A DNA stretch of 64,000 nt from Pseudomonadota bacterium (GTDB taxonomy: Bacteria; Pseudomonadota; Gammaproteobacteria; Steroidobacterales; SZUA-146): assembly GCA_039028935.1 (NCBI GenBank), contig JBCCHD010000002.1:62001-126000 (forward strand). Direction: 5' to 3'. Below the pieces are notes generated by a model, which worked only from the letters and a program-made list of their open reading frames with translations, searched no databases and was not told the origin of the DNA. The number at the start of each line of letters is the position of its first letter. The stretch's first letter is position 1. This document shows, one piece after another, positions 1 through 64,000 of this stretch. The position numbers and the translations under genes were made by a program.

Positions 1-1839
1 GGCTGCAGTCCGTCGGAGCTTCTAAAGCAGGTGTACGATCAAGCCCGCCAACTCGTTCATGAACAATATCGCCTGTTGAATGACGTGCTGATGCCGGCGC
101 TGAGTGATGAAAAGGTGTTCTTGCCAACGCGCGATCAATGGAGCGAATCCGAATTGGAGTGGGTGCGAACGTATTTTCGTAGGCAAGTTGCGCCTGTTAT
201 TACGCCGATCAGTTTGGATCTAACTCACCCCTTTCCACGACTGGTCAACAAGAGTCTTCATTTTCTTCTACGCATCGACGGCATTGATGCGTTCGGTCGT
301 GATCTGAACTACGCGGTGTTACACATGCCGCGATCCCTGTCGCGATTAGTGGAAATGCCCTCTGATGACGATTCGCCTTCGCATCGCGTGCTGTTGCTGT
401 CGGACATTGTGCAGGAATGCGCCGAGGATCTGTTCCCCGGCATGCAAATCAAAGGCTGTTATCAGTTTCGCCTAACCCGCGATTCTGACCTCATGCTCGA
501 TGAGTTCGAAGCGGAAGACCTTGCTATGGTACTGCAAAAGGAGCTGTCGTCACGTGACTTCGGTGCTTCGGTGCGATTAGAAGTGAGCGCTGGTTGTCCC
601 AAGAAAGTGATCAATTTCTTGTTGCAAAAATGCGGCCTGACCGAATCAGAGCTGTTTGAAGTAGACGGCCCGGTCAATCTTAATCGCCTCGAGCAGTTAC
701 TCGATATCGTCAATCGCGCAGACCTGGCTTACGAAGGATTTACGCCGGGTGTACCGAGTGATCTTGAGCGTGGCAACTCGCTGATCGCGCGGATCGCTGA
801 GCGAGACTATTTGCTACATCATCCCTACGAAAGCTTCTGGCCCGTCGTTGAGTTAGTGCGTGAGGCCGCCGCCGATCCTCAAGTGCTTGCCATTCAGCAA
901 ACGCTTTACCGAAGTGGCGCCGACTCGCCAATTGTCGAAGCGCTCATCGATGCGGCGCGCGCCGGCAAGGAAGTAACCGCCGTAATTGAATTGCGGGCGC
1001 GATTTGACGAGGCGGAAAACCTCATGCTCGCCCAACGCTTGCAAGATGCTGGAGTACTGGTTGTGTATGGCGTCGTCGGCTACAAAACTCATGCGAAAAT
1101 GATGCTTGTGGTCCGGCGTGAAAAGAAAAAACTCAAGCGCTATGTGCACCTCGGCACCGGTAACTACCATATGGCGAATGCAAGGGTGTACACGGACTAT
1201 AGCTTGCTCACCTCCAGTAAACCGATTGGTGAAGATGTGCAGCGCGTGTTTCAGCAGTTAACAGGAATGGGTACGGTCACCAAGCTCCACCAAATGTGGA
1301 CGGCGCCGTTTACCCTCAGGGATCGGTTACTGCGTGCCATACGTCGTGAGGCTAAGCACGCAAAAGAAGGCGGGGGAGGGCATATTGTCGCGAAAATGAA
1401 CTCGTTGACCGATCCATCGATTATTGAAGCGCTCTATGGCGCGTCTCAAGCTGGCGTAAAAATCGATCTACTTGTTCGAGGCGTCTGCTGTTTGCGGCCG
1501 GGCGTCAAAGGATTGTCAGAAAACATTACCGTGCGCTCCATCGTTGGCCGTTTCTTAGAACATTCGCGTGTTTATTATTTCGCTGATAGTGGCGAGGACC
1601 GCCTGTATTGTTCTTCTGCCGACCTTATGGAGCGCAATCTTGATCGACGAGTCGAAGCCTGCTTTCCAATTCTTCAGGATGACCTCAAAGCGCGGCTCAA
1701 GAGCGAACTGCTCGTCGACTACCTCAGCGACACCGGACTGAGCTGGACGCTGCTGCCGAGCGGCCAATACGAGCGTCACACCGCTCGCGGTGCGCCGCGC
1801 AAAGTACAGGAACGTTTGCTCAAGGCACTGGGCCGCTAG
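1..1839 (+). CDS. ppk1: Polyphosphate kinase 1, 5' end outside the window
   Basis: PPK1 reversibly makes inorganic polyphosphate from the gamma-phosphate of ATP. The reading frame is open from base 1, and the residues before the first GTG at 31 still look like PPK1, so the gene starts upstream. About 612 residues are present of a family usually near 690, so part of the N-terminal domain is missing. The phospho-acceptor His lies in YKTHAKM (codon at 1090). HLGTGNYH follows, and a third conserved His is in LEHSRVYYF, matching E. coli His435, His454 and His592. No ppx is visible on this side. Family identity is certain; only the true start is unknown. Confidence 0.97.
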   Translation, partial: GCSPSELLKQVYDQARQLVHEQYRLLNDVLMPALSDEKVFLPTRDQWSESELEWVRTYFRRQVAPVITPISLDLTHPFPRLVNKSLHFLLRIDGIDAFGRDLNYAVLHMPRSLSRLVEMPSDDDSPSHRVLLLSDIVQECAEDLFPGMQIKGCYQFRLTRDSDLMLDEFEAEDLAMVLQKELSSRDFGASVRLEVSAGCPKKVINFLLQKCGLTESELFEVDGPVNLNRLEQLLDIVNRADLAYEGFTPGVPSDLERGNSLIARIAERDYLLHHPYESFWPVVELVREAAADPQVLAIQQTLYRSGADSPIVEALIDAARAGKEVTAVIELRARFDEAENLMLAQRLQDAGVLVVYGVVGYKTHAKMMLVVRREKKKLKRYVHLGTGNYHMANARVYTDYSLLTSSKPIGEDVQRVFQQLTGMGTVTKLHQMWTAPFTLRDRLLRAIRREAKHAKEGGGGHIVAKMNSLTDPSIIEALYGASQAGVKIDLLVRGVCCLRPGVKGLSENITVRSIVGRFLEHSRVYYFADSGEDRLYCSSADLMERNLDRRVEACFPILQDDLKARLKSELLVDYLSDTGLSWTLLPSGQYERHTARGAPRKVQERLLKALGR

Positions 1840-1925
1840 CCGGAAAGATAAATCGGTTCGGTTTTCCGACGCGGGGCGGTTCCTTAATCACTGACTGACC
1901 GGCGACCCTCGCCAAGGAGTGCACA

Positions 1926-2285
1926 GTGGGCTACACACCCAACCATCATTGCATCGATTACATTGAAATTGCGGCGACCGACCTGGCCGCCGTCAAAACG
2001 TTTTTTTCGGGTCTGTTTGGCTGGACGTTTACTGATTATGGACCCGATTACACGGCGTTCGAAGATGGTCGGCTTGCGGGCGGTTTTCACCGCGTAGCGC
2101 CCGACGAACTGCCCCCAAAGGGCCCGGTGCTCGTCGTATTTTTTTCTGAGGATCTGCGCGCAACGCAAGCGAGCGCTGAGAAACTCGGCGCCACGATTAG
2201 CGTGCCGGTATTTGAGTTTCCAGGCGGGCGCCGCTTCCATTTTCTTGGCCCTGACAAGATCGAATACGCCGTGTGGTCACGCTAA
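1926..2285 (+). CDS. VOC (glyoxalase-fold) family protein
   Basis: This is a small single-domain protein of 119 aa. It opens with the typical VOC strand and helix (HCIDYIEIAATDLAAVKTFF, then LFGWTF) and ends with a strand carrying FLGPDKIEYAVW. Such proteins bind a metal or small ligand in a beta-alpha-beta-beta-beta fold, and many act as lyases or resistance proteins, but the substrate cannot be read from sequence. The GTG start is supported by AAGGAG seven bases upstream. It lies 86 bases after ppk1 with no clear terminator, so co-transcription is possible. No function beyond the fold is claimed. Confidence 0.85.
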   Translation: MGYTPNHHCIDYIEIAATDLAAVKTFFSGLFGWTFTDYGPDYTAFEDGRLAGGFHRVAPDELPPKGPVLVVFFSEDLRATQASAEKLGATISVPVFEFPGGRRFHFLGPDKIEYAVWSR

Positions 2286-2434
2286 CCGACTCGCGGAATC
2301 TGAGGTTTTGGCTAAGTACCATTCCAGTGAGTTTTATCGTATAACAAGGGTGCGGTGACCGTTTTTAACGTTGTGTTCGCACCTCGCCAAGAACGATCGC
2401 CATGGACATTTAACAACAGGAAAGAAACAGTAGT
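2286..2434 (+). promoter_or_regulatory. Upstream region and leader of the cold shock gene
   Basis: This 149-base gap precedes the cold shock gene. A TATAAC at 2340-2345 is a reasonable -10 hexamer, which would leave a leader of roughly 85 bases. Long 5' leaders are normal for cspA-type genes and control mRNA stability and translation in the cold. No good -35 is visible, so the promoter placement is tentative. A GGAAAG sits about ten bases before the ATG. Confidence 0.3.
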
Positions 2435-2647
2435 ATGACGGATCAAGTGGTATCAGGCGTCGTGAAATGGTTTAACGACGCGAAGGGATTTGGGTTCATC
2501 GGTCAGGACAACGGACAAGATGTGTTTGTGCACTACAGTGCGATAAACGCTGAAGGCCGTAAGACACTGCTCGAAGGCCAGCAGGTAACGATGGAAGTGA
2601 CCAACGGCCAAAAAGGTCTTCAGGCGGCGAACGTCACGCCTCAGTAG
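2435..2647 (+). CDS. CspA-family cold shock protein
   Basis: This 70-aa protein is a single cold shock domain, the usual family length. RNP1 appears as KGFGFI and RNP2 as VFVHY, the aromatic surfaces that bind single-stranded RNA or DNA. The start [14 protein letters not shown] is characteristic. It would act in the cytoplasm as an RNA chaperone. It has its own upstream region and is followed after 85 bases by a convergent gene, so it is probably monocistronic. Which paralogue it is (cold-induced or constitutive) cannot be decided from sequence. Confidence 0.96.
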
Positions 2648-2732
2648 ACGCATCCGATGCCCGCAGAGCGCGGCAAGGGTAGTCAATCATCGATTTTACG
2701 CGTCGCGATGGAACGTGAATGGTTTCTTGCGC

Positions 2733-3722
2733 CTATTTTCCAGACAGCGCACGTTTCAAATCGCGATCATCGGTTGTCGCGGCGGCCTCAAAGTCAGCGA
2801 TGGCCGCGTCCTCTCGGCCGTCGAGTTTTTCAAACAACAATCCGCGACGGTAGTGCGCCCATTCTCGTGCGGGCAAGTCACCAAATTGCGGCCCGTCAAG
2901 GTAGTCGCTGAGCGAGGCGACCGCAGCGGCCACTTTACTTTCCTCCGTCGTTTTGGAAAGCACCACATTTCGGCCAAGCTGATAACGCGCCATCTGCGCG
3001 CTGTACGTGTGGCGAGCATCCGTGCGAGCGGCGTTTAACGCCGCAGCAAAATAGTCATGTGCCCCGGACCAATTGTTATCGGCCTGCTCTACAAACGCGA
3101 GGGCCAGGGGCGCACGCGGATCATTTGGGTGATTCTCATACAGTGTCTGTAGCGTCTCGAGCTGTCGGACATCGTCGCTCAGTTTTCGATAGATGTTCGC
3201 AAAGGCCAGTTTGCCCTCCACTTCGTCGATCGACTCGAGTTGTTTAGCGAACCGTTTCGCGTCGTCGACACTGCCACCAAACAGCGCCGGTGCGCTGAGT
3301 TTGAACAAGATAATCCCTTGAAGCGCGTGTTGATGTTCCGGATCGGATTCAAGCGCCTGTTCAAAATGTGCCAATGAGCGCTTGGCAAACTTGCCAGCCC
3401 GGAACATGCTTGCGCGCGAGGCCTGTTGCCCATAGAGCTGTCCGGCAGCGGCAAGGGCATCGGCGTTCTGGGGGTGTTGCTCGAGAACTTGCGTAATCCG
3501 TTGTTGGGCCGCATCCAGTTGGTTTTGCGATAGCTCGATGCGTGCATAGAGTGTTTGCAGTTCGGGGGAACCATCAAAGTCGTCGGCAGCGAGCACTTCT
3601 ACTTTGGCGCGCTCGTAATCGCCTTGTTCAAAAGCGAGTTGACCGGGCAGCGTATCCGCTTTGGATGAAAAGAGGGTAATCAGCACATAAATGCAGATAA
3701 ACAGTTGAATGCCTTTACGCAT
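2733..3722 (-). CDS. Secreted tetratricopeptide-repeat protein
   Basis: From the ATG at 3722 the product is about 329 aa. It begins MRKGIQLFICIYVLITLFSS, a short basic stretch and hydrophobic core that fit a signal peptide. The rest is helical with TPR-like units: GQLAFEQGDYERAK, an Asn/Ala-rich unit near residues 80-100, SLAHFEQALESDPEHQHAL and GREDAAIADFEAAATTDD. TPR proteins are scaffolds, so no reaction can be assigned. A longer frame reaching 3842 exists but the residues are unlike a protein start. The ATG overlaps the stop of the upstream membrane-protein frame by eight bases (ATGCGTAA), suggesting translational coupling. Confidence 0.8.
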   Translation of the reverse strand: MRKGIQLFICIYVLITLFSSKADTLPGQLAFEQGDYERAKVEVLAADDFDGSPELQTLYARIELSQNQLDAAQQRITQVLEQHPQNADALAAAGQLYGQQASRASMFRAGKFAKRSLAHFEQALESDPEHQHALQGIILFKLSAPALFGGSVDDAKRFAKQLESIDEVEGKLAFANIYRKLSDDVRQLETLQTLYENHPNDPRAPLALAFVEQADNNWSGAHDYFAAALNAARTDARHTYSAQMARYQLGRNVVLSKTTEESKVAAAVASLSDYLDGPQFGDLPAREWAHYRRGLLFEKLDGREDAAIADFEAAATTDDRDLKRALSGK

Positions 3723-4466
3723 GGGACGTACTCCGACGGGGTTTGCGCACATAGCGACGTGAAATTCGATTGATAATGATCGTGCCGACAACGGCCGGGG
3801 CGACCCACGGCACAAGCTGCCAGTGACCGCTAAGCGCGTCACTTAAAAACCGATTGGCGCCAAATACAAAAAAGGCGGTGTGTGAAGCGATGCCAGCACC
3901 GATCATGGAGGCAAGATGGGATTGAATGCGGTCGCCACGGGTTACCTTCGGGCGCCACGCGTAGCGCAGATTCGTGTAGGCCGTCGCGCTGCACAAGCCC
4001 GTAAAGACGTAGAACAAGATACTCGACTGTCGATAGGCGACAATCGCGAGCACGATGGCGAGGGTGATCAAGGCGCCATTCAACAACGTGTGGTCCAGGG
4101 CACGGGTTTTTTGACGGTCGAGACCCTCGCCAAGCGTGAGCAACCCATGACGGATATTCGCGATCACGAGCACACTGATGGCGAGCAGAAATAACGCCAC
4201 ACTTCGGCGCTGTTCGGCGGCGGCGAACGCATCGGCGGTCGATAGGTTCGCCTCCGAGTGCTTAATGCCATTGGGTCGATCATTATCATCACGCTGAGTA
4301 TGAGTGCAGAAACCGCCACAAGGTTCATACACCGGGCGTACCAATGGCCCGTGCGGATATGCACGGCACCGCCTTTTTTTACGGCCACCGGAATCCAGAA
4401 CAACACAAGCGACGCGGCGCCGGTGACGATGTGCGCGATGAGTATTACGGTAAATAGCTGAGCCAT
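3715..4466 (-). pseudogene. Frameshifted multi-pass membrane protein
   Basis: Two overlapping minus-strand frames together read as one conserved membrane protein. The first starts at ATG 4466 behind GGAGA (MAQLFTVILIAHIVTGAASL), runs through two hydrophobic segments to MIMIDPMA near 4266, then degenerates into Arg/Pro-rich residues. The second carries the rest, from about EANLSTADAFAAAEQRRS through four or five more hydrophobic segments to the stop at 3715. The 752-base span is one base short of 251 codons, as expected for a single-base loss between about 4260 and 4290. No slippery heptamer is visible. It may be a real mutation or an assembly error. Function is unknown. Confidence 0.75.
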
Positions 4467-4580
4467 ATCGGTTTCTCCAAATCGTATCGTCACTTTAGCG
4501 TGGTGCCCGCAGGCCACGACAGTGCGGAAAGTCATGATCTCAGACCATGACTTTTGGCCTATAGCGTCGGTGCGCGGAAG

Positions 4581-5726
4581 ATGGATAATGATGGTATGAA
4601 ACGTTCCTTGGACAGCCAATTGCACACGCTTGCTGCGTTTGTCACCTGGGCGACGGTGTTTGGACTGGGATTGCTGCTGATGCGTGATGCCGGAGCGCCT
4701 TACGCCGAGCGTATGACGGAATTTGTGGGGCTACAGATCGGTTTCATTCTGTTGCTGCTCGCCTCAGTGCGCGATCGAGGTTTATATGGAGTGCGCCCAC
4801 AGGGCATTGTGCTTCTGTTTTTGTCGTTAGCCATCGTGATGTGGTTGGGCGCGCGCTTCCCCATTTCGTTTTTGCCGATTTACAGCATTATGTGGGTGTC
4901 ATTGCTACCGTCGTTTTTTGGCACGCGTATGGCAGTGGCGCTGCTCCTAGGCGTAAACGTTGGCTGGTATCTCATTGAGCGATTTGCTTGGGGCGAATCG
5001 GACGCCGCGCTGGGCGTATTGCTATTTGCCACTTTTCATATGTTCGCGCTGTTTTCATCGCTTTCTGCGCGCCGTGCCGAAGACGCTACGCAGCATGCGC
5101 AGGAACTCAACCGAGGCTTGCTTGCAACGCAACAACTGCTGGCCGATGCGGCCAAGGAAAATGAGCGCACCCGGATTGCGCGTGACCTTCACGATCAACT
5201 CGGTCACCACATGACGGCGCTCACCATCAACCTGCAGGTAGCAGGACGATTGGCGGAGGGCGAGGTGAAGGACAAGGTTGATCAGTGTCACGACCTGTCC
5301 AAACAGCTTCTGGATGACGTGCGCCGTGCGGTATCGACGCTACGCGAGCACCGCATGCTGGATGTTGCCGGCTCACTTCAGCGCATTGTTGAGCGAGTGC
5401 CTGGACTGACTGTGCACCTGGACGTGCAGTCGGATTTGGCCGTCGACGACGTAGCGGTAGCCGAGGCCATCGTGCGCTGTGTTCAGGAAGCGGTTACCAA
5501 TACGTTGCGGCATGCGCGCGCCAGCGAAAGTTGGATTCGCCTTTGGCAGGAAGATGGCCAGATTCGACTGGATGTTCGCGACAACGGCCGAGCTCGCCGC
5601 GGATTTACCCCTGGAAACGGCTTAGTGGGGATGCGCGAACGCATTGAAAAGCTCAACGGTCGACTGACGCTCGCCGCCGAACCGTCGTTTACGATTCAGG
5701 TGTCGCTTCCGAAGGTCGCCGTATGA
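4581..5726 (+). CDS. Sensor histidine kinase, NarL/DesK-type (HisKA_3)
   Basis: The N-terminal half holds about five or six membrane segments and no large periplasmic domain, as in DesK-type sensors. The dimerisation/phospho-acceptor helix reads RIARDLHDQLGHHMTAL, with the His codon at 5190. A HATPase_c domain follows (N box QEAVTNTLRHA, G boxes DVRDNGR and GNGLVGMRERIE). Length is about 381 aa from ATG 4581; ATG 4596 is an equally possible start. It overlaps the downstream response regulator by four bases (ATGA), so the two form a pair. The stimulus is unknown; the sensor is embedded in the membrane and could sense lipid state or redox. Confidence 0.92.
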   Translation: MDNDGMKRSLDSQLHTLAAFVTWATVFGLGLLLMRDAGAPYAERMTEFVGLQIGFILLLLASVRDRGLYGVRPQGIVLLFLSLAIVMWLGARFPISFLPIYSIMWVSLLPSFFGTRMAVALLLGVNVGWYLIERFAWGESDAALGVLLFATFHMFALFSSLSARRAEDATQHAQELNRGLLATQQLLADAAKENERTRIARDLHDQLGHHMTALTINLQVAGRLAEGEVKDKVDQCHDLSKQLLDDVRRAVSTLREHRMLDVAGSLQRIVERVPGLTVHLDVQSDLAVDDVAVAEAIVRCVQEAVTNTLRHARASESWIRLWQEDGQIRLDVRDNGRARRGFTPGNGLVGMRERIEKLNGRLTLAAEPSFTIQVSLPKVAV

Positions 5727-6376
5727 CCATATCGGTGGTGCTGGTGGATGATCAGAAACTGGTGCGCGACGGTATCCGCAGCCTGCTGGAACTATCCCAT
5801 GACGTAAAGGTTATCGCCGAGGCGGCCACCGGCTTGGACGCGCTTGAACAGGTCAAATCCCATGCGCCAGATGTGGTCCTCATGGATATTCAAATGCCAC
5901 AGATGAATGGGATCGAGGCGATCGACGCGATGACCGCGGCAGGCTTAACTGTGCCGGTGATTATTCTCACGACGTTTGATGATCATGAGCTTGTGCTGCA
6001 GGGACTGCGCGCCGGTGCCCGGGGGTACCTACTCAAAGACGTCTCCCTCGAAGATCTGATCGACGCCATCCAGCTCGTGCATCAAGGCGGAACGATGGTG
6101 CGGCCGGCGATCACCGATACGTTACTTCGAGCGGTGGATGGAGCTGACAGTGCCGGCCAAAGCTTCGACACGCTGCCAGAACCCGAGGCCCTCACCGCAC
6201 GCGAGCTTGAGGTGCTGCGTCTGGTGGCAGGTGGTTATAGCAATCGCGAAATTTCAGACAGTCTTAAGCGCTCGGAGGGTACTGTGAAAAATCACGTGTC
6301 CAACGTGCTGTCAAAATTGGGTGTACGCGATCGAACGCGCGCCGTGCTGCGGGCGATCGAACTTGGCTTGCTCTAG
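5723..6376 (+). CDS. NarL/FixJ-family response regulator
   Basis: This is the partner of the kinase just upstream, translated from an ATGA overlap. The receiver domain has the acidic pair VLVDDQ at residues 9-10, phospho-acceptor Asp55 in VVLMDIQMP, Thr near 83 (ILTTFDD) and Lys in YLLKD. The C-terminal LuxR-type HTH starts at LTARELEVLRLVAGG and includes NREISDSLKRSEGTVKNHV. Length 217 aa is typical. It should bind DNA as a phosphorylated dimer. No target can be named; an adjacent membrane gene or the kinase itself are the usual candidates. Confidence 0.95.
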   Translation: MTISVVLVDDQKLVRDGIRSLLELSHDVKVIAEAATGLDALEQVKSHAPDVVLMDIQMPQMNGIEAIDAMTAAGLTVPVIILTTFDDHELVLQGLRAGARGYLLKDVSLEDLIDAIQLVHQGGTMVRPAITDTLLRAVDGADSAGQSFDTLPEPEALTARELEVLRLVAGGYSNREISDSLKRSEGTVKNHVSNVLSKLGVRDRTRAVLRAIELGLL

Positions 6377-6407
6377 TTCCCCACGGCGATGGACCGCCGC
6401 GCAGTGA

Positions 6408-6998
6408 TCAGCGGTACTTGTCGTGAAGGCCCACGCCTTTGAGAATCAGCGGCAGTGCTTTGTCGATACGCCGCAGTTTGGTCGAAACGTGTTTGGCTTG
6501 CGCAATGTGCTCCGCGTATTCGCGGCGTTTGCCTGGCGTGAGTTTGGCAAACGCGGAGCGGGCTCTCGGGTTGCTGTCGAGCGCGCTGTTGAGTTCGGGC
6601 GGTAGGGTCTGACGACTGGCTCGTGCGGGCTTAATTTCTTGCTGCGAGTGGATATTGGCGATGGACTCCTTAACATAGCGTCTAATAATGCGCGGCTTGA
6701 TGTCCCGGGCATGAGTCATGCGCCATTGGCGCAACGCCTTGGTTTTGCCTTCTTGTGCATTGATCAGCTTGTGGTGTTTATCGGCGAGCAGCGCGCCTTG
6801 GTGAAACCAAAGCCCGAAGTAGCTTTTAAAGCCTGACATGCCAACCACATTCTTGCCGTTGTAGGTGTAGCACGGCATGCCCCATTTGATGGTCTCTGTG
6901 AGCGGCGTGTCCAGCAGTATTGTGCGCAGCAATTTCAATTCGGTTTGCCATTGTTGGGTAGTGCGAAGGTACTGATTAACCGTCTTGGTTTTGCCCAT
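6408..6998 (-). CDS. YdeI/OmpD-associated family protein with DUF1801 domain
   Basis: The first 120 or so residues are a DUF1801 (iron-chaperone-like fold) domain, seen in ETIKWGMPCYTYNGKNVVGM and FGLWFHQGALL. The C-terminal part is the YdeI tail: LPPELNSALDSNPRARSAF, then LTPGKRREYAEHIAQAK and a basic end. At 196 aa it is the expected length for this two-part family. The biochemical role is not established; the tail is probably protective or nucleic-acid associated. It is convergent with the response regulator, the stops 31 bases apart. The start ATG at 6998 follows AGAGGGCA, a usable ribosome site. Confidence 0.85.
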   Translation of the reverse strand: MGKTKTVNQYLRTTQQWQTELKLLRTILLDTPLTETIKWGMPCYTYNGKNVVGMSGFKSYFGLWFHQGALLADKHHKLINAQEGKTKALRQWRMTHARDIKPRIIRRYVKESIANIHSQQEIKPARASRQTLPPELNSALDSNPRARSAFAKLTPGKRREYAEHIAQAKHVSTKLRRIDKALPLILKGVGLHDKYR

Positions 6999-7151
6999 TG
7001 CCCTCTCCGTTTGTTGGCGGCTCGCTCGCTATCATCATAGACAACCCGAACCCGCTTGTTCAAATTCGTGGTGGTTGACCGAATTAATCCTGACGATCGA
7101 CGGGCCGAGTCGTTATCATACGGGCTCTGTCCATTTGTGCGGGAAATCGCC

Positions 7152-8531
7152 ATGAACCTCACCGACGCCAATCTCGACATTCTTAGAACGGCTATGCAGA
7201 CGCTGACAGCCGGATTCGATGGACTGCCGCCGTCCACCGCCCACCTTCACACAGATCAAAGCGCCGACATTCTTAGCCGTGCAGCGCGACGTCTGCACAA
7301 TAATTATCCCTACCATCATCCGTTGTACGTGGGTCAGATGCTCAAACCCCCTCACCCGATCGCGCAGCTGGCTTACGCGTTGGCGATGAATCTCAATCCC
7401 AACAATCACGCACTCGACGGCGGACGCGAAAGCTCTCAGATGGAAAAAGAAGCCGTTGCCGCGATTGCCCAAATGTTTGGCTGGACCGATTTTATGGGTC
7501 ATTTATGTGGTGGCGGTACGATGGCGAACTTCGAGGCGCTATGGGTTTCGCGAGAGCTGAACCAGTCTTCGGGCAAGATGGCCGTGTTGGCCTCGAGTCA
7601 GAGTCACTATACGCACTCACGTCTATCGCAAGTGCTGCAAATGCCTTATCGCTCTGTTGAGGTGGACAAGATAGGCAATATGGATATGGCGGCGCTTGAA
7701 CGCGAATTGGAAAAAGGTGACGTGGGTCTGGTGGTCGCGACACTCGGCTCGACGCTAGCCGGTACGGTGGATCCACTGCCGGACATTCTCGCGCTGCGCG
7801 AGCGCTATGGCTTTCGCCTTCACGTAGACACGGCTTATGGCGGCTATTTTATGCTTACGGCCAATCTCGATCCGGCTGTGCGCATGGCCTATGACGCGAT
7901 CCGCGACGCCGATTCGGTCGTGGTCGATCCGCACAAACATGGCCTTCAACCCTACGGATGCGGCTGTGTATTGTTCAAAGATCCGTCGGTAGGGCGTATT
8001 TATCAGCACGACTCACCGTACACCTACTTTTCTTCTGAAGAGTTGCATCTGGGTGAGATTACGCTCGAGTGTTCGCGCGCCGGCGCGAGTGCGGTGGCGC
8101 TTTGGTGTACACACGAGGCTTTTCCGCTAACCCCCGAAGGCGAGTTTGCCGCCTCACTGACGCAGTGCCGGCAAGCCGCCATGACGTTTTATCAGTGGCT
8201 GCATGACAGCGCTCGTTTCACGCCGCTGTTTGGTCCACAGCTCGATATTGTGTGTTGGGCGGTCGATGCACCCAGCGCCAGCGAGGCCTCGAAGCGGGCT
8301 AACCAGGTCTTCGATCAGGCCGCCAAGCACGACCTACATCTGGCCGTGGCATCGGTGCCCAAAAGCATGTGCTCAGCATTACAGTGTATTGATGACTGGG
8401 ATCAAGACTCAGTCAGTGTTTTGCGCGCGTGTGTGATGAAGCCCGAACACCTTGACTATCTCGATGTGATCACTCGGCGTTTGGACAAGGCGACGGTGGA
8501 GGTGCTGGAGAACGATTTGCCGGGTACGTGA
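7152..8531 (+). CDS. PLP-dependent amino acid decarboxylase-like protein (group II fold)
   Basis: From ATG 7152 the protein is 459 aa. It has the group II fold signatures: GHLCGGGTMANFEAL (cofactor phosphate site), HVDTAYGGYF with the Asp that contacts the pyridine ring, and VDPHKHGLQPYG with the Schiff-base Lys. A substrate-channel segment PYTYFSSEELHLGEITLE and a C-terminal small domain follow. Such enzymes decarboxylate aromatic amino acids, glutamate, diaminobutyrate or similar, and some are aldolases. The substrate cannot be chosen from motifs alone. An in-frame GTG/ATG extension to 7056 adds 32 residues unlike the family and was not used. It appears monocistronic. Confidence 0.88.
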   Translation: MNLTDANLDILRTAMQTLTAGFDGLPPSTAHLHTDQSADILSRAARRLHNNYPYHHPLYVGQMLKPPHPIAQLAYALAMNLNPNNHALDGGRESSQMEKEAVAAIAQMFGWTDFMGHLCGGGTMANFEALWVSRELNQSSGKMAVLASSQSHYTHSRLSQVLQMPYRSVEVDKIGNMDMAALERELEKGDVGLVVATLGSTLAGTVDPLPDILALRERYGFRLHVDTAYGGYFMLTANLDPAVRMAYDAIRDADSVVVDPHKHGLQPYGCGCVLFKDPSVGRIYQHDSPYTYFSSEELHLGEITLECSRAGASAVALWCTHEAFPLTPEGEFAASLTQCRQAAMTFYQWLHDSARFTPLFGPQLDIVCWAVDAPSASEASKRANQVFDQAAKHDLHLAVASVPKSMCSALQCIDDWDQDSVSVLRACVMKPEHLDYLDVITRRLDKATVEVLENDLPGT

Positions 8532-8620
8532 TCCGTCGATCAAATCGCGTTAGCGATCGAGCACTCCTATTGGTCAGGGGCTGTTTTACGGGGCGGCACG
8601 TCGCAAAAAGTCTGCGCGTG

Positions 8621-10624
8621 CTAGCGCTTGCGCGCGAGATGATAGCGCGCGCTTTTACGCAGAAGTGTTCGCACTAACCCGCGTATAACGAACGCCACGA
8701 CGATGAGCACGGCCAGTTCAACAAAATGCGTAAGCAGGACATTATCAATCGACGCAATGGCGGAGGTCGTGTGCAGCCAGCGCAAAGTGACCACACTCGC
8801 CAGTGCAAACAGCCACGCGCGATTGAACCCATCATCCCAACGCCACTGGGTTTCGTCAGCGCTTTGTCGTATCCACTCCTCAACCGGCGGCCGCGCTGGC
8901 CACCATGCGTCAACAAACAGTGCAACGGCGATGACGATTGTGGCAGCGATCGAAATGGGGTCGATGAGTATTGGTTGAGGTAGGCCGGCAAAAGCCAGTA
9001 ACCGGTCAAACAGAATGCAGCAACCGGTAAACAGAAGCGCCAGATAACCGCCATGCGTGTAGTTACTGCGCGAATAGACAACTTCAGAATCGGCTTTTTC
9101 CCATTGGCGCCAGCCTAGGGCGAGTAAACCGTAGCCCAACAGGCCCACAGCAAGCAGCGACAGCGCGGCAAGCGCCGAGCCGGACAAGTTGAGCCAAAAC
9201 GCGGAGGCGCGCTCCGCCCAGCCATAGGGAACAGCGTCAATGCCGCGCTGTAACACGGCGCGAGTGTGGGCGGCGAGCGCATTGGGCGTCACTTGCGATA
9301 AATAGATTGACACCGCCGTTGCGATGACCACAAACCATCGCAGAATCGACTTCACGCTTGCCCGAAATCTCCGCCGCAGCGACGCGCGGACGTTAGCTTG
9401 ATCCATTTCGTCCAACACGTCGTTGTTTTGCAGCCCTGGATAGCGTGCCTCGCGCAGCAGTGTATTGGTCACGCGTGTGACAAACTCATCCCGGTTGAGC
9501 CAATACGACGTGTGGTCAAAGACAGTGCTGCGGCGATTGGTCACCTCAAACGACGCCAAATAGTCGATCTTGCGATCAAACATCGCGCCGCCCGGCACCG
9601 GGTCGTGCGACGCGTAGGTGTCTGTCCAGCGAAATGACTGTTGCGGGTTGTCCGTGAACATCTGACTGGGGTCGAGATAGCTTTCGAGCCGGCTGTCTTC
9701 TGAATGCGCACGCAATGCAATTACTAGTAATGCAAACCCGAGCGCGCAAACGAGCAGAGACGCTAGATTTGTCGTGGTCCACAAAAGCGTGGCGCCGGTT
9801 GCGATGAAGCCCGTGGCGAGGGTGGCGAGCCAAGGGTACCACCAGCTGGCATGTGCGCCACCACGAACATGCGTAAGCTTGACCAACCCGGAGCCGTACG
9901 TATAAAGATGCAGACGTTTGCGCAGAGCGGGCTCGTCCCACTGATAAAGGCCGAGGCGCGATACCGCGGCCCCCTGCGAATGGGCCAGCACCACAATCGG
10001 TCCCGATACTCGTTCGGCCAGCCAAAGCAGTCGCTCGCGGAACACGCCGAGAATCGCCGCCTCCTGCACGGGGTTATCGGTAAAGACCAGCGCATCGCCG
10101 GCAATGCGAATCAGTATGTTGCGAAGTCCGCGCGCCACCGGCCCAATAATCGGCAGAAAGGACAGCAGGTTCACAACCATCAATGACAAACAGATAAAGG
10201 GCAAAGCCGCGGCCATGGCAAGATAGGCGAGTGTGGCCGGAATGGCGCTCACGATTTTTTGACCCAAGGTGGGGCGCTTCAACGCGCGCCGGATGAAGCG
10301 CCCAAAATGCCGCACGGCCACTGAGGGAAGGGCCATCAGCGACCAGTTGGTGAGCTGCGCGTACTTCGGCTCGAGAAACGATTCTGCCCAATGGCACTCC
10401 GCGAACGCCCAGTGTTTACCCAGTACAGCGATGTCCAATGAGGGTGGCTCGTCCGTTGTGCCCTTGGGTTTTGAGGTGAGCAGCGAGACATCGACGCCGT
10501 AGTTGGCTAAGCAACGGATAATCGCATTGCCGGCCGCCTCCAACGATTCGCCGGCTTTTTGAATGCCGATACCGTGCACGACCAGAATGCCGATATCGTC
10601 GACGCTGTTCTCGGAATTTTCCAT
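8621..10624 (-). CDS. Large membrane protein with alpha/beta-hydrolase domain
   Basis: From ATG 10624, behind AGAAGGAAG, the protein is 667 aa. Residues 9-20 read GILVVHGIGIQK, a typical first strand and oxyanion loop of an alpha/beta hydrolase. A likely nucleophile Ser216 sits in VVLAHSQGAAVS, a GxSxG variant with Ala in the first position. A later SHDPVPGG may hold the catalytic His or Asp. Hydrophobic segments lie between the hydrolase strands (about residues 130-170), after the nucleophile (about 260-310) and through the C-terminal third, giving six or more membrane spans. A lipase or esterase facing lipid substrates is plausible, but this is inferred. It appears to be a single gene. Confidence 0.7.
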   Translation of the reverse strand: MENSENSVDDIGILVVHGIGIQKAGESLEAAGNAIIRCLANYGVDVSLLTSKPKGTTDEPPSLDIAVLGKHWAFAECHWAESFLEPKYAQLTNWSLMALPSVAVRHFGRFIRRALKRPTLGQKIVSAIPATLAYLAMAAALPFICLSLMVVNLLSFLPIIGPVARGLRNILIRIAGDALVFTDNPVQEAAILGVFRERLLWLAERVSGPIVVLAHSQGAAVSRLGLYQWDEPALRKRLHLYTYGSGLVKLTHVRGGAHASWWYPWLATLATGFIATGATLLWTTTNLASLLVCALGFALLVIALRAHSEDSRLESYLDPSQMFTDNPQQSFRWTDTYASHDPVPGGAMFDRKIDYLASFEVTNRRSTVFDHTSYWLNRDEFVTRVTNTLLREARYPGLQNNDVLDEMDQANVRASLRRRFRASVKSILRWFVVIATAVSIYLSQVTPNALAAHTRAVLQRGIDAVPYGWAERASAFWLNLSGSALAALSLLAVGLLGYGLLALGWRQWEKADSEVVYSRSNYTHGGYLALLFTGCCILFDRLLAFAGLPQPILIDPISIAATIVIAVALFVDAWWPARPPVEEWIRQSADETQWRWDDGFNRAWLFALASVVTLRWLHTTSAIASIDNVLLTHFVELAVLIVVAFVIRGLVRTLLRKSARYHLARKR

Positions 10625-10960
10625 GCAGCTTCCTTCTACACCACCGTGAACGTGATGGTGCACCAGAGTGTTCGATGGACATCGCCCGGCGCGGCGATCG
10701 CGCTCCGCGTCTTGGTCGATCCTATCGGGGAGCGAGCTCTAATCTTGCATGCCGCAGCGCAAAAAGCCAGCGCGAGTTGCGGGGGTTGGCCGAAAAATAG
10801 GTGTCATCAGAGCGGCTCTGAGCTTTTTTGATGTTCCATCGAACCGGCCCACCGTCTGGGGCGCATGGATACGGTGGAAATACCACACTGGCGCGACCAT
10901 CCGCGGCGCTAACACATCTATTGGAGGTTGCGTACACGGCGAACCTAACGGGAGAACAGG
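10625..10960. other. Divergent intergenic region with orphan terminator-like hairpin
   Basis: This 336-base space separates the minus-strand hydrolase from the plus-strand lipoprotein. Both promoters should lie here. No open frame in it looks like protein. The notable element is a plus-strand hairpin with a T run at 10807-10829, listed separately. A short dyad GTGG-AAATA-CCAC lies further downstream. GGGAG about six bases before 10961 is the lipoprotein gene's ribosome site. Confidence 0.5.
10807..10829 (+). terminator. Terminator-like hairpin with no upstream gene
   Basis: TCAGAG (10807-10812), loop CGG, CTCTGA (10816-10821), then GC and six T residues at 10824-10829. The stem is only six pairs, so the terminator is moderate at best. 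No plus-strand gene lies upstream, so if it is real it ends a short RNA or attenuates the leader of the lipoprotein gene at 10961. Confidence 0.35.
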
Positions 10961-11407
10961 ATGTTTAAGCACTTAACGATGGTATTGGGCGTCATGGCAC
11001 TGAGTGCCTGCACCATCACGACCGATCTCACCACTCAGGACGATGGCTTCGATAGCTGGATAATGGTGTTGGAGAACGACGCCGACGGCAATACGCTCGA
11101 AGGATCCAAAGACGTCTTGATCCGTGCCGTTCGTAACGGCAAACCCGTGCGCGTGTACACGGCGGGTCGACGCATCGAACACGCGGCCGATGCTCAGTTT
11201 CTATCGATATTTGACGGCGAAGTCTTTGCACAGCTGACACCGATTGAGTCTCAGCGACCGACTCTCGAGCCTCTGCAAATGGTGTTTCGGGAACCCGGTC
11301 AAAAATGGCGTGCTATTCGCGGTACGAACGGATTTGTTACGGCCTTTATGGACGGTGGTGAGCCGAATATCCGTCAGGCCGGCACGGTCTGGTTTGTGCA
11401 GTATTAA
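10961..11407 (+). CDS. Small lipoprotein of unknown function
   Basis: The 148-aa product starts MFKHLTMVLGVMALSACTI, a lipoprotein signal with lipobox LSAC, so Cys17 should be acylated. Residue 18 is Thr, not Asp, which favours sorting to the outer membrane. The rest is hydrophilic, with alternating beta-type residues and no domain I recognise; the end MVFREPGQKWRAIRGTNGF may form a small beta unit. GGGAG upstream supports the ATG. There is no obvious partner: the hydrolase is divergent and the cytochrome gene starts 357 bases further on. Confidence 0.75.
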   Translation: MFKHLTMVLGVMALSACTITTDLTTQDDGFDSWIMVLENDADGNTLEGSKDVLIRAVRNGKPVRVYTAGRRIEHAADAQFLSIFDGEVFAQLTPIESQRPTLEPLQMVFREPGQKWRAIRGTNGFVTAFMDGGEPNIRQAGTVWFVQY

Positions 11408-11764
11408 TCCCTCACAGGCGATTTTTCGTGGCTCATCCGCTTTGCGGATTGGCCGTTAAATCACTCCGTCGCCGCTTGAGATAGCGCGATCACCCACAGG
11501 GATGAGTGGTGAACCGCTGCCGATCTGTTCGTGGTCGCCTCGCCGTGTCATCCGCCGTGCGCACCATCACGGTGGTAGACAGGAGACTCGATGTCGTTCT
11601 AACGTTGTAAACGCTCGGTTTGTCTCAATCGAGGCCAACCTAGACGGGCGTCATTTGCGCCGGCACACGCAAATGCATATAGTTTTTAGCATCTGAATAC
11701 ACTTTGGTTGTATGCGAGGCGAAGCGCATACGACCCGTCAAGTACACAACCTTTGGAGAATTCT
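11408..11764. other. Intergenic region upstream of the cytochrome c' gene
   Basis: This 357-base gap has no convincing gene. A six-pair hairpin (ATCCGC-TTT-GCGGAT) follows the lipoprotein gene but lacks a T run. A 7-base dyad GTATGCG/CGCATAC with an 8-base loop occupies 11712-11733, just before the cytochrome c' ribosome site (TGGAG). It could influence translation of that gene. I see no clear promoter hexamers. Confidence 0.4.
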
Positions 11765-12289
11765 ATGAAGCGTAGTGCGCTCATGCTCGCGTTCGTGTGG
11801 CTGTTTGCTTTGGCTGGCTGTGATTCAGGAGGCGCAAATCCGTCGGCGGCCTCATCGGCCGAAGCGACGGCCGCGCCGAGTGGGCCTGAACCTGACCGAG
11901 CAATGTTGGCCGCGACCAAACAACGCAAGGCTTTATTCACACTCATTTTTAAGAACTACTTGCCTATAGCCAGCATGGCGCGCGAACGCATTCCTTTTGA
12001 TGCCGACGTGGTGCGCACAAACGCGGAACATATCCAAAACTTGGGCGCGATGATGGCCGATGTATTTGAAACCGATACGCGCGGTTCCGGCGTTGTCACC
12101 GAATCGCTCGACGCCATTTGGGAACAGCCCGAAAAGTATGCGCAAAAAATTTCTGCTTTTCAGGCAGCCAGCGTGGCGCTTGTAGGTGCCGCGGCAACCG
12201 GCGATGAAGCGACAATAAAAGCGTCTGCCGGTCGCTTAGGCCAGTCGTGCGGCTCGTGCCATGACGACTTCAGGGTTGACGACGACTAG
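11765..12289 (+). CDS. Lipoprotein cytochrome c' / c-556 family
   Basis: From ATG 11765, behind TTTGGAG, the protein is 174 aa. The start MKRSALMLAFVWLFALAGCD has a lipobox LAGC, so it is a lipid-anchored periplasmic protein. A Ser/Ala/Pro-rich linker follows. The body is all-helical, as in the cytochrome c' four-helix bundle, with the haem-binding CGSCH near the C-terminus in the usual place. Conserved features include DRAMLAATKQRKALF and the distance to the final helix. Family members bind gases or transfer electrons. Most are soluble, so the anchor is unusual. It overlaps the downstream cytochrome b561 gene by 29 bases, which suggests the two proteins work together. Confidence 0.9.
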   Translation: MKRSALMLAFVWLFALAGCDSGGANPSAASSAEATAAPSGPEPDRAMLAATKQRKALFTLIFKNYLPIASMARERIPFDADVVRTNAEHIQNLGAMMADVFETDTRGSGVVTESLDAIWEQPEKYAQKISAFQAASVALVGAAATGDEATIKASAGRLGQSCGSCHDDFRVDDD

Positions 12290-12980
12290 CACACGTTGCC
12301 GCGCTTTGACGGATAAACCCACAACTCGACTTGTCTGGGACTTGCCGACGCGCCTATTTCATTGGTTGTTAGCGTTGAGTCTGCTGGCGTCGTATGTCAC
12401 CGCTAAAATCGGCTACGACGCGCGTCAGCTGCACCTTTGGCTTGGATACTGGATGATCGGTTTGCTCGCGTTTCGTATCGTGTGGGGTTTTGTTGGCACT
12501 CGGCATGCGCGCTTCTTGGCCTTTTTCCCGACACCGGGTCGAGTGGTGGCCTACCTAAAACGCGTTGCACGTGGCGAGGCAAAGGAAACGGTCGGTCACA
12601 ACCCGCTTGGTAGCATCATGATTTTTATGACGCTTGCCCTGCTGAGCTTACAGGCAGTCAGTGGGTTATTTGTGGATGACGAAATCATGTTTGCCGGGCC
12701 TTACGCCATGGCGGTGTCGGTGGAGTTCGCCAGCTGGATGAACAGAATCCATCATACTGCGATCAATCTGATTCTCGTGTTGGTCGGCATTCACATCGCG
12801 GCGGTGTTGTATCACGTGTTGGTCAAAAAAGAAGGCCTTATCCGAGCCATGTTCAGCGGCCGGAAGTCGGCCGATGTTGTGCCCGAAGAGGAGAGTATTG
12901 GACATTCTCGGTTGGGAATGGCGTTCGCGGTTGGGGTTGTTGTCGCAGGATTGACGTATTGGATGACACTCGGCGCCTGA
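12261..12980 (+). CDS. Cytochrome b561-family membrane protein
   Basis: This predicted di-haem electron-transfer protein has four main membrane spans and a fifth at the C-terminus. It starts with the family motif RLVWDLPTRLFHWLLALSLL, and further His ligands are expected in QLHLWLGYW, the segment with RIHHTAINL, and GIHIAAVLYHVLV. Length is 239 aa from ATG 12261, inside the upstream cytochrome c' gene; the first 15 residues are poor and a TTG at 12306 is an alternative start. Such proteins take electrons from quinol or deliver them to a small c-type cytochrome. The overlapping cytochrome c' gene supports that pairing. Confidence 0.9.
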   Translation: MTTSGLTTTSTRCRALTDKPTTRLVWDLPTRLFHWLLALSLLASYVTAKIGYDARQLHLWLGYWMIGLLAFRIVWGFVGTRHARFLAFFPTPGRVVAYLKRVARGEAKETVGHNPLGSIMIFMTLALLSLQAVSGLFVDDEIMFAGPYAMAVSVEFASWMNRIHHTAINLILVLVGIHIAAVLYHVLVKKEGLIRAMFSGRKSADVVPEEESIGHSRLGMAFAVGVVVAGLTYWMTLGA

Positions 12981-13388
12981 ATTTCTTTGTCGTAAAGCAA
13001 TGGCATGCTGAGCACTACGCGGATACCTCAAGCGGTTTCGCTATGCTCACTCTAGGATCCAGGCGGAAGATCAACGCGACAATCGGGGTCAAACTAACTA
13101 GCGTTGCAAATGAAAAGAAAATCGACTGCGCACGCCTTTCTTGGCAACTGGCTTTCTGTCAAGGAATGCAGGGGTGTAACGAAACGTATTGATCGATTCA
13201 AACGACGCTGCAATGAATGAATCATGTCCTTCGGACATGCCGACGCGCAAACGCAATACGGACTGATTGACATGCATTGCGACGGGATCTTAAAAACGCA
13301 CTCGCGATAATCGCTATCCCTGCCTGTCATCATCGTGCTGCCTCGTTGAGGTTTCACTCAACGAGGCAGCTCGAATTCGATAATTTGA
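12981..13388. other. Convergent intergenic region with two perfect hairpins
   Basis: These 408 bases lie between the stops of cytochrome b561 and the AbgT transporter. No frame looks coding. Two clean dyads are present: CATGTCC-TTC-GGACATG at 13223-13239 and a 14-base perfect stem at 13337-13370. Neither is followed by a T run. They may be terminators of unusual type, RNA processing sites or repeat elements. Confidence 0.5.
13337..13370. terminator. 14-bp perfect stem-loop after the AbgT gene
   Basis: The left arm is GCTGCCTCGTTGAG at 13337-13350, the loop GTTTCA, and the right arm CTCAACGAGGCAGC at 13357-13370, fully complementary. It begins 19 bases beyond the AbgT stop on the minus strand, where a terminator would sit. 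No U tract follows on either strand, so it may instead protect the 3' end of the mRNA. Confidence 0.5.
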
Positions 13389-14918
13389 TTAGGGATAGGC
13401 ATAGCTTGACTGAATGCCAAGCGGTATGCCGGCAAACGAGTAAAGCAGTAAGAACACCGACCACAGGGCCAGGAACGACAGCGAGTAAGGCAGCATCATG
13501 GCCGTTAGCGTGCCAATTCCGGTGCTCTTAACGTAACGCTGGCAATACACCACCACCAATGGGAAGTAAGGCATCAGCGGAGTGATGATATTGGTACTCG
13601 AGTCGCCGACCCGATAGGCGGCCTGTGTGAGGTCAGGCGAAATGCCCAGCTGCATCAGCATCGGCACAAAAATGGGCGCAAGCAGCCCCCATTTGCCACT
13701 CGCGGAACCGACGAAAATATTTACAAATCCGGTAAGCAAAATAATGCCGACGATGGTGATCGACGAGGGTAACGCCAACGCTTTGAGCGCCGCGGCCCCT
13801 TTGAGCGCGAGCAGCACACCGAGATTGGACTGACCAAAGGCATACACAAACTGAGCGATAAAAAACATGATGACCAGGTAGTACGCCATGCTGTTCATTG
13901 ACTTTGTCATACCGACAATCACGTCTTTAGATCCCTTCATCGAACCGGACACGGCACCAAACACAATGCCGGGAATCAGGAACAGCAAGAAGATAAGCGA
14001 CACAATCGATCGCATCAGTGGCGCCTGAAAACTGGATATGTCGCCCGTTGCGTCGCGCCAAGGCGAGCCGGCGGGCAGCGAGGTGGCGATAAGGACAATA
14101 ACCCCGAGCAACATCGAGATGCCCGCCCACCGCAGACCTTTGCGTTCCGCTTCCTCGAGATTTTTCATTTCGGGTAGATCTTCGGCGTCTCCGTCGATTT
14201 CCTGGCTCTGCAGCCTCGGTTCGACGATTCGGTCCGTAACAAACCAGCCCAATGCCACGATCAGAACCGATGAGGCCGTCGTAAAGAAATAATTATTGAG
14301 TGGATTGAGTGTGACGTCGGGATCGAGAATCTGTGCGCCCGCTTGAGTGAGGCCTTGCAGCAAAGGATCGATCGAAGACGGTATGAAGCTGGCTGAAAAA
14401 CCGCCCGAAACACCGGCAAACGCGGCCGCGATGCCCGCGAGCGGATGTCGACCGGCGGCGTAGAAAATGACGCCACCCAGCGGGATAACAAGCACATAAC
14501 CCGCGTCGGCGGCGGCGTGACTAGCGATCCCCACCACGATCACCATCGGTGTGATGAGTTTGGCTGGCGTCACATTCAGCAGCGCTCGAAGACCGGCGTT
14601 GATAAAGCCTGTGTGTTCAGCCACGCCGATTCCCAGCATGGCTACGAGCACCACGCCCACCGGATGAAAATGCGAGAAGTTCGTCACCATTACCGATAAA
14701 AACTCGGTAAAGGCTGATCCGGACAGCAGGTTATTGATAACCAGCTTTTCCCCGGAGCGCGGATCGATTACGTCGAAACTCACATACGATAGCAGCCACG
14801 ACAGCACCCAAACGATAAACAGCAGGGCGACAAAAAGGATGGCGGGATCGGGCAGTTTATTGCCTACGCGCTCAACGGTACCCAGCCAGCCACCTGATTT
14901 TTTTATTGTTTCGGTCAT
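13389..14918 (-). CDS. AbgT-family transporter
   Basis: This 509-aa integral inner-membrane protein has the AbgT start: GWLGTVERVGNKLPDPAILF, then NFSHFHPVGVVLVAMLGIGVAEHTGFI. Re-entrant hairpin regions SHAAADAGYVLVIPLGG and GSASGKWGLLAPIFVPML match the family's conserved cores. AbgT proteins import p-aminobenzoyl-glutamate in E. coli, while others export sulfonamides using the proton gradient. Which applies here is not visible, and no abgA/abgB hydrolase genes are nearby. About ten or more hydrophobic segments are present and the length is normal. It is read from a 194-base upstream region after the acyltransferase gene. Confidence 0.92.
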   Translation of the reverse strand: MTETIKKSGGWLGTVERVGNKLPDPAILFVALLFIVWVLSWLLSYVSFDVIDPRSGEKLVINNLLSGSAFTEFLSVMVTNFSHFHPVGVVLVAMLGIGVAEHTGFINAGLRALLNVTPAKLITPMVIVVGIASHAAADAGYVLVIPLGGVIFYAAGRHPLAGIAAAFAGVSGGFSASFIPSSIDPLLQGLTQAGAQILDPDVTLNPLNNYFFTTASSVLIVALGWFVTDRIVEPRLQSQEIDGDAEDLPEMKNLEEAERKGLRWAGISMLLGVIVLIATSLPAGSPWRDATGDISSFQAPLMRSIVSLIFLLFLIPGIVFGAVSGSMKGSKDVIVGMTKSMNSMAYYLVIMFFIAQFVYAFGQSNLGVLLALKGAAALKALALPSSITIVGIILLTGFVNIFVGSASGKWGLLAPIFVPMLMQLGISPDLTQAAYRVGDSSTNIITPLMPYFPLVVVYCQRYVKSTGIGTLTAMMLPYSLSFLALWSVFLLLYSFAGIPLGIQSSYAYP

Positions 14919-15112
14919 TGTTCTTCCCGTTTCATACCAGACCGGGAGTTTACCGTAATTGGTGCCGGTTTATGTATCGACACCGCGTGACGCCCGACAT
15001 GTGGTCAGTTGGGCGGGTCATCACGCATCGCACAATCGCGCCGACGGTCGTGTGGCCTTCGAGCCAAAGAGGAGCAAACAGTTGAAATAAAAGGGAGAAA
15101 GTAAACGAGTAA

Positions 15113-16018
15113 TCAGGCGGGTTTGTAGGGAGCGAGCTCCGCAATTAGACGCTTAAGCTCATTGTCTTTGGCCTGCCATTTTTCGTTCACCCAGGTTTGG
15201 AAGCGGTCGCGAAAGGCCGAGTCGTTAAGGTAATCGCCGTTGAATATCCAGTCAGGAAGGATCTCATGCTGCACTTTAACGACCACTTTGCGCATGCGGC
15301 CACACATAAAGTCCCAGAAGCTCAGCTCGGTGGGATAGGCGATCGTGACGTCTAGGTAGTTTTTCATTTTGTTGCCCAGTACCGAAATGGCAAAGGCCAG
15401 TCCGCCGGCTTTGGGTTTGAGCAGATGCTGATAAGGCGAGAGTTGTTGCGCGTGTTTGGCCCGAGTAAATCGAGTGCCTTCGAGAAAGTTAATGACGGTG
15501 GCCGGATAGTCGTGCAGTTTGGCGCAAGCCTTGCGGGTGGCTTCGAGGTCGTCCGCACGCAGTGTTGGATTGGCTTCAATCTCTTTGCGCGAATGGCGTT
15601 TCATGAACGGCATCTCAAGCGCCCACCAGGCTAAACCCAGTAGCGGTACCCAAATGAGATTCTTTTTAAGGAAGAATCGAGGGAACGGAATGCGTCGGTT
15701 GAGCGCCACCTGCAGCATAAACACGTCATTCCAGCTTTGATGATTGCTGCCCAGTAGATACCAATCATTGTGTTTAAGACCATCAACACCGCGAATATCA
15801 AAATCGATCTTGAGGATTCTGACCATCATGCGGTTGCACCAAATCCAACTCTCGCCAATCGTCTCTAGACCTCGAAAGCAGGCATTGCGCACGATCGGTA
15901 GTGGGACGAGCAATTTAACGATAGCGATGGCGTAAAACGGTATGATCCAGAACGTCAAATTCAGCACAAACAACAGCATACTGATGCTGCCCAAAATGGG
16001 CGCTGGTAAGAAAGTCAT
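15113..16018 (-). CDS. PlsC-type acyltransferase, YihG-like
   Basis: The 301-aa protein has two hydrophobic N-terminal segments and an acyltransferase domain with the HX4D motif in SNHQSWNDVF and FLEGTRFT, the pair that binds and activates glycerol-phosphate substrates. The conserved PKAGGLAFAI segment near residue 200 fits the YihG/YihG-like subfamily of 1-acylglycerol-3-phosphate acyltransferases. It would act at the inner-membrane face in phospholipid synthesis or remodelling. It lies upstream of the AbgT gene on the same strand, but the 194-base gap argues for separate transcripts. ATG 16018 is preceded by a weak GGGAAT. Confidence 0.88.
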   Translation of the reverse strand: MTFLPAPILGSISMLLFVLNLTFWIIPFYAIAIVKLLVPLPIVRNACFRGLETIGESWIWCNRMMVRILKIDFDIRGVDGLKHNDWYLLGSNHQSWNDVFMLQVALNRRIPFPRFFLKKNLIWVPLLGLAWWALEMPFMKRHSRKEIEANPTLRADDLEATRKACAKLHDYPATVINFLEGTRFTRAKHAQQLSPYQHLLKPKAGGLAFAISVLGNKMKNYLDVTIAYPTELSFWDFMCGRMRKVVVKVQHEILPDWIFNGDYLNDSAFRDRFQTWVNEKWQAKDNELKRLIAELAPYKPA

Positions 16019-16166
16019 ACTGGATTCCCGTTTTGCTCGAACGCGTATAAGACCCGACGCGCAGTCGTCATCATGTGAAGCATGATACTTGGATTACCCA
16101 CACTTTGGCATACCCCTTTGGACTATCCGCTGGCGGTGACGGCTGCGACGAGCCTGCACAGGTGAA

Positions 16167-17120
16167 TCAGGCGGCTTCAGCAAGCGGCGCCGTTCGCCGG
16201 CGCTCGTGGCGGTAGAGCGATTGCATAAACTCAACGGACAGTGGATAAGCGGCCTTCCACTCGTTGGCATCGGCGATCAGCGAGTCGGGCATATCCTCGG
16301 CACCGAGTCGAACATTGTCGGCAGCGCCGCCGCCAAACTCTTCCGGTTGCAGCCAGAGGCTCGAGATGCCCGCAAACGCGTAGTCAACGAAACTGCGCGT
16401 TTCGTCAACCAGATGGCCATTCTGCGCAAGTCGCGATTCGGTATCGGCCAGCAGCTTCTCAATGAAGCCTTTGGCCTTTTCGACATTGCCTGGCGTGATG
16501 CGGAATGACTTGGCGATCATGGTGCGCAGCAAAGGCGCCACGAGCCGGCCGAATGCGCGCTGAAACGCAGGCGTATTAGGGTCGTTAAGGCCCCAAAGGA
16601 TATCGAGTTTTTCCGGGTGTTTGAGCATGTGCGAGTACACCCACACCTGCAGATTGACGCCATAGCGATCCAGCGTTTGTTCAAACGCGACACGCTCTGG
16701 CGTGGGTGCCAAGAACGCCCGTTTTTCGGGTGCTTCATGGGCATACCGTCCCCAAAGATAGCGAAGAATCTCGGGCGAGTTGCCGATTGATGTGGTCACC
16801 GCGCCGGTGTGTACACGCAGTCGAGGTACGGAACGACCGGTGAAAAAGGCGCCCATTGACCCCACGCTTTGGTGCTCTTTGTACGGTATGTCCGCGCGAT
16901 CCAGGCACCAGCGCACCTTCTCCACAAAGTGGCTCACCGCAATGGTGTCGAGCTGAATCTCAGGGTTACCCCGGCGCATCAAGCCCTGAAGCGTTGCGCC
17001 CCAGCGGAGCACAAGCCAAACCAGTACGAGCATCAGCGCAACAAACCAGCCGAACTCGAACATTGCCACGACTAGCGGTAGCGCGAGTAAGGCGATAAAC
17101 AGTTTCACATCGGTGGTCAT
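16167..17120 (-). CDS. Membrane-anchored glutathione S-transferase-like protein
   Basis: The 317-aa protein opens with two hydrophobic segments (about residues 5-45). A GST N-terminal, thioredoxin-fold domain follows (FVEKVRWCLDRADIPYKEH, then VPRLRVHTGAVTTSIGNSPEILRYLW) and an all-helical C-terminal domain. Ser/Ile at NSPEILRYL corresponds to the gamma-glutamyl contact. The residue before VEKVRW is Phe rather than the catalytic Ser/Cys/Tyr I would expect, though a Ser precedes it by two positions. It probably detoxifies hydrophobic compounds at the membrane. It lies 84 bases downstream of gltD on the same strand and may be cotranscribed. Confidence 0.78.
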   Translation of the reverse strand: MTTDVKLFIALLALPLVVAMFEFGWFVALMLVLVWLVLRWGATLQGLMRRGNPEIQLDTIAVSHFVEKVRWCLDRADIPYKEHQSVGSMGAFFTGRSVPRLRVHTGAVTTSIGNSPEILRYLWGRYAHEAPEKRAFLAPTPERVAFEQTLDRYGVNLQVWVYSHMLKHPEKLDILWGLNDPNTPAFQRAFGRLVAPLLRTMIAKSFRITPGNVEKAKGFIEKLLADTESRLAQNGHLVDETRSFVDYAFAGISSLWLQPEEFGGGAADNVRLGAEDMPDSLIADANEWKAAYPLSVEFMQSLYRHERRRTAPLAEAA

Positions 17121-17204
17121 GGAACAAACCTGGTGATCAGTGTGCCGGTAGTGCGTTTCGACTCGACGGGCATCGCCTGTTCTCTAAGCGAGCGAAGGTC
17201 GTAA

Positions 17205-23110
<5,906 letters not shown>

Positions 23111-23560
23111 CCCACATTCCGTGGCGGGTAGCGCGTTCGGCCCGTCTCGTCGGCCGGTCAGTTCGCCCAGGGCCGACGGGCTGAACCGTCATCCGTCGCC
23201 GTGAGCGAATCGAGCGCTGGGTCATTCACCAAGCGCCAGTCTGCGAGACGGCATGAGTCTGGTCAGGCGTCGAACGTTTGCGCAGATTGCCTGCGCGGAA
23301 CGAGACGGCCCATAAATGTAGAGTTTGTTGCAACGCAATGCAACGGATGCAATTGAAACCAAGCCGGCTAATAAAAAGAAGGAATTAGCTCATATATGGA
23401 AGGCGCGATAGGCACCAATTTAGTGCATATATAAACAATTTTCTCAGTAGACTGAGTTTAGTTACGGTTTCATAAGCAATTATTGCAACTCACCATAACT
23501 CCGTGTCACATTGGCCCTGCGGTTGTACTTATCCGCAACCGTGATGAGAAAGAGGCAGCA
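23111..23560. promoter_or_regulatory. Divergent gltB / arginine-operon control region
   Basis: This stretch is A/T-rich between 23340 and 23500 and carries several dyads. GTTGCA-N6-TGCAAC lies at 23327-23344, within direct TTGCA copies. CTCAGT-AG-ACTGAG lies at 23443-23456. GCAAT-T-ATTGC lies at 23476-23486. A plus-strand promoter may be TAGACT (23448-23453), 17 bases, CATAAG (23471-23476), which places the -35 in one dyad and the start near another. On the minus strand TTGCAT and TACATT with 17 bases between them are a weak candidate for gltB. None of these sites is proven. Arrangement suggests repressor or activator control of both transcripts. Confidence 0.5.
23411..23427. promoter_or_regulatory. 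NtrC-box-like dyad
   Basis: The 17-base site GGCACCAATTTAGTGCA resembles the enterobacterial NtrC box seen upstream of glnA (TGCAC and GGTGC arms with the same spacing). The core is GCAC/GTGC. It sits between gltB and the arg operon, both nitrogen-metabolism transcripts. The resemblance is by eye only, and no ntrC gene is in the window. Confidence 0.35.
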
Positions 23561-23641
23561 ATGCATTTACCGTACCCAGTCTATATTGTTCCCCGCCGCG
23601 CACCGCGGCGCAATTCCGGAGTTTTATCCGAGGCTGGTTAG
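23561..23641 (+). CDS. Arginine-rich leader peptide of the arg operon (proposed)
   Basis: The frame encodes 26 residues, starting Met-His-Leu-Pro-Tyr-Pro and ending Glu-Ala-Gly before TAG at 23639-23641. AGAGG lies about seven bases before the ATG. Residues 12-17 are Arg-Arg-Ala-Pro-Arg-Arg, codons CGC CGC GCA CCG CGG CGC at 23594-23611. These codons also form a 7-pair GC hairpin (23594-23600 with 23604-23610). The peptide is followed by an intrinsic terminator and then, 91 bases after its stop, by the first arg gene. This is the layout of leader peptides such as trpL and hisL, whose translation rate reports charged tRNA. No function of the peptide itself is implied. A frame in another register overlaps it but runs through the terminator. 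Confidence 0.75.
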   Translation: MHLPYPVYIVPRRAPRRNSGVLSEAG

Positions 23642-23692
23642 TACGCGAATGCGAGTGTATTTAAAACCCGGCCATTTGGTCGGGTTTTTTTT
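23632..23692 (+). terminator. Attenuator of the arg operon: terminator with alternative pairing
   Basis: The terminator stem is AAAACCCGGCC (23663-23673), loop ATTT, GGTCGGGTTTT (23678-23688), eleven pairs with one G-U, and eight T residues at 23685-23692. GGCTGGTT at 23632-23639, in the last leader codons, can pair with 23665-23673 (eight pairs, one bulged C, one G-U). A ribosome held at the Arg codons would leave GGCTGGTT free and favour read-through; one reaching the stop codon would cover it and favour termination. The structures are drawn by eye without energy calculation. Confidence 0.72.
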
Positions 23693-23732
23693 ATGTCTAA
23701 ACTATGGCAATGCAGCATAAACAGGAGCATTG

Positions 23733-24755
23733 ATGAAGCACTTTTTATCCACCGAGGACTGGAGTCAGTCTGAATTGCAAAATCTGCTGTCGATGGCTGC
23801 GGACCTCAAGCGAGAACCGATCAACAACGCGCTTGCGGGCAAAAGCATTGCGTTGCTCTTTTTCAACAACTCTATGCGCACCCGCACATCGTTTGAATTG
23901 GGTGCGCATCAGCTCGGCGCAAAAGCCATTGTTTTAACACCCGGTAAAGATGCCTGGCCTTTGGCGTTTGATTTGGGCGAGGTGATGGACGGCGTGGCCG
24001 AGGAGCATGTGGCCGAGGCGGCGCAGGTATTGTCTCGCTACTGCGACTTCATTGCCGTCCGGTGTTTTCCCAAATTTGAAAACTGGCAGCTCGATCGCCA
24101 GGATCGCGTGATTCAGTCGTTCGCCGAATACGCCACGGTGCCTGTCATTAATATGGAAACTATTGTCCATCCCTGTCAGGAGCTGGCATTGGCCATGACG
24201 ATGCAAGAGCACTTTGGCACGTTAGCCAATCGCAAATTCGTGCTCACGTGGACATATCACCCCAAACCACTGAATTCCGCCGTCGCCAATTCCGCTTTGT
24301 TGATCGCAACCAAGCTCGGTATGGATGTCACCTTATTGTGTCCGAACGAAGAGTATTTACTCGACGCACACTACATGGAGGCCGCCAAAGATTTCAGTGC
24401 CGCGGCGGGGCAAACGCTCACGGTGACGCACGACATCGCCGCCGCTTATGACGGTGCCGACATGGTGTACGCCAAGAGTTGGGGCGCCTTGCCCTATTTT
24501 GGCCGATGGCCCGAAGAGCAGCCCATGCGCGAGCAACATCGGCATTTTATCGTCGACGAAGCAAAGATGGCGCGGACAAACAACGCTCGATTTAGTCATT
24601 GCTTGCCGCTTCGCCGCAATGTAAAAGCCACTGACGCGGTGATGGACGCTGACTACTGCATGGCCGTTGATGAGGCCGAAAATCGTTTACACGTTCAAAA
24701 AGCGCTCATGATGCGCCTGAATGAACACGCGTCGTTTAAGTTGAACGACGAATGA
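23733..24755 (+). CDS. argF': N-acetylornithine carbamoyltransferase
   Basis: AOTCase transfers carbamoyl phosphate to N-acetylornithine, giving N-acetylcitrulline, an alternative to the usual ornithine step. The 340-aa protein has the carbamoyl-phosphate loop SMRTRTSFE and HPCQELA. It matches Xanthomonas AOTCase closely, including WTYHPKPLNSAVANSA and HCLPLRRNVKATDAVMD. The Glu in GVAEEHVAEAA (residue 90) corresponds to Xanthomonas Glu92, the residue that separates acetyl from succinyl substrates. Lys298 in VKATD matches the lysine reported as carboxylated there. The ATG at 23733 has AGGAG upstream; a TTG three bases earlier is less likely. It is the first gene of the arg operon, downstream of the attenuator. 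Confidence 0.95.
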   Translation: MKHFLSTEDWSQSELQNLLSMAADLKREPINNALAGKSIALLFFNNSMRTRTSFELGAHQLGAKAIVLTPGKDAWPLAFDLGEVMDGVAEEHVAEAAQVLSRYCDFIAVRCFPKFENWQLDRQDRVIQSFAEYATVPVINMETIVHPCQELALAMTMQEHFGTLANRKFVLTWTYHPKPLNSAVANSALLIATKLGMDVTLLCPNEEYLLDAHYMEAAKDFSAAAGQTLTVTHDIAAAYDGADMVYAKSWGALPYFGRWPEEQPMREQHRHFIVDEAKMARTNNARFSHCLPLRRNVKATDAVMDADYCMAVDEAENRLHVQKALMMRLNEHASFKLNDE

Positions 24756-24867
24756 ACGTCGAGTCAGTACAAAGAAGGAACACGCTGGAGAGTACGTCAC
24801 GACCCATGGCCAATCGATCGGGGCCAGGTCGAGCGACACGATTAACGTCACGATCGAGGAGTGTTTG

Positions 24868-26076
24868 ATGTCCCAGTCTGTAGTACTTGCCTTTTCCGGT
24901 GGTTTGGATACGAGCTTTTGTGTGCCGTGGTTGCGTGAACAAGGCTTTGAGGTGCACACGCTCTTTGTTGACACCGGCGGTGTCGGCCAGGATGAGGTTG
25001 AACGCATCGAAGCGCGCGCCATGGCACTCGGTGCTGAGAAACACCACTGTTTTGACGCCTCGCATGACGTGTGGAATGAAGTGCTCATACCGCTCATTCG
25101 TTCTGGTGGATGGTACCAAGGTCAGTATCCGCTGCTGTGTTCTGATCGCTATGTCATTGTTAAAGCGTCGTTGGCATTGTGTGATCGGTTGGGTACCAAG
25201 CACTTTGCCCACGGCTGCACCGGCATGGGTAACGACCAGGTGCGTTTCGATTTAACGGTAAAAACGCTGGGCGACTACAACATCATCGCGCCCATTCGTG
25301 CTATCCAACGAAAGGGACTCAATGTACGCGAGTACGAGAAGGCGCAACTCGAAGCACTGGGTTTCGATGTACCGGACAAGACTGACCAGTACACCATCAA
25401 CGAGAATCTGATGGGTGTGACGCTTTCGGGCTCTGAAATTGACGAGTGGAAGGAGCCCGGTGAAGGTGCGCGGGTGTTGACGAAACCGGCGAGCGTATGG
25501 CCGTCTGAAACACTGCGAATCGATGTGACGTTTGAGCGCGGCGTGCCGGTGGCACTCGACAACTCGCCAATGAGTGGCCCGGATTTGCTCGCCACGCTGA
25601 ACCGCGAGTTCGGGGTGTACGGCGTTGGTCGGGGTATCTATACGGGGGACACCACCGTTGGTCTTAAAGGACGCATCGTATTTGAGGCGCCGGGCATTAC
25701 GGCACTCGACGTTGCGCATCGCGCCTTGGAAGAGGCCACCAGTACGCGGCAGCAGAACGCGTTCAAGTCGGTTGTGGCAACAAAGTGGGCCGAGCTTGTC
25801 TACCAGGGTTTCTTTTATGATCCGCTTAAACACGACCTAGAGGCCTACCTCACCCAGTCACAGCAGTGCGTGAACGGCACCGTCACGCTGCGTACCGCGG
25901 GTGGCATGGTGGAGGCGGTGGCGATTGACTCACCACACTTACTAACCACAGGCACCGCAGGCTATGCGCAACATGCCGACTGGTCGGTGGAGGAGGCCGA
26001 GGGCTTCATCAAGTTATTTGGTCAAAGCTCCGCTCTGTGGGCGCAGATCAACGGTGCAGGAGTATCGGACACGTGA
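24868..26076 (+). CDS. argG: Argininosuccinate synthase
   Basis: ArgG joins citrulline and aspartate using ATP. The 402-aa product begins with the ATP-pyrophosphatase P-loop AFSGGLDTSF and includes GCTGMGNDQVRFD and the citrulline/aspartate contact region KTDQYTINENLMG. It looks like the Xanthomonas-type subfamily rather than E. coli ArgG. ATG 24868 has GAGGAG at 24855-24860; the TTG just before it is not needed. It lies 112 bases after the carbamoyltransferase with no terminator between. Because this pathway makes acetylcitrulline, ArgG depends on the deacetylase encoded next. Confidence 0.96.
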   Translation: MSQSVVLAFSGGLDTSFCVPWLREQGFEVHTLFVDTGGVGQDEVERIEARAMALGAEKHHCFDASHDVWNEVLIPLIRSGGWYQGQYPLLCSDRYVIVKASLALCDRLGTKHFAHGCTGMGNDQVRFDLTVKTLGDYNIIAPIRAIQRKGLNVREYEKAQLEALGFDVPDKTDQYTINENLMGVTLSGSEIDEWKEPGEGARVLTKPASVWPSETLRIDVTFERGVPVALDNSPMSGPDLLATLNREFGVYGVGRGIYTGDTTVGLKGRIVFEAPGITALDVAHRALEEATSTRQQNAFKSVVATKWAELVYQGFFYDPLKHDLEAYLTQSQQCVNGTVTLRTAGGMVEAVAIDSPHLLTTGTAGYAQHADWSVEEAEGFIKLFGQSSALWAQINGAGVSDT

Positions 26077-27140
26077 CTTATCGCGCAGAAATCTTGGGCC
26101 ATCTTGAGGCACTCGTGGGTTTCGACACATGCAATCCACCTCGCGCATTTGATGAAACTGGCTTATTTGCCTATCTAAAGCAGAGTCTGCCTCGGTTCGA
26201 ACATACGCTGTGGAATCATGGCGAAGGGCGCATTAGTTTGCTCAGCGTGCGCGGCAACCCTGACCTGTTGTTTAACTTTCATGTTGACACGGTACCGGTT
26301 AATGAAGACTGGACGCACAACCCGTTTGTGTTGTCGGTAAGCAATGAGCGCGCCACGGGTCTTGGTGCGTGTGATATTAAAGGCGCCGCGGCGTGCATGC
26401 TTACGGCAGCCGCGCACAGTGCTGGCGATGTCGCGTTGCTCTTTACGTCCGATGAGGAAGCCGGCAACAGTCACTGTATCAACACCTATCTGGCTCAACC
26501 GCATGGTTTTCAGCAGGTGGTTGTCGCTGAACCCACCCAATCGCGCATCGTGCGCGCGCATCGCGGTATTGTGACCGCGTCGGTGTCATTCAAAGGTGCT
26601 GCAGGTCACGCCTCCTCGCAGCAGCAGGTAGGCGACAGTGCGCTCCATCAAGCCGTGCACTTTAGCCATCGCGCACTGCGATGGGCCGACGAGCAGCAGT
26701 CTCGTACTTACCAGAACTTAATGGGTGTGCGGTTTAATCTCGGAACGCTCAATGGCGGCATCAAGCCCAACATGATTGCACCCTCTGCGGAACTCAAGTT
26801 TGGCTTGCGCACGCTACCCGGTGACGATCAATCGGAGTTGGTGCGCCATTTCGAGACACTCGCTGGTGACTATCCGAGGGCCATGTTGACGCCCGGCTTT
26901 ATCGCGCCGTCACTGACCGCCACGTCTGATGATCTGGTGGCGCGTCTCGATGGCCCAGTGGGCGAGGCGGTTGATTTTTGGACCGAAGCGGCGCTGTTTG
27001 CGAAAGCCGGCTGTGACGTTGTGGTGTGGGGGCCGGGGGACATAGCGCAAGCTCATACCGCCGATGAATGGGTGGATTGTGGTGAACTTGAGGTTATGAC
27101 CGAACACTACGAACGGATACTGAATCATGGCGCCGCATAA
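26073..27140 (+). CDS. argE: M20 deacetylase: N-acetylcitrulline/N-acetylornithine deacetylase
   Basis: The 355-aa protein is an M20 metallopeptidase-fold enzyme. Metal ligands are recognisable in LLFNFHVDTVPVN (His-x-Asp), GLGACDIKGAAA (bridging Asp) and FTSDEEAGN (catalytic Glu pair). A dimerisation domain follows. In Xanthomonas the enzyme at this position acts on N-acetylcitrulline, and the neighbouring AOTCase makes that the expected substrate here. The GTG start at 26073 overlaps the argG stop (GTGA) with AGGAG ten bases upstream. The longer frame from 26037 lies inside argG and is unlikely. The stop overlaps the next gene by 14 bases. Confidence 0.93.
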   Translation: MTYRAEILGHLEALVGFDTCNPPRAFDETGLFAYLKQSLPRFEHTLWNHGEGRISLLSVRGNPDLLFNFHVDTVPVNEDWTHNPFVLSVSNERATGLGACDIKGAAACMLTAAAHSAGDVALLFTSDEEAGNSHCINTYLAQPHGFQQVVVAEPTQSRIVRAHRGIVTASVSFKGAAGHASSQQQVGDSALHQAVHFSHRALRWADEQQSRTYQNLMGVRFNLGTLNGGIKPNMIAPSAELKFGLRTLPGDDQSELVRHFETLAGDYPRAMLTPGFIAPSLTATSDDLVARLDGPVGEAVDFWTEAALFAKAGCDVVVWGPGDIAQAHTADEWVDCGELEVMTEHYERILNHGAA

Positions 27141-28446
27141 GCAAACACGCGAAATTATCCATCGACTGCTCAATACCATGGGGAGCGAGCAGGAGATTCA
27201 GCAATATTTAAAACGCTATTCTGACCTCGATGTCGATAAGTTTGCGGTGGTTAAAGTAGGCGGTGCGATTTTATCCTCGTCGTTGCCTGCGCTGACGTCG
27301 GCGCTGGTTTTCTTACAGCGCGTAGGCTTGACACCCATCGTTGTGCATGGCGCCGGCCCTCAGCTCAATGCGGCGTTGGCACAGCACAATATCGATTCGC
27401 AGGTGGTGGATGGCTATCGGGTGACCACGCCCGAGGTGCTCAAACACGCTCGGCGCGTATTTCTCCAACAAAACATGAACATCGTCGAAGCGCTGCGCGA
27501 CGCTAATACTGGCGCGGCGCCCATTACCAGTGGTGTACTCGAAGCGGAGATTTTGGACGACGGTCGATATGGCATGGTGGGTAAAATTACCGACGTCCAC
27601 CTCGATGTCATCCGCCACTGTTTGGACGGCGGTATGCTGCCCATCGTGTCGCCGCTTGGCGAAACGCCAGATGGTCAGATCGTCAATATCAATGCCGATG
27701 TGGTCACCAACGCGTTAGTGCGAGCGCTTCAGCCATACAAAATTATCTTTCTCACCGAAACCGGCGGCATCCTCAATGGCGAAGGCCGCATCATTTCGTC
27801 CGTCAATTTGTCCACCGATCTTGAGCAGTTACTGCAACAAGAGTGGCTGCACTCCGGTATGCGTCTCAAAGTGGAGCAAATCGCGAATCTGTTGCGTGAC
27901 TTGCCGGATACGTCATCGGTGTCGATTACCCAGCCCGATTTTCTCGCTCGTGAACTGTTCACCCACAAGGGGTCGGGCACGCTGATTCGAGTAGGCGAGT
28001 CGATCAACGCGCATACGGGTTGGCACTCCGTCGATGAAGGCAAACTACGTGAGCTCATAGAATCGAGCTTCGGACGCCGCCTTATTGACAATTACGCCGA
28101 GCAGAAGAATTTGCTCGCCGCTTACGTCAGTCAGAATTACCGCGCGGCCGCAGTGATCACAACGAATGACGGAGTGCCGTGGCTCGACAAGTTTGCGGTC
28201 ACCGATAAAGCACAAGGGGAAGGCCTCGGCAAAGCGGTGTGGGACGCGGTACGGAATGGTCATACGCAGCTTTTTTGGCGTGCGCGTCCCAACAATCCGA
28301 TCAATTCATTTTACTTTCGCCAGGCAGATGGTGTGATCAAAACCTCGGACTGGAATGTATTTTGGTATGGCCTTAACGACTTGAAACAGGTAGAACGTTG
28401 CGTGGAGGCGGCTGTCAAAACGCCTGCCACCTTGGCGCGCAGTTAA
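27127..28446 (+). CDS. argB: Bifunctional N-acetylglutamate synthase/kinase
   Basis: The 439-aa protein has two domains. Residues about 35-285 are an amino-acid kinase (FAVVKVGGAIL, VHGAGPQLN, INADVVTNALV), the N-acetylglutamate kinase fold. Residues about 290-435 are a GNAT acetyltransferase of the vertebrate-like NAGS type (KFAVTDKAQGEGLGKAVWDA with the acetyl-CoA loop, then RPNNPINSFYFRQADG). Xanthomonas and Maricaulis have such NAGS-K fusions that do the first two steps of arginine synthesis. This explains why no separate argA or argB is in the operon. Feedback control by arginine is expected at the kinase domain. It overlaps argE by 14 bases. Confidence 0.94.
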   Translation: MAPHKQTREIIHRLLNTMGSEQEIQQYLKRYSDLDVDKFAVVKVGGAILSSSLPALTSALVFLQRVGLTPIVVHGAGPQLNAALAQHNIDSQVVDGYRVTTPEVLKHARRVFLQQNMNIVEALRDANTGAAPITSGVLEAEILDDGRYGMVGKITDVHLDVIRHCLDGGMLPIVSPLGETPDGQIVNINADVVTNALVRALQPYKIIFLTETGGILNGEGRIISSVNLSTDLEQLLQQEWLHSGMRLKVEQIANLLRDLPDTSSVSITQPDFLARELFTHKGSGTLIRVGESINAHTGWHSVDEGKLRELIESSFGRRLIDNYAEQKNLLAAYVSQNYRAAAVITTNDGVPWLDKFAVTDKAQGEGLGKAVWDAVRNGHTQLFWRARPNNPINSFYFRQADGVIKTSDWNVFWYGLNDLKQVERCVEAAVKTPATLARS

Positions 28447-28520
28447 CGTCGCCAAATCAGCGCGCATCGGTAGACTTACCGGATCAGCGGCCGAGCGACA
28501 AACAGTGATGTGGAACGATT

Positions 28521-29456
28521 ATGAAACAGGTTGGACTCGTTGGCGCTCGTGGCTTTGTTGGGGGTGAGCTTATTCGCGCGATGCAGGGTCATGCGGAATT
28601 CGAGTTAGCCTACGCAAGCTCGCGTGCACTGCATGGACAGCTGTTGCGTCGCGCGGTGCCAGGCAGTTCGAGCAATCTGCAATTTGAGCGGCTCGAGCCG
28701 GAGGATTTGGCTGAACGCGAGGTCGATATTGTTGTGCTGGCACTGCCCAACGAATTGGCGGCACGCTTTGCCAGCGCGCTTCCGGCATCCACCATCGTCA
28801 TTGATCTGAGCGCCGATTATCGTTTTGACGATGAGTGGTACTACGGTTTGCCTGAGCTGACTCGGGCTCAAGCGGCTGGTCATACGCGCATCAGCAACCC
28901 AGGATGCTATGCCACCGCGATGCAGCTGGCGCTATACCCCATACGCGACCTATTGGATGGGCCGGCGGCGTGTTTCGGCGTATCGGGTTACAGCGGTGCG
29001 GGCACGAAGAAAAGTCGCTATAACAATCCCACTGAACTCGATAAGAATCTCATTCCGTATAAAACCATCAATCACATTCATGAGCGAGAGGTGGGTAGGC
29101 AGCTTGGCGCCGACGTGCACTTTACACCACATGTGGCGTCCTTTTTTCGTGGCATTCTTATGACCGTGAACGCTCGATTCCAAGCGCCGGTGAGTCTTGA
29201 GGCCCTGCAGTTGCGTTACACCGATCTGTACGCGAATGAGGCGCTTATCGAACTCACAGAAGACGTGCCGATGGTCAACGCGAGTGTGGGTCGGTCCGGC
29301 GCGACGCTCGGCGGGTTTGCGGTGAGTGAAGACGGCCTTCGTGCGGTCGTGCATTGCACGCTCGACAACCTGCTTAAGGGGGCCGCGACGCAGGCGTTGC
29401 AAAACATGAATCTTGCTTGTGGTCTTAACGAACTGGAAGGAATACGACTTGGCTAA
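28521..29456 (+). CDS. argC: N-acetyl-gamma-glutamyl-phosphate reductase
   Basis: ArgC reduces N-acetylglutamyl phosphate with NADPH to the semialdehyde. The 311-aa product starts with the dinucleotide motif GLVGARGFVGGELIR. The catalytic Cys is in ISNPGCYATAMQLAL, and VSGYSGAGTKKS is the family's conserved loop. The C-terminal region KTINHIHEREVGRQL and HVASFFRGILMT fits the substrate site. Length is normal for the Xanthomonas-type enzyme. It lies 74 bases after the NAGS-K gene and its stop overlaps the argH start by eight bases, so the operon continues. No terminator is seen in between. Confidence 0.96.
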   Translation: MKQVGLVGARGFVGGELIRAMQGHAEFELAYASSRALHGQLLRRAVPGSSSNLQFERLEPEDLAEREVDIVVLALPNELAARFASALPASTIVIDLSADYRFDDEWYYGLPELTRAQAAGHTRISNPGCYATAMQLALYPIRDLLDGPAACFGVSGYSGAGTKKSRYNNPTELDKNLIPYKTINHIHEREVGRQLGADVHFTPHVASFFRGILMTVNARFQAPVSLEALQLRYTDLYANEALIELTEDVPMVNASVGRSGATLGGFAVSEDGLRAVVHCTLDNLLKGAATQALQNMNLACGLNELEGIRLG

Positions 29457-30747
29457 TCTGCTTTGGCAAAGCGACGGTACGTCGCTGGACGAACGCATCA
29501 TGCAGTTTTTGGCGGGTGAGGATGTGACTCTCGACCAACAGCTGTTTTTGTTTGATGTGCGTGCGACCCAGGCCCACGTGAGGGGACTGGAGAGCATTGC
29601 GGTGCTGACCGCCCAGGAGTGCGGCACGCTTTGCGACACGCTCGATGTCATTGCCGCTGATTTTGTTTCGGGTAAATTAACGCTGACCAGTGAGTTTGAA
29701 GACGGGCATTCGGCCATTGAGCACTGGCTAACCGAACGCATCGGTGAGTTGGGCGGCAAAGTGCACACTGGCCGAAGCCGTAACGATCAAGTGCTGGTCG
29801 CCACACGGCTTTTCATGCTGCACAGTCTGGCTGAACTCAAACAACTTAGCGTGGCGAGCGCCGCCATTTGCCTGGCACGGGCCGAAAAGGGTATGGATCA
29901 GCCCATGCCCGGGTACACCCATCTACAACGTGCCGTGGTGTCGTCGGTGGGCATGTGGTTTGCCGCGTTTGCAGAGGCCTTTGTGGATAATGCTGAGTTG
30001 GCGTCGCAGACGGCGCAGTGGATCAGCAGTAATCCACTGGGTACGGCCGCTGGTTACGGCGTCAATCTTCCGCTCGATCGCGCGCTCACTACTCGGGAGC
30101 TCGGCTTTGAGCGTTTGCAGGTGAGTCCGATTTATGCGCAGAACAGTCGAGGCAAGTTTGAACTGCAGGCGCTCAGCGCGTTTTCTCAGGCGCTGCTGGA
30201 TGTGCGTCGACTGGCCTGGGATTTGAGCGTATTTACCACGGCCGAGTTCGATTTCGTGTCATTGCCCGACACCTACACCACTGGGTCGTCGATTATGCCG
30301 AACAAACGCAATCCGGATGTGATCGAGTTGCTGCGTGCGGCGTTTGGTGTGGTCGACGGCGCGATGACCGAATTAACCGCAAACCTATCGTTGCCGAGTG
30401 GTTATCATCGGGACTTACAGAACACCAAAGGACCGTTGCTGCGCGCCGTGCAGCATGCGCTGGGCGCGCTTCGGCTCATGCCGGAACTGTTGGAAACGGT
30501 AACGTTCAATGTTGAAACCATGAGTAAGGCAATGGATCGAGGTATGTTCGCGACGGATATCGCGGTGGAACTTGCTGCCAAGAACATCCCGTTTCGACAG
30601 GCGTATCGGCTGGTGAAAGAGGGGTTGGATGAAATTGATGATCTGTCGCCAAGCGATAGCCTGAATAAACGCGTATCGCCTGGTGGTGCGGCCGATCTGC
30701 GACTCGATCTGATCCAGGCTCGACTCAATACGCTTGTTGAACATTGA
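29449..30747 (+). CDS. argH: Argininosuccinate lyase
   Basis: ArgH cleaves argininosuccinate to arginine and fumarate, the last step. The 432-aa protein shows HTGRSRNDQV, the base His in GYTHLQRA, and the signature GSSIMPNKRNPDVIEL containing the catalytic Ser. No ATG fits the protein start; the frame-opening region before it is unlike the family. TTG at 29449 gives LANLLWQSDG, has GGAAGG eight bases upstream, and overlaps the argC stop by eight bases, so translation is probably coupled. It ends the arginine operon; 130 bases follow before an AEC transporter gene on the same strand. Confidence 0.95.
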   Translation: MANLLWQSDGTSLDERIMQFLAGEDVTLDQQLFLFDVRATQAHVRGLESIAVLTAQECGTLCDTLDVIAADFVSGKLTLTSEFEDGHSAIEHWLTERIGELGGKVHTGRSRNDQVLVATRLFMLHSLAELKQLSVASAAICLARAEKGMDQPMPGYTHLQRAVVSSVGMWFAAFAEAFVDNAELASQTAQWISSNPLGTAAGYGVNLPLDRALTTRELGFERLQVSPIYAQNSRGKFELQALSAFSQALLDVRRLAWDLSVFTTAEFDFVSLPDTYTTGSSIMPNKRNPDVIELLRAAFGVVDGAMTELTANLSLPSGYHRDLQNTKGPLLRAVQHALGALRLMPELLETVTFNVETMSKAMDRGMFATDIAVELAAKNIPFRQAYRLVKEGLDEIDDLSPSDSLNKRVSPGGAADLRLDLIQARLNTLVEH

Positions 30748-30877
30748 GCGTGTCGTTCACTGGGCAAGTTGCCGATCTGGCCGCCGCGATGCGCGTCAGT
30801 CGGCTGGCCGTGCGACAAAGAATGCCGCATGTCGCCCATGACGGTCGTTCGCGAATGCCACCGCGAAACGGCTAGCC

Positions 30878-31786
30878 GTGACCTTTACGCTACTGGCCGT
30901 GGGGTTGGCGTTTGGGCTTTTAGCCCGTCGCTTCCGGTGGGTTGGTCCCTCTACGCCACAGCGAATCAATACCTTTATTATCAACGCGGCGCTGCCCGCC
31001 GTAATTTTGCTCAAAGTGCCCGCTCTGGCGCTGGATTTCAATGCCATTGCGCCGGTCGCGGCGGCGTGGGGCGTCATTCTTTTCTCGGCGGCGGTGGTGT
31101 GGATATGTTCGCGCGCATTGGGCTGGTCGTCCAACGTAACGGGCGCGCTGTTGCTCGTCGCGCCGCTCTCCAACTCGGCGTACTTGGGCGTGCCACTGCT
31201 CGATGCGTTATTCGACGATACGGTGGTCGCCTACGGCGCGTTCTATGACCAGTTCGGCAACTTTCTAGCGCTCGTTATCTATGCCTCCATTGTGATTGCG
31301 CTCTACAGTCAAGTGCCTGGGGAACGGGCGGTCGATCGGCTTTTTCGCATGGTACGGCAAGTGATTACGTTCGTACCGTTTCCGGTGTTGATGGTGGCTA
31401 TCTTTTTGATGGATGCCACGACGCTACCCGCCATCGTGGTAGGGCCACTTAGCGTGCTCGGGTCACTCATGGGGCCGCTCGCGGCCTTTATTGTCGGCTT
31501 TGCGCTCAGGTTCCGCGTGCCGCAGTCGCTGCGATTACCCTTGTCGATCGGGGTGCTTACACGGCTCATTCTTGCGCCGCTTCTAGTGTATGGCGTGGCG
31601 CGCACCCTGGACGTCAGTGCACCGGCGATGACGGCGAGTGTCATGCAGGCCGCCATGCCCAGTATGATCACCGCAGGACTGATCGGTATCAAAGCTGGTT
31701 TTTCAGAGCGACTGATTGTGGCCATGCTGAGTGTCACGACCGTGTTGAGCGTACTGACCGTTTTGCTGTGGCAGTCGATACTCTGA
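30878..31786 (+). CDS. AEC (auxin efflux carrier) family transporter
   Basis: This is a 302-aa hydrophobic protein with about ten membrane spans in two halves. It begins VTFTLLAVGLAFGLLARRF and shows the family's conserved LVAPLSNSAYLGVPLLDAL in the first half and QAAMPSMITAGLIG in the second. AEC members move malate, amino acids or other anions across the inner membrane. A substrate cannot be chosen here. Its position after argH makes amino-acid transport possible, but it is 130 bases away with its own GTG start and may be separate. It is convergent with the MOSC gene downstream. Confidence 0.88.
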   Translation: MTFTLLAVGLAFGLLARRFRWVGPSTPQRINTFIINAALPAVILLKVPALALDFNAIAPVAAAWGVILFSAAVVWICSRALGWSSNVTGALLLVAPLSNSAYLGVPLLDALFDDTVVAYGAFYDQFGNFLALVIYASIVIALYSQVPGERAVDRLFRMVRQVITFVPFPVLMVAIFLMDATTLPAIVVGPLSVLGSLMGPLAAFIVGFALRFRVPQSLRLPLSIGVLTRLILAPLLVYGVARTLDVSAPAMTASVMQAAMPSMITAGLIGIKAGFSERLIVAMLSVTTVLSVLTVLLWQSIL

Positions 31787-31883
31787 TACGCGTTGTTTGC
31801 TCTGCCGGCGTGATGCGCGGCGTGTTCGTTGCACGATCGGGCGACGCTCAGTCCGGTAAGAAGCGTGCTCAGGCGCTGGGTGA

Positions 31884-32726
31884 TCAATCAGGTGTATAGG
31901 TCACGGTGACTTCATCGCCAAGTTCGAGCGCCGTGCCCATTCCCGAAGTGGCGATGCCATTTTGACCAAAGAAGCCGCCGATCAGCCCGTCGAGTGACAG
32001 TGAACGCACCAGTGTTTTGAGCGGCTCACGGGAGTCGGCCACAACGCCGGTCTGTTGATCGATCGTCGTGACTTTGCAGCGCTGGCAGGGCTTGGGTAGT
32101 CGCATGTGGACACCCCGGGCCTTAACGTCAAGAGACACCAGTCGATGCTCGTCGAGGGCTGGCAGTCCATGGAGGACGATGTTCGGCCGGAATCGATTCA
32201 TTGGCACGGCGTCATCGAGCAGGCTATTTAAGTGGGCAAGCGTGGCGGTATTGGCCACCAGGAAAGGATAGCCGTCCGCAAAGCCAACGTGCGCCTCGTC
32301 GCCATCCAGATAGTCGGGTTCCACCGGCCGCTCTCCGCTCGGGGCGAAGCGCACGAGTCGCACGCGGTCAAACCCATTGGTAGCGAGCAGGGCCGAGAGC
32401 CAGTCAGCGGCCTCATTGCCTTGATCAACGCCCTCGCACGTGTCTTTCCACACCTTTACCGCATATGTGTCCCCGGACGTGTGATCCAGCTCGATCGCCA
32501 GTGGTTGGGCCGATTCGTGTTCGAGCACCAGATGCGTATCGGTGAGTCGGGTGGTGATCGTCGCCATGATATTTGCCTGGCGCTGAGTAATAAACGAATG
32601 ATTCTCATCAACAATCATCCATTCACGATCGTAGGCGAACCCGCGGTCGAGCACCGTGGCCCGCGTGAGGTCGATACTGCGCAGGCCTTTTACCGGGTAG
32701 CAATGAAGCGAAGCGATTGTAATCAT
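31884..32726 (-). CDS. MOSC domain protein with MOSC_N barrel
   Basis: The 280-aa protein has the MOSC N-terminal beta-barrel (IASLHCYPVKGLRSIDL, RGFAYDREWMIVD) and a C-terminal MOSC domain with NRFRPNIVLHGLPALDE and the conserved Cys in PKPCQRCKVTTID. These are relatives of the molybdenum cofactor sulfurase C-terminal domain and of YcbX and mARC, which bind molybdenum cofactor and often reduce N-hydroxylated bases. YcbX carries an extra ferredoxin domain that this one lacks, so an electron donor must be separate. The product should be cytoplasmic. It seems to be a single gene, divergent from the methyltransferase. Confidence 0.92.
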   Translation of the reverse strand: MITIASLHCYPVKGLRSIDLTRATVLDRGFAYDREWMIVDENHSFITQRQANIMATITTRLTDTHLVLEHESAQPLAIELDHTSGDTYAVKVWKDTCEGVDQGNEAADWLSALLATNGFDRVRLVRFAPSGERPVEPDYLDGDEAHVGFADGYPFLVANTATLAHLNSLLDDAVPMNRFRPNIVLHGLPALDEHRLVSLDVKARGVHMRLPKPCQRCKVTTIDQQTGVVADSREPLKTLVRSLSLDGLIGGFFGQNGIATSGMGTALELGDEVTVTYTPD

Positions 32727-32882
32727 AGTGGGGCGCGTCCCGGCGTATTTGATACAGTTGTCACGCAGCGTATCTCATAGTATCGAGGTGCGCGTCAGGT
32801 CGCCACCCGTGACCCGGAGCTCGAAACGGGCACAGCACGGTGCGCGCACTATGCCGAACGCGCTTGATGCCGAGGACGACAC

Positions 32883-33923
32883 GTGTCGCTGATCGCTTTG
32901 TGTGAAAAAGGTCTGATTCCCGACTGGCTAACACGGTGGGGTATGCGGCGCGCGATTCGCAATCGACTCGAAGCCGAATTAGAGGGCGGCCCGGTGGCTC
33001 AAAAGGTGCGCTTTGATCAACTGATCGCGTCGCTCAAACGAAGCGCTATCGCGCTGTCCACCACCGAAGCGAACGAGCAGCACTATGAATTACCCGCGCG
33101 TTTTTTTCAGCAGACGCTCGGACCACGACTCAAGTACAGCTCGTCCTATTGGCCGGACAGGTGTGATTCACTGGCCGAGGCTGAAGAGCATATGCTCCGG
33201 CTCACGTGCGAACGGGCAGGACTAATCGACGGTGACAACATCCTCGAACTCGGCTGCGGCTGGGGCAGCCTGACGCTGTGGATGGCTGAGCAGTTTCCCA
33301 ATTCCACCATTACCGCGGTGTCTAATTCGCGGTCACAGCGCGCGTTTATCGAACAGCACGCGGCCGCAAAACAACTCGACAACGTTCATGTCATCACGTC
33401 GGACATGAACACCTTTTCAACGAATCGCCAGTTCGATCGTGTCGTGTCGATCGAAATGTTCGAGCATATGCGCAACTATCAAATGCTCTTGTCGCGCATT
33501 GCACAGTGGTTAAAACCAAACGGCACACTGTTTGTGCATATTTTTTGCCACGATAAAGTGATGTATCCCTTTTCCGTGAACAGTGAACAAGATTGGATGG
33601 CGCGTTACTTTTTCACGAACGGGCTGATGCCCGCCCGGCACACGCTTGAACAGTTTCAGGACGACCTGGTCATGGAGGACAGTTGGATCGTCTCCGGGCA
33701 ACACTATGCGCTAACGGCCGATGCCTGGTTGTTGAGACTGGACGCAGCCGAAAACGAAGTATTGCCGGTTTTTGAACGCACCTATGGCAAAGATCAGGCG
33801 CGCGTGTGGTTTCAGCGCTGGCGCATGTTCTTTATGGCGTGTGCTGAATTTTTCGCCATGGACAACGGCACGCAGTGGTATGTTGCGCACTATCTTATGC
33901 GCCGACCTAACGAAATCTTGTAA
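32883..33923 (+). CDS. SAM-dependent methyltransferase, cyclopropane fatty acid synthase-like
   Basis: The 346-aa protein belongs to the Mycolic acid cyclopropane synthase / CFA family. The SAM-binding core is NILELGCGWGSLTLWMAE, and YSSSYW and EMFEHMRNY are family residues. Upstream helices (residues 1-90) are shorter than in E. coli CFA synthase (about 382 aa), and it resembles the coclaurine N-methyltransferase-like subgroup. It could modify lipid acyl chains or a small amine; the sequence does not decide. The GTG start at 32883 follows GAGGACGAC, a fair site. No clear operon partners. Confidence 0.88.
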   Translation: MSLIALCEKGLIPDWLTRWGMRRAIRNRLEAELEGGPVAQKVRFDQLIASLKRSAIALSTTEANEQHYELPARFFQQTLGPRLKYSSSYWPDRCDSLAEAEEHMLRLTCERAGLIDGDNILELGCGWGSLTLWMAEQFPNSTITAVSNSRSQRAFIEQHAAAKQLDNVHVITSDMNTFSTNRQFDRVVSIEMFEHMRNYQMLLSRIAQWLKPNGTLFVHIFCHDKVMYPFSVNSEQDWMARYFFTNGLMPARHTLEQFQDDLVMEDSWIVSGQHYALTADAWLLRLDAAENEVLPVFERTYGKDQARVWFQRWRMFFMACAEFFAMDNGTQWYVAHYLMRRPNEIL

Positions 33924-34012
33924 CTTCCCGTATTCCGTCTCGATTGCGGCCTACCCGCCGCAAACGGTGTGTGCATGTGATAAATTCAGCGGGCGCGACC
34001 AAAGGGGGGAAC

Positions 34013-34336
34013 ATGACTTCAACGGCATCTAGTGCCGCACGTACCGTATCGTTCATTGCGCTTATGATCACTTTGTTCTTACTTCTCGGTCTTTTTTGGG
34101 CCGGTGTAAAAGCGTTTGATCTGGTCATTGCGCCGCCTGAGCCTGAGGCACGATTTGTGTTTGTGTTGTTGACCGCGTGGCTGGTGCTCGTGGGTGTCGT
34201 GGGCACAATCACTGGGTTAGTTGGCATGAAGCTGGCGGCGGGTGCGCCCAAGGAGCGCCAGCGCTGCTGGTACGCCGTGGCGGTTGGTTTGGTGTCCGTT
34301 TCGATCGGCGCCACCTTCGGCGTAGGCTTTGTCTAG
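34013..34336 (+). CDS. Small three-span membrane protein
   Basis: From ATG 34013, behind GGGGGGA, the 107-aa protein has three hydrophobic segments: residues about 10-35, 45-70 and 85-105. Short basic and acidic links lie between them. I recognise no named family. It lies eight bases upstream of the DUF2157 gene and is therefore probably the first gene of the four-gene envelope cassette running to 36946. An accessory role in that membrane complex is likely, but is inferred only from position. Confidence 0.75.
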   Translation: MTSTASSAARTVSFIALMITLFLLLGLFWAGVKAFDLVIAPPEPEARFVFVLLTAWLVLVGVVGTITGLVGMKLAAGAPKERQRCWYAVAVGLVSVSIGATFGVGFV

Positions 34337-34344
34337 GAGAAGCG

Positions 34345-35340
34345 ATGACTTCTGATCGCGAGCAGTTTCTGGCCATTGTACAGCGCGGTGATGTGCTCGA
34401 TGCGCAGTTGGCTAATGCACTGACCGAAGCCGGTATTGCACCGAGCCTCGCGCGTTGGCGTCAGTTTATTGACGGCTTACTGTTGTGGTTGGGCGCATCG
34501 GCGGCCGCCGCCGGTGTACTGTTTTTCTTCGCCTACAATTGGGACGGCATGGATCGTCTGGCGAAGTTTGCCTTGGTGCAGGGGCTGCTCATCGCTGTGT
34601 TGGCCGCCTATGTTTGGTGGCGCGAAAATCCAGCATTGGGCAAAGCATTACTGTTTAGTGCCAGTATTTTAACGGGTGTCCTGCTTGCTTTGTTTGGTCA
34701 AACGTATCAAACCGGTGTGGATCCTTGGCAATTGTTTGCCATGTGGGCGGTCATGATTGTGCCCTGGACCGTGCTGTCGCGCTTTGCGCCGCAGTGGTTG
34801 CTGGTATTGGGCCTGATCAATGTCGCGGTCATGCTCTTTTGGGACGCTTTTCGCCCGGCTTTGGCGCATGGTTTGTTTAGTCAGTTTGAGGTCACACTGT
34901 GGTCAGTGTTGGCGTTAAACAATGGCGTGGCGCTTGTGCTCTGGGAATTTTGCCGGCCTCAATATGAATGGATGCAGTCGGAATATGCGCGGCGAATTAT
35001 GGCGCTCGCTACCGGCATCCCGGCTACGATTGTCGCGATCATAGCGGTTACTTTTCGATTCGAGTCCGCCTCGCTCATCGCCTTGTTTGCTTGGCTTGCG
35101 CTCTGCGCGGCGCTGTATTTCTTTTATCGATTTCGACAGGCTGATCTGTTTGTGGTGGCAGGTACCTGCGTATCGCTCGCGCTCGTGTTCCTGGTGTTCG
35201 TTGGGGATAAAGTCTTTTCGTTTCGACTCGATGAAGGCAGCCTTTTTATTCTGATGGCGATGCTTATTGTGGGGCTTGGTACCCTGGTTGCCATTTGGAT
35301 TCGACGGATCCAAAAGGCCATGTTGGCGGAGCAAGCGTGA
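34345..35340 (+). CDS. DUF2157 membrane protein
   Basis: The 331-aa protein has a soluble N-terminus (about 50 residues), then ten or so membrane helices. The conserved start of DUF2157 is clear in LLLWLGASAAAAGVLFFFAYNWDGM, and a second conserved element is LLALFGQTYQTGVDPWQLF. The family has no known reaction. It is usually encoded with DUF4401 and GDYXXLXY proteins, as here. ATG 34345 has GGAGA eight bases before it; a longer frame to 34177 overlaps the previous gene and is not protein-like. The next gene overlaps it by GTGA. Confidence 0.85.
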   Translation: MTSDREQFLAIVQRGDVLDAQLANALTEAGIAPSLARWRQFIDGLLLWLGASAAAAGVLFFFAYNWDGMDRLAKFALVQGLLIAVLAAYVWWRENPALGKALLFSASILTGVLLALFGQTYQTGVDPWQLFAMWAVMIVPWTVLSRFAPQWLLVLGLINVAVMLFWDAFRPALAHGLFSQFEVTLWSVLALNNGVALVLWEFCRPQYEWMQSEYARRIMALATGIPATIVAIIAVTFRFESASLIALFAWLALCAALYFFYRFRQADLFVVAGTCVSLALVFLVFVGDKVFSFRLDEGSLFILMAMLIVGLGTLVAIWIRRIQKAMLAEQA

Positions 35341-36410
35341 GCGGCGCATCCAACACAGTCTGGGAGCGCCTTGAGCGCGCCGGTATGGTGAGTGGCGAGG
35401 CGCCGATTTTGCCAGAGCCAGAATCACCTTGGTTTGTGAAACTTCTGCTCGCCGTCTCGGGTTGGGCGGCATCCTTATTTTTACTTGTTGGCATAGTCAT
35501 CGTGTTTGGCAACGTGTTCGATCAGCCAGCCGTTGCGTTGACGACCGGATTGATACTTGTGGCACTGGCCATTATCGCGCTTCGCACATTACAGAACGAT
35601 TTCTTTGAGCACAGTGCGTTGGCGCTGAGTCTTGCCGGTCAGGGGCTTATGTCGATTGGCGTTTACGAGATCATGGGTGATTTTGATGCGCCCTTCTTCT
35701 GGCTCTTTGCCGCGTTTCAACTCGGTTTGTGTTTTGTTGTGCCCAGCTTTGTGCATCGGGTTTGGTCGGCGTGTATCGCGGTGCTGTGCGTGTTCTTTGC
35801 TTTGCAGCGTCCGGAGCTGCACCATCTCGTGGGGGGCACGGTGATGTTCGGTGTCGCGTCGGTCTGGCTCAACGAGTATTTGTTTCCCAGGCACGTGGCG
35901 CGCAATACCGCGATTGCTTATGGCGCAACACTTGCCGTAGGCCTCGTTGCGCTGTTTCCTTTGCTCGGTGTTCGAATTGATGATGTGCGAGCCGCCGTGG
36001 GCGTCGGCCCGGCAGATGCCGAATGGTATGAGTTACCGATGGTGGGTAAGGCACTGGTGTTCTTCGCACTTTTGTATACCGTGTGGGGCATTATGCGCCG
36101 CTATTCGCTCAATATGCGTCAACAACGCTGGGTGGTGCTTGCCGCAATCGCGCTGGGCGCGCTGTCGTTTAATGTCTCGGGTATTACCATCGGCGTCATT
36201 TTGCTGTTGCTGGGCTTTGCGGCCAGCAACACCGTATTGAGCGGAATCGGCTTTGTTGTACTGCTGGGCTTTTTCGGTATTTATTACTATCAGCTCGAGC
36301 AAACGCTGCTGGTTAAATCGGGCATATTTGTGGCGCTCGGCGTGAGTTTGCTGCTCATACGATGGGTGTTGCCCGGTAAGTCGGAAACCACGTCGGAGAG
36401 CGGTCTGTGA
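35337..36410 (+). CDS. DUF4401 membrane protein
   Basis: The 357-aa protein starts at GTG 35337, overlapping the DUF2157 stop. It has about nine or ten membrane segments. The DUF4401 element is WFVKLLLAVSGWAASLFLLVG, followed by long hydrophobic stretches and SGITIGVILLLLGFAASN near the end. No activity is known. It is the second of three genes that occur together in many Gram-negative bacteria, so a membrane complex is a fair guess. Its own stop overlaps the next gene by GTGA, so the three are translated in series. Confidence 0.85.
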   Translation: MSGASNTVWERLERAGMVSGEAPILPEPESPWFVKLLLAVSGWAASLFLLVGIVIVFGNVFDQPAVALTTGLILVALAIIALRTLQNDFFEHSALALSLAGQGLMSIGVYEIMGDFDAPFFWLFAAFQLGLCFVVPSFVHRVWSACIAVLCVFFALQRPELHHLVGGTVMFGVASVWLNEYLFPRHVARNTAIAYGATLAVGLVALFPLLGVRIDDVRAAVGVGPADAEWYELPMVGKALVFFALLYTVWGIMRRYSLNMRQQRWVVLAAIALGALSFNVSGITIGVILLLLGFAASNTVLSGIGFVVLLGFFGIYYYQLEQTLLVKSGIFVALGVSLLLIRWVLPGKSETTSESGL

Positions 36411-36946
36411 GAGCCTTTGTCGCCGTTGCCGCTCTCGTTGGCATACTCGCCTATGTGAACGTTGCCATTTACAAAAAAGAACACCATCTCAAAAGTGGAC
36501 AAACCGTGCTTCTCGAGCTGGCGCCGGTTGACCCTCGGTCGCTTATGCAGGGTGATTACATGCGCTTGCGCTTTGCCGTAACCAATCAATTGAGCGAGGC
36601 GCTGCGACCGGATGTCCCACCGGAAGAATCGCGCGGGTTAGCGCCGGCTGACGGCTGGGCAGTATTAACTCTTGAAGAGGGTGTCGGCCGCTTTGCTGGC
36701 TTAGCCGACTCATCGGTTGCCAGCGAGGGAGTGGTGCACGTTGCCTATCGCGTGCGCTCAGGACGGGTCAAGTTTGCCACCGACGCCTATTTTTTCCAGG
36801 AAGGCACGGCCGAGATTTATGAGAACGGGCGCTATGGTGAATTTCGGATCGACGCAGACGGTGAGCTGTTGTTGATCGGTTTGCGTGACGAAAACAAGAA
36901 GCGGCTGGGACCTGCGTACAATTCGGAACCAGCCGCTTCAAATTAG
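36407..36946 (+). CDS. GDYXXLXY-domain envelope protein
   Basis: The 179-aa protein has one N-terminal membrane segment (AFVAVAALVGILAYVNVAIY) and a periplasmic domain with the family motif MQGDYMRLRF, the GDYxxLxY signature with Phe in the last place. Further on it has a beta-rich region and the end YFFQEGTAEIYENGRYGEFRID. The function is unknown; the signature suggests cell-envelope association. The GTG at 36407 overlaps the DUF4401 stop. Its last codons carry a long dyad that may terminate the convergent gene. Confidence 0.85.
   Translation: MRAFVAVAALVGILAYVNVAIYKKEHHLKSGQTVLLELAPVDPRSLMQGDYMRLRFAVTNQLSEALRPDVPPEESRGLAPADGWAVLTLEEGVGRFAGLADSSVASEGVVHVAYRVRSGRVKFATDAYFFQEGTAEIYENGRYGEFRIDADGELLLIGLRDENKKRLGPAYNSEPAASN
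36899..36938 (-). terminator. Dyad in the 3' end of the GDYXXLXY gene
   Basis: AAGCGGCTGG (36899-36908) and CCAGCCGCTT (36929-36938) pair perfectly over ten bases with a 20-base loop. On the minus strand it lies 33 bases past the stop of the NTF2-like gene and is followed by CTTGTTTTCG, so it may terminate that transcript from inside its neighbour's coding sequence. On the plus strand no T run follows. Confidence 0.4.
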
Positions 36947-36971
36947 TCATTCGCTAGAGTTAGTGCTGCGC

Positions 36972-37892
36972 CTACTTACCGTGATAGGTGCGACTGACAT
37001 CGTATGAGTTTTCTAGCCAATTCCATAACACGACTTTGCCGTCGCGAACTTTTGCGCGCAGCCCAAACGTGAACTCGTCCGTTTCCTGATTCGAATGGGT
37101 GGTGATGAATTTCATCTTGCCAAAGATCGAAACGGTATCGCCGGAGGCACTCACGTCTTCGTTTTCCCACAGCGTTGTTTTTGCCCCCGTGGAGAACGTT
37201 TGCAAAAAGGACAGGATCTGTTCTTTACCTTTCCATGGTCCAATCCATGGAATGGCTGAGTCCCCCTCATTTTGCCAAACCATGTCGTCGGCCATGAGGT
37301 CCATCATTGTTTCCATATCGCCACTGCCCATCGCTTGCATAAACGCCATGACCACTTTCATGGTCTCTTGACCCTCAATGGCGTCGGCCGTGGCTTTGGC
37401 CACCGCGGGACTTGTGAGCTGTCGCAGACCGCCAGACCAATCTTCGACATGGTAGGAACGGGCGATCTTGCCTGCTTCAAATTCGTGAATGTCGATAGTC
37501 AGAACGTCAAAGCGGCGACCTTCACCGTTAATGCCAAACAAGGGCGCCACTGGTGTGCCGGTGGCACGACTGCGCACGACGACGGTGTTGCCATCCTGAT
37601 GCATATCCTGAACGGCCCAATCCAGGTCAGGTATTAGCTTTGAAAAACCAGCCATTTGCCCAGCGAAGGCATCGCGGGATTTGTTATTGCCGGAGTAGTT
37701 GCCGATGCTTTGCCAATCTTCGGCGGCAACCCGTTTAAACGCCTCGGCTTGAGCGGGCGAGCCGGGATTGCTCAAGTAGTCGTAAAAGGCCTGAGCGGCG
37801 GTTTTTTCAGGGGAGGGGCCGGTTGTCGTGCCGCACGCCATCAGGATCGATGGCAGGGCGATAAGCGCAAAAATTCGGGTGAGCGTTGCCAT
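36972..37892 (-). CDS. Lipoprotein with tandem NTF2-like (SnoaL) domains
   Basis: The 306-aa protein begins MATLTRIFALIALPSILMACG with a lipobox (LMAC), so it should be an outer-membrane or periplasmic lipoprotein. Two NTF2/SnoaL-like cone-shaped domains follow, residues about 30-155 and 175-300. The first shows QAFYDYLSNPGSPAQAE and ends YHVEDWSGGL; the second has VVMAFMQAMGSGDMETMMDLMADDMVW and ends VLWNWLENSY. The fold binds hydrophobic ligands and is catalytic in some members. It is divergent from a LysR regulator 129 bases away that probably controls it. Confidence 0.82.
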   Translation of the reverse strand: MATLTRIFALIALPSILMACGTTTGPSPEKTAAQAFYDYLSNPGSPAQAEAFKRVAAEDWQSIGNYSGNNKSRDAFAGQMAGFSKLIPDLDWAVQDMHQDGNTVVVRSRATGTPVAPLFGINGEGRRFDVLTIDIHEFEAGKIARSYHVEDWSGGLRQLTSPAVAKATADAIEGQETMKVVMAFMQAMGSGDMETMMDLMADDMVWQNEGDSAIPWIGPWKGKEQILSFLQTFSTGAKTTLWENEDVSASGDTVSIFGKMKFITTHSNQETDEFTFGLRAKVRDGKVVLWNWLENSYDVSRTYHGK

Positions 37893-38021
37893 AACGTTTC
37901 TCCAATTAATAGAAAAATCAGTGCTTCACAGGAAGCCCAAGTGAACGGCGCCAGTATGCAGAAGCAGGCTAAGATTGATAAGATGGGACACTTACAATTA
38001 ACTGTTCTAAATTCTTGAATA

Positions 38022-38900
38022 ATGATTGATCGTTACCGACAGCTCGCCATATTTTTACGAACCGTGCAGCTCGGCTCGTTTCGAAACGCCGCCAAGGCAT
38101 TGGATTTATCGCCCTCGGTTGTTAGCCACCATGTGTCGCAATTAGAGAAACATTTGGGCGTGGCACTCATCTACCGCTCGACTCGCAAACTAACGCTCAC
38201 GCCAGAGGGAGAGCGTCTGATGGTGAGTACACAAGCTATGCTTGATGCTGTCGATAAAGAACTCATCGACATTTCTGGATCGTCAAGCGAACCCAGCGGC
38301 GAGCTTCGCGTGACGTTACCATCCGTGCTATCCGACTCGGTCGTGGCGGATCGTCTGGCGACCTTTTTGGTGCGATATCCGCGCATACATTTAACGGTCG
38401 ACTTTTCCGATACGCGCAAAGCATTGATCGATGATGGTTTTGATGTCGCCATTCGGCTTATGAGAGATGCGCCGGTGTCGCCCAATGTGCGGGTGCTAAC
38501 CACGATCGAGCGGCGCCTTGTCGTTACGCAACCGTATTGGGCGGGCCGCGCGAGCGTGAACCATCCCGATGACCTGGAGGACTGGGATTGGCTGGCGCTG
38601 GCGCCCGTGCATTTGCGTGGCATTTCCTTTGCCCGATCGGGCGCCGGCTCGGTGACGTTGAAACCCAAGGTGCGCCTGCAATCCAACGATGCGCGGGCAC
38701 TGTTGAAGCTGGTAGAAGCCGGTTTGGGCATCGCTGCGTTGCCCGAGTTTTTGACTGATGAGCCAGTAAAAGCCGGAATCTTGAAGTACGTATTGCCCGA
38801 CTGGAGGCTCGGAAGTTTGAGTCTTTGTGCTGAATGGCCATCCAACGCGCCGCGTAACGGCCTCGTCCATCTGTTTGTGAACGCCATGGACACGCTCTGA
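38022..38900 (+). CDS. LysR-family transcriptional regulator
   Basis: The 292-aa protein has an N-terminal winged HTH (LAIFLRTVQLGSFRNAAKALDLSPS then VVSHHVSQLEKHLGVAL) and a substrate-binding domain from about residue 90 (ELRVTLPSVLSDSVV, then LVEAGLGIAALPEFL). Length is typical. LysR proteins bind upstream of a divergent gene and respond to a small ligand. Here the divergent gene encodes the tandem NTF2 lipoprotein, so that gene is the likely target. The intergenic 129 bases are A/T-rich near the LysR start. The ligand is unknown. Confidence 0.93.
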   Translation: MIDRYRQLAIFLRTVQLGSFRNAAKALDLSPSVVSHHVSQLEKHLGVALIYRSTRKLTLTPEGERLMVSTQAMLDAVDKELIDISGSSSEPSGELRVTLPSVLSDSVVADRLATFLVRYPRIHLTVDFSDTRKALIDDGFDVAIRLMRDAPVSPNVRVLTTIERRLVVTQPYWAGRASVNHPDDLEDWDWLALAPVHLRGISFARSGAGSVTLKPKVRLQSNDARALLKLVEAGLGIAALPEFLTDEPVKAGILKYVLPDWRLGSLSLCAEWPSNAPRNGLVHLFVNAMDTL

Positions 38901-39090
38901 AGCCGGTCCAGTGCGAGCCGAATAGATATGTTGTAAGTGCTTGATTTCTAATTTCTCTGCGACGGGCCGCGCGTTGTTCGCGATAAGTCCATCCACCGAG
39001 TAATCGTATTGTGCCGTCATTGTGCGAAACTGTTCGTACAGTAGCGCGCTGTTATCGATAAAGCCCATCTATCTCAATGAGGAACACGCA

Positions 39091-39321
39091 ATGAAAGCAA
39101 AAGCACTGACTTTAGTGACTCTGATCGCCTTTACCGCGCCGTCGTTTGCCGGCGGTTTTGACAAGTACGATAAGAACGCCGATGGCGTGATTACGGCGGA
39201 CGAACTGGGTGAAAAGAAAGCCCATAAGCTGGCGAAAATCGACACCAATGGTGACGAGATGATCTCGCAAGAAGAGTTCGACGCCTATAAAGCGAAAAAG
39301 CGCAGCAAAAAGACCTACTAA
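39091..39321 (+). CDS. Small periplasmic EF-hand protein
   Basis: From ATG 39091 the 76-aa protein has a signal peptide (MKAKALTLVTLIAFTAPSFA, cleavage expected after AFA or SFA). Two EF-hand loops follow: DKYDKNADGVITADEL and DTNGDEMISQEEF, each with the acidic ligand positions and the last Glu. It ends in a Lys-rich tail (KAKKRSKK). It should bind calcium in the periplasm. GAGGAACACGCA upstream supports the ATG over the longer frame. A clean terminator follows at 39331, so it is monocistronic. No partner is evident. Confidence 0.88.
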   Translation: MKAKALTLVTLIAFTAPSFAGGFDKYDKNADGVITADELGEKKAHKLAKIDTNGDEMISQEEFDAYKAKKRSKKTY

Positions 39322-39330
39322 CTGCCCATC

Positions 39331-39368
39331 AGACTCCGGCACTGTTCGGGTGTCGGGGTCTCTTTTTT
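39331..39368 (+). terminator. Intrinsic terminator of the EF-hand gene
   Basis: AGACTCCGGCAC (39331-39342), loop TGTTCGG, GTGTCGGGGTCT (39350-39361), then C and six T residues. The stem has twelve pairs with two G-U. It starts nine bases after the EF-hand stop codon. Confidence 0.88.
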
Positions 39369-39704
39369 ATCGCGCTCAGCGGCAAGCGATCCCTATCGAG
39401 AGTAGAACGCGCACCTCACGCGCTAAGACTAGGTCAAATTGACGGGTATCACCTGCCCGGTCAGCGTTAGAACCCGCACTCTCCTATCATCGATCCGATG
39501 CTCAACGGTTGTGCCGCCAGTCATCCGCAGCCGTCGTTCACCCGCAACGGGATCGTAATCTGATCGTCGCTCGACATCGATGGTGGCTTATGCGGCATAG
39601 CCCGCGTCGTGCCCTTTCATTCTCCATACCAAACGTCTCGACTAAGCTTGCAATCAATGTGTGATGTGCGATCGGATTGCGATCGCCAACCGAAGGAGGT
39701 ACCC
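39369..39704. other. Intergenic region before the GFA-family gene
   Basis: This 336-base space holds no convincing gene or RNA. Frames across it lack protein-like character. The last bases contain AAGGAGGT at 39693-39700, a near-perfect ribosome site for the GTG at 39705. I see no clear promoter hexamers and no strong hairpin. Confidence 0.5.
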
Positions 39705-40130
39705 GTGGTAACGCGAGGGCACTGCTTGTGCAAGAAGGTGCGCTGGGAATTTGACGGCGATATGACTTGGGCTTGTTATTGCCACTGCGATGACTGTCGG
39801 CGTAACTGCGCCGCGCCGGTTGTGGCTTGGCTAGGCGTGCCGTTGAGCCAATTTCGGTGGCTGGGCGAGCCCCCCAATACCTACGAATCCTCCAGCGGCG
39901 TGCATCGCCATTTTTGCGGTCACTGCGGATCGCCCATCGGTTTCGAAGCCGATCACTATCCCGGGGGTATGCATTTATATGCCGCCTCCCTCGAAACGCC
40001 GGAGAATTTTGAGCCGACCTTTCATGTGAACTACGAAAGCAAGTTGCCATGGCTACCGCTACACGATGAGCTCACCAAATACCCCAGTACACTGCTGCAC
40101 GCGCCTGAGGATTTAAGCGACTACAACTAG
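39705..40130 (+). CDS. GFA / CENP-V family zinc protein
   Basis: From GTG 39705 the protein is 141 aa. Zinc ligands are visible in GHCLCKKVRWEF, CYCHCDDCRRNC and HFCGHCGSPIGF, the Mss4-like fold of the glutathione-dependent formaldehyde-activating family. These proteins bind one structural and one exchangeable zinc. A true formaldehyde-glutathione role is known for few members. The start is fixed by the perfect ribosome site AAGGAGGT; a longer frame from 39609 runs through it. It is followed after 68 bases by an MFS gene on the same strand. Confidence 0.88.
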   Translation: MVTRGHCLCKKVRWEFDGDMTWACYCHCDDCRRNCAAPVVAWLGVPLSQFRWLGEPPNTYESSSGVHRHFCGHCGSPIGFEADHYPGGMHLYAASLETPENFEPTFHVNYESKLPWLPLHDELTKYPSTLLHAPEDLSDYN

Positions 40131-40198
40131 TCCAACGGTTCTGGCCACGGGCTCCATTATTCGGCACTATCCCAAGCCTCTGAACCGACCTCACGCTC

Positions 40199-41428
40199 AT
40201 GGATGCAGTCGCCCGAAAACGCGCTACGCGCTTTGTTTTGCTCACGGTGTTCACCTACTCCGCGGGCTTTGGCATTATCATGCCTGTTCTGCCCGAGCTC
40301 ATCATGGAGCTGGAAAACGTGTCGCTGTCTCGCGCTACGTTACTCGGTGGATTCATTGCCGCCGCGTATGCGGTGGCACAATTTCTCATGGGCCCGCTGG
40401 TCGGCAATCTCGGCGATCGGTTTGGTCGTCGGCCGGTATTTTTAGCGTCGCTACTCGGCTTCAGTCTCGATTTCATTGTGATGGGCTTTGCTCAGAACAT
40501 CGTCTGGTTGTTTGTAGGCCGAACGCTGGCTGGCGCATTGGGTGCTATTTTTGGGCCGGCCAATTCGGCCATGGCAGACCTTTCGAGCGAAGCGGATCGC
40601 GCAAGAGGATTTGGACTCGTGAGTGCCGCCTTTGGCATCGGCTTTGTCGTCGGGCCCGCGCTCGGCGGATTTCTGGGTGAGTACGGTACTCGAGTGCCTT
40701 TCTTTGTCGCCGGGCTCATGGCGCTAATGACGTTAATCTATGGGTTGTTCGTCTTCAAAGAGCCAATGCGCGAAGAGGATAAGCGGCCATTCTCGTTGCG
40801 TCGTGCCAATCCATTAGGCGCACTATTGAGCCTGCGACATGTCCCGAGTGTACTCAGCATCGCCTTTGTCTATCTGTTTTGGATCACCAGTGCCAACATC
40901 TACCCGGTGAGTTGGGCGTATTACTCACCAATGAAATTTGGCTGGGACAGCCGCATGGTGGGTATTTCGCTCACGTTGGTCGGTCTGTCCATGGCGCTGG
41001 TTCAAACCCAGCTTATCAGCCGTATGGTGCGTCGCTTCGGCGAACGCAACACCGCGGTGTTTAGTATCGCCGCGGGCATTGTGGGGTTGTTGGTGTTTGG
41101 CTTGACGTCGAGTGGTACGGTTGCGCTGATTATGTGCGCGCTGATTGGCTTGCAGGGAATGGCCATGCCGTGCATCAACGCGCTTATGTCCAAACGGACA
41201 CCGCGCGACCAGCAAGGGGAGCTGCAAGGATTCAATGGTAGTCTATCGGCCGTGTCGTTGCTGATATCACCACTGATCTACAACACTACGCTGTCCTACT
41301 TTACGCGACCCAATGCACCCCTTGCGTTTCCGGCTGCATCGTTCCTAGTGGCGGTTTTACTCGGCGTGGTGGCACTCATTGCACTGGTCACTGGCCGACA
41401 GCCACAGGAATCGGCGAATGCGCGGTAA
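40199..41428 (+). CDS. MFS transporter, TetA-like
   Basis: The 409-aa protein has twelve hydrophobic segments. The MFS motif A is GNLGDRFGRRPVFL between spans two and three, and motif C-like glycines lie in AAFGIGFVVGPALGGFLGEYG in span five, as in drug/H+ antiporters such as TetA. The first half matches the family better than the second. It probably exports an antibiotic or a metabolite. The substrate is not predictable from sequence. The start ATG 40199 lacks a strong ribosome site. It is followed by LemA on the same strand. Confidence 0.9.
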   Translation: MDAVARKRATRFVLLTVFTYSAGFGIIMPVLPELIMELENVSLSRATLLGGFIAAAYAVAQFLMGPLVGNLGDRFGRRPVFLASLLGFSLDFIVMGFAQNIVWLFVGRTLAGALGAIFGPANSAMADLSSEADRARGFGLVSAAFGIGFVVGPALGGFLGEYGTRVPFFVAGLMALMTLIYGLFVFKEPMREEDKRPFSLRRANPLGALLSLRHVPSVLSIAFVYLFWITSANIYPVSWAYYSPMKFGWDSRMVGISLTLVGLSMALVQTQLISRMVRRFGERNTAVFSIAAGIVGLLVFGLTSSGTVALIMCALIGLQGMAMPCINALMSKRTPRDQQGELQGFNGSLSAVSLLISPLIYNTTLSYFTRPNAPLAFPAASFLVAVLLGVVALIALVTGRQPQESANAR

Positions 41429-41502
41429 ACTAATTCGACTGATGTACTGAACGCCCACGGGCAGGAGAGACGCTTATCGACCTTTTACTGATAATTGGAC
41501 TG

Positions 41503-42033
41503 GTGATTTTAGCGCTCGCTGGACTCGGCGTATTTCTCTATAACCGGTTAGTAGCGGCGAGCAATCACGTGAAAGCGGGCTGGAGCGACATCGGTGTCCA
41601 GCTCAAACGCCGTCACGACCTCATTCCGAAACTGGTCTCTGCCGTACGCGCCTATGCTGATTTTGAACAAGCCACGCTGACGGCCGTGACGGAACTTCGG
41701 GTGCAAAGCGAGCAAGCCCGAAGCCCAGCGGCTGTCGCTGCAATTGAAACGCAGCTGGGTGCCGGCATTGGGCGACTTTTGGCGATAGCCGAAGCGTATC
41801 CTGACCTGAAAGCGAGCGACAATTTTCTCGATTTGCAGTCGTCTATTTCGGCAGTGGAAGATCACATTCAATATGCCCGCCGCTACTACAACGGGGCCGT
41901 TCGACACTACAACACGCTGATTCAGTCGTTTCCAGATATGCTCATCGCGCCTCCGTTTGGTTTCGGTGAAGCGGAGTATTTTGAGTCGGGCTTAGAGGAG
42001 GGTGAGCGTCAGAGTCCGGGGTCGGCGCAATGA
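41503..42033 (+). CDS. lemA: LemA family protein
   Basis: LemA-type proteins have one N-terminal membrane span and a four-helix bundle. Here the span leads to FLYNRLVAASNHVKAGWSDIGVQLKRRHDLIPKLV, the family signature. The given start, GTG 41503, makes 176 aa but leaves a short span of about a dozen residues. The strong AGGAGA at 41463-41468 points to ATC 41476, in frame, which would give the full-length span. No ATG, GTG or TTG is available there, so a non-standard start is possible. The stop overlaps the DUF2207 gene by ATGA, the usual partner. Confidence 0.88.
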   Translation: MILALAGLGVFLYNRLVAASNHVKAGWSDIGVQLKRRHDLIPKLVSAVRAYADFEQATLTAVTELRVQSEQARSPAAVAAIETQLGAGIGRLLAIAEAYPDLKASDNFLDLQSSISAVEDHIQYARRYYNGAVRHYNTLIQSFPDMLIAPPFGFGEAEYFESGLEEGERQSPGSAQ

Positions 42034-43724
42034 TTTTCCGTATCGTGGCCACGCTGGTGATGGCGTGGTGTGTTGCCTCGGTGTCTGCGGACGAACGCAT
42101 TTTGAGCTTTCATAGCGCGATCGGTGTAAATGCCGACGGTACGATCGATGTCGTCGAGTCCATTACCGTGCGCGCCGAGGGTAGGCAGATTCAACGTGGG
42201 ATCTTTCGAGATTTTCCCACAGACTACAAAGACCGGTTGGGCAATCATGTTCGTGTGGGATTTGAGGTTCAGTCTGTGCGGCGCGATGGTCGGACCGAGC
42301 CCTTTCACACACAACGGGTTGCCAATGGCGTGCGCGTCTATGTCGGTGAGGCATCCGCATACCTTGCATCCGGCGTCTATACGTATGAAATCGCGTATCG
42401 CGCAACGCACATGCTGGGCTACTTTGACGATCACGATGAGCTCTATTGGAATGTGACGGGCAATGGGTGGGACTTCACCATCGATGACGTCACAGCCACG
42501 GTGCGTTTGCCCCCGGGCGTGAGCGCTGATGCGATTGAAGCGGTTGCCTATACCGGAACTACCGGCTCGCGGGGCGCCGACTACGCTGCAGAGGTTGGCA
42601 TGGATTCCAGCGCGGCGTTTCGAACAACGCGGTCATTGCGGCCTCGTGAAGGATTGACCATCGCCGTCTTGTGGCCCAAAGGTGTGGTTAGCGAGCCATC
42701 GCTCGTCGACAAGCTGACGTTCCTATTGAGTCAAAATCGCGGGCTTTTTATCGCGCTGTCGGCGGTGCTGGCGTCACTTTGCTATCTATTTGTTTCGTGG
42801 GCGCGAGTGGGGCGGGACCCGCCGCCCGGCGTGGTGATGCCGTTGTACGAACCGCCGCCTGATATCTCGCCGGCGTCGCTGCGGTACATTGCCAAAATGC
42901 GCTACGACAGCGGCGTGCTGTCGGCCGCCATACTCAATCTTGCTGTGAACGGATTTATCACGATCAAAAACGATGATGGCGACTACACGCTTGATCGGAC
43001 GGACAAAACCAGTGACGAGACGCTCGCACCAGGTGAACGTGTATTGCTCGCTAAACTGTTCACGATTCGCAGCAGTCTATGGCTGGACGACAGTAATCAC
43101 GCGGTAATTGGCAGCGCCAAAAAAGCGCATCGGCGAACGTTGCGTAACTATCACCATAGACGATTTTTCGTCGACAACGTGGGCTATCTTGTGCCGCCTA
43201 TTCTCTTAATCGTCGGCGCGTTTATTACTGTTCGAGCTATGGACGCATTGAGCACGGCGACAAGTCTTGTGTTTGCTCTGGGCGTGATTGGCACCGGCAT
43301 TTTTTGGTGGTTGCTCAAAACACCCACACCGCTTGGTCGGAAACTCCTCGACAAAGTGGACGGCTTTCGTCGCTATCTGGAGTACGCGGAACAAGATTCA
43401 CTGAATCTGCGGCATCCGCCTGAAGAGACGCCCGAGTTGTTCGAACGGTATCTACCGTATGCCCAGGCGCTTGATGTCGAACAACCCTGGGCTGAGCGCT
43501 TTACTAACGTGCTGTTAACGGCCGAAGACAAAAACGGTTCGCACTATCAGCCCAGCTGGTACCGTGGCCACTTTAACAGCGCTAATCCGATGCGCTTCGT
43601 CCATACCATGGGCAATTCCTTTAGCAGCGCTATTGCGTCCGCTTCCAAGCCGCCCGGTTCGTCCTCTGGCGGTGGGGGTTTCTCAGGCGGCGGTGGCGGT
43701 GGAGGCGGCGGCGGTGGCTGGTAG
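42030..43724 (+). CDS. DUF2207 membrane protein with Gly-rich tail
   Basis: The 564-aa protein has a signal-like start (MIFRIVATLVMAWCVASVSA), a periplasmic DUF2207 domain (RGIFRDFPTDYKDRLG, then DHDELYWNVTGNGWDFTIDD), a membrane span near residue 250, a cytoplasmic stretch, and two more spans near residues 390-430. It ends in a run of Gly-rich residues GGGGFSGGGG and more Gly before the final Trp. DUF2207 proteins usually accompany LemA, and the pair is widespread, with no settled role. Poly-Gly tails are common in this family. It overlaps lemA by four bases, so the pair is coupled. Confidence 0.88.
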   Translation: MIFRIVATLVMAWCVASVSADERILSFHSAIGVNADGTIDVVESITVRAEGRQIQRGIFRDFPTDYKDRLGNHVRVGFEVQSVRRDGRTEPFHTQRVANGVRVYVGEASAYLASGVYTYEIAYRATHMLGYFDDHDELYWNVTGNGWDFTIDDVTATVRLPPGVSADAIEAVAYTGTTGSRGADYAAEVGMDSSAAFRTTRSLRPREGLTIAVLWPKGVVSEPSLVDKLTFLLSQNRGLFIALSAVLASLCYLFVSWARVGRDPPPGVVMPLYEPPPDISPASLRYIAKMRYDSGVLSAAILNLAVNGFITIKNDDGDYTLDRTDKTSDETLAPGERVLLAKLFTIRSSLWLDDSNHAVIGSAKKAHRRTLRNYHHRRFFVDNVGYLVPPILLIVGAFITVRAMDALSTATSLVFALGVIGTGIFWWLLKTPTPLGRKLLDKVDGFRRYLEYAEQDSLNLRHPPEETPELFERYLPYAQALDVEQPWAERFTNVLLTAEDKNGSHYQPSWYRGHFNSANPMRFVHTMGNSFSSAIASASKPPGSSSGGGGFSGGGGGGGGGGGW

Positions 43725-43912
43725 TGTCGATGGTTCAGGCTGAATCACACGCAAACACTACTTTATGTGAACCGTTTTCGTGCATTCACATGCGCCTCGT
43801 GTGGCCATTCAAAGCAAGTTGAGAGTTTATGTTGAGTTGCGGTCGAAAAGCGTGGGCATTGAGGCACTATTAAATTACTATCAAGCGCTTAATAAGAATT
43901 TGAATAATACGC

Positions 43913-44779
43913 ATGTGGGTAAACTCTGAAACAGGACGCCTCAGACAGGTAATCATCGGTTCACCGGAGTGCTTTGTTGTGCCTGAAGCACCCATCAACC
44001 AAAAGCAACGAAAATGGTTGGATGATGCGTCGCTCATTCCTGATCGCCATCGCTTAATTAAAGAGTTTGCGCACTTTCAAAAAGCGTTAGAAAAACACGA
44101 TGTCGAAGTCATAAAACCGGAGCCGGTCGACGGTGTGCCTGACCAATTAACGCCCCGCGATATTGGGGTTGTGATTGGTGACGTATTCGTGCGCATGCGT
44201 ATGGCCACGTCGTGTAGGGCAAACGAATGGCGCGGAATTCAGCGCGTCATCGACTCCATTCCGCATGAACACTACGAGATTGTGCCAGAATCGGCGGTGC
44301 TCGAAGGTGGCGATGTGGTGGTGGACAATGGCTTTATCTTTGTTGGTACGGGCGAGCGCTCGAACGCTGCGGGGGTCGAGTTTCTTCAGCATCGCTTTGG
44401 CGATACATTCCAAGTAGTGCAGGTGCCGCTGCGTGGAGAGGCGCAAGGCGAAGACGTGTTGCATTTGGATTGTGCGTTCGTACCGATTGGAAAAGGCAAA
44501 GCGCTCATTTATCCCGATGGACTCAAACGTATACCCGATGCGATCCGAGATCACTACGAGTGGATTGAAGTGAATAAGGCCGAGCAACGTATTTTGGCGA
44601 CTAACGTTCTTTCGATCGACACCACCACCCTCATTTCGCGTAGTGCAGCAACACGCGTTAATGCGGTGTTGCGCGAGCACGGTTTTGAGGTGATTGAAGT
44701 CGTGTTTGCCGATACGCCCAAAAGCGGTGGCTCATTTCGCTGTGCATCGCTACCGCTGTTACGAGACAAGCCTTCCTAA
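43913..44779 (+). CDS. Arginine deiminase/DDAH-superfamily hydrolase
   Basis: The 288-aa protein has the amidino-hydrolase fold. Residues that match the family are RLRQVIIGSPE, the Glu/Asp in VLEGGDVVV, His in DVLHLDCAFV and the nucleophile Cys277 in GGSFRCASLPLL. Such enzymes act on dimethylarginine, arginine or related guanidines. The size is between DDAH (about 280 aa) and arginine deiminase (about 410 aa), so a DDAH-type or novel guanidino substrate is more likely. The ribosome site is weak (AAGAA about 17 bases upstream). It is isolated, with its own 188-base upstream region and a terminator after it, and does not belong to the arg operon. Confidence 0.82.
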   Translation: MWVNSETGRLRQVIIGSPECFVVPEAPINQKQRKWLDDASLIPDRHRLIKEFAHFQKALEKHDVEVIKPEPVDGVPDQLTPRDIGVVIGDVFVRMRMATSCRANEWRGIQRVIDSIPHEHYEIVPESAVLEGGDVVVDNGFIFVGTGERSNAAGVEFLQHRFGDTFQVVQVPLRGEAQGEDVLHLDCAFVPIGKGKALIYPDGLKRIPDAIRDHYEWIEVNKAEQRILATNVLSIDTTTLISRSAATRVNAVLREHGFEVIEVVFADTPKSGGSFRCASLPLLRDKPS

Positions 44780-44805
44780 CGACCTGAGTACCCGTCTACA
44801 CGCAC

Positions 44806-44835
44806 AAAAAAGCCGACCCAGTGGTCGGCTTTTTT
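44806..44835. terminator. Bidirectional terminator between the deiminase-like and LysM genes
   Basis: AAAAAAGCCGACC (44806-44818), loop CAGT, GGTCGGCTTTTTT (44823-44835): thirteen perfect pairs with T runs on both strands. It lies between convergent genes and should end both transcripts. Confidence 0.95.
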
Positions 44836-44854
44836 ATACTCGATAAGCAGGCGC

Positions 44855-46117
44855 TTATTCCGGGTTCACCGCTTTGTCGCCAACATGAATTTCGCTGGTC
44901 GCCTGCATGACGATGCCGTAGCTCAGATCGTCCTGGACGCGAAAGACCATCATCACACCGGCTTGCTCGTCAGGGAGTTTTACCTTGGGTGCGAAGAAAG
45001 AACGACTGAATAGGCTGCGATCCGCATACCGATCGCGCACGACGTTGCCGCGCTGCAGAATCGATAGAACGTTGCCGGCCTCAAGACCATGTTTCGTGCC
45101 ACGATTAACCACCACAATTTGGTACTGGCCGATGAGCTTCACGCCCTCGATCACGTCAATGATTGAGCCGTCCACCACATAGCGAGGTGCGCTAGGCGTG
45201 TAGTCCTGAGCGGGCGTGATGTCTTGATTGACCAAGCGGTCGCCGCGCAGGACTTCGCGGGAAGTTTCGTTCAAAAAGAGCTTCGCCGGATCGCCTTGGG
45301 CAACCAGACGCCCGCCACCGACATGATGGGTTTGATACCCCAGCAGTCGACCGTTGTCCGGGTCGTAAAGTGGGTCGCCAACATGCATGACGTTATAGCG
45401 ATCGCCGACCTCGGCCTCGGAGTTGCCGCGGGTGTAAATCGTGAAACCGGATCCGGCCACAATGTGGCTTTCTTTAATATCCAGTACGTAGGGCAAGCCA
45501 TTAATTTCTTCCGCGGACATGACGCGTGGCTTGGACAAAAACGGTTCGATCGCATCGTAGGGGATAGTTGGAATCGCGGCCTCAAGCGGCAGCACTCGGA
45601 CTTTGGGCGACAGTCGCTGGCCACTGAGCTGTTGATTCAAAACAATGCGAGGTTGTCCGTCCACCCACACCAAGCTCAGTACGTCGCCTGGGTAGATGAG
45701 ATGCGGGTTCTCAATTTGCGGGTTGACCTGCCAGATCTCGGGCCAGTGCCACGGATCTTGCAGAAACAGTCCGGAAATGTCCCAGAGCGTGTCGCCTTTC
45801 ACAACGGTGTAGTTTTGCGGTGCGTCAGGGCGCAGTCGAATGGTGCTGCGTCCAGATTGGCCGACATAGCGCGTGCCACCGCCGGTCGCCAGCTCGCGGG
45901 CCGGCATCGGGGGCTGTCGGACGGGATAGCTGTCATCACGGTCCACCTGCGAGGCGCTGGTTGGCGTCAGTTCCGGCACCTCTTCGCGAACCACGGGGGC
46001 TTCTTGAGAGAAGGGGTTCAGGTCGATATTGCGGACCGTGCTGCACCCGCCGAGCAGGGCGAGGGTCAGTGTGCCGATCAGAAAGGGCCGAAAAAGCGAG
46101 CGAATGGGTGAGCTCAT
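44855..46117 (-). CDS. LysM-domain lipoprotein
   Basis: From ATG 46117 the 420-aa protein begins with a lipoprotein signal (FLIGTLTLALLGGCST, lipobox LGGC). After a Pro-rich spacer it has a LysM motif (NYTVVKGDTLWDISGLF to IYPGDVLSLVW, about residues 105-155), which binds glycan chains of peptidoglycan. The remaining 260 residues are beta-rich and unknown, as in the relatives encoded beside def and fmt in many gammaproteobacteria. It is divergent from def. A longer frame to 46246 is not needed. Role is probably in cell-wall association. Confidence 0.88.
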   Translation of the reverse strand: MSSPIRSLFRPFLIGTLTLALLGGCSTVRNIDLNPFSQEAPVVREEVPELTPTSASQVDRDDSYPVRQPPMPARELATGGGTRYVGQSGRSTIRLRPDAPQNYTVVKGDTLWDISGLFLQDPWHWPEIWQVNPQIENPHLIYPGDVLSLVWVDGQPRIVLNQQLSGQRLSPKVRVLPLEAAIPTIPYDAIEPFLSKPRVMSAEEINGLPYVLDIKESHIVAGSGFTIYTRGNSEAEVGDRYNVMHVGDPLYDPDNGRLLGYQTHHVGGGRLVAQGDPAKLFLNETSREVLRGDRLVNQDITPAQDYTPSAPRYVVDGSIIDVIEGVKLIGQYQIVVVNRGTKHGLEAGNVLSILQRGNVVRDRYADRSLFSRSFFAPKVKLPDEQAGVMMVFRVQDDLSYGIVMQATSEIHVGDKAVNPE

Positions 46118-46380
46118 GTACGAATTCCGATGTAGTAGGCCAACGTTCGGGGCCGGTGTAATGGGCAAAATAGTGGCGGTTTTCGAATGCGTGGGACCGG
46201 GGTGCACGGTATACTGGCAAAAGGCCCCTTGAAAAACGGCGTTCAAAACCCATTTCGGGGGGTGGCTCAGGCGCTCAAGCGGGCGTTCAGAACCGACACC
46301 ACGAAACCCATCTATTCCATAGTTGTCATAACTTTAGCAACATTTTATTGGAAAATACACGAAATAGTCAGCGGCAAAAT

Positions 46381-46911
46381 ATGACCCACTTCACAATTTT
46401 GGAATACCCGGATCCGCGACTTCGCACCGTGGCCAAAAAGGTCGACGAAGTGACGCCCGAGATCACCGCGCTGGCCGAGCAAATGCTTGAAACCATGTAC
46501 GCGGCGCCGGGCATCGGTTTGGCGGCTACGCAGGTCGATCGGCATATCCGTCTGCTCGTTGCAGATGTCAGCGAAGATCGCTCCGCGCCCCATTGCCTGA
46601 TCAACCCTAAAATCCTTGAAAAAGAAGGAAAAGTCATTCACGAAGAAGGCTGCTTGTCGGTGCCGGATATCTTCGCGAAGGTCAATCGTGCGGAGCGTAT
46701 TAAGGTGTCAGCCCTCGATAAGCATGGGGAACCGTTCGAACTCGTCGCCGAGGGGTTGCTAGCCATTTGTATCCAGCACGAAATGGATCACCTGAAGGGC
46801 AAGTTATTTGTTGATTATCTGTCGCCGCTCAAACGCCGCATGATCGAAAAACGGCTCGCCAAAAATCGCCGTCTGCGTGACCCGGTAGCGACGGCGAAGA
46901 CAGGCTCGTAA
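46381..46911 (+). CDS. def: Peptide deformylase
   Basis: Def removes the formyl group from new proteins. The three motifs are intact: [17 protein letters not shown] with the metal-binding Cys, and [14 protein letters not shown] with the two metal His and catalytic Glu. From ATG 46381 it is 176 aa, typical for type 1 enzymes. TTGTCA (46323-46328), 17 bases, then TATTGG is a possible promoter. A poor ribosome site precedes the ATG, and the extension to 46348 adds residues unlike the family. It starts the def-fmt-rsmB-DUF4390-ntrYX run. Confidence 0.97.
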
Positions 46912-46931
46912 GCGGCGATTTGCTGCCACCC

Positions 46932-47885
46932 ATGACCGACTCGCTCAACGTGCTGTTTGCCGGCACGCCGGACTTTGCTGTGCCGTCGCTACGTGCGCTC
47001 GATCAATGGTGCAGCGCTGAGGGCCATCGACTGGCCGGCGTCTGGACCCAGCCCGACCGGCCCGCTGGGCGGGGTCGCTCGCTTCGGCAAAGCCCGGTTA
47101 AAGATTACGCCATCAGTCGTGATCTTCGCGTATTTCAGCCGAAAAGCCTCAAACATGATGAGTCGATTGCCGACCTCGCGATGGCCCAACCGGATCTGAT
47201 GGTGGTGGTGGCCTATGGCCTGTTGCTACCTCAGATGGTGCTCGATATCCCGACCTATGGCTGCCTGAATGTGCATGCGTCGCTGCTGCCCAGATGGCGT
47301 GGGGCGGCCCCGATTCAACGCGCGGTGGCGGCCGGAGACAGCCATTCGGGTGTGGGAATTATGCAGATGGAGGCGGGGCTGGATACGGGGCCCGTTTGGC
47401 GGGAAGCGCGAGTACCTTTGGCACCAAACGAGACGGGCGGGACGCTGCATGACCGCTTAGCGATCCTGGGAGCTGAGACGCTGATCGATGCCCTACCGAC
47501 TGTCTTGGCGCAATCGGTGGCGCCGACAGTGCAGGCGGTAGATGGCGTGACCTACGCGCATAAACTGACCAAAGCCGAAGCGCGCATCGATTGGCGGCAG
47601 CGGGCGGACGAGATCGAGCGACAAATTCGCGCGTTCAATCCATGGCCGGTTTCGCATACGGTATTGGGCGACAAATCAGTGCGAATTTTTGCTGCAGATA
47701 TTCGTGCAGCAAAATCGACGGATGAGGCCCAGCCCGGCACGATTATCAGCCTGGATGAGGGGCTGCATGTGGCGACCGGTCATGGGGTGCTGCGCGTCAC
47801 CGAGCTGCAGCCGGCGGGCAAACGGGTGATGAGCGCGGCGGACTACCTGCGTGCTACTCGACCTCTGAACGAGCGTTTCGTCTGA
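46932..47885 (+). CDS. fmt: Methionyl-tRNA formyltransferase
   Basis: Fmt formylates initiator Met-tRNA from 10-formyl-tetrahydrofolate. The 317-aa product from ATG 46932 has the family residues VLFAGTPDFAVPSL at the start, the catalytic motif CLNVHASLLPRWRGAAPIQ, GIMQMEAGLDTGPV with the Asp, and a C-terminal OB-like domain. It follows def by 20 bases and its stop overlaps the rsmB start (TGATG). The Def/Fmt pairing is near universal. A TTG at 46920 adds four residues and is not favoured. Confidence 0.97.
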   Translation: MTDSLNVLFAGTPDFAVPSLRALDQWCSAEGHRLAGVWTQPDRPAGRGRSLRQSPVKDYAISRDLRVFQPKSLKHDESIADLAMAQPDLMVVVAYGLLLPQMVLDIPTYGCLNVHASLLPRWRGAAPIQRAVAAGDSHSGVGIMQMEAGLDTGPVWREARVPLAPNETGGTLHDRLAILGAETLIDALPTVLAQSVAPTVQAVDGVTYAHKLTKAEARIDWRQRADEIERQIRAFNPWPVSHTVLGDKSVRIFAADIRAAKSTDEAQPGTIISLDEGLHVATGHGVLRVTELQPAGKRVMSAADYLRATRPLNERFV

Positions 47886-49201
47886 TGTCGACCGGTGCCA
47901 AGGTGCGAGCTAACGCGGCCAAAGCGATTGCGGCGGTGCTCGGTGGTGCGGCACTCGACAAGCCATTGGCACAGGCCAAACTGGGGCTGACGGAAATCGA
48001 TCAGGGCTTTGTCAGTGCGCTGGCCTACGGCACGTTACGACGGATGCCGCGACATCATGAAGTGGTGCTTAAACTACTGAGAAACCCGAAAAAACCACTC
48101 AATCCCATGATGCGTGCGTTGTTGGCGCTCGGACTTGAGCAACTCGTCGCAACACGGGTGCCGGCGCATGCGGCGGTGGATGCGACGGTTGCCGCCAGTC
48201 GCCTGGTTAATCTCGGCAAAGGCGCCGGTTTTCTCAATGCGATTCTGCGTCGCTATCAGCGAGAGCGGGAGGCGATAGACGCCTCGCTCGCGACCAACGA
48301 TTCGTTCGTGTGGTGTCACCCCAAATGGCTCATCGACAAAACACGCCGGGATTGGCCCGACGATTGGCAAGCGATTCTGGACGCCAACAATGCTCAGCCG
48401 CCGATGGCGTTGAGGGTCAATGTGGCCAAAACCACCCGCGACAACTATCTAAAAATGCTGCAGTCTGCCGATATAGAGGCTGCAGCAATTGCCGGCGTTG
48501 ACAGCGCTCTATTGCTCGATGAAGCGCGACCCGTGGAGGGATTGCCGGGCTTTGCTGATGGTCTAGTGTCGGTGCAGGACGCCGGCGCGCAGCTGGCAGC
48601 CGCGCACATGGCCATCGACGACGGTGCGCTGAGAGTGCTCGATGCCTGTGCGGCACCCGGTGGCAAGGCGATGCATATGTTGGAGCGCAACAAGGCGCTG
48701 TCGCTGTATGCGCTCGATCTGGCGGAAGAACGACTTGAGCGTGTGGAGGATAACGCCGACCGCTTGGGTGTTTCACCTCATTTGATTACCGGCAGTGCGG
48801 TCGCTCCGGAGGATTGGTGGGATGGCGAATCGTTTGATCGAATTTTGGTCGACGCGCCCTGCAGTGGGTCGGGGGTAATGCGCCGGCATCCCGACATCAA
48901 AATGTTGCGACGGCCCAAAGATGCCCGGAGCTTTCCAGAGTTTCAGCGCGAAATACTGCGCAAACTTTGGCCAACTCTGAAACCTGGCGGGCGTATGATC
49001 TACGCCACATGTTCGGTGTTTCCGGAGGAGAATGAGGACCTTTTGAGCGCCTGGCTCGAGGGCTGCCCAACTGCGCAAATCGTGCCGTTGGAGTGTGCTT
49101 TAGAGAACTCTAAGTTATTGAAAAATGGAGTTCAAATATTGCCGAACGCGACAGGGAGTGATGGCTTTTATTATGCTGCGGTTGAGAAACGGAGAGAGTA
49201 G
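47885..49201 (+). CDS. rsmB: 16S rRNA (cytosine967-C5)-methyltransferase
   Basis: RsmB methylates C967 of 16S rRNA using SAM. The 438-aa protein has an N-terminal NusB-like helical domain (to about residue 130), a linker, and the methyltransferase domain with DACAAPGGKAMHM for SAM, the DAPCSGSGVMRRHPDIK motif and the catalytic Cys in ATCSVFPEENE. The first Cys of DAPCSG is the one that releases the product. Length fits. It overlaps fmt by one base and is followed after ten bases by the DUF4390 gene, so the transcript continues. Confidence 0.96.
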   Translation: MSTGAKVRANAAKAIAAVLGGAALDKPLAQAKLGLTEIDQGFVSALAYGTLRRMPRHHEVVLKLLRNPKKPLNPMMRALLALGLEQLVATRVPAHAAVDATVAASRLVNLGKGAGFLNAILRRYQREREAIDASLATNDSFVWCHPKWLIDKTRRDWPDDWQAILDANNAQPPMALRVNVAKTTRDNYLKMLQSADIEAAAIAGVDSALLLDEARPVEGLPGFADGLVSVQDAGAQLAAAHMAIDDGALRVLDACAAPGGKAMHMLERNKALSLYALDLAEERLERVEDNADRLGVSPHLITGSAVAPEDWWDGESFDRILVDAPCSGSGVMRRHPDIKMLRRPKDARSFPEFQREILRKLWPTLKPGGRMIYATCSVFPEENEDLLSAWLEGCPTAQIVPLECALENSKLLKNGVQILPNATGSDGFYYAAVEKRRE

Positions 49202-49210
49202 CCCATAATA

Positions 49211-49903
49211 ATGTTGTGTGCGAGCGACAATTGGCGGTTGAGCCAGTCGTGTGCTGACGTATCCCGCGCGTCAAAAAATGCTCGTCGAGCGTGTGCGGCG
49301 TTCGCGTTGCTGATCGCGATGGCGGCGTCGTTTGCCGCGGTCGCTCAAGACAGTGAACCCCCTTCCACACCCGATACCGTGGTGTTACCGCCAGCCGAAG
49401 CGACGGACGGTCAATTCGTCATTGTGGAGACCAACACTCGAGTTGAGACCGATCTTTTGTTGCTCAACGCCGAGATTGTCTATGGTCTCACGCGTGGGGC
49501 GATCAACGGCTTATACAATGGCGTACCGCTATTGTTTGAAACGCAGATCGAACTCGACCGCAGCCGACGCTTTTTGCCCGACCCGAACGTGGTGAGCTTG
49601 GTGCAGCGATCTGAGCTGACCTACCATGCGCTGACCCAACGGTTTGTGGTGCGCAACTTCAACAGCTCCGAACAAACCACGCACGCCACATTGTCTGAGG
49701 CGTTAAAGCGCTTGGGGCAGTTTCAAGATTTGCCGATCATTGACATCAGTCTGCTCGACCCTGAATCCGCTTACTCGATACGTATGCGCTCGGTGCTCGA
49801 CACGCGCTCCTACGCGGCACCGCTTCGCATGCTGGCGGCCTTGTTTCAGGTGGACGACTGGCGTCTTGAAAGTTCATGGGAGCGCTGGTTGATCACGCTG
49901 TGA
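49211..49903 (+). CDS. DUF4390 exported protein
   Basis: The 230-aa protein has a long N-terminal region with a hydrophobic segment (ACAAFALLIAMAASFAAVAQ) that serves as signal peptide or anchor. The DUF4390 domain follows (LLLNAEIVYGLTRGAINGLYNG, RFVVRNFNSSEQTTHATLSEAL). The family is of unknown function and, in this position, usually precedes the ntrYX genes. Its stop overlaps the ntrY GTG by four bases, so translation is probably coupled. An auxiliary role in envelope signalling by NtrY is a guess from context. Confidence 0.82.
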   Translation: MLCASDNWRLSQSCADVSRASKNARRACAAFALLIAMAASFAAVAQDSEPPSTPDTVVLPPAEATDGQFVIVETNTRVETDLLLLNAEIVYGLTRGAINGLYNGVPLLFETQIELDRSRRFLPDPNVVSLVQRSELTYHALTQRFVVRNFNSSEQTTHATLSEALKRLGQFQDLPIIDISLLDPESAYSIRMRSVLDTRSYAAPLRMLAALFQVDDWRLESSWERWLITL

Positions 49904-52119
49904 GTCGGCTGGCGGTTCGCGCCCTTTCCGTTCTGGCGTTTCTGGTCATGGTGGTGGCGCTGTTGCTGCTTGCCAAGACCACACAAAACACCGAAGAATT
50001 CGGCCGCCTCCATTATGTGATCGTGCTGTTGAACGCCGCCGGTGTGTTGCTGTTGCTCGGCCTGATCCTAGTCAACATACTGCGTCTTGGGCGTGACTAC
50101 ATAAAAGGCATTCCGGGTGCGCGTCTTAAGGGGCGCATGATCGGTATGTTCGCAGCCCTCGCCGCTGTGCCGTTGATTCTCGTGTACCTATTTTCCATGT
50201 ACTTCCTCAATCGCGGAATCCAAAGCTATTTTGATGCGGATGTGACCCGCGGGCTAGACGACGCGCTGACCTTGAGCCAAACGGTTCTCGATATGCGCAT
50301 GCGCGAACACATGGAGCGACTCGATCTTATTGCGCGCCAGGCCGGACCGTTAACCGCCGATGAACTGGCCCAGGCGGTGGGCGGCATGCGCCAGGAGCTG
50401 CAGGCGGCACAACTGACCTTTATCGCGAGCAATAACGCCGTGCAGGCCGTGAGTCGCGAGCCATCCGTTGCACCGCAGCGCATGTCGGATGAATTACTCG
50501 CACAGGTCCGCTCCGGTTTACCGATGCTCGATATTGAACCGGCCGCCGACGGGGGACTGAATATCCGAGCGGCTCAGCGACTGCAGGTCGGCAACGGCGA
50601 TTCGGACGCGCGCGTCGTGTTTGCTAGCTTTCCGGTGAGCAGCAATATCGCCGAACTTGCCGAGTCGGTGCAGGAAACGTATTCCTATCACAATAACCTC
50701 GAGTTTATTCGTGAACCATTGATTGACAGCTTTAAACTCACCTTGTCTTTGGTGCTGCTCGTCTCGCTATTGCTGACCTTATGGGGCATCTTTTTTATCG
50801 CTCGTCGCATCGTCAAACCGATCCAAGATCTGGTGGCGGGGACGCGCGCGGTGGCCGCCGGCGACTTTGCTATGCAGCTGCCGGAGGGCAATCGCGACGA
50901 CATCGGATTTCTGGTGGCCTCATTCAACAATATGACTCGTCGCTTGTCGCACGCCAGCGAAGTGGAGCAGCGCAGCCGTGAGGCCGTCGAAGCGGAGCGA
51001 GCCAACCTGCAAAAAATTCTGGGCAACCTGTCGTCGGGTGTCATGGTGGTCGGTCCCGATCGCCGAGTGCTCAATGTCAACGATGCGGCGAGCAGCATTT
51101 TGGAAACCAATGCCACCGCGTTTGAAGGTCAGTTACTCGCCGCCCTCACGGTCGCCGATGAAACGTCCAGCGACATGTCCACTCAGCTTGCATTGACGTC
51201 GAACAATCATCTCGAACAGGGACACACTCAGTGGCGACAGCAGTTGTCGGTGCACGGTCCGGCCGAGCAGCGCATATTGAGTACTGCGTGCACACCACTT
51301 CCGAATGATCAAAACGATCCGCCCATGGGTTACGTCATCGTGTTCGAGGACGTAACGACGGTGCTCCAGGCGCAACGCGAAGCGGCCTGGAGTGAAGTCG
51401 CCCGACGTTTGGCGCATGAAATTAAAAATCCGCTTACGCCGATTCAGCTTTCTGCCGAACGCATGAGGCGAAAGTACTTAGGCGAAATGACCGCTCACGA
51501 GGCGGACGTGTTGGAGCGCGCGACGCGCACAATTGTGCAGCAGGTGGAAACCATGCGCGACATGGTGGATGCGTTTCGTGATTACGCGCGTGCACCGGAA
51601 ATTGAATTGGCGCGATTTGATCTCAATCGTTTGATGGGTGAGGTCGTCGATCTTTACCGAGGTGGCGACCCCGCCGTGGCGCTGAGACTCGATCTTGATG
51701 AGACGCTAACCTCGATTGTCGCCGACTCCGGTCGTCTCCGTCAGATTTTGCACAATCTACTGCGCAACGCGATCGACGCCGTGCACGAACAACAAGGATC
51801 GGTGATAACCCTTAGCACGCGGGCCGCCACGTATAAGGCACAGTCAGTGGCCGAAATTGTGATCGAGGATAACGGCCCAGGGTTTCCCGAGGCCATGATG
51901 CGAACGGTGTTTGAACCGTACGTGACCAGCAAGCCCAAAGGCACCGGCTTAGGGTTAGCGATTGTAAAAAAATTGGTTGAAGAACACGCCGGTGTAATTA
52001 CTATAAGCAACGTTGATGACGGCGGTGCTCGTGTGCGAATTCTGTTACCGGTTGACAACGATTCGCGCGCGGCATTGATACCGGATTCACCTGAGCAGCC
52101 AAGAAGGGAAAGCGCATGA
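49900..52119 (+). CDS. ntrY: NtrY-type membrane sensor histidine kinase
   Basis: The 740-aa kinase from GTG 49900 has two membrane spans near the start, a third (LIGMFAALAAVPLILVYLF region), a periplasmic loop, and a fourth before a HAMP domain, as in NtrY. A PAS domain follows, then HisKA with phospho-acceptor His506 in RRLAHEIKNPLTPIQL, and a HATPase with N, G1 and G2 boxes (LHNLLRNAIDAV, EDNGPGFPE, KGTGLGLAIVKKL). NtrY senses nitrogen or oxygen state in other bacteria. It overlaps DUF4390 (GTGA) and ntrX (ATGA). Confidence 0.94.
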   Translation: MSRLAVRALSVLAFLVMVVALLLLAKTTQNTEEFGRLHYVIVLLNAAGVLLLLGLILVNILRLGRDYIKGIPGARLKGRMIGMFAALAAVPLILVYLFSMYFLNRGIQSYFDADVTRGLDDALTLSQTVLDMRMREHMERLDLIARQAGPLTADELAQAVGGMRQELQAAQLTFIASNNAVQAVSREPSVAPQRMSDELLAQVRSGLPMLDIEPAADGGLNIRAAQRLQVGNGDSDARVVFASFPVSSNIAELAESVQETYSYHNNLEFIREPLIDSFKLTLSLVLLVSLLLTLWGIFFIARRIVKPIQDLVAGTRAVAAGDFAMQLPEGNRDDIGFLVASFNNMTRRLSHASEVEQRSREAVEAERANLQKILGNLSSGVMVVGPDRRVLNVNDAASSILETNATAFEGQLLAALTVADETSSDMSTQLALTSNNHLEQGHTQWRQQLSVHGPAEQRILSTACTPLPNDQNDPPMGYVIVFEDVTTVLQAQREAAWSEVARRLAHEIKNPLTPIQLSAERMRRKYLGEMTAHEADVLERATRTIVQQVETMRDMVDAFRDYARAPEIELARFDLNRLMGEVVDLYRGGDPAVALRLDLDETLTSIVADSGRLRQILHNLLRNAIDAVHEQQGSVITLSTRAATYKAQSVAEIVIEDNGPGFPEAMMRTVFEPYVTSKPKGTGLGLAIVKKLVEEHAGVITISNVDDGGARVRILLPVDNDSRAALIPDSPEQPRRESA

Positions 52120-53486
52120 CGTCTGCAAATGTGTTAGTGGTTGATGACGAGTCCGATATCCGCGGACTATTAGAAGAAATCTTAACCGAAGAGGGCTACA
52201 ACGTTTCGACGGCCGCCGACGCGGTGGAAGCCCGTTCCTCGTGGCATGGTTTTGACCCCGATCTTGTGCTGCTCGACATCTGGATGCCTGAAACCGATGG
52301 CATTACGTTGCTGCGCGAATGGTCAGCAGCAGGAAGCCTGCAGTGCCCGATCGTCATGATGTCCGGCCACGGCACTGTTGAAACGGCGGTCGAGGCAACG
52401 CGCCTGGGCGCCTTTGACTTTATTGAAAAACCACTGTCTTTGGCCAAACTATTGCGCACCGTTGAGCGCGCATTGGAGTCGAGCGACAAAGCGACCAGCA
52501 CCAAGGGAGCGCGAAAATTGGTGACAGGCTTCGTCGCGCCCGTCGGCAAAAGCGCGGTGATGCGCGAGTTGCGCGAAGAAGCCAAGCGCTACGCGCCCCA
52601 TGGCACCAATTTGTTAATTACCGGAGAAGCCGGTACCGGTCGCGAGTCGTTCGCGCGATACGTGCACCATCTGGTTGGACGGGCAAACGCCCCGTATGTG
52701 TCGCTCGTGGCCGCGACGCTTACGGAAGAGTCCGCGCCGGCGGTTCTGTTAGGTAGCCTCGACGGTGATAAAGCGGTCGAAGGTAAGCTGCGGGAGGCGG
52801 CTGGCGGTACCTTGTACATTAACGGCATTGAAGATCTGCCGCAGTCGGCGAAACGAACTTTGCTCGCTGCCGTTGAGGGCGGGGAGTTTCGACCGGTTGG
52901 TAGCCAGCATGAACATCCGCTGGATGCCCGTCTTGTGTGTGCGGCGCAGCCGGGAATTGAACAGGCGATTGATTCGGACGATTTGCTCGCCAAACTTCTG
53001 CCTCATATCAGTGTGGGCACCTTGCACGTGCCACCACTGCGCCTGTATAGCGAAGACGTACCGGAATTACTCAACTATTACTCCGACAAGCTTTCGGATG
53101 AGGAGCGCTTGCCTGTGCGTAAGTTCTCTGTCGCCGCACAAAACCGATTACGTAGCTATCCTTGGCCTGGCAACATTCGCGATTTGCGTAACCTGGTGCA
53201 CCGTTTGCTGATCAAAGGGGGCCATGAGGTCATTAGCTTAGAGGATGTCGAGGACGCGCTGTCACAATCGGTCGTGGCCGAAGAAGCCGCGCTGGTAAAG
53301 CAAGACTTATTGGCGTTACCCCTTCGAGAAGCGCGAGAGGAATTTGAGCGGGCTTACCTCAAAAAGCAGCTAATGCTGTGCGGCGGTAAAGTCGGTGCTC
53401 TGGCGAAGCGTGTGGGCATGGAACGCACCCATCTGTATCGTAAACTGCGTTCGCTTGGCGTTGATTTTGGTTCGGGTGGGGAGTGA
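52116..53486 (+). CDS. ntrX: NtrX-family response regulator with degenerate AAA+ domain
   Basis: The 456-aa protein has an intact receiver domain (acidic pair Asp10-Asp11, phospho-acceptor Asp54, Ser83 and Lys105). Its sigma-54 activator AAA+ domain is worn: Walker A reads GEAGTGRES, with Arg176 for the catalytic Lys; Walker B reads GTLYINGIED, with Asn-Gly for the Asp-Glu pair; and the GAFTGA loop is replaced by GSLDGDKAVEG. The Fis-type HTH at the end (GKVGALAKRVGMERTHLYRKL) is intact. So it should bind DNA and be phosphorylated, but not activate sigma-54 polymerase by ATP hydrolysis. It overlaps ntrY by ATGA. Confidence 0.93.
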   Translation: MTSANVLVVDDESDIRGLLEEILTEEGYNVSTAADAVEARSSWHGFDPDLVLLDIWMPETDGITLLREWSAAGSLQCPIVMMSGHGTVETAVEATRLGAFDFIEKPLSLAKLLRTVERALESSDKATSTKGARKLVTGFVAPVGKSAVMRELREEAKRYAPHGTNLLITGEAGTGRESFARYVHHLVGRANAPYVSLVAATLTEESAPAVLLGSLDGDKAVEGKLREAAGGTLYINGIEDLPQSAKRTLLAAVEGGEFRPVGSQHEHPLDARLVCAAQPGIEQAIDSDDLLAKLLPHISVGTLHVPPLRLYSEDVPELLNYYSDKLSDEERLPVRKFSVAAQNRLRSYPWPGNIRDLRNLVHRLLIKGGHEVISLEDVEDALSQSVVAEEAALVKQDLLALPLREAREEFERAYLKKQLMLCGGKVGALAKRVGMERTHLYRKLRSLGVDFGSGGE

Positions 53487-53882
53487 TCTCGATTGTGCTG
53501 CCTGGGGCGGCACACCCAAACGCTAATCGCTAAACCACATCGTTAACTTGATGCCGAACTGGGCAGCGGCATCGACTCCCTCAAGAATCGATCTCAATGG
53601 CCTGTCGTCCGATGGCGGTATCGGCCGACATCCTGGCGCGTATATGTCTGTAATACACTTTTGATTTAGGCGCTTACGTCATCTCGATTCGGTTACCCTT
53701 GATTCGGTGATCGTCCCTTCGCCGTCGAGAACGTAGGGCTCTGGTTTGTGTTTAGTGGACCTTTATTCTAGGTTTGTGGGAGATCATTTAAGAAAATGAC
53801 ACACACTTCTACAGGCCGATGACCATAAGCACAGTCAAAGAGTCGGTTTGGACACCTTGAGTCACATTGCCAGGAGGCCCCC
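53487..53882. other. Intergenic region upstream of the giant SBBP gene
   Basis: This 396-base region has no convincing gene. A short GC-rich imperfect hairpin (about 53498-53516) follows ntrX without a T run. TGTAATAC near 53650 contains a TAATAC hexamer that may be a -10, but no good -35 is present. CAGGAGG at 53871-53877 is the ribosome site of the next gene. Confidence 0.45.
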
Positions 53883-56800
53883 GTGAAGCTTAAAAAATAC
53901 GTTCCGTTTTGCTTTCGTTCGACGCCGACCATCGTGGCGTCGTTGGTTTTTGTCGTCGCGCTGTCGATGACGTCGCTGGCCACAGCAAATCAACCCGATT
54001 CGCTGAGCCTGTCCCAGCCGGAACTCCTGTTTGAGCAAAATAAAGGTCAGTTTGGCCCTGGCGTTGACTATGTCGCGAAGGGGGACGGGTATTCCGTCGT
54101 ATTGGGTCGTGCACCGGTCATTGAATTGTTTCGCTATAGCGACCTGTCTACGGCCTCCACCGATCAAGAACTGGATGAGTTTGCGTCGAATGTCAACATT
54201 GACTCTATTGCGCAGCTTCGTTTAACGATTCTTGGCGCACGTGATGATGCTCAGGCTATACCGTTGGCCAAGAACCAAGCGCGCACGCACTATCTGCTTG
54301 GGTCCAAAGAGGACTGGCGTACTGACGTGCCCAATTTCGCCCGGATTCGGTATGACGATATTTTGCCGCTTGTCGATGTTGAATATTACGGACAGGAAGG
54401 GCGTTTAGAGTACGATTTCATTGTGCGCCCGGGCGGCGACCCCGCACCGATTCAATTTCGCTTTGATGGCGCGGATGACGTGCGCCTCAGCGCTGACGGA
54501 AATCTGATCATCCGTATTGATGGAAAAGAAATTGTTCAACGGGCGCCCTTCACGTATCAGCGCGATGAAACGGGCGTTCGCCAAGTCGTGGCATCGCGGT
54601 ATGTACTCAGCGATGACGTCATCGGCTTTGAGCTCGACAAGTGGGATACGTCGCGAGACCTGATTATCGATCCAGTGTTGGAATACTCGCGGTACTTTGG
54701 GGGTGCTCGATTCGATCGCGCGCGCGATGTTGAAGTGGATGCCGCTGGCAATATCTATGTGATTAGCGACAGCACAAGTGGTGGCCTTGCAACGCCAGGC
54801 GTCTATCTCGAGTCGCCCGTCGGCACACGTTTTGAACAAGAGAGTTTTCCATTTTGCGTTGATTGCACAGATGCGCCGATCGGTGGCGGACAGGTCAGGC
54901 GCGTCACGCTAGTCAGTGCCAATAATCTGCTCATCACCAAATTCAGTCCCGATGGACAAACCGTGCTGTGGTCGACTTATTTCAATGGGGCGGTAGCGGG
55001 CAATGTCTCACTGGGCGTGGACTCAACTGGGGTATCGGACGCAGGTGAATTGGCCTTTGGCATAACCAGCGCTGCGGATGGTCTTCCGCTTGTTAATCCA
55101 ACGCAGACCTACTCGGGTACGCAAAATAACGCGTACATCGCTAAACTGAACAGTGCTGGATCCGCACTGACCTTTAGCACGTATCTCAACCTGGGCACAA
55201 TCACCACCTGGGTAAGAGGGTTGGACGTATCGGCGAGCGGTGAGGTGGCGGCGACCGGCTTGTTAAGTGTCGGCAATGGGTTTCCGGTTGTAAACGGCTT
55301 GCCCGGGCAGAGCTGCATCATGAATGCGGCACAAAACGAGTTCTTTGACGGTTATGTCGCGCTGTTTAATGCATCCGGCACGCTGACATTTTCGAGCTGT
55401 CTCGGTGGCGATATTCGCAGCGGTTCGTCCATTGAGGGATTGCGCGGCGTTGCGATTGGTGACAACGGCGATCTGTATGTGTTGGGGTACAGCTCCATGA
55501 CTGATTTTCCAGTGGTGAATGCCATTCAACCCAGCCTCAATGTAATCGGCTCACGAGAAATGACGATCTCGCAAATTGATCCGGTGGCCAGCGTGCTTAA
55601 GTTCTCAACGTATTTTGGACCGACTGCGGCAAATTTACCGCCGACTGAATTTGGCAATTTTCTCAATTTCTTTCCCATTGGCATCAAGGTAGACAGTGCG
55701 GGCAACATCGTTGTGTCGGGTCCGATTAATTCGTTGTCCTACCCGCTTGTGAATGCGTTTCAAACCAACCTCGGCGTGCCGCAAAACTCAGCCGAGTTTC
55801 GCCAAGGCAGTACGGAAGCGCCTCTCGATGACACCTTTGTGACAAAACTGCATCCGACCAATGGCGTAATTTTCTCCACGTATTTGGGGGGCAGTCAGTC
55901 TGACGGTGGGTTACCGTCGTTGGCGCTCGATAGTGAGGACAATATTTACGTGGCGGTCGTGACTCGATCCGACGACTATCCTGTTCTCAATCCGATTCAG
56001 GCCAGCAAGACAGACGAGTCCAGTATCGCGGTCAGTCAATTCACGCCTGATGGTGCGTTGGCGTTTTCAACGTACTTGGGTGGAAGCAACGACCAGGTCT
56101 TTCAGTTACCGGGCGGATTGGCGGTGAACGCCGCCGGCAAGATCATTGTCGGTGGCTACACCCGCTCGGTTGATTTTCCGATTGTCGGCTCAGGCACGAC
56201 GAACGCGGGCGACTACGACGTGACGTTGGCCATCATCGACCCAACGGGGGACACGGATACCGATGGCGATGGCGTGCCTGATCTGGCCGATGCCTTTCCT
56301 AGCGACGCGGCGGAATGGCGGGATACCGATGGGGACCTGCTCGGCGACAATGCCGATTCCGATGATGACGACGACGGCTTTTCAGACGCGAGCGATCGAT
56401 TCCCGAAAAATGCCAGCGAATGGTTGGACGCCGATGAGGACGGCGCGGGCAACAACTTGGACCAGTTTGACGGCGATCCAGGCAACTATTTCGACCTGGA
56501 TATGGATGGTATCGCTGACTTTCTTGACACCGATAGCGATGGTGACGGCGTACTGGCACCTGATGATGCATTTGATTACGACGCCAGTGAAACAAGCGAC
56601 ACGGATTTTGATGGTGTCGGCAACAACGCCGATGAAGATGATGATTCCGATGGATTTGCGGATTTTCTAGATATCGAACCGTTGAACGCACAGAGTCCTG
56701 TTCAGACGTTTGAGCGGTATACCCCGTTCGATGTGAGTGTTTTTCTGTCGCCCTGGCCAACCGGCTACTCGGACGTGGTCGGCACAGATACGAGTTGGAC

Positions 56801-57416
56801 GGCTGCGACAGACGATGCCTTTGGGGGGCAGACCAGTTTCGGTAGTCTACTTATCGGTGACAACCAGGTCGCTGCTATCGAGTACACGGACACGTTTGCC
56901 GGCGGCGCGATCAAGTTTCAATACAAAGTCGATAGTCAGGAGAATTTCGATCTGTTCACGTTTCTTATTGACGGTGTCGTCGTATTGACGGCGTCGGGTG
57001 ATACCGGCTGGCAAACGTTTGAAACACCCATCGCTTCGGGTAGTCGCACACTCCAGTGGCGCTACGCAAAAGACGGCTCGATTTCTGAGGGAGCGGATGG
57101 GGCTTGGTTTGATGATCTTGCTTTAGATGGGGATGGTGATGGCGCAACCGATGATGTGGACAACTGTTTACTCATCGCCAATCCTGCTCAGCGCGATACA
57201 GACGGGGATGGGTATGGCAATTTTTGCGATGCAGATCTGAACAACGATTGTGTTGTGAACTTCCTGGACCTCGCGGCGTTGTCGAGTCTGTTCTTAACGA
57301 CCGATGAGGATGCCGATTTTAACGGTGATGGGCTGGTCAACTTTATCGATATTTCCTTGTTTGCGCCGTTCTTTGGTTTGGCCCCGGGACCTAGCACCAC
57401 GGCGACGTGTCCGTAA
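53883..57416 (+). CDS. Giant secreted SBBP-repeat protein with calcium-binding repeats and dockerin-like tail
   Basis: The 1177-aa product has an Arg/Lys-rich signal sequence with a hydrophobic core near residues 17-35. An N-terminal domain (FEQNKGQFGPGVDYVAKGDG, to about 260) of the DUF7948 type follows. Then come SBBP beta-propeller-like repeats (SRYFGGARFDRARDVEVDAAG, STYLGGSQSDGGLPSLALD and others, to about 780). Next are thrombospondin type 3-like Asp-rich loops (about 790-940), a beta-sandwich-like domain (about 945-1075), and a dockerin-like pair of EF loops (DADLNNDCVVNFLDL, DADFNGDGLVNFIDI, about 1118-1165) with the tail GLAPGPS. It should be secreted and calcium-stabilised; adhesion or carbohydrate binding is plausible. 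The GTG start has CAGGAGG before it. Confidence 0.88.
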   Translation: MKLKKYVPFCFRSTPTIVASLVFVVALSMTSLATANQPDSLSLSQPELLFEQNKGQFGPGVDYVAKGDGYSVVLGRAPVIELFRYSDLSTASTDQELDEFASNVNIDSIAQLRLTILGARDDAQAIPLAKNQARTHYLLGSKEDWRTDVPNFARIRYDDILPLVDVEYYGQEGRLEYDFIVRPGGDPAPIQFRFDGADDVRLSADGNLIIRIDGKEIVQRAPFTYQRDETGVRQVVASRYVLSDDVIGFELDKWDTSRDLIIDPVLEYSRYFGGARFDRARDVEVDAAGNIYVISDSTSGGLATPGVYLESPVGTRFEQESFPFCVDCTDAPIGGGQVRRVTLVSANNLLITKFSPDGQTVLWSTYFNGAVAGNVSLGVDSTGVSDAGELAFGITSAADGLPLVNPTQTYSGTQNNAYIAKLNSAGSALTFSTYLNLGTITTWVRGLDVSASGEVAATGLLSVGNGFPVVNGLPGQSCIMNAAQNEFFDGYVALFNASGTLTFSSCLGGDIRSGSSIEGLRGVAIGDNGDLYVLGYSSMTDFPVVNAIQPSLNVIGSREMTISQIDPVASVLKFSTYFGPTAANLPPTEFGNFLNFFPIGIKVDSAGNIVVSGPINSLSYPLVNAFQTNLGVPQNSAEFRQGSTEAPLDDTFVTKLHPTNGVIFSTYLGGSQSDGGLPSLALDSEDNIYVAVVTRSDDYPVLNPIQASKTDESSIAVSQFTPDGALAFSTYLGGSNDQVFQLPGGLAVNAAGKIIVGGYTRSVDFPIVGSGTTNAGDYDVTLAIIDPTGDTDTDGDGVPDLADAFPSDAAEWRDTDGDLLGDNADSDDDDDGFSDASDRFPKNASEWLDADEDGAGNNLDQFDGDPGNYFDLDMDGIADFLDTDSDGDGVLAPDDAFDYDASETSDTDFDGVGNNADEDDDSDGFADFLDIEPLNAQSPVQTFERYTPFDVSVFLSPWPTGYSDVVGTDTSWTAATDDAFGGQTSFGSLLIGDNQVAAIEYTDTFAGGAIKFQYKVDSQENFDLFTFLIDGVVVLTASGDTGWQTFETPIASGSRTLQWRYAKDGSISEGADGAWFDDLALDGDGDGATDDVDNCLLIANPAQRDTDGDGYGNFCDADLNNDCVVNFLDLAALSSLFLTTDEDADFNGDGLVNFIDISLFAPFFGLAPGPSTTATCP
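57303..57353 (+). repeat. Inverted repeat arm in the dockerin-coding segment (partner 57661-57712)
   Basis: The last EF-hand codons of the plus-strand gene and of the minus-strand gene are nearly identical: GATGAGGATGC, one mismatched base, GATTTTAACGGTGATGG, then GGTCAACTTT-like bases in both. The partner arm is at 57661-57712. The arms are separated by about 300 bases that include the shared terminator. Confidence 0.8.
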
Positions 57417-57514
57417 TGGCGAACCGCTGTTCCATTTTTCTCTCGGCGCTGCACTAGCGCCCTGTATCTAGGGCGAACAGGTCGGTGGATGATGTTCTGC
57501 TAGAGTGTGCATAA

Positions 57515-57543
57515 AAAAACGCCGGTCACTGACCGGCGTTTTT
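57515..57543. terminator. Bidirectional terminator between the two giant genes
   Basis: AAAAACGCCGGTC (57515-57527), loop ACT, GACCGGCGTTTTT (57531-57543): thirteen perfect pairs, with A/T runs on both sides. It lies between convergent stops at 57416 and 57607 and should serve both. Confidence 0.95.
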
Positions 57544-57606
57544 CAATGTGGTCGACCTAGCATGGCGGATTAGCGCGTCTTGAACAGACGGCGTGATTCG
57601 CGGCGG

Positions 57607-60600
57607 TTACTGCAGGCCCGGTCCAGGCGGCAGCAAAAAGCCCTCACGAAGTATCACAAGATCTAAAAAGTTGACAGCGCCATCACCGTTAAAATCTGCA
57701 TCCTCATCCGTGCTGCCAAATACGCTAGCAAACTGCGACACATCCACAAAGTTGACGATGTTGTCGTTGTTCAGATCCGCATCGCATAGATTGCCGAACC
57801 CATCGTCATTCGTGTCGCGCTGATCTGGATTGGCAACGCGCTCGCAATTATCGAGGCCATCCAATACATTATCCTGGTCCTGATCTATTTCGAGCACCAT
57901 ATAGAGTGCATCGCGTCCACTGCTGGGTGGCGTGCTCGTGCCGACCTGCGGCCACAGGTCACCGGTGGTAGCGCCGCCGAGGAGCACTTTCGAATCCGAG
58001 CCCTGTGCAAAGACAAGGCTGGTGAACAGTTCTTCCTCACCGCCACCCTTAAGGCGTGTTGAAAACTCAAGGTCGCTACCATCAGCGGATAGCACGCTGA
58101 CAACCACGTCGTCTGCAGTCGGCCAAATTTCCTGAGGAACTCGGTTGGTGGTGGAAAAACAGGGGCAACGGGCGGCGGATGTCGACGGTACAATCGACAG
58201 CGTGGCATCGAGTGCGCCCACATAAGAGGCCTCCAGACTAAGCGTGCCGGTGCCATCATTTATGTACAGTTTATCGCTGTCACTGCGTCCAATAATCACA
58301 TCCAGATCGTTATCGCCGTCAACATCGACAACCGCTGCGGACAAGTTGTCGGCGTTCGCTTCGGTCAACACGACTACCTGTGACACCATCGCCGCGTCGT
58401 TCAGCGTCAAAACTTCGACTGCACTATCGGCATTTACGACGACCAACTCGTCGGTGCCATCGCCGTCTAGGTCACCTGCGGCGATATCACTGACGGTGCC
58501 AACACTGTGGTTGAGCACAATGGCCGGACCCAGCGCGGCGTTTGTTACATCGTAGAGACGGATGTCTTGAAGCTCATTGGCAACAGCGACAAACTGACCC
58601 GCGGCCGCCAGCGTGTTTAATTCGGCGAGCACAAATGCGGTGGTGTTACCGTCGGTACGGCCGACGCTTGTTTCAACGAACGCTCCAGGCGTTGTACCGG
58701 TTACTTCTACCAATGTGTTTGCACTGCCGTAGTTTGCGACGAGAAAGACGGCTAGGCTGGGCGACAGCCCTAGTATATCCGTCACTACGTCGCGCGAGTC
58801 TTCCGACGCGCTGCCAACCGTATCGAACAAACTGTACGTGAACAGGTTTTCGTCAAACGAGAAGAGCTGGTTCACTCCGTCTCGATTCGCAATAAGACCT
58901 CGAGCGAGAAGGGGGTTGATACTGGCGTTAGCCGAAAAGGCGATGGCGCTGGTATCGTACTGATCGATTTGCGCCAACAGTGGCACGAGCAAACCGAGGC
59001 TCTCTACGTCACCCAAGGCGGTGTAGTTGAGTCCGTCGCGGGCGAAAAATGCGTTATACGTGAGATTGTTATCGGTGAGTGGGAAGACGTCCCGGCTGAC
59101 ACCATTAAAGCTATCGAAGGCCGTGCCGGCATTGGTATTGATCAGATAGGGTTGCGGCGACGCTGGGAGTGGGTTGCGCAGTGGGTAGTCGGGGGCAGAT
59201 GAATTACCGGCGACGTAGGCGCGACCTTCATCATCCACTTTAATCGCATAGAGGAAATCATTGCCGAGCGCGCCGAGATAGGTGCCGTAAATCAGCTGAG
59301 TGGCATCGGCACTAAGCTTGAAAACATAGCTGTCAGCATCCCCCAGATTAGCCGGCGGATCACTCGGCAAGGGCTGAAAAACGCCGGCCGTCGTCTCGTT
59401 CAGTCCTTCCGAGGTGGCGGTCACTCCATAGATATTGCCGTCGGCATCGACATCCATGCTCTGCAAAAACCCGTCGCCGACAAAGGTAGCGGCGGTGACG
59501 GTCGACAGATCGGACGACAGTTTTACGACGATCGAATTAAATCCCAGTTCAATGAGTGGGGTTGGCCGATAGACGCCGGGCGTGGTCGGGAAATCGCTTG
59601 AGCGACTGAATCCGGAGAGATACACATCGCCGTTGTCGTCCACTTGGATATGCCGGCCTGCGTCACGGAACGATCCGCCAAGGCAGGCTGAAAAAAGCAG
59701 TGAACCAGTCGGCGAAATCTTCGCTATTGCTATGTCGCTGGCCGAGCCTGGTAGGGGTTCGATTTGGGGTTGGCTTTCCTCCTCAAAGCACCCGGTGCCA
59801 TTAATCGTGTCGGTGACCGGAAAGTCGGGCGCTGCAGTCTGACCCGCGACATACACATTGTCGGAGGCATCCAGCGCCAAGCCTCTAAAAAACTCGAAGC
59901 CGAAGCCGGTTGTCGCGTTGGGCGCTAAATCGGTACCGCCGAGATACGTGGCGAATACAAAGCTCTGCCCGTCGACCGCCAGCTTAGCCACAAACCCATC
60001 TGAGTTGAGTAGGCCGCCGCCAACAAAATTACCGCCGGCAAACGTGCTTTGAAGGGCATTTAAGGTTGGAAAGTCAGAGGACTCGGTGTTGCCCACAACA
60101 ACAATGTTACCGGCGCTGTCTATCTGTGTGTTTTCGGCGCGTTCCGACCGCGAGCCGCCAAATACGGTAACCCAATTGATGTCGCCCGCCGAGTCCAGCT
60201 CAGCCACAAATACGTCGGATTGCACTTTAAATTCCGAGGGATTCGAAATGAAGTCAAGCAGCGACGTGGTCGTGCCGGAAAGAAGGTAAGCGCCGTTTGT
60301 TCTTTCCAGAAACCGCGTGGTTCGGTCGGTGCGGTTGCCGCCAAAATAGCCGGAGAATTCGATCACGGGGTCGATCACGAGCGCGGCGGTGACATCATGG
60401 TCTTGTAGTTCAAACTGGATAGTGCCTTCCGCGGCGGCGCGAAACCGACCCGCGAGCCGCTGTTCGTTACCATCGATTTGTTGATACACCGCTGGGATCG
60501 TCTGCGTGATGAGGCCCATCGGCGTAGTCGCCTGCCACGACTCCTCGTCCAGCACGGTGGTTGTCGCGCCACTCAGCGAGAGTGTGATCTGCGAGGGGTC

Positions 60601-61089
60601 ACTGTTAGGGGCCACGATGAAGTCGTACTCAAGCTGGCCGTCGTGCAGTCGGTACACGACATCGATACCGTCGTATACATTGGTCACTCGCACTGTCTCG
60701 AAGTGGGGCACGGCTTTGAGCCACTTTTGCTGGTTTGAGCCACTCAGATAATGCGTCATGCCCTTTGCGCGCTGGCCGGCGTGTGACTGGGCGAGTGGAT
60801 TGGCTTGCTCAAAGGTCAGTCGGGCAATGTGTTGCACAAACGGGGTGGGAAGATCGGCAGTGCTCACGTCCTGTAAATGGGGAGTGTTCGTCAAGGTGTC
60901 GGGCGCGGTCAGCAAGAGCTCGATATGGGCTGGTGAAATCAGTGCCGTCAAGTCGTTCGCGCGAACGACGTACCCATACTCGCTACGCGCTTGCCCCTGA
61001 TTCTGTTCGATCCACGACAGAGCGTGAACAGGACTGATGAGAAATAGGGTGGCCAAGGTTAGCCCAAATAACGACAGGCGCTTGTTCAC
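57607..61089 (-). CDS. Giant secreted SBBP/FG-GAP-repeat protein with dockerin-like tail
   Basis: This 1160-aa relative of the convergent neighbour has a clear signal peptide (LSLFGLTLATLFLISPVHA) and an N-terminal domain (WIEQNQGQARSEYGYVVRAN). SBBP units follow (YFGGNRTDRTTRFLERTNGA, VFGGSRSERAENTQIDSAGN and more), then VCBS/FG-GAP-type units near residues 870-950 (AAGDLDGDGTDELVVVN, VDVDGDNDLDVIIGRSD). A calcium loop DQDQDNVLDGLDNCERVANP comes next. The C-terminus has the dockerin-like pair DADLNNDNIVNFVDV and DADFNGDGAVNFLDL, then PPGPGLQ. It should be exported; the role is unknown. GGAGAATCC sits before the ATG at 61089. Confidence 0.88.
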   Translation of the reverse strand: MNKRLSLFGLTLATLFLISPVHALSWIEQNQGQARSEYGYVVRANDLTALISPAHIELLLTAPDTLTNTPHLQDVSTADLPTPFVQHIARLTFEQANPLAQSHAGQRAKGMTHYLSGSNQQKWLKAVPHFETVRVTNVYDGIDVVYRLHDGQLEYDFIVAPNSDPSQITLSLSGATTTVLDEESWQATTPMGLITQTIPAVYQQIDGNEQRLAGRFRAAAEGTIQFELQDHDVTAALVIDPVIEFSGYFGGNRTDRTTRFLERTNGAYLLSGTTTSLLDFISNPSEFKVQSDVFVAELDSAGDINWVTVFGGSRSERAENTQIDSAGNIVVVGNTESSDFPTLNALQSTFAGGNFVGGGLLNSDGFVAKLAVDGQSFVFATYLGGTDLAPNATTGFGFEFFRGLALDASDNVYVAGQTAAPDFPVTDTINGTGCFEEESQPQIEPLPGSASDIAIAKISPTGSLLFSACLGGSFRDAGRHIQVDDNGDVYLSGFSRSSDFPTTPGVYRPTPLIELGFNSIVVKLSSDLSTVTAATFVGDGFLQSMDVDADGNIYGVTATSEGLNETTAGVFQPLPSDPPANLGDADSYVFKLSADATQLIYGTYLGALGNDFLYAIKVDDEGRAYVAGNSSAPDYPLRNPLPASPQPYLINTNAGTAFDSFNGVSRDVFPLTDNNLTYNAFFARDGLNYTALGDVESLGLLVPLLAQIDQYDTSAIAFSANASINPLLARGLIANRDGVNQLFSFDENLFTYSLFDTVGSASEDSRDVVTDILGLSPSLAVFLVANYGSANTLVEVTGTTPGAFVETSVGRTDGNTTAFVLAELNTLAAAGQFVAVANELQDIRLYDVTNAALGPAIVLNHSVGTVSDIAAGDLDGDGTDELVVVNADSAVEVLTLNDAAMVSQVVVLTEANADNLSAAVVDVDGDNDLDVIIGRSDSDKLYINDGTGTLSLEASYVGALDATLSIVPSTSAARCPCFSTTNRVPQEIWPTADDVVVSVLSADGSDLEFSTRLKGGGEEELFTSLVFAQGSDSKVLLGGATTGDLWPQVGTSTPPSSGRDALYMVLEIDQDQDNVLDGLDNCERVANPDQRDTNDDGFGNLCDADLNNDNIVNFVDVSQFASVFGSTDEDADFNGDGAVNFLDLVILREGFLLPPGPGLQ

Positions 61090-61254
61090 TGGATTCTCCT
61101 TTTTCGATTTCTTCTTCCAGGAGCATTGAGTGTACCCGCTCAGTTGGAGGCTCTACAATTGAATCGACATTGGTTCGTTAGTAATCCTGCGTTATGGTAA
61201 GGACCAACAACGATCTTATTGATAGGAACAACACGAACCTGTTTGTCGAACGCT

Positions 61255-63219
61255 ATGTACGCTATTCAAAACCCAAGCACCTCACCAACTTATCGGGCCG
61301 ATATCGATGGCCTACGTGCGATTGCCGTGCTGTCGGTTGTGGTGTACCACATCGATCATCGGTTGGTGCCGGCGGGTTTTCTCGGTGTTGATATTTTCTT
61401 CGTGCTATCGGGATTTTTGATTTCGTCGTTAATAATGAACGAAATCCAAATGGGCACGTTTTCGCTAGTTGAGTTTTATCGTCGACGCATTAAACGCATC
61501 ATGCCGGCAATGTTGTTGGTGTTGGCGACAACCGTATTAGCCGCGCAGTGGTTGTTTCGACCCGAAGAAGCCGAAACCACGGCACGCGCCGGATTCTGGT
61601 CGCTGCTGTCGCTCGCGAACCTGTTTTTTTGGTTGTTTGAAGACACCTCGTATTTTGCGGCGGACAGCAACGAACTGCCTTTATTGCATCTTTGGTCCTT
61701 AGGGGTCGAAGAGCAGTTCTATATCCTCTGGCCGCTATTGCTGATGTTGACCTACTCGGCATTGAAACGCGCGTACTTCGGGCTACTGGTGCTGGGTGCG
61801 CTCGCCTCGTTCGCGTTTGGTGAGTGGTATTTTTCGCGGGATGCATCGTTTGTGTATTTCATGCTGCCATCGCGCGCGGGCGAGCTGTTGGTCGGGGCCA
61901 TCGCCGCACACTATGTGATGTCGGGTCGCACGCTTTCTTCCTCAACGGCAGTGGTGTGCGCGTGGGTGGGTGTGGCGTTGATCGCCGGATCGCTCTGGTG
62001 GGTGACAACGCAAAGGCCCTTTCCAGGCTGGCAGGCTGTACCACCCACGCTTGGCACCGCTCTGCTCATTTTAGCCGGCCATCGCCACTCACCACTGCCG
62101 AATCGTGTGTTGTCGATCGCGCCGCTTGTTTGGATAGGGCTGGTGTCCTACTCCGCCTATCTGTGGCATTGGCCGCTGCTGGCGTTTCTTCATTATGGTG
62201 GGTTCAACCTGTCGCTTGCGCTGGGTGTCGCGGTGTTTGTGCTGACGTTTACACTCGCTTGGTTGTCTTATCGATTTGTCGAACAGCCGCTACGCCGCTC
62301 CTCTGATTCGTTTATTCCACTTGCGTTGAAACAGTTCGTCGTGCCTTCCCTATTGATATCGATACTGATCGGCGTGTCGATGAAGACGGATGGCTACGGT
62401 TTACGTTCCGATACGTATCGTCAAGCACTCGCCGAACAACGCGCCGAACGGCCGGGCGTTTTGGAATACGACTACGTGTGTCAACGGCAACGTTTGAGTG
62501 TGGCCGACTTGACCGATGAACGCTGCGTGCTGGGCGCTAATGGCGACACTGAGCCGAACGCCTTGCTTTGGGGGGATTCAATTGCCGCCCGTTACGTCGG
62601 CATGCTCGGCGTGTTCGCCCGAGAGGCCAATTTTCGGTTTCGCAATCTCGAGGTCGGCTCGTGTCCCCCTCTGCTTTCAGGCTCCGCGCCTTACACCAAT
62701 GTACGCAGAGTGGCGGACTGCGACGCGTCGAATCACTTAGTGTCGAACGCGTTGAATGCCAACACAACCGTGTTTGCCTCGGCGTCCTGGGTGCACTATC
62801 ACTTCAACGGTAACGACGTCGTGGAGGGCTTCGCCCAAACCCTTGGCGATCTCGCCTCGCGCGTCGAGCGTGTCATTATATTGGGACACGGACCAATTGC
62901 GTACGGATACGACACGTTATGCCGAGAAAAGCAGTTGGGTTTTGCTGGTGTGGCGTGCAGCGAGGCACCGGTACCACTCGATCGACGCATTATCGATACG
63001 AATACGCGTCTTCAGCAGCTGGCTGCTCGCTACCCGAATGTGGATTACTTCGACGCGAACGCGTATCTGTGTCCGGGGGACGTTTGTCCACTGTATGTGA
63101 AGGATGAGCCGGTCTTTTTTGATCCCTACCATCTGACCATTGCGGCCTCCTGGCGCATTGGCGAAGAGATCGTAAAACGCGAGGGCGTTCCCCAAGTGTT
63201 TGAGCAGATTGGGAAATAA
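61255..63219 (+). CDS. OafA/OatA-type membrane acyltransferase with SGNH domain
   Basis: The 654-aa protein from ATG 61255 has an acyltransferase-3 domain of about ten membrane spans (YRADIDGLRAIAVLSVVVYH, FLGVDIFFVLSGFLISS, HLWSLGVEEQFYILWPL). A periplasmic SGNH hydrolase-like domain follows, with LLWGDSIAARY and the catalytic Asp/His region DPYHLTIAASWRIG. It moves acetyl or other acyl groups across the inner membrane onto a surface polysaccharide such as O-antigen or peptidoglycan. The longer frame from 61219 has no ribosome site. It is divergent from the giant protein and isolated from other polysaccharide genes. Confidence 0.9.
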   Translation: MYAIQNPSTSPTYRADIDGLRAIAVLSVVVYHIDHRLVPAGFLGVDIFFVLSGFLISSLIMNEIQMGTFSLVEFYRRRIKRIMPAMLLVLATTVLAAQWLFRPEEAETTARAGFWSLLSLANLFFWLFEDTSYFAADSNELPLLHLWSLGVEEQFYILWPLLLMLTYSALKRAYFGLLVLGALASFAFGEWYFSRDASFVYFMLPSRAGELLVGAIAAHYVMSGRTLSSSTAVVCAWVGVALIAGSLWWVTTQRPFPGWQAVPPTLGTALLILAGHRHSPLPNRVLSIAPLVWIGLVSYSAYLWHWPLLAFLHYGGFNLSLALGVAVFVLTFTLAWLSYRFVEQPLRRSSDSFIPLALKQFVVPSLLISILIGVSMKTDGYGLRSDTYRQALAEQRAERPGVLEYDYVCQRQRLSVADLTDERCVLGANGDTEPNALLWGDSIAARYVGMLGVFAREANFRFRNLEVGSCPPLLSGSAPYTNVRRVADCDASNHLVSNALNANTTVFASASWVHYHFNGNDVVEGFAQTLGDLASRVERVIILGHGPIAYGYDTLCREKQLGFAGVACSEAPVPLDRRIIDTNTRLQQLAARYPNVDYFDANAYLCPGDVCPLYVKDEPVFFDPYHLTIAASWRIGEEIVKREGVPQVFEQIGK

Positions 63220-63280
63220 CTTCGCAAAAACATGCGCTTAGTGATTGCGTTTTGCGCGTTCACTCGCCCGTAACAGGGCT

Positions 63281-63290
63281 CTGCTATGAT
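63281..63290 (+). promoter_or_regulatory. Extended -10 promoter of the thioredoxin-fold gene (candidate)
   Basis: CTGCTATGAT contains TGCTATGAT, an extended -10 with five of six matches to TATAAT. The expected -35 position is poor, which extended -10 promoters tolerate. It lies about 30 bases before the ATG of the next gene, and the leader would carry GGAGAA as its ribosome site. Confidence 0.45.
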
Positions 63291-63318
63291 CGAATGAATC
63301 ACCAATTCGGAGAATCAA

Positions 63319-63978
63319 ATGAACGTTTTGACGACACACGCTCGGCTGTCTCGACTCTTTGCGCTCAGCGTGGCGCTTCTTATGTTGTCCACACCACTGA
63401 CCTGGGCGGGCAAGTACAACGCGGTTATTTCGATTGGCGATTCAATGCCGGCGTTTACGGATCTGCCCAATATCGATGGCAACGCAATGTCGTCCAGCGA
63501 TTTGGATGCGGATATTGTTGTGTTGATTTCGCTCGCCAATCACTGCCCATGGGTAAAAGGAATGGACAAAGATATGGTGTCGCTCGCCAGAGACTTCGCG
63601 GATCAAAGCGTGGCGTTTGTTGGTTTGAGCTTCAATCATCGCGAAGACGATCGTCTCGAAGCGATGAAAGTGCACGCTCGTGAAAACGGTTATGGCTTTG
63701 ACTATCTTTTTGATGAAAGTCAGGCGCTAGGCAAAGCGCTGGGTGCAGTGCGTACACCAGAGTACTTTGTATTTAATAAAGAGCGCGAACTGGTTTACAC
63801 AGGGCTTTTGTATAATTCGCCCGCCAAAATCAATCGAGATGGCAGCGTGAATTACACGAAGGGCGAACCGACCGAATTCTATGTGGCGGATGCGATCAAT
63901 GCGTCGTTGGCTGGCAACCTGCCCGATGTAACGGAAACCAAGGCGCACGGATGTTCCGTCAAATACACGCAGGAGTAA
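63319..63978 (+). CDS. Secreted thioredoxin-fold (redoxin) protein
   Basis: The 219-aa protein has a signal peptide (LFALSVALLMLSTPLTWA) and a thioredoxin/AhpC-like fold. The active-site region reads SLANHCPWVKGM, with a single Cys where thioredoxins have two, as in the NHCP-type redoxin subgroup. Further conserved parts are FVGLSFNHREDDRLEAMKVHA and the cis-Pro in VRTPEYFVF. A C-terminal GCSVKY offers a second Cys that may resolve the first. It should act in the periplasm on peroxides or disulfides. Start ATG 63319 has GGAGAATCAA before it. The window ends 22 bases later. Confidence 0.9.
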   Translation: MNVLTTHARLSRLFALSVALLMLSTPLTWAGKYNAVISIGDSMPAFTDLPNIDGNAMSSSDLDADIVVLISLANHCPWVKGMDKDMVSLARDFADQSVAFVGLSFNHREDDRLEAMKVHARENGYGFDYLFDESQALGKALGAVRTPEYFVFNKERELVYTGLLYNSPAKINRDGSVNYTKGEPTEFYVADAINASLAGNLPDVTETKAHGCSVKYTQE

Positions 63979-64000
63979 TTGTTCTCGCGCTGCTCCTGAC

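Follow-up and report, generated by a model that had tools for sequence, protein, structure and literature searches.

In front of the arginine biosynthesis operon of a gammaproteobacterial genome we have identified a leader element which is very probably a ribosome-mediated transcription attenuator for arginine. It lies within the window, by which we mean the whole 64,000-nucleotide stretch of DNA analysed, and combines an arginine-rich short ORF with an intrinsic terminator and, at the end of the ORF, a segment that can pair with the 5' arm of that terminator. The broader proposal is that a previously undescribed class of arginine attenuator took over from ArgR as the arginine sensor of entire lineages of gammaproteobacteria, Xanthomonas-like families among them, and that in one lineage with small genomes an exchange of Arg for Lys codons turned the same RNA element to lysine; we advance this with less assurance, as the account towards which the comparison leans. 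The features of the window that bear on these proposals, all on the plus strand, are as follows.

23550–23555, plus: Shine–Dalgarno-like AAGAGG of the leader ORF (AGGAGG matched at 5/6 positions; spacing to the ATG, 5 nt)
23561–23641, plus: leader peptide ORF of 26 codons, MHLPYPVYIVPRRAPRRNSGVLSEAG (window sequence; counterparts at 30 loci)
23594–23611, plus: putative regulatory Arg codons, the proposed Arg-tRNA sensor, CGC CGC GCA CCG CGG CGC (sequence; Arg enrichment of leaders across loci)
23632–23639, plus: antiterminator segment GGCTGGTT (GGCUGGUU) (pairing with 23668–23673; conserved across all loci)
23640–23661, plus: predicted inner stem 23640–23646/23655–23661, joining the antiterminator arms (fold of the pre-terminator transcript)
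23663–23688, plus: intrinsic terminator hairpin of 11 pairs with loop ATTT (folding; consensus and compensatory changes across 30 loci)
23685–23692, plus: U-tract of the terminator, eight T (sequence)
23733–24755, plus: argF', N-acetylornithine carbamoyltransferase, first gene of the operon (NF003384, E=3e-167; PDB 3kzc, E=2.4e-152)
24865–30747, plus: remainder of the operon, argG, argE, argB/A-type acetylglutamate kinase, argC and argH (protein annotation)

These parts and their arrangement are read directly from the sequence, and a first-pass annotation had already recognized most of them. The translation and coordinates of its 26-codon Arg leader ORF and the AAGAGG ribosome site were all verified, as was the position of the leader just before the first gene of an arginine operon, argF' at 23733 being followed by further arg genes. 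The Arg codons of the leader fall in two pairs, CGC CGC (23594–23599) and CGG CGC (23606–23611), and the stop codon occupies 23639–23641, so that the antiterminator segment extends over the final sense codons into the first base of the stop, a codon that the 5' strand of the inner stem also overlaps. The eleven-pair terminator with eight T residues is present as described, with the refinement that four of the eight T sit within the stem; its 5' arm, 23663–23673, is common to terminator and antiterminator. The AAGAGG block is kept in both same-genus genomes. A short inverted repeat, CGGTTG...CAACCG, lies 5' of the leader ORF at 23520–23546 and is kept in the nearest relative; it is a candidate operator or 5' hairpin.

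Taken by itself the window offers weak evidence, and the case for an attenuator therefore rests on comparison across genomes. Neither the Arg cluster in the window leader (p=0.24, against composition-matched dinucleotide shuffles) nor the antiterminator pairing (p=0.30, dinucleotide shuffles) exceeded chance in the window, and 2 of the 13 other terminator-like sites there are also preceded, by chance, by an Arg-rich ORF. A terminator at 44803–44890, considered as a second element, proved to be an ordinary terminator after a LysM-type gene, without a leader ORF. Such figures are what one would expect if the hairpin were the ordinary terminator of a small RNA or spurious transcript 5' of argF' and the Arg-rich ORF had arisen by chance in GC-rich DNA. 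Against that explanation, which we consider highly improbable, the three parts recur in order at every gammaproteobacterial argF' of this type, and the element is also found in AT-rich genomes that write Arg as AGA/AGG (L054, L055).

The comparison used ArgF' relatives drawn from the genus, order, class and phylum together with named genomes. Every gammaproteobacterial relative fetched whose ArgF' identity was at least about 56% has a terminator 20–325 nt upstream of argF', while the element is absent from 13 more distant argF' copies examined (35–42% identity) and from copies outside the class. At all 30 gammaproteobacterial argF' loci with the terminator, a short ORF with two to nine Arg codons ends near a GGCUGGGU-like segment; the terminator takes the form AACCCAGCC-loop-GGCUGGGUUUU, and its 5' arm AACCCAGCC pairs with the GGCUGGGU segment. 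Five further gammaproteobacterial loci, found later in the phylum by ArgF' protein alone, all carry the element, MTSRARRPLVRHPAG being one of their leaders. All five were also recognized, at 36–54 bits, by a covariance model that had not included them. Alignment of argF' upstream regions for Arg leader ORFs and pairing arms, which the first-pass annotation had suggested as a check, was thus positive at 30/30 loci and at 5/5 later ones; because the loci are related, these counts are not independent events. When element-less loci were searched with the covariance model, the sole match at E<=1 was a weak, terminator-like one at L015 (18.8 bits), where no Arg leader was seen and which we do not take for an attenuator. 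A pattern search of the window's own genome gave a single match, at argF'. Extended to 296 genomes of the order and 339 of the class, the search picked up the element together with an Arg- or Lys-rich leader at arg operons and at a single dap operon, and nowhere else; the remaining matches resemble chance terminators, a judgement made from their ORFs for the order and from sequence only for the class.

The attenuator loci span at least ten gammaproteobacterial families, including Xanthomonas-like families and Kangiella (L005). In one attenuator family the ArgF' N-terminus is identical at 56 of 59 residues to the AOTCase of PDB 3kzc, which we take to be the X. campestris protein. The kinship with Xanthomonadales assumed at first holds in part: the window genome belongs to the same class but to another order than the Xanthomonas-like families reached, and those families do have the element. 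In an Alteromonadaceae MAG (L008) inserted tandem repeats separate the element from argF', which lies 322 nt further downstream. Outside the window's genus, a clear Shine–Dalgarno sequence is absent before most leaders. Of all spacings, seven bases before the leader ATG gave the highest mean score for a −10-like hexamer, with 6/30 loci above score 3, which suggests that the leaders of lineages with such a hexamer may be translated from leaderless transcripts. L054, L033, L034, L035, L023, L007 and L010 have the end of the hexamer exactly 7 nt 5' of the leader ATG, and show no clear Shine–Dalgarno sequence.

Among the amino acids encoded 5' of the segment at the 30 loci, Arg ranks first (z=8.9), ahead of a runner-up at 3.7. 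Arg also makes up 19% of residues in the 30 leaders versus 5% in ArgF' (p=9e-37), but the leader ORFs in that count were picked partly for Arg, so we regard the former test as the fairer. All six Arg codons are used in leaders, AGA/AGG in AT-rich genomes, and CGA is over-used, accounting for 26% of Arg codons in the 30 leaders versus 10% in argF' (p=1e-5), which may reflect tuning of sensitivity. Antiterminator pairing exceeded that of shuffles when combined over loci (Fisher p=4e-24), although this and the other p-values overstate independence since the loci are related. At 30/30 loci the minimum-energy fold of the transcript that still lacks the 3' arm includes the pairing of segment and arm. 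In the antiterminator alignment 89% of cells pair, whereas controls shifted by one column reach no more than 52%, and these counts are conservative because MAFFT misplaces the L006 segment. The antiterminator shows modest covariation, a level matched by 15 of 500 shuffles. Compensatory changes occur at three terminator pairs in the 30-locus alignment, and at L006 all three strands have changed together (GGTCGGG/CCCGACC/AGTCGGG).

The first-pass annotation had stated that the segment at 23632–23639 can pair with the 5' arm of the terminator, and folding bore this out. In a transcript lacking the 3' arm, six consecutive pairs, one of them G–U, are predicted between 23632–23637 and 23668–23673 (−16.4 kcal/mol), and the complete terminator is predicted to outcompete this antiterminator once the 3' arm exists (−23.5 kcal/mol). 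The comparison of the free energies of the two folds, another of the checks suggested, thus gives an antiterminator first and a terminator after, and this predicted sequence is the order of events that attenuation requires. With six pairs, the window antiterminator is among the weakest of all loci. The analogy with trp/his-type leaders holds for the leader ORF, the shared-arm antiterminator and the terminator, but not for a conserved trp-type 1:2 pause or protector hairpin, which was not found across loci (combined p=0.27); the window's own fold holds a 1:2-type pairing no better than that of shuffles. Such a hairpin is regarded as typical of the trp type and not as required of all leader-peptide attenuators; without a conserved one, basal control in the absence of translation is uncertain. 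Inner folds comparable to the window's inner stem had a modest advantage over shuffles when all loci were taken together (p=1e-4); with support of this order we do not propose that a stem joining the antiterminator arms is conserved.

Our current working hypothesis is that RNA polymerase transcribes the leader with a ribosome following behind. If charged Arg-tRNA were scarce, the ribosome would stall at the Arg codons (23594–23611) and leave 23632–23637, some 20 nt past the last Arg codon, free to capture the emerging 5' arm of the terminator, so that no terminator would form and argF'-G-E-B/A-C-H would be transcribed. With plentiful Arg-tRNA, the ribosome would reach the stop codon at 23639–23641 and cover the segment, and the terminator would form, ending transcription near 23690. 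The expectation that the segment would be free in the one state and covered in the other agrees with the geometry of the loci, most of which place the segment within about 20 nt of the leader stop codon, downstream of the main Arg run (L005 is looser). We infer transcription and translation of the leader, ribosome stalling and the response to arginine from this arrangement; attenuation as first read from the window is favoured by Arg being the one strongly enriched amino acid, by the pairing statistics and by the lack of ArgR in these genomes described below. An alternative route would be translation-coupled Rho termination or control of mRNA stability of the speF orf34 type, the hairpin being secondary. 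Salmonella speF provides the precedent, but a strong intrinsic terminator with a U-tract stands at every locus and the antiterminator competes for its 5' arm, and we regard this route as very remote.

Related elements precede genes of lysine biosynthesis, as located by homology:

L078:1445–1566 (G068 C1), L112:1528–1599; L117 about 2168–2232 (G086 C14), minus strand for G086 C14: Lys-rich attenuator-like elements before dapB-dapA-dapD(-lysA)

G068 has its homologous element, which can be aligned along the entire leader, in front of dapB-dapA-dapD-lysA and immediately 5' of the arg operon; where the leader of the arg copy reads MFNLIGKERNRRPAI, this one reads MCSVSKLNRKESKRKPAI. The dapB leader of G086, MKILRNNKTKLKPAI, is accompanied by the same segment and terminator, and its arg leader is MKLNTTNEARRIQL. 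We propose the dap elements as a candidate lysine attenuator, which would either descend from the arginine attenuator or have given rise to it. They bear on the possibility that the leader is a nascent-chain arrest peptide which, like TnaC or SpeFL, senses free arginine, ornithine or another metabolite and not the charging of Arg-tRNA. A leader ORF and terminator would look identical under such a mechanism, and the Salmonella speF leader, with its consecutive Arg codons, does respond to arginine, expression being lower at high arginine (PMC6386406). Arrest peptides, however, need specific residues, whereas these leader peptides are unconserved between families apart from Arg, and the number (two to nine) and position of the Arg codons vary. 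The Arg codons moreover become Lys codons in the dap copies, as tRNA sensing predicts and in keeping with tRNA-charging control, unlike an arrest peptide; this exchange, seen in two AT-rich, small genomes, lends moderate support. An arrest peptide is accordingly unlikely in our judgement.

Arginine is a textbook case of biosynthesis under the control of a repressor protein, and that protein is missing from almost all the attenuator genomes. Neither the N- nor the C-terminal domain of ArgR was found in the window genome, which is 97% complete. In the set of 59 genomes of relatives, the ArgR DNA-binding domain was found in 0/17 with attenuator-type argF' versus 32/32 with other full-length argF' (Fisher p=1.5e-13, uncorrected for kinship), and a spot check with the C-terminal domain agreed. 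ArgR is absent from 29 of the 30 attenuator genomes, the exception being the Alteromonadaceae MAG (L008), which has element and ArgR together. From this genomic distribution, the attenuator appears to replace the arginine repressor in these lineages. That the operon is instead controlled by ArgR-type repression or a T-box, the leader ORF being irrelevant, has in its favour that ArgR is the known regulator of gammaproteobacterial arginine genes (PMC5343134); given that the window genome lacks both domains and that no T-box or other Rfam family matched at gathering score, its probability is close to negligible. If true, the attenuator reading would explain how arginine synthesis is regulated in the absence of ArgR in at least ten gammaproteobacterial families, and would extend an old leader-peptide mechanism by one more amino acid. 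The Arg and Lys leaders on one RNA scaffold would constitute a natural experiment on the rule that the choice of codons by itself determines which amino acid is sensed, and the element offers ready targets for the annotation of short leaders.

The suggestion that an arginine leader-peptide attenuator may be new stands after a search of databases and literature. In Rfam, no amino-acid leader family matched at gathering score; the best sub-threshold one was Leu_leader (26.7 bits versus 50), and the sub-threshold matches look like chance. In the open-access literature we found no description of a leader-peptide attenuator for bacterial arginine biosynthesis; an earlier prediction elsewhere is possible. 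Arginine is absent from the list of E. coli/Salmonella (S. typhimurium) attenuators in PMC1183508, an actinobacterial survey reports no arginine element (PMC1262725), the main text of a survey of premature terminators does not mention arginine, and a paper on proteobacterial regulons treats arginine control through ArgR (PMC5343134). The ArgR regulon shares target operon and signal with the element but depends on a DNA-binding protein, absent in the window genome. The Arg T-boxes of Firmicutes also sense Arg-tRNA charging by RNA 5' of arginine genes (PMC1262725), but by direct tRNA binding and with no leader ORF, and the window element has no T-box match. The fungal arginine attenuator peptide (arg-2/CPA1 uORF) likewise links an upstream peptide to arginine, but is eukaryotic and translational, its conserved peptide stalling when arginine is high. 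The speF leader of Salmonella and E. coli (orf34/SpeFL) shares the short ORF with consecutive Arg codons, but controls ornithine decarboxylase through Rho, RNA structure and RNase G, with no shared-arm intrinsic terminator described; our element falls outside that class, having a biosynthetic operon, an intrinsic-type terminator and a peptide unconserved between families. The closest likeness is to the enterobacterial trp, his, leu, thr, ilv and phe attenuators, in which a short ORF has codons for the product of the operon, stalling frees a segment, and an antiterminator competes with an intrinsic terminator. The element differs from these in its amino acid, in a three-segment layout without a conserved 1:2 hairpin and in its signature GGCUGGGU...AACCCAGCC. 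As it has an amino-acid-rich short ORF, an intervening intrinsic terminator and an antiterminator sharing the 5' arm (poorly supported by the window taken singly, strongly by the whole set of loci), we class it as a new amino-acid variant, for arginine, of this known mechanism.
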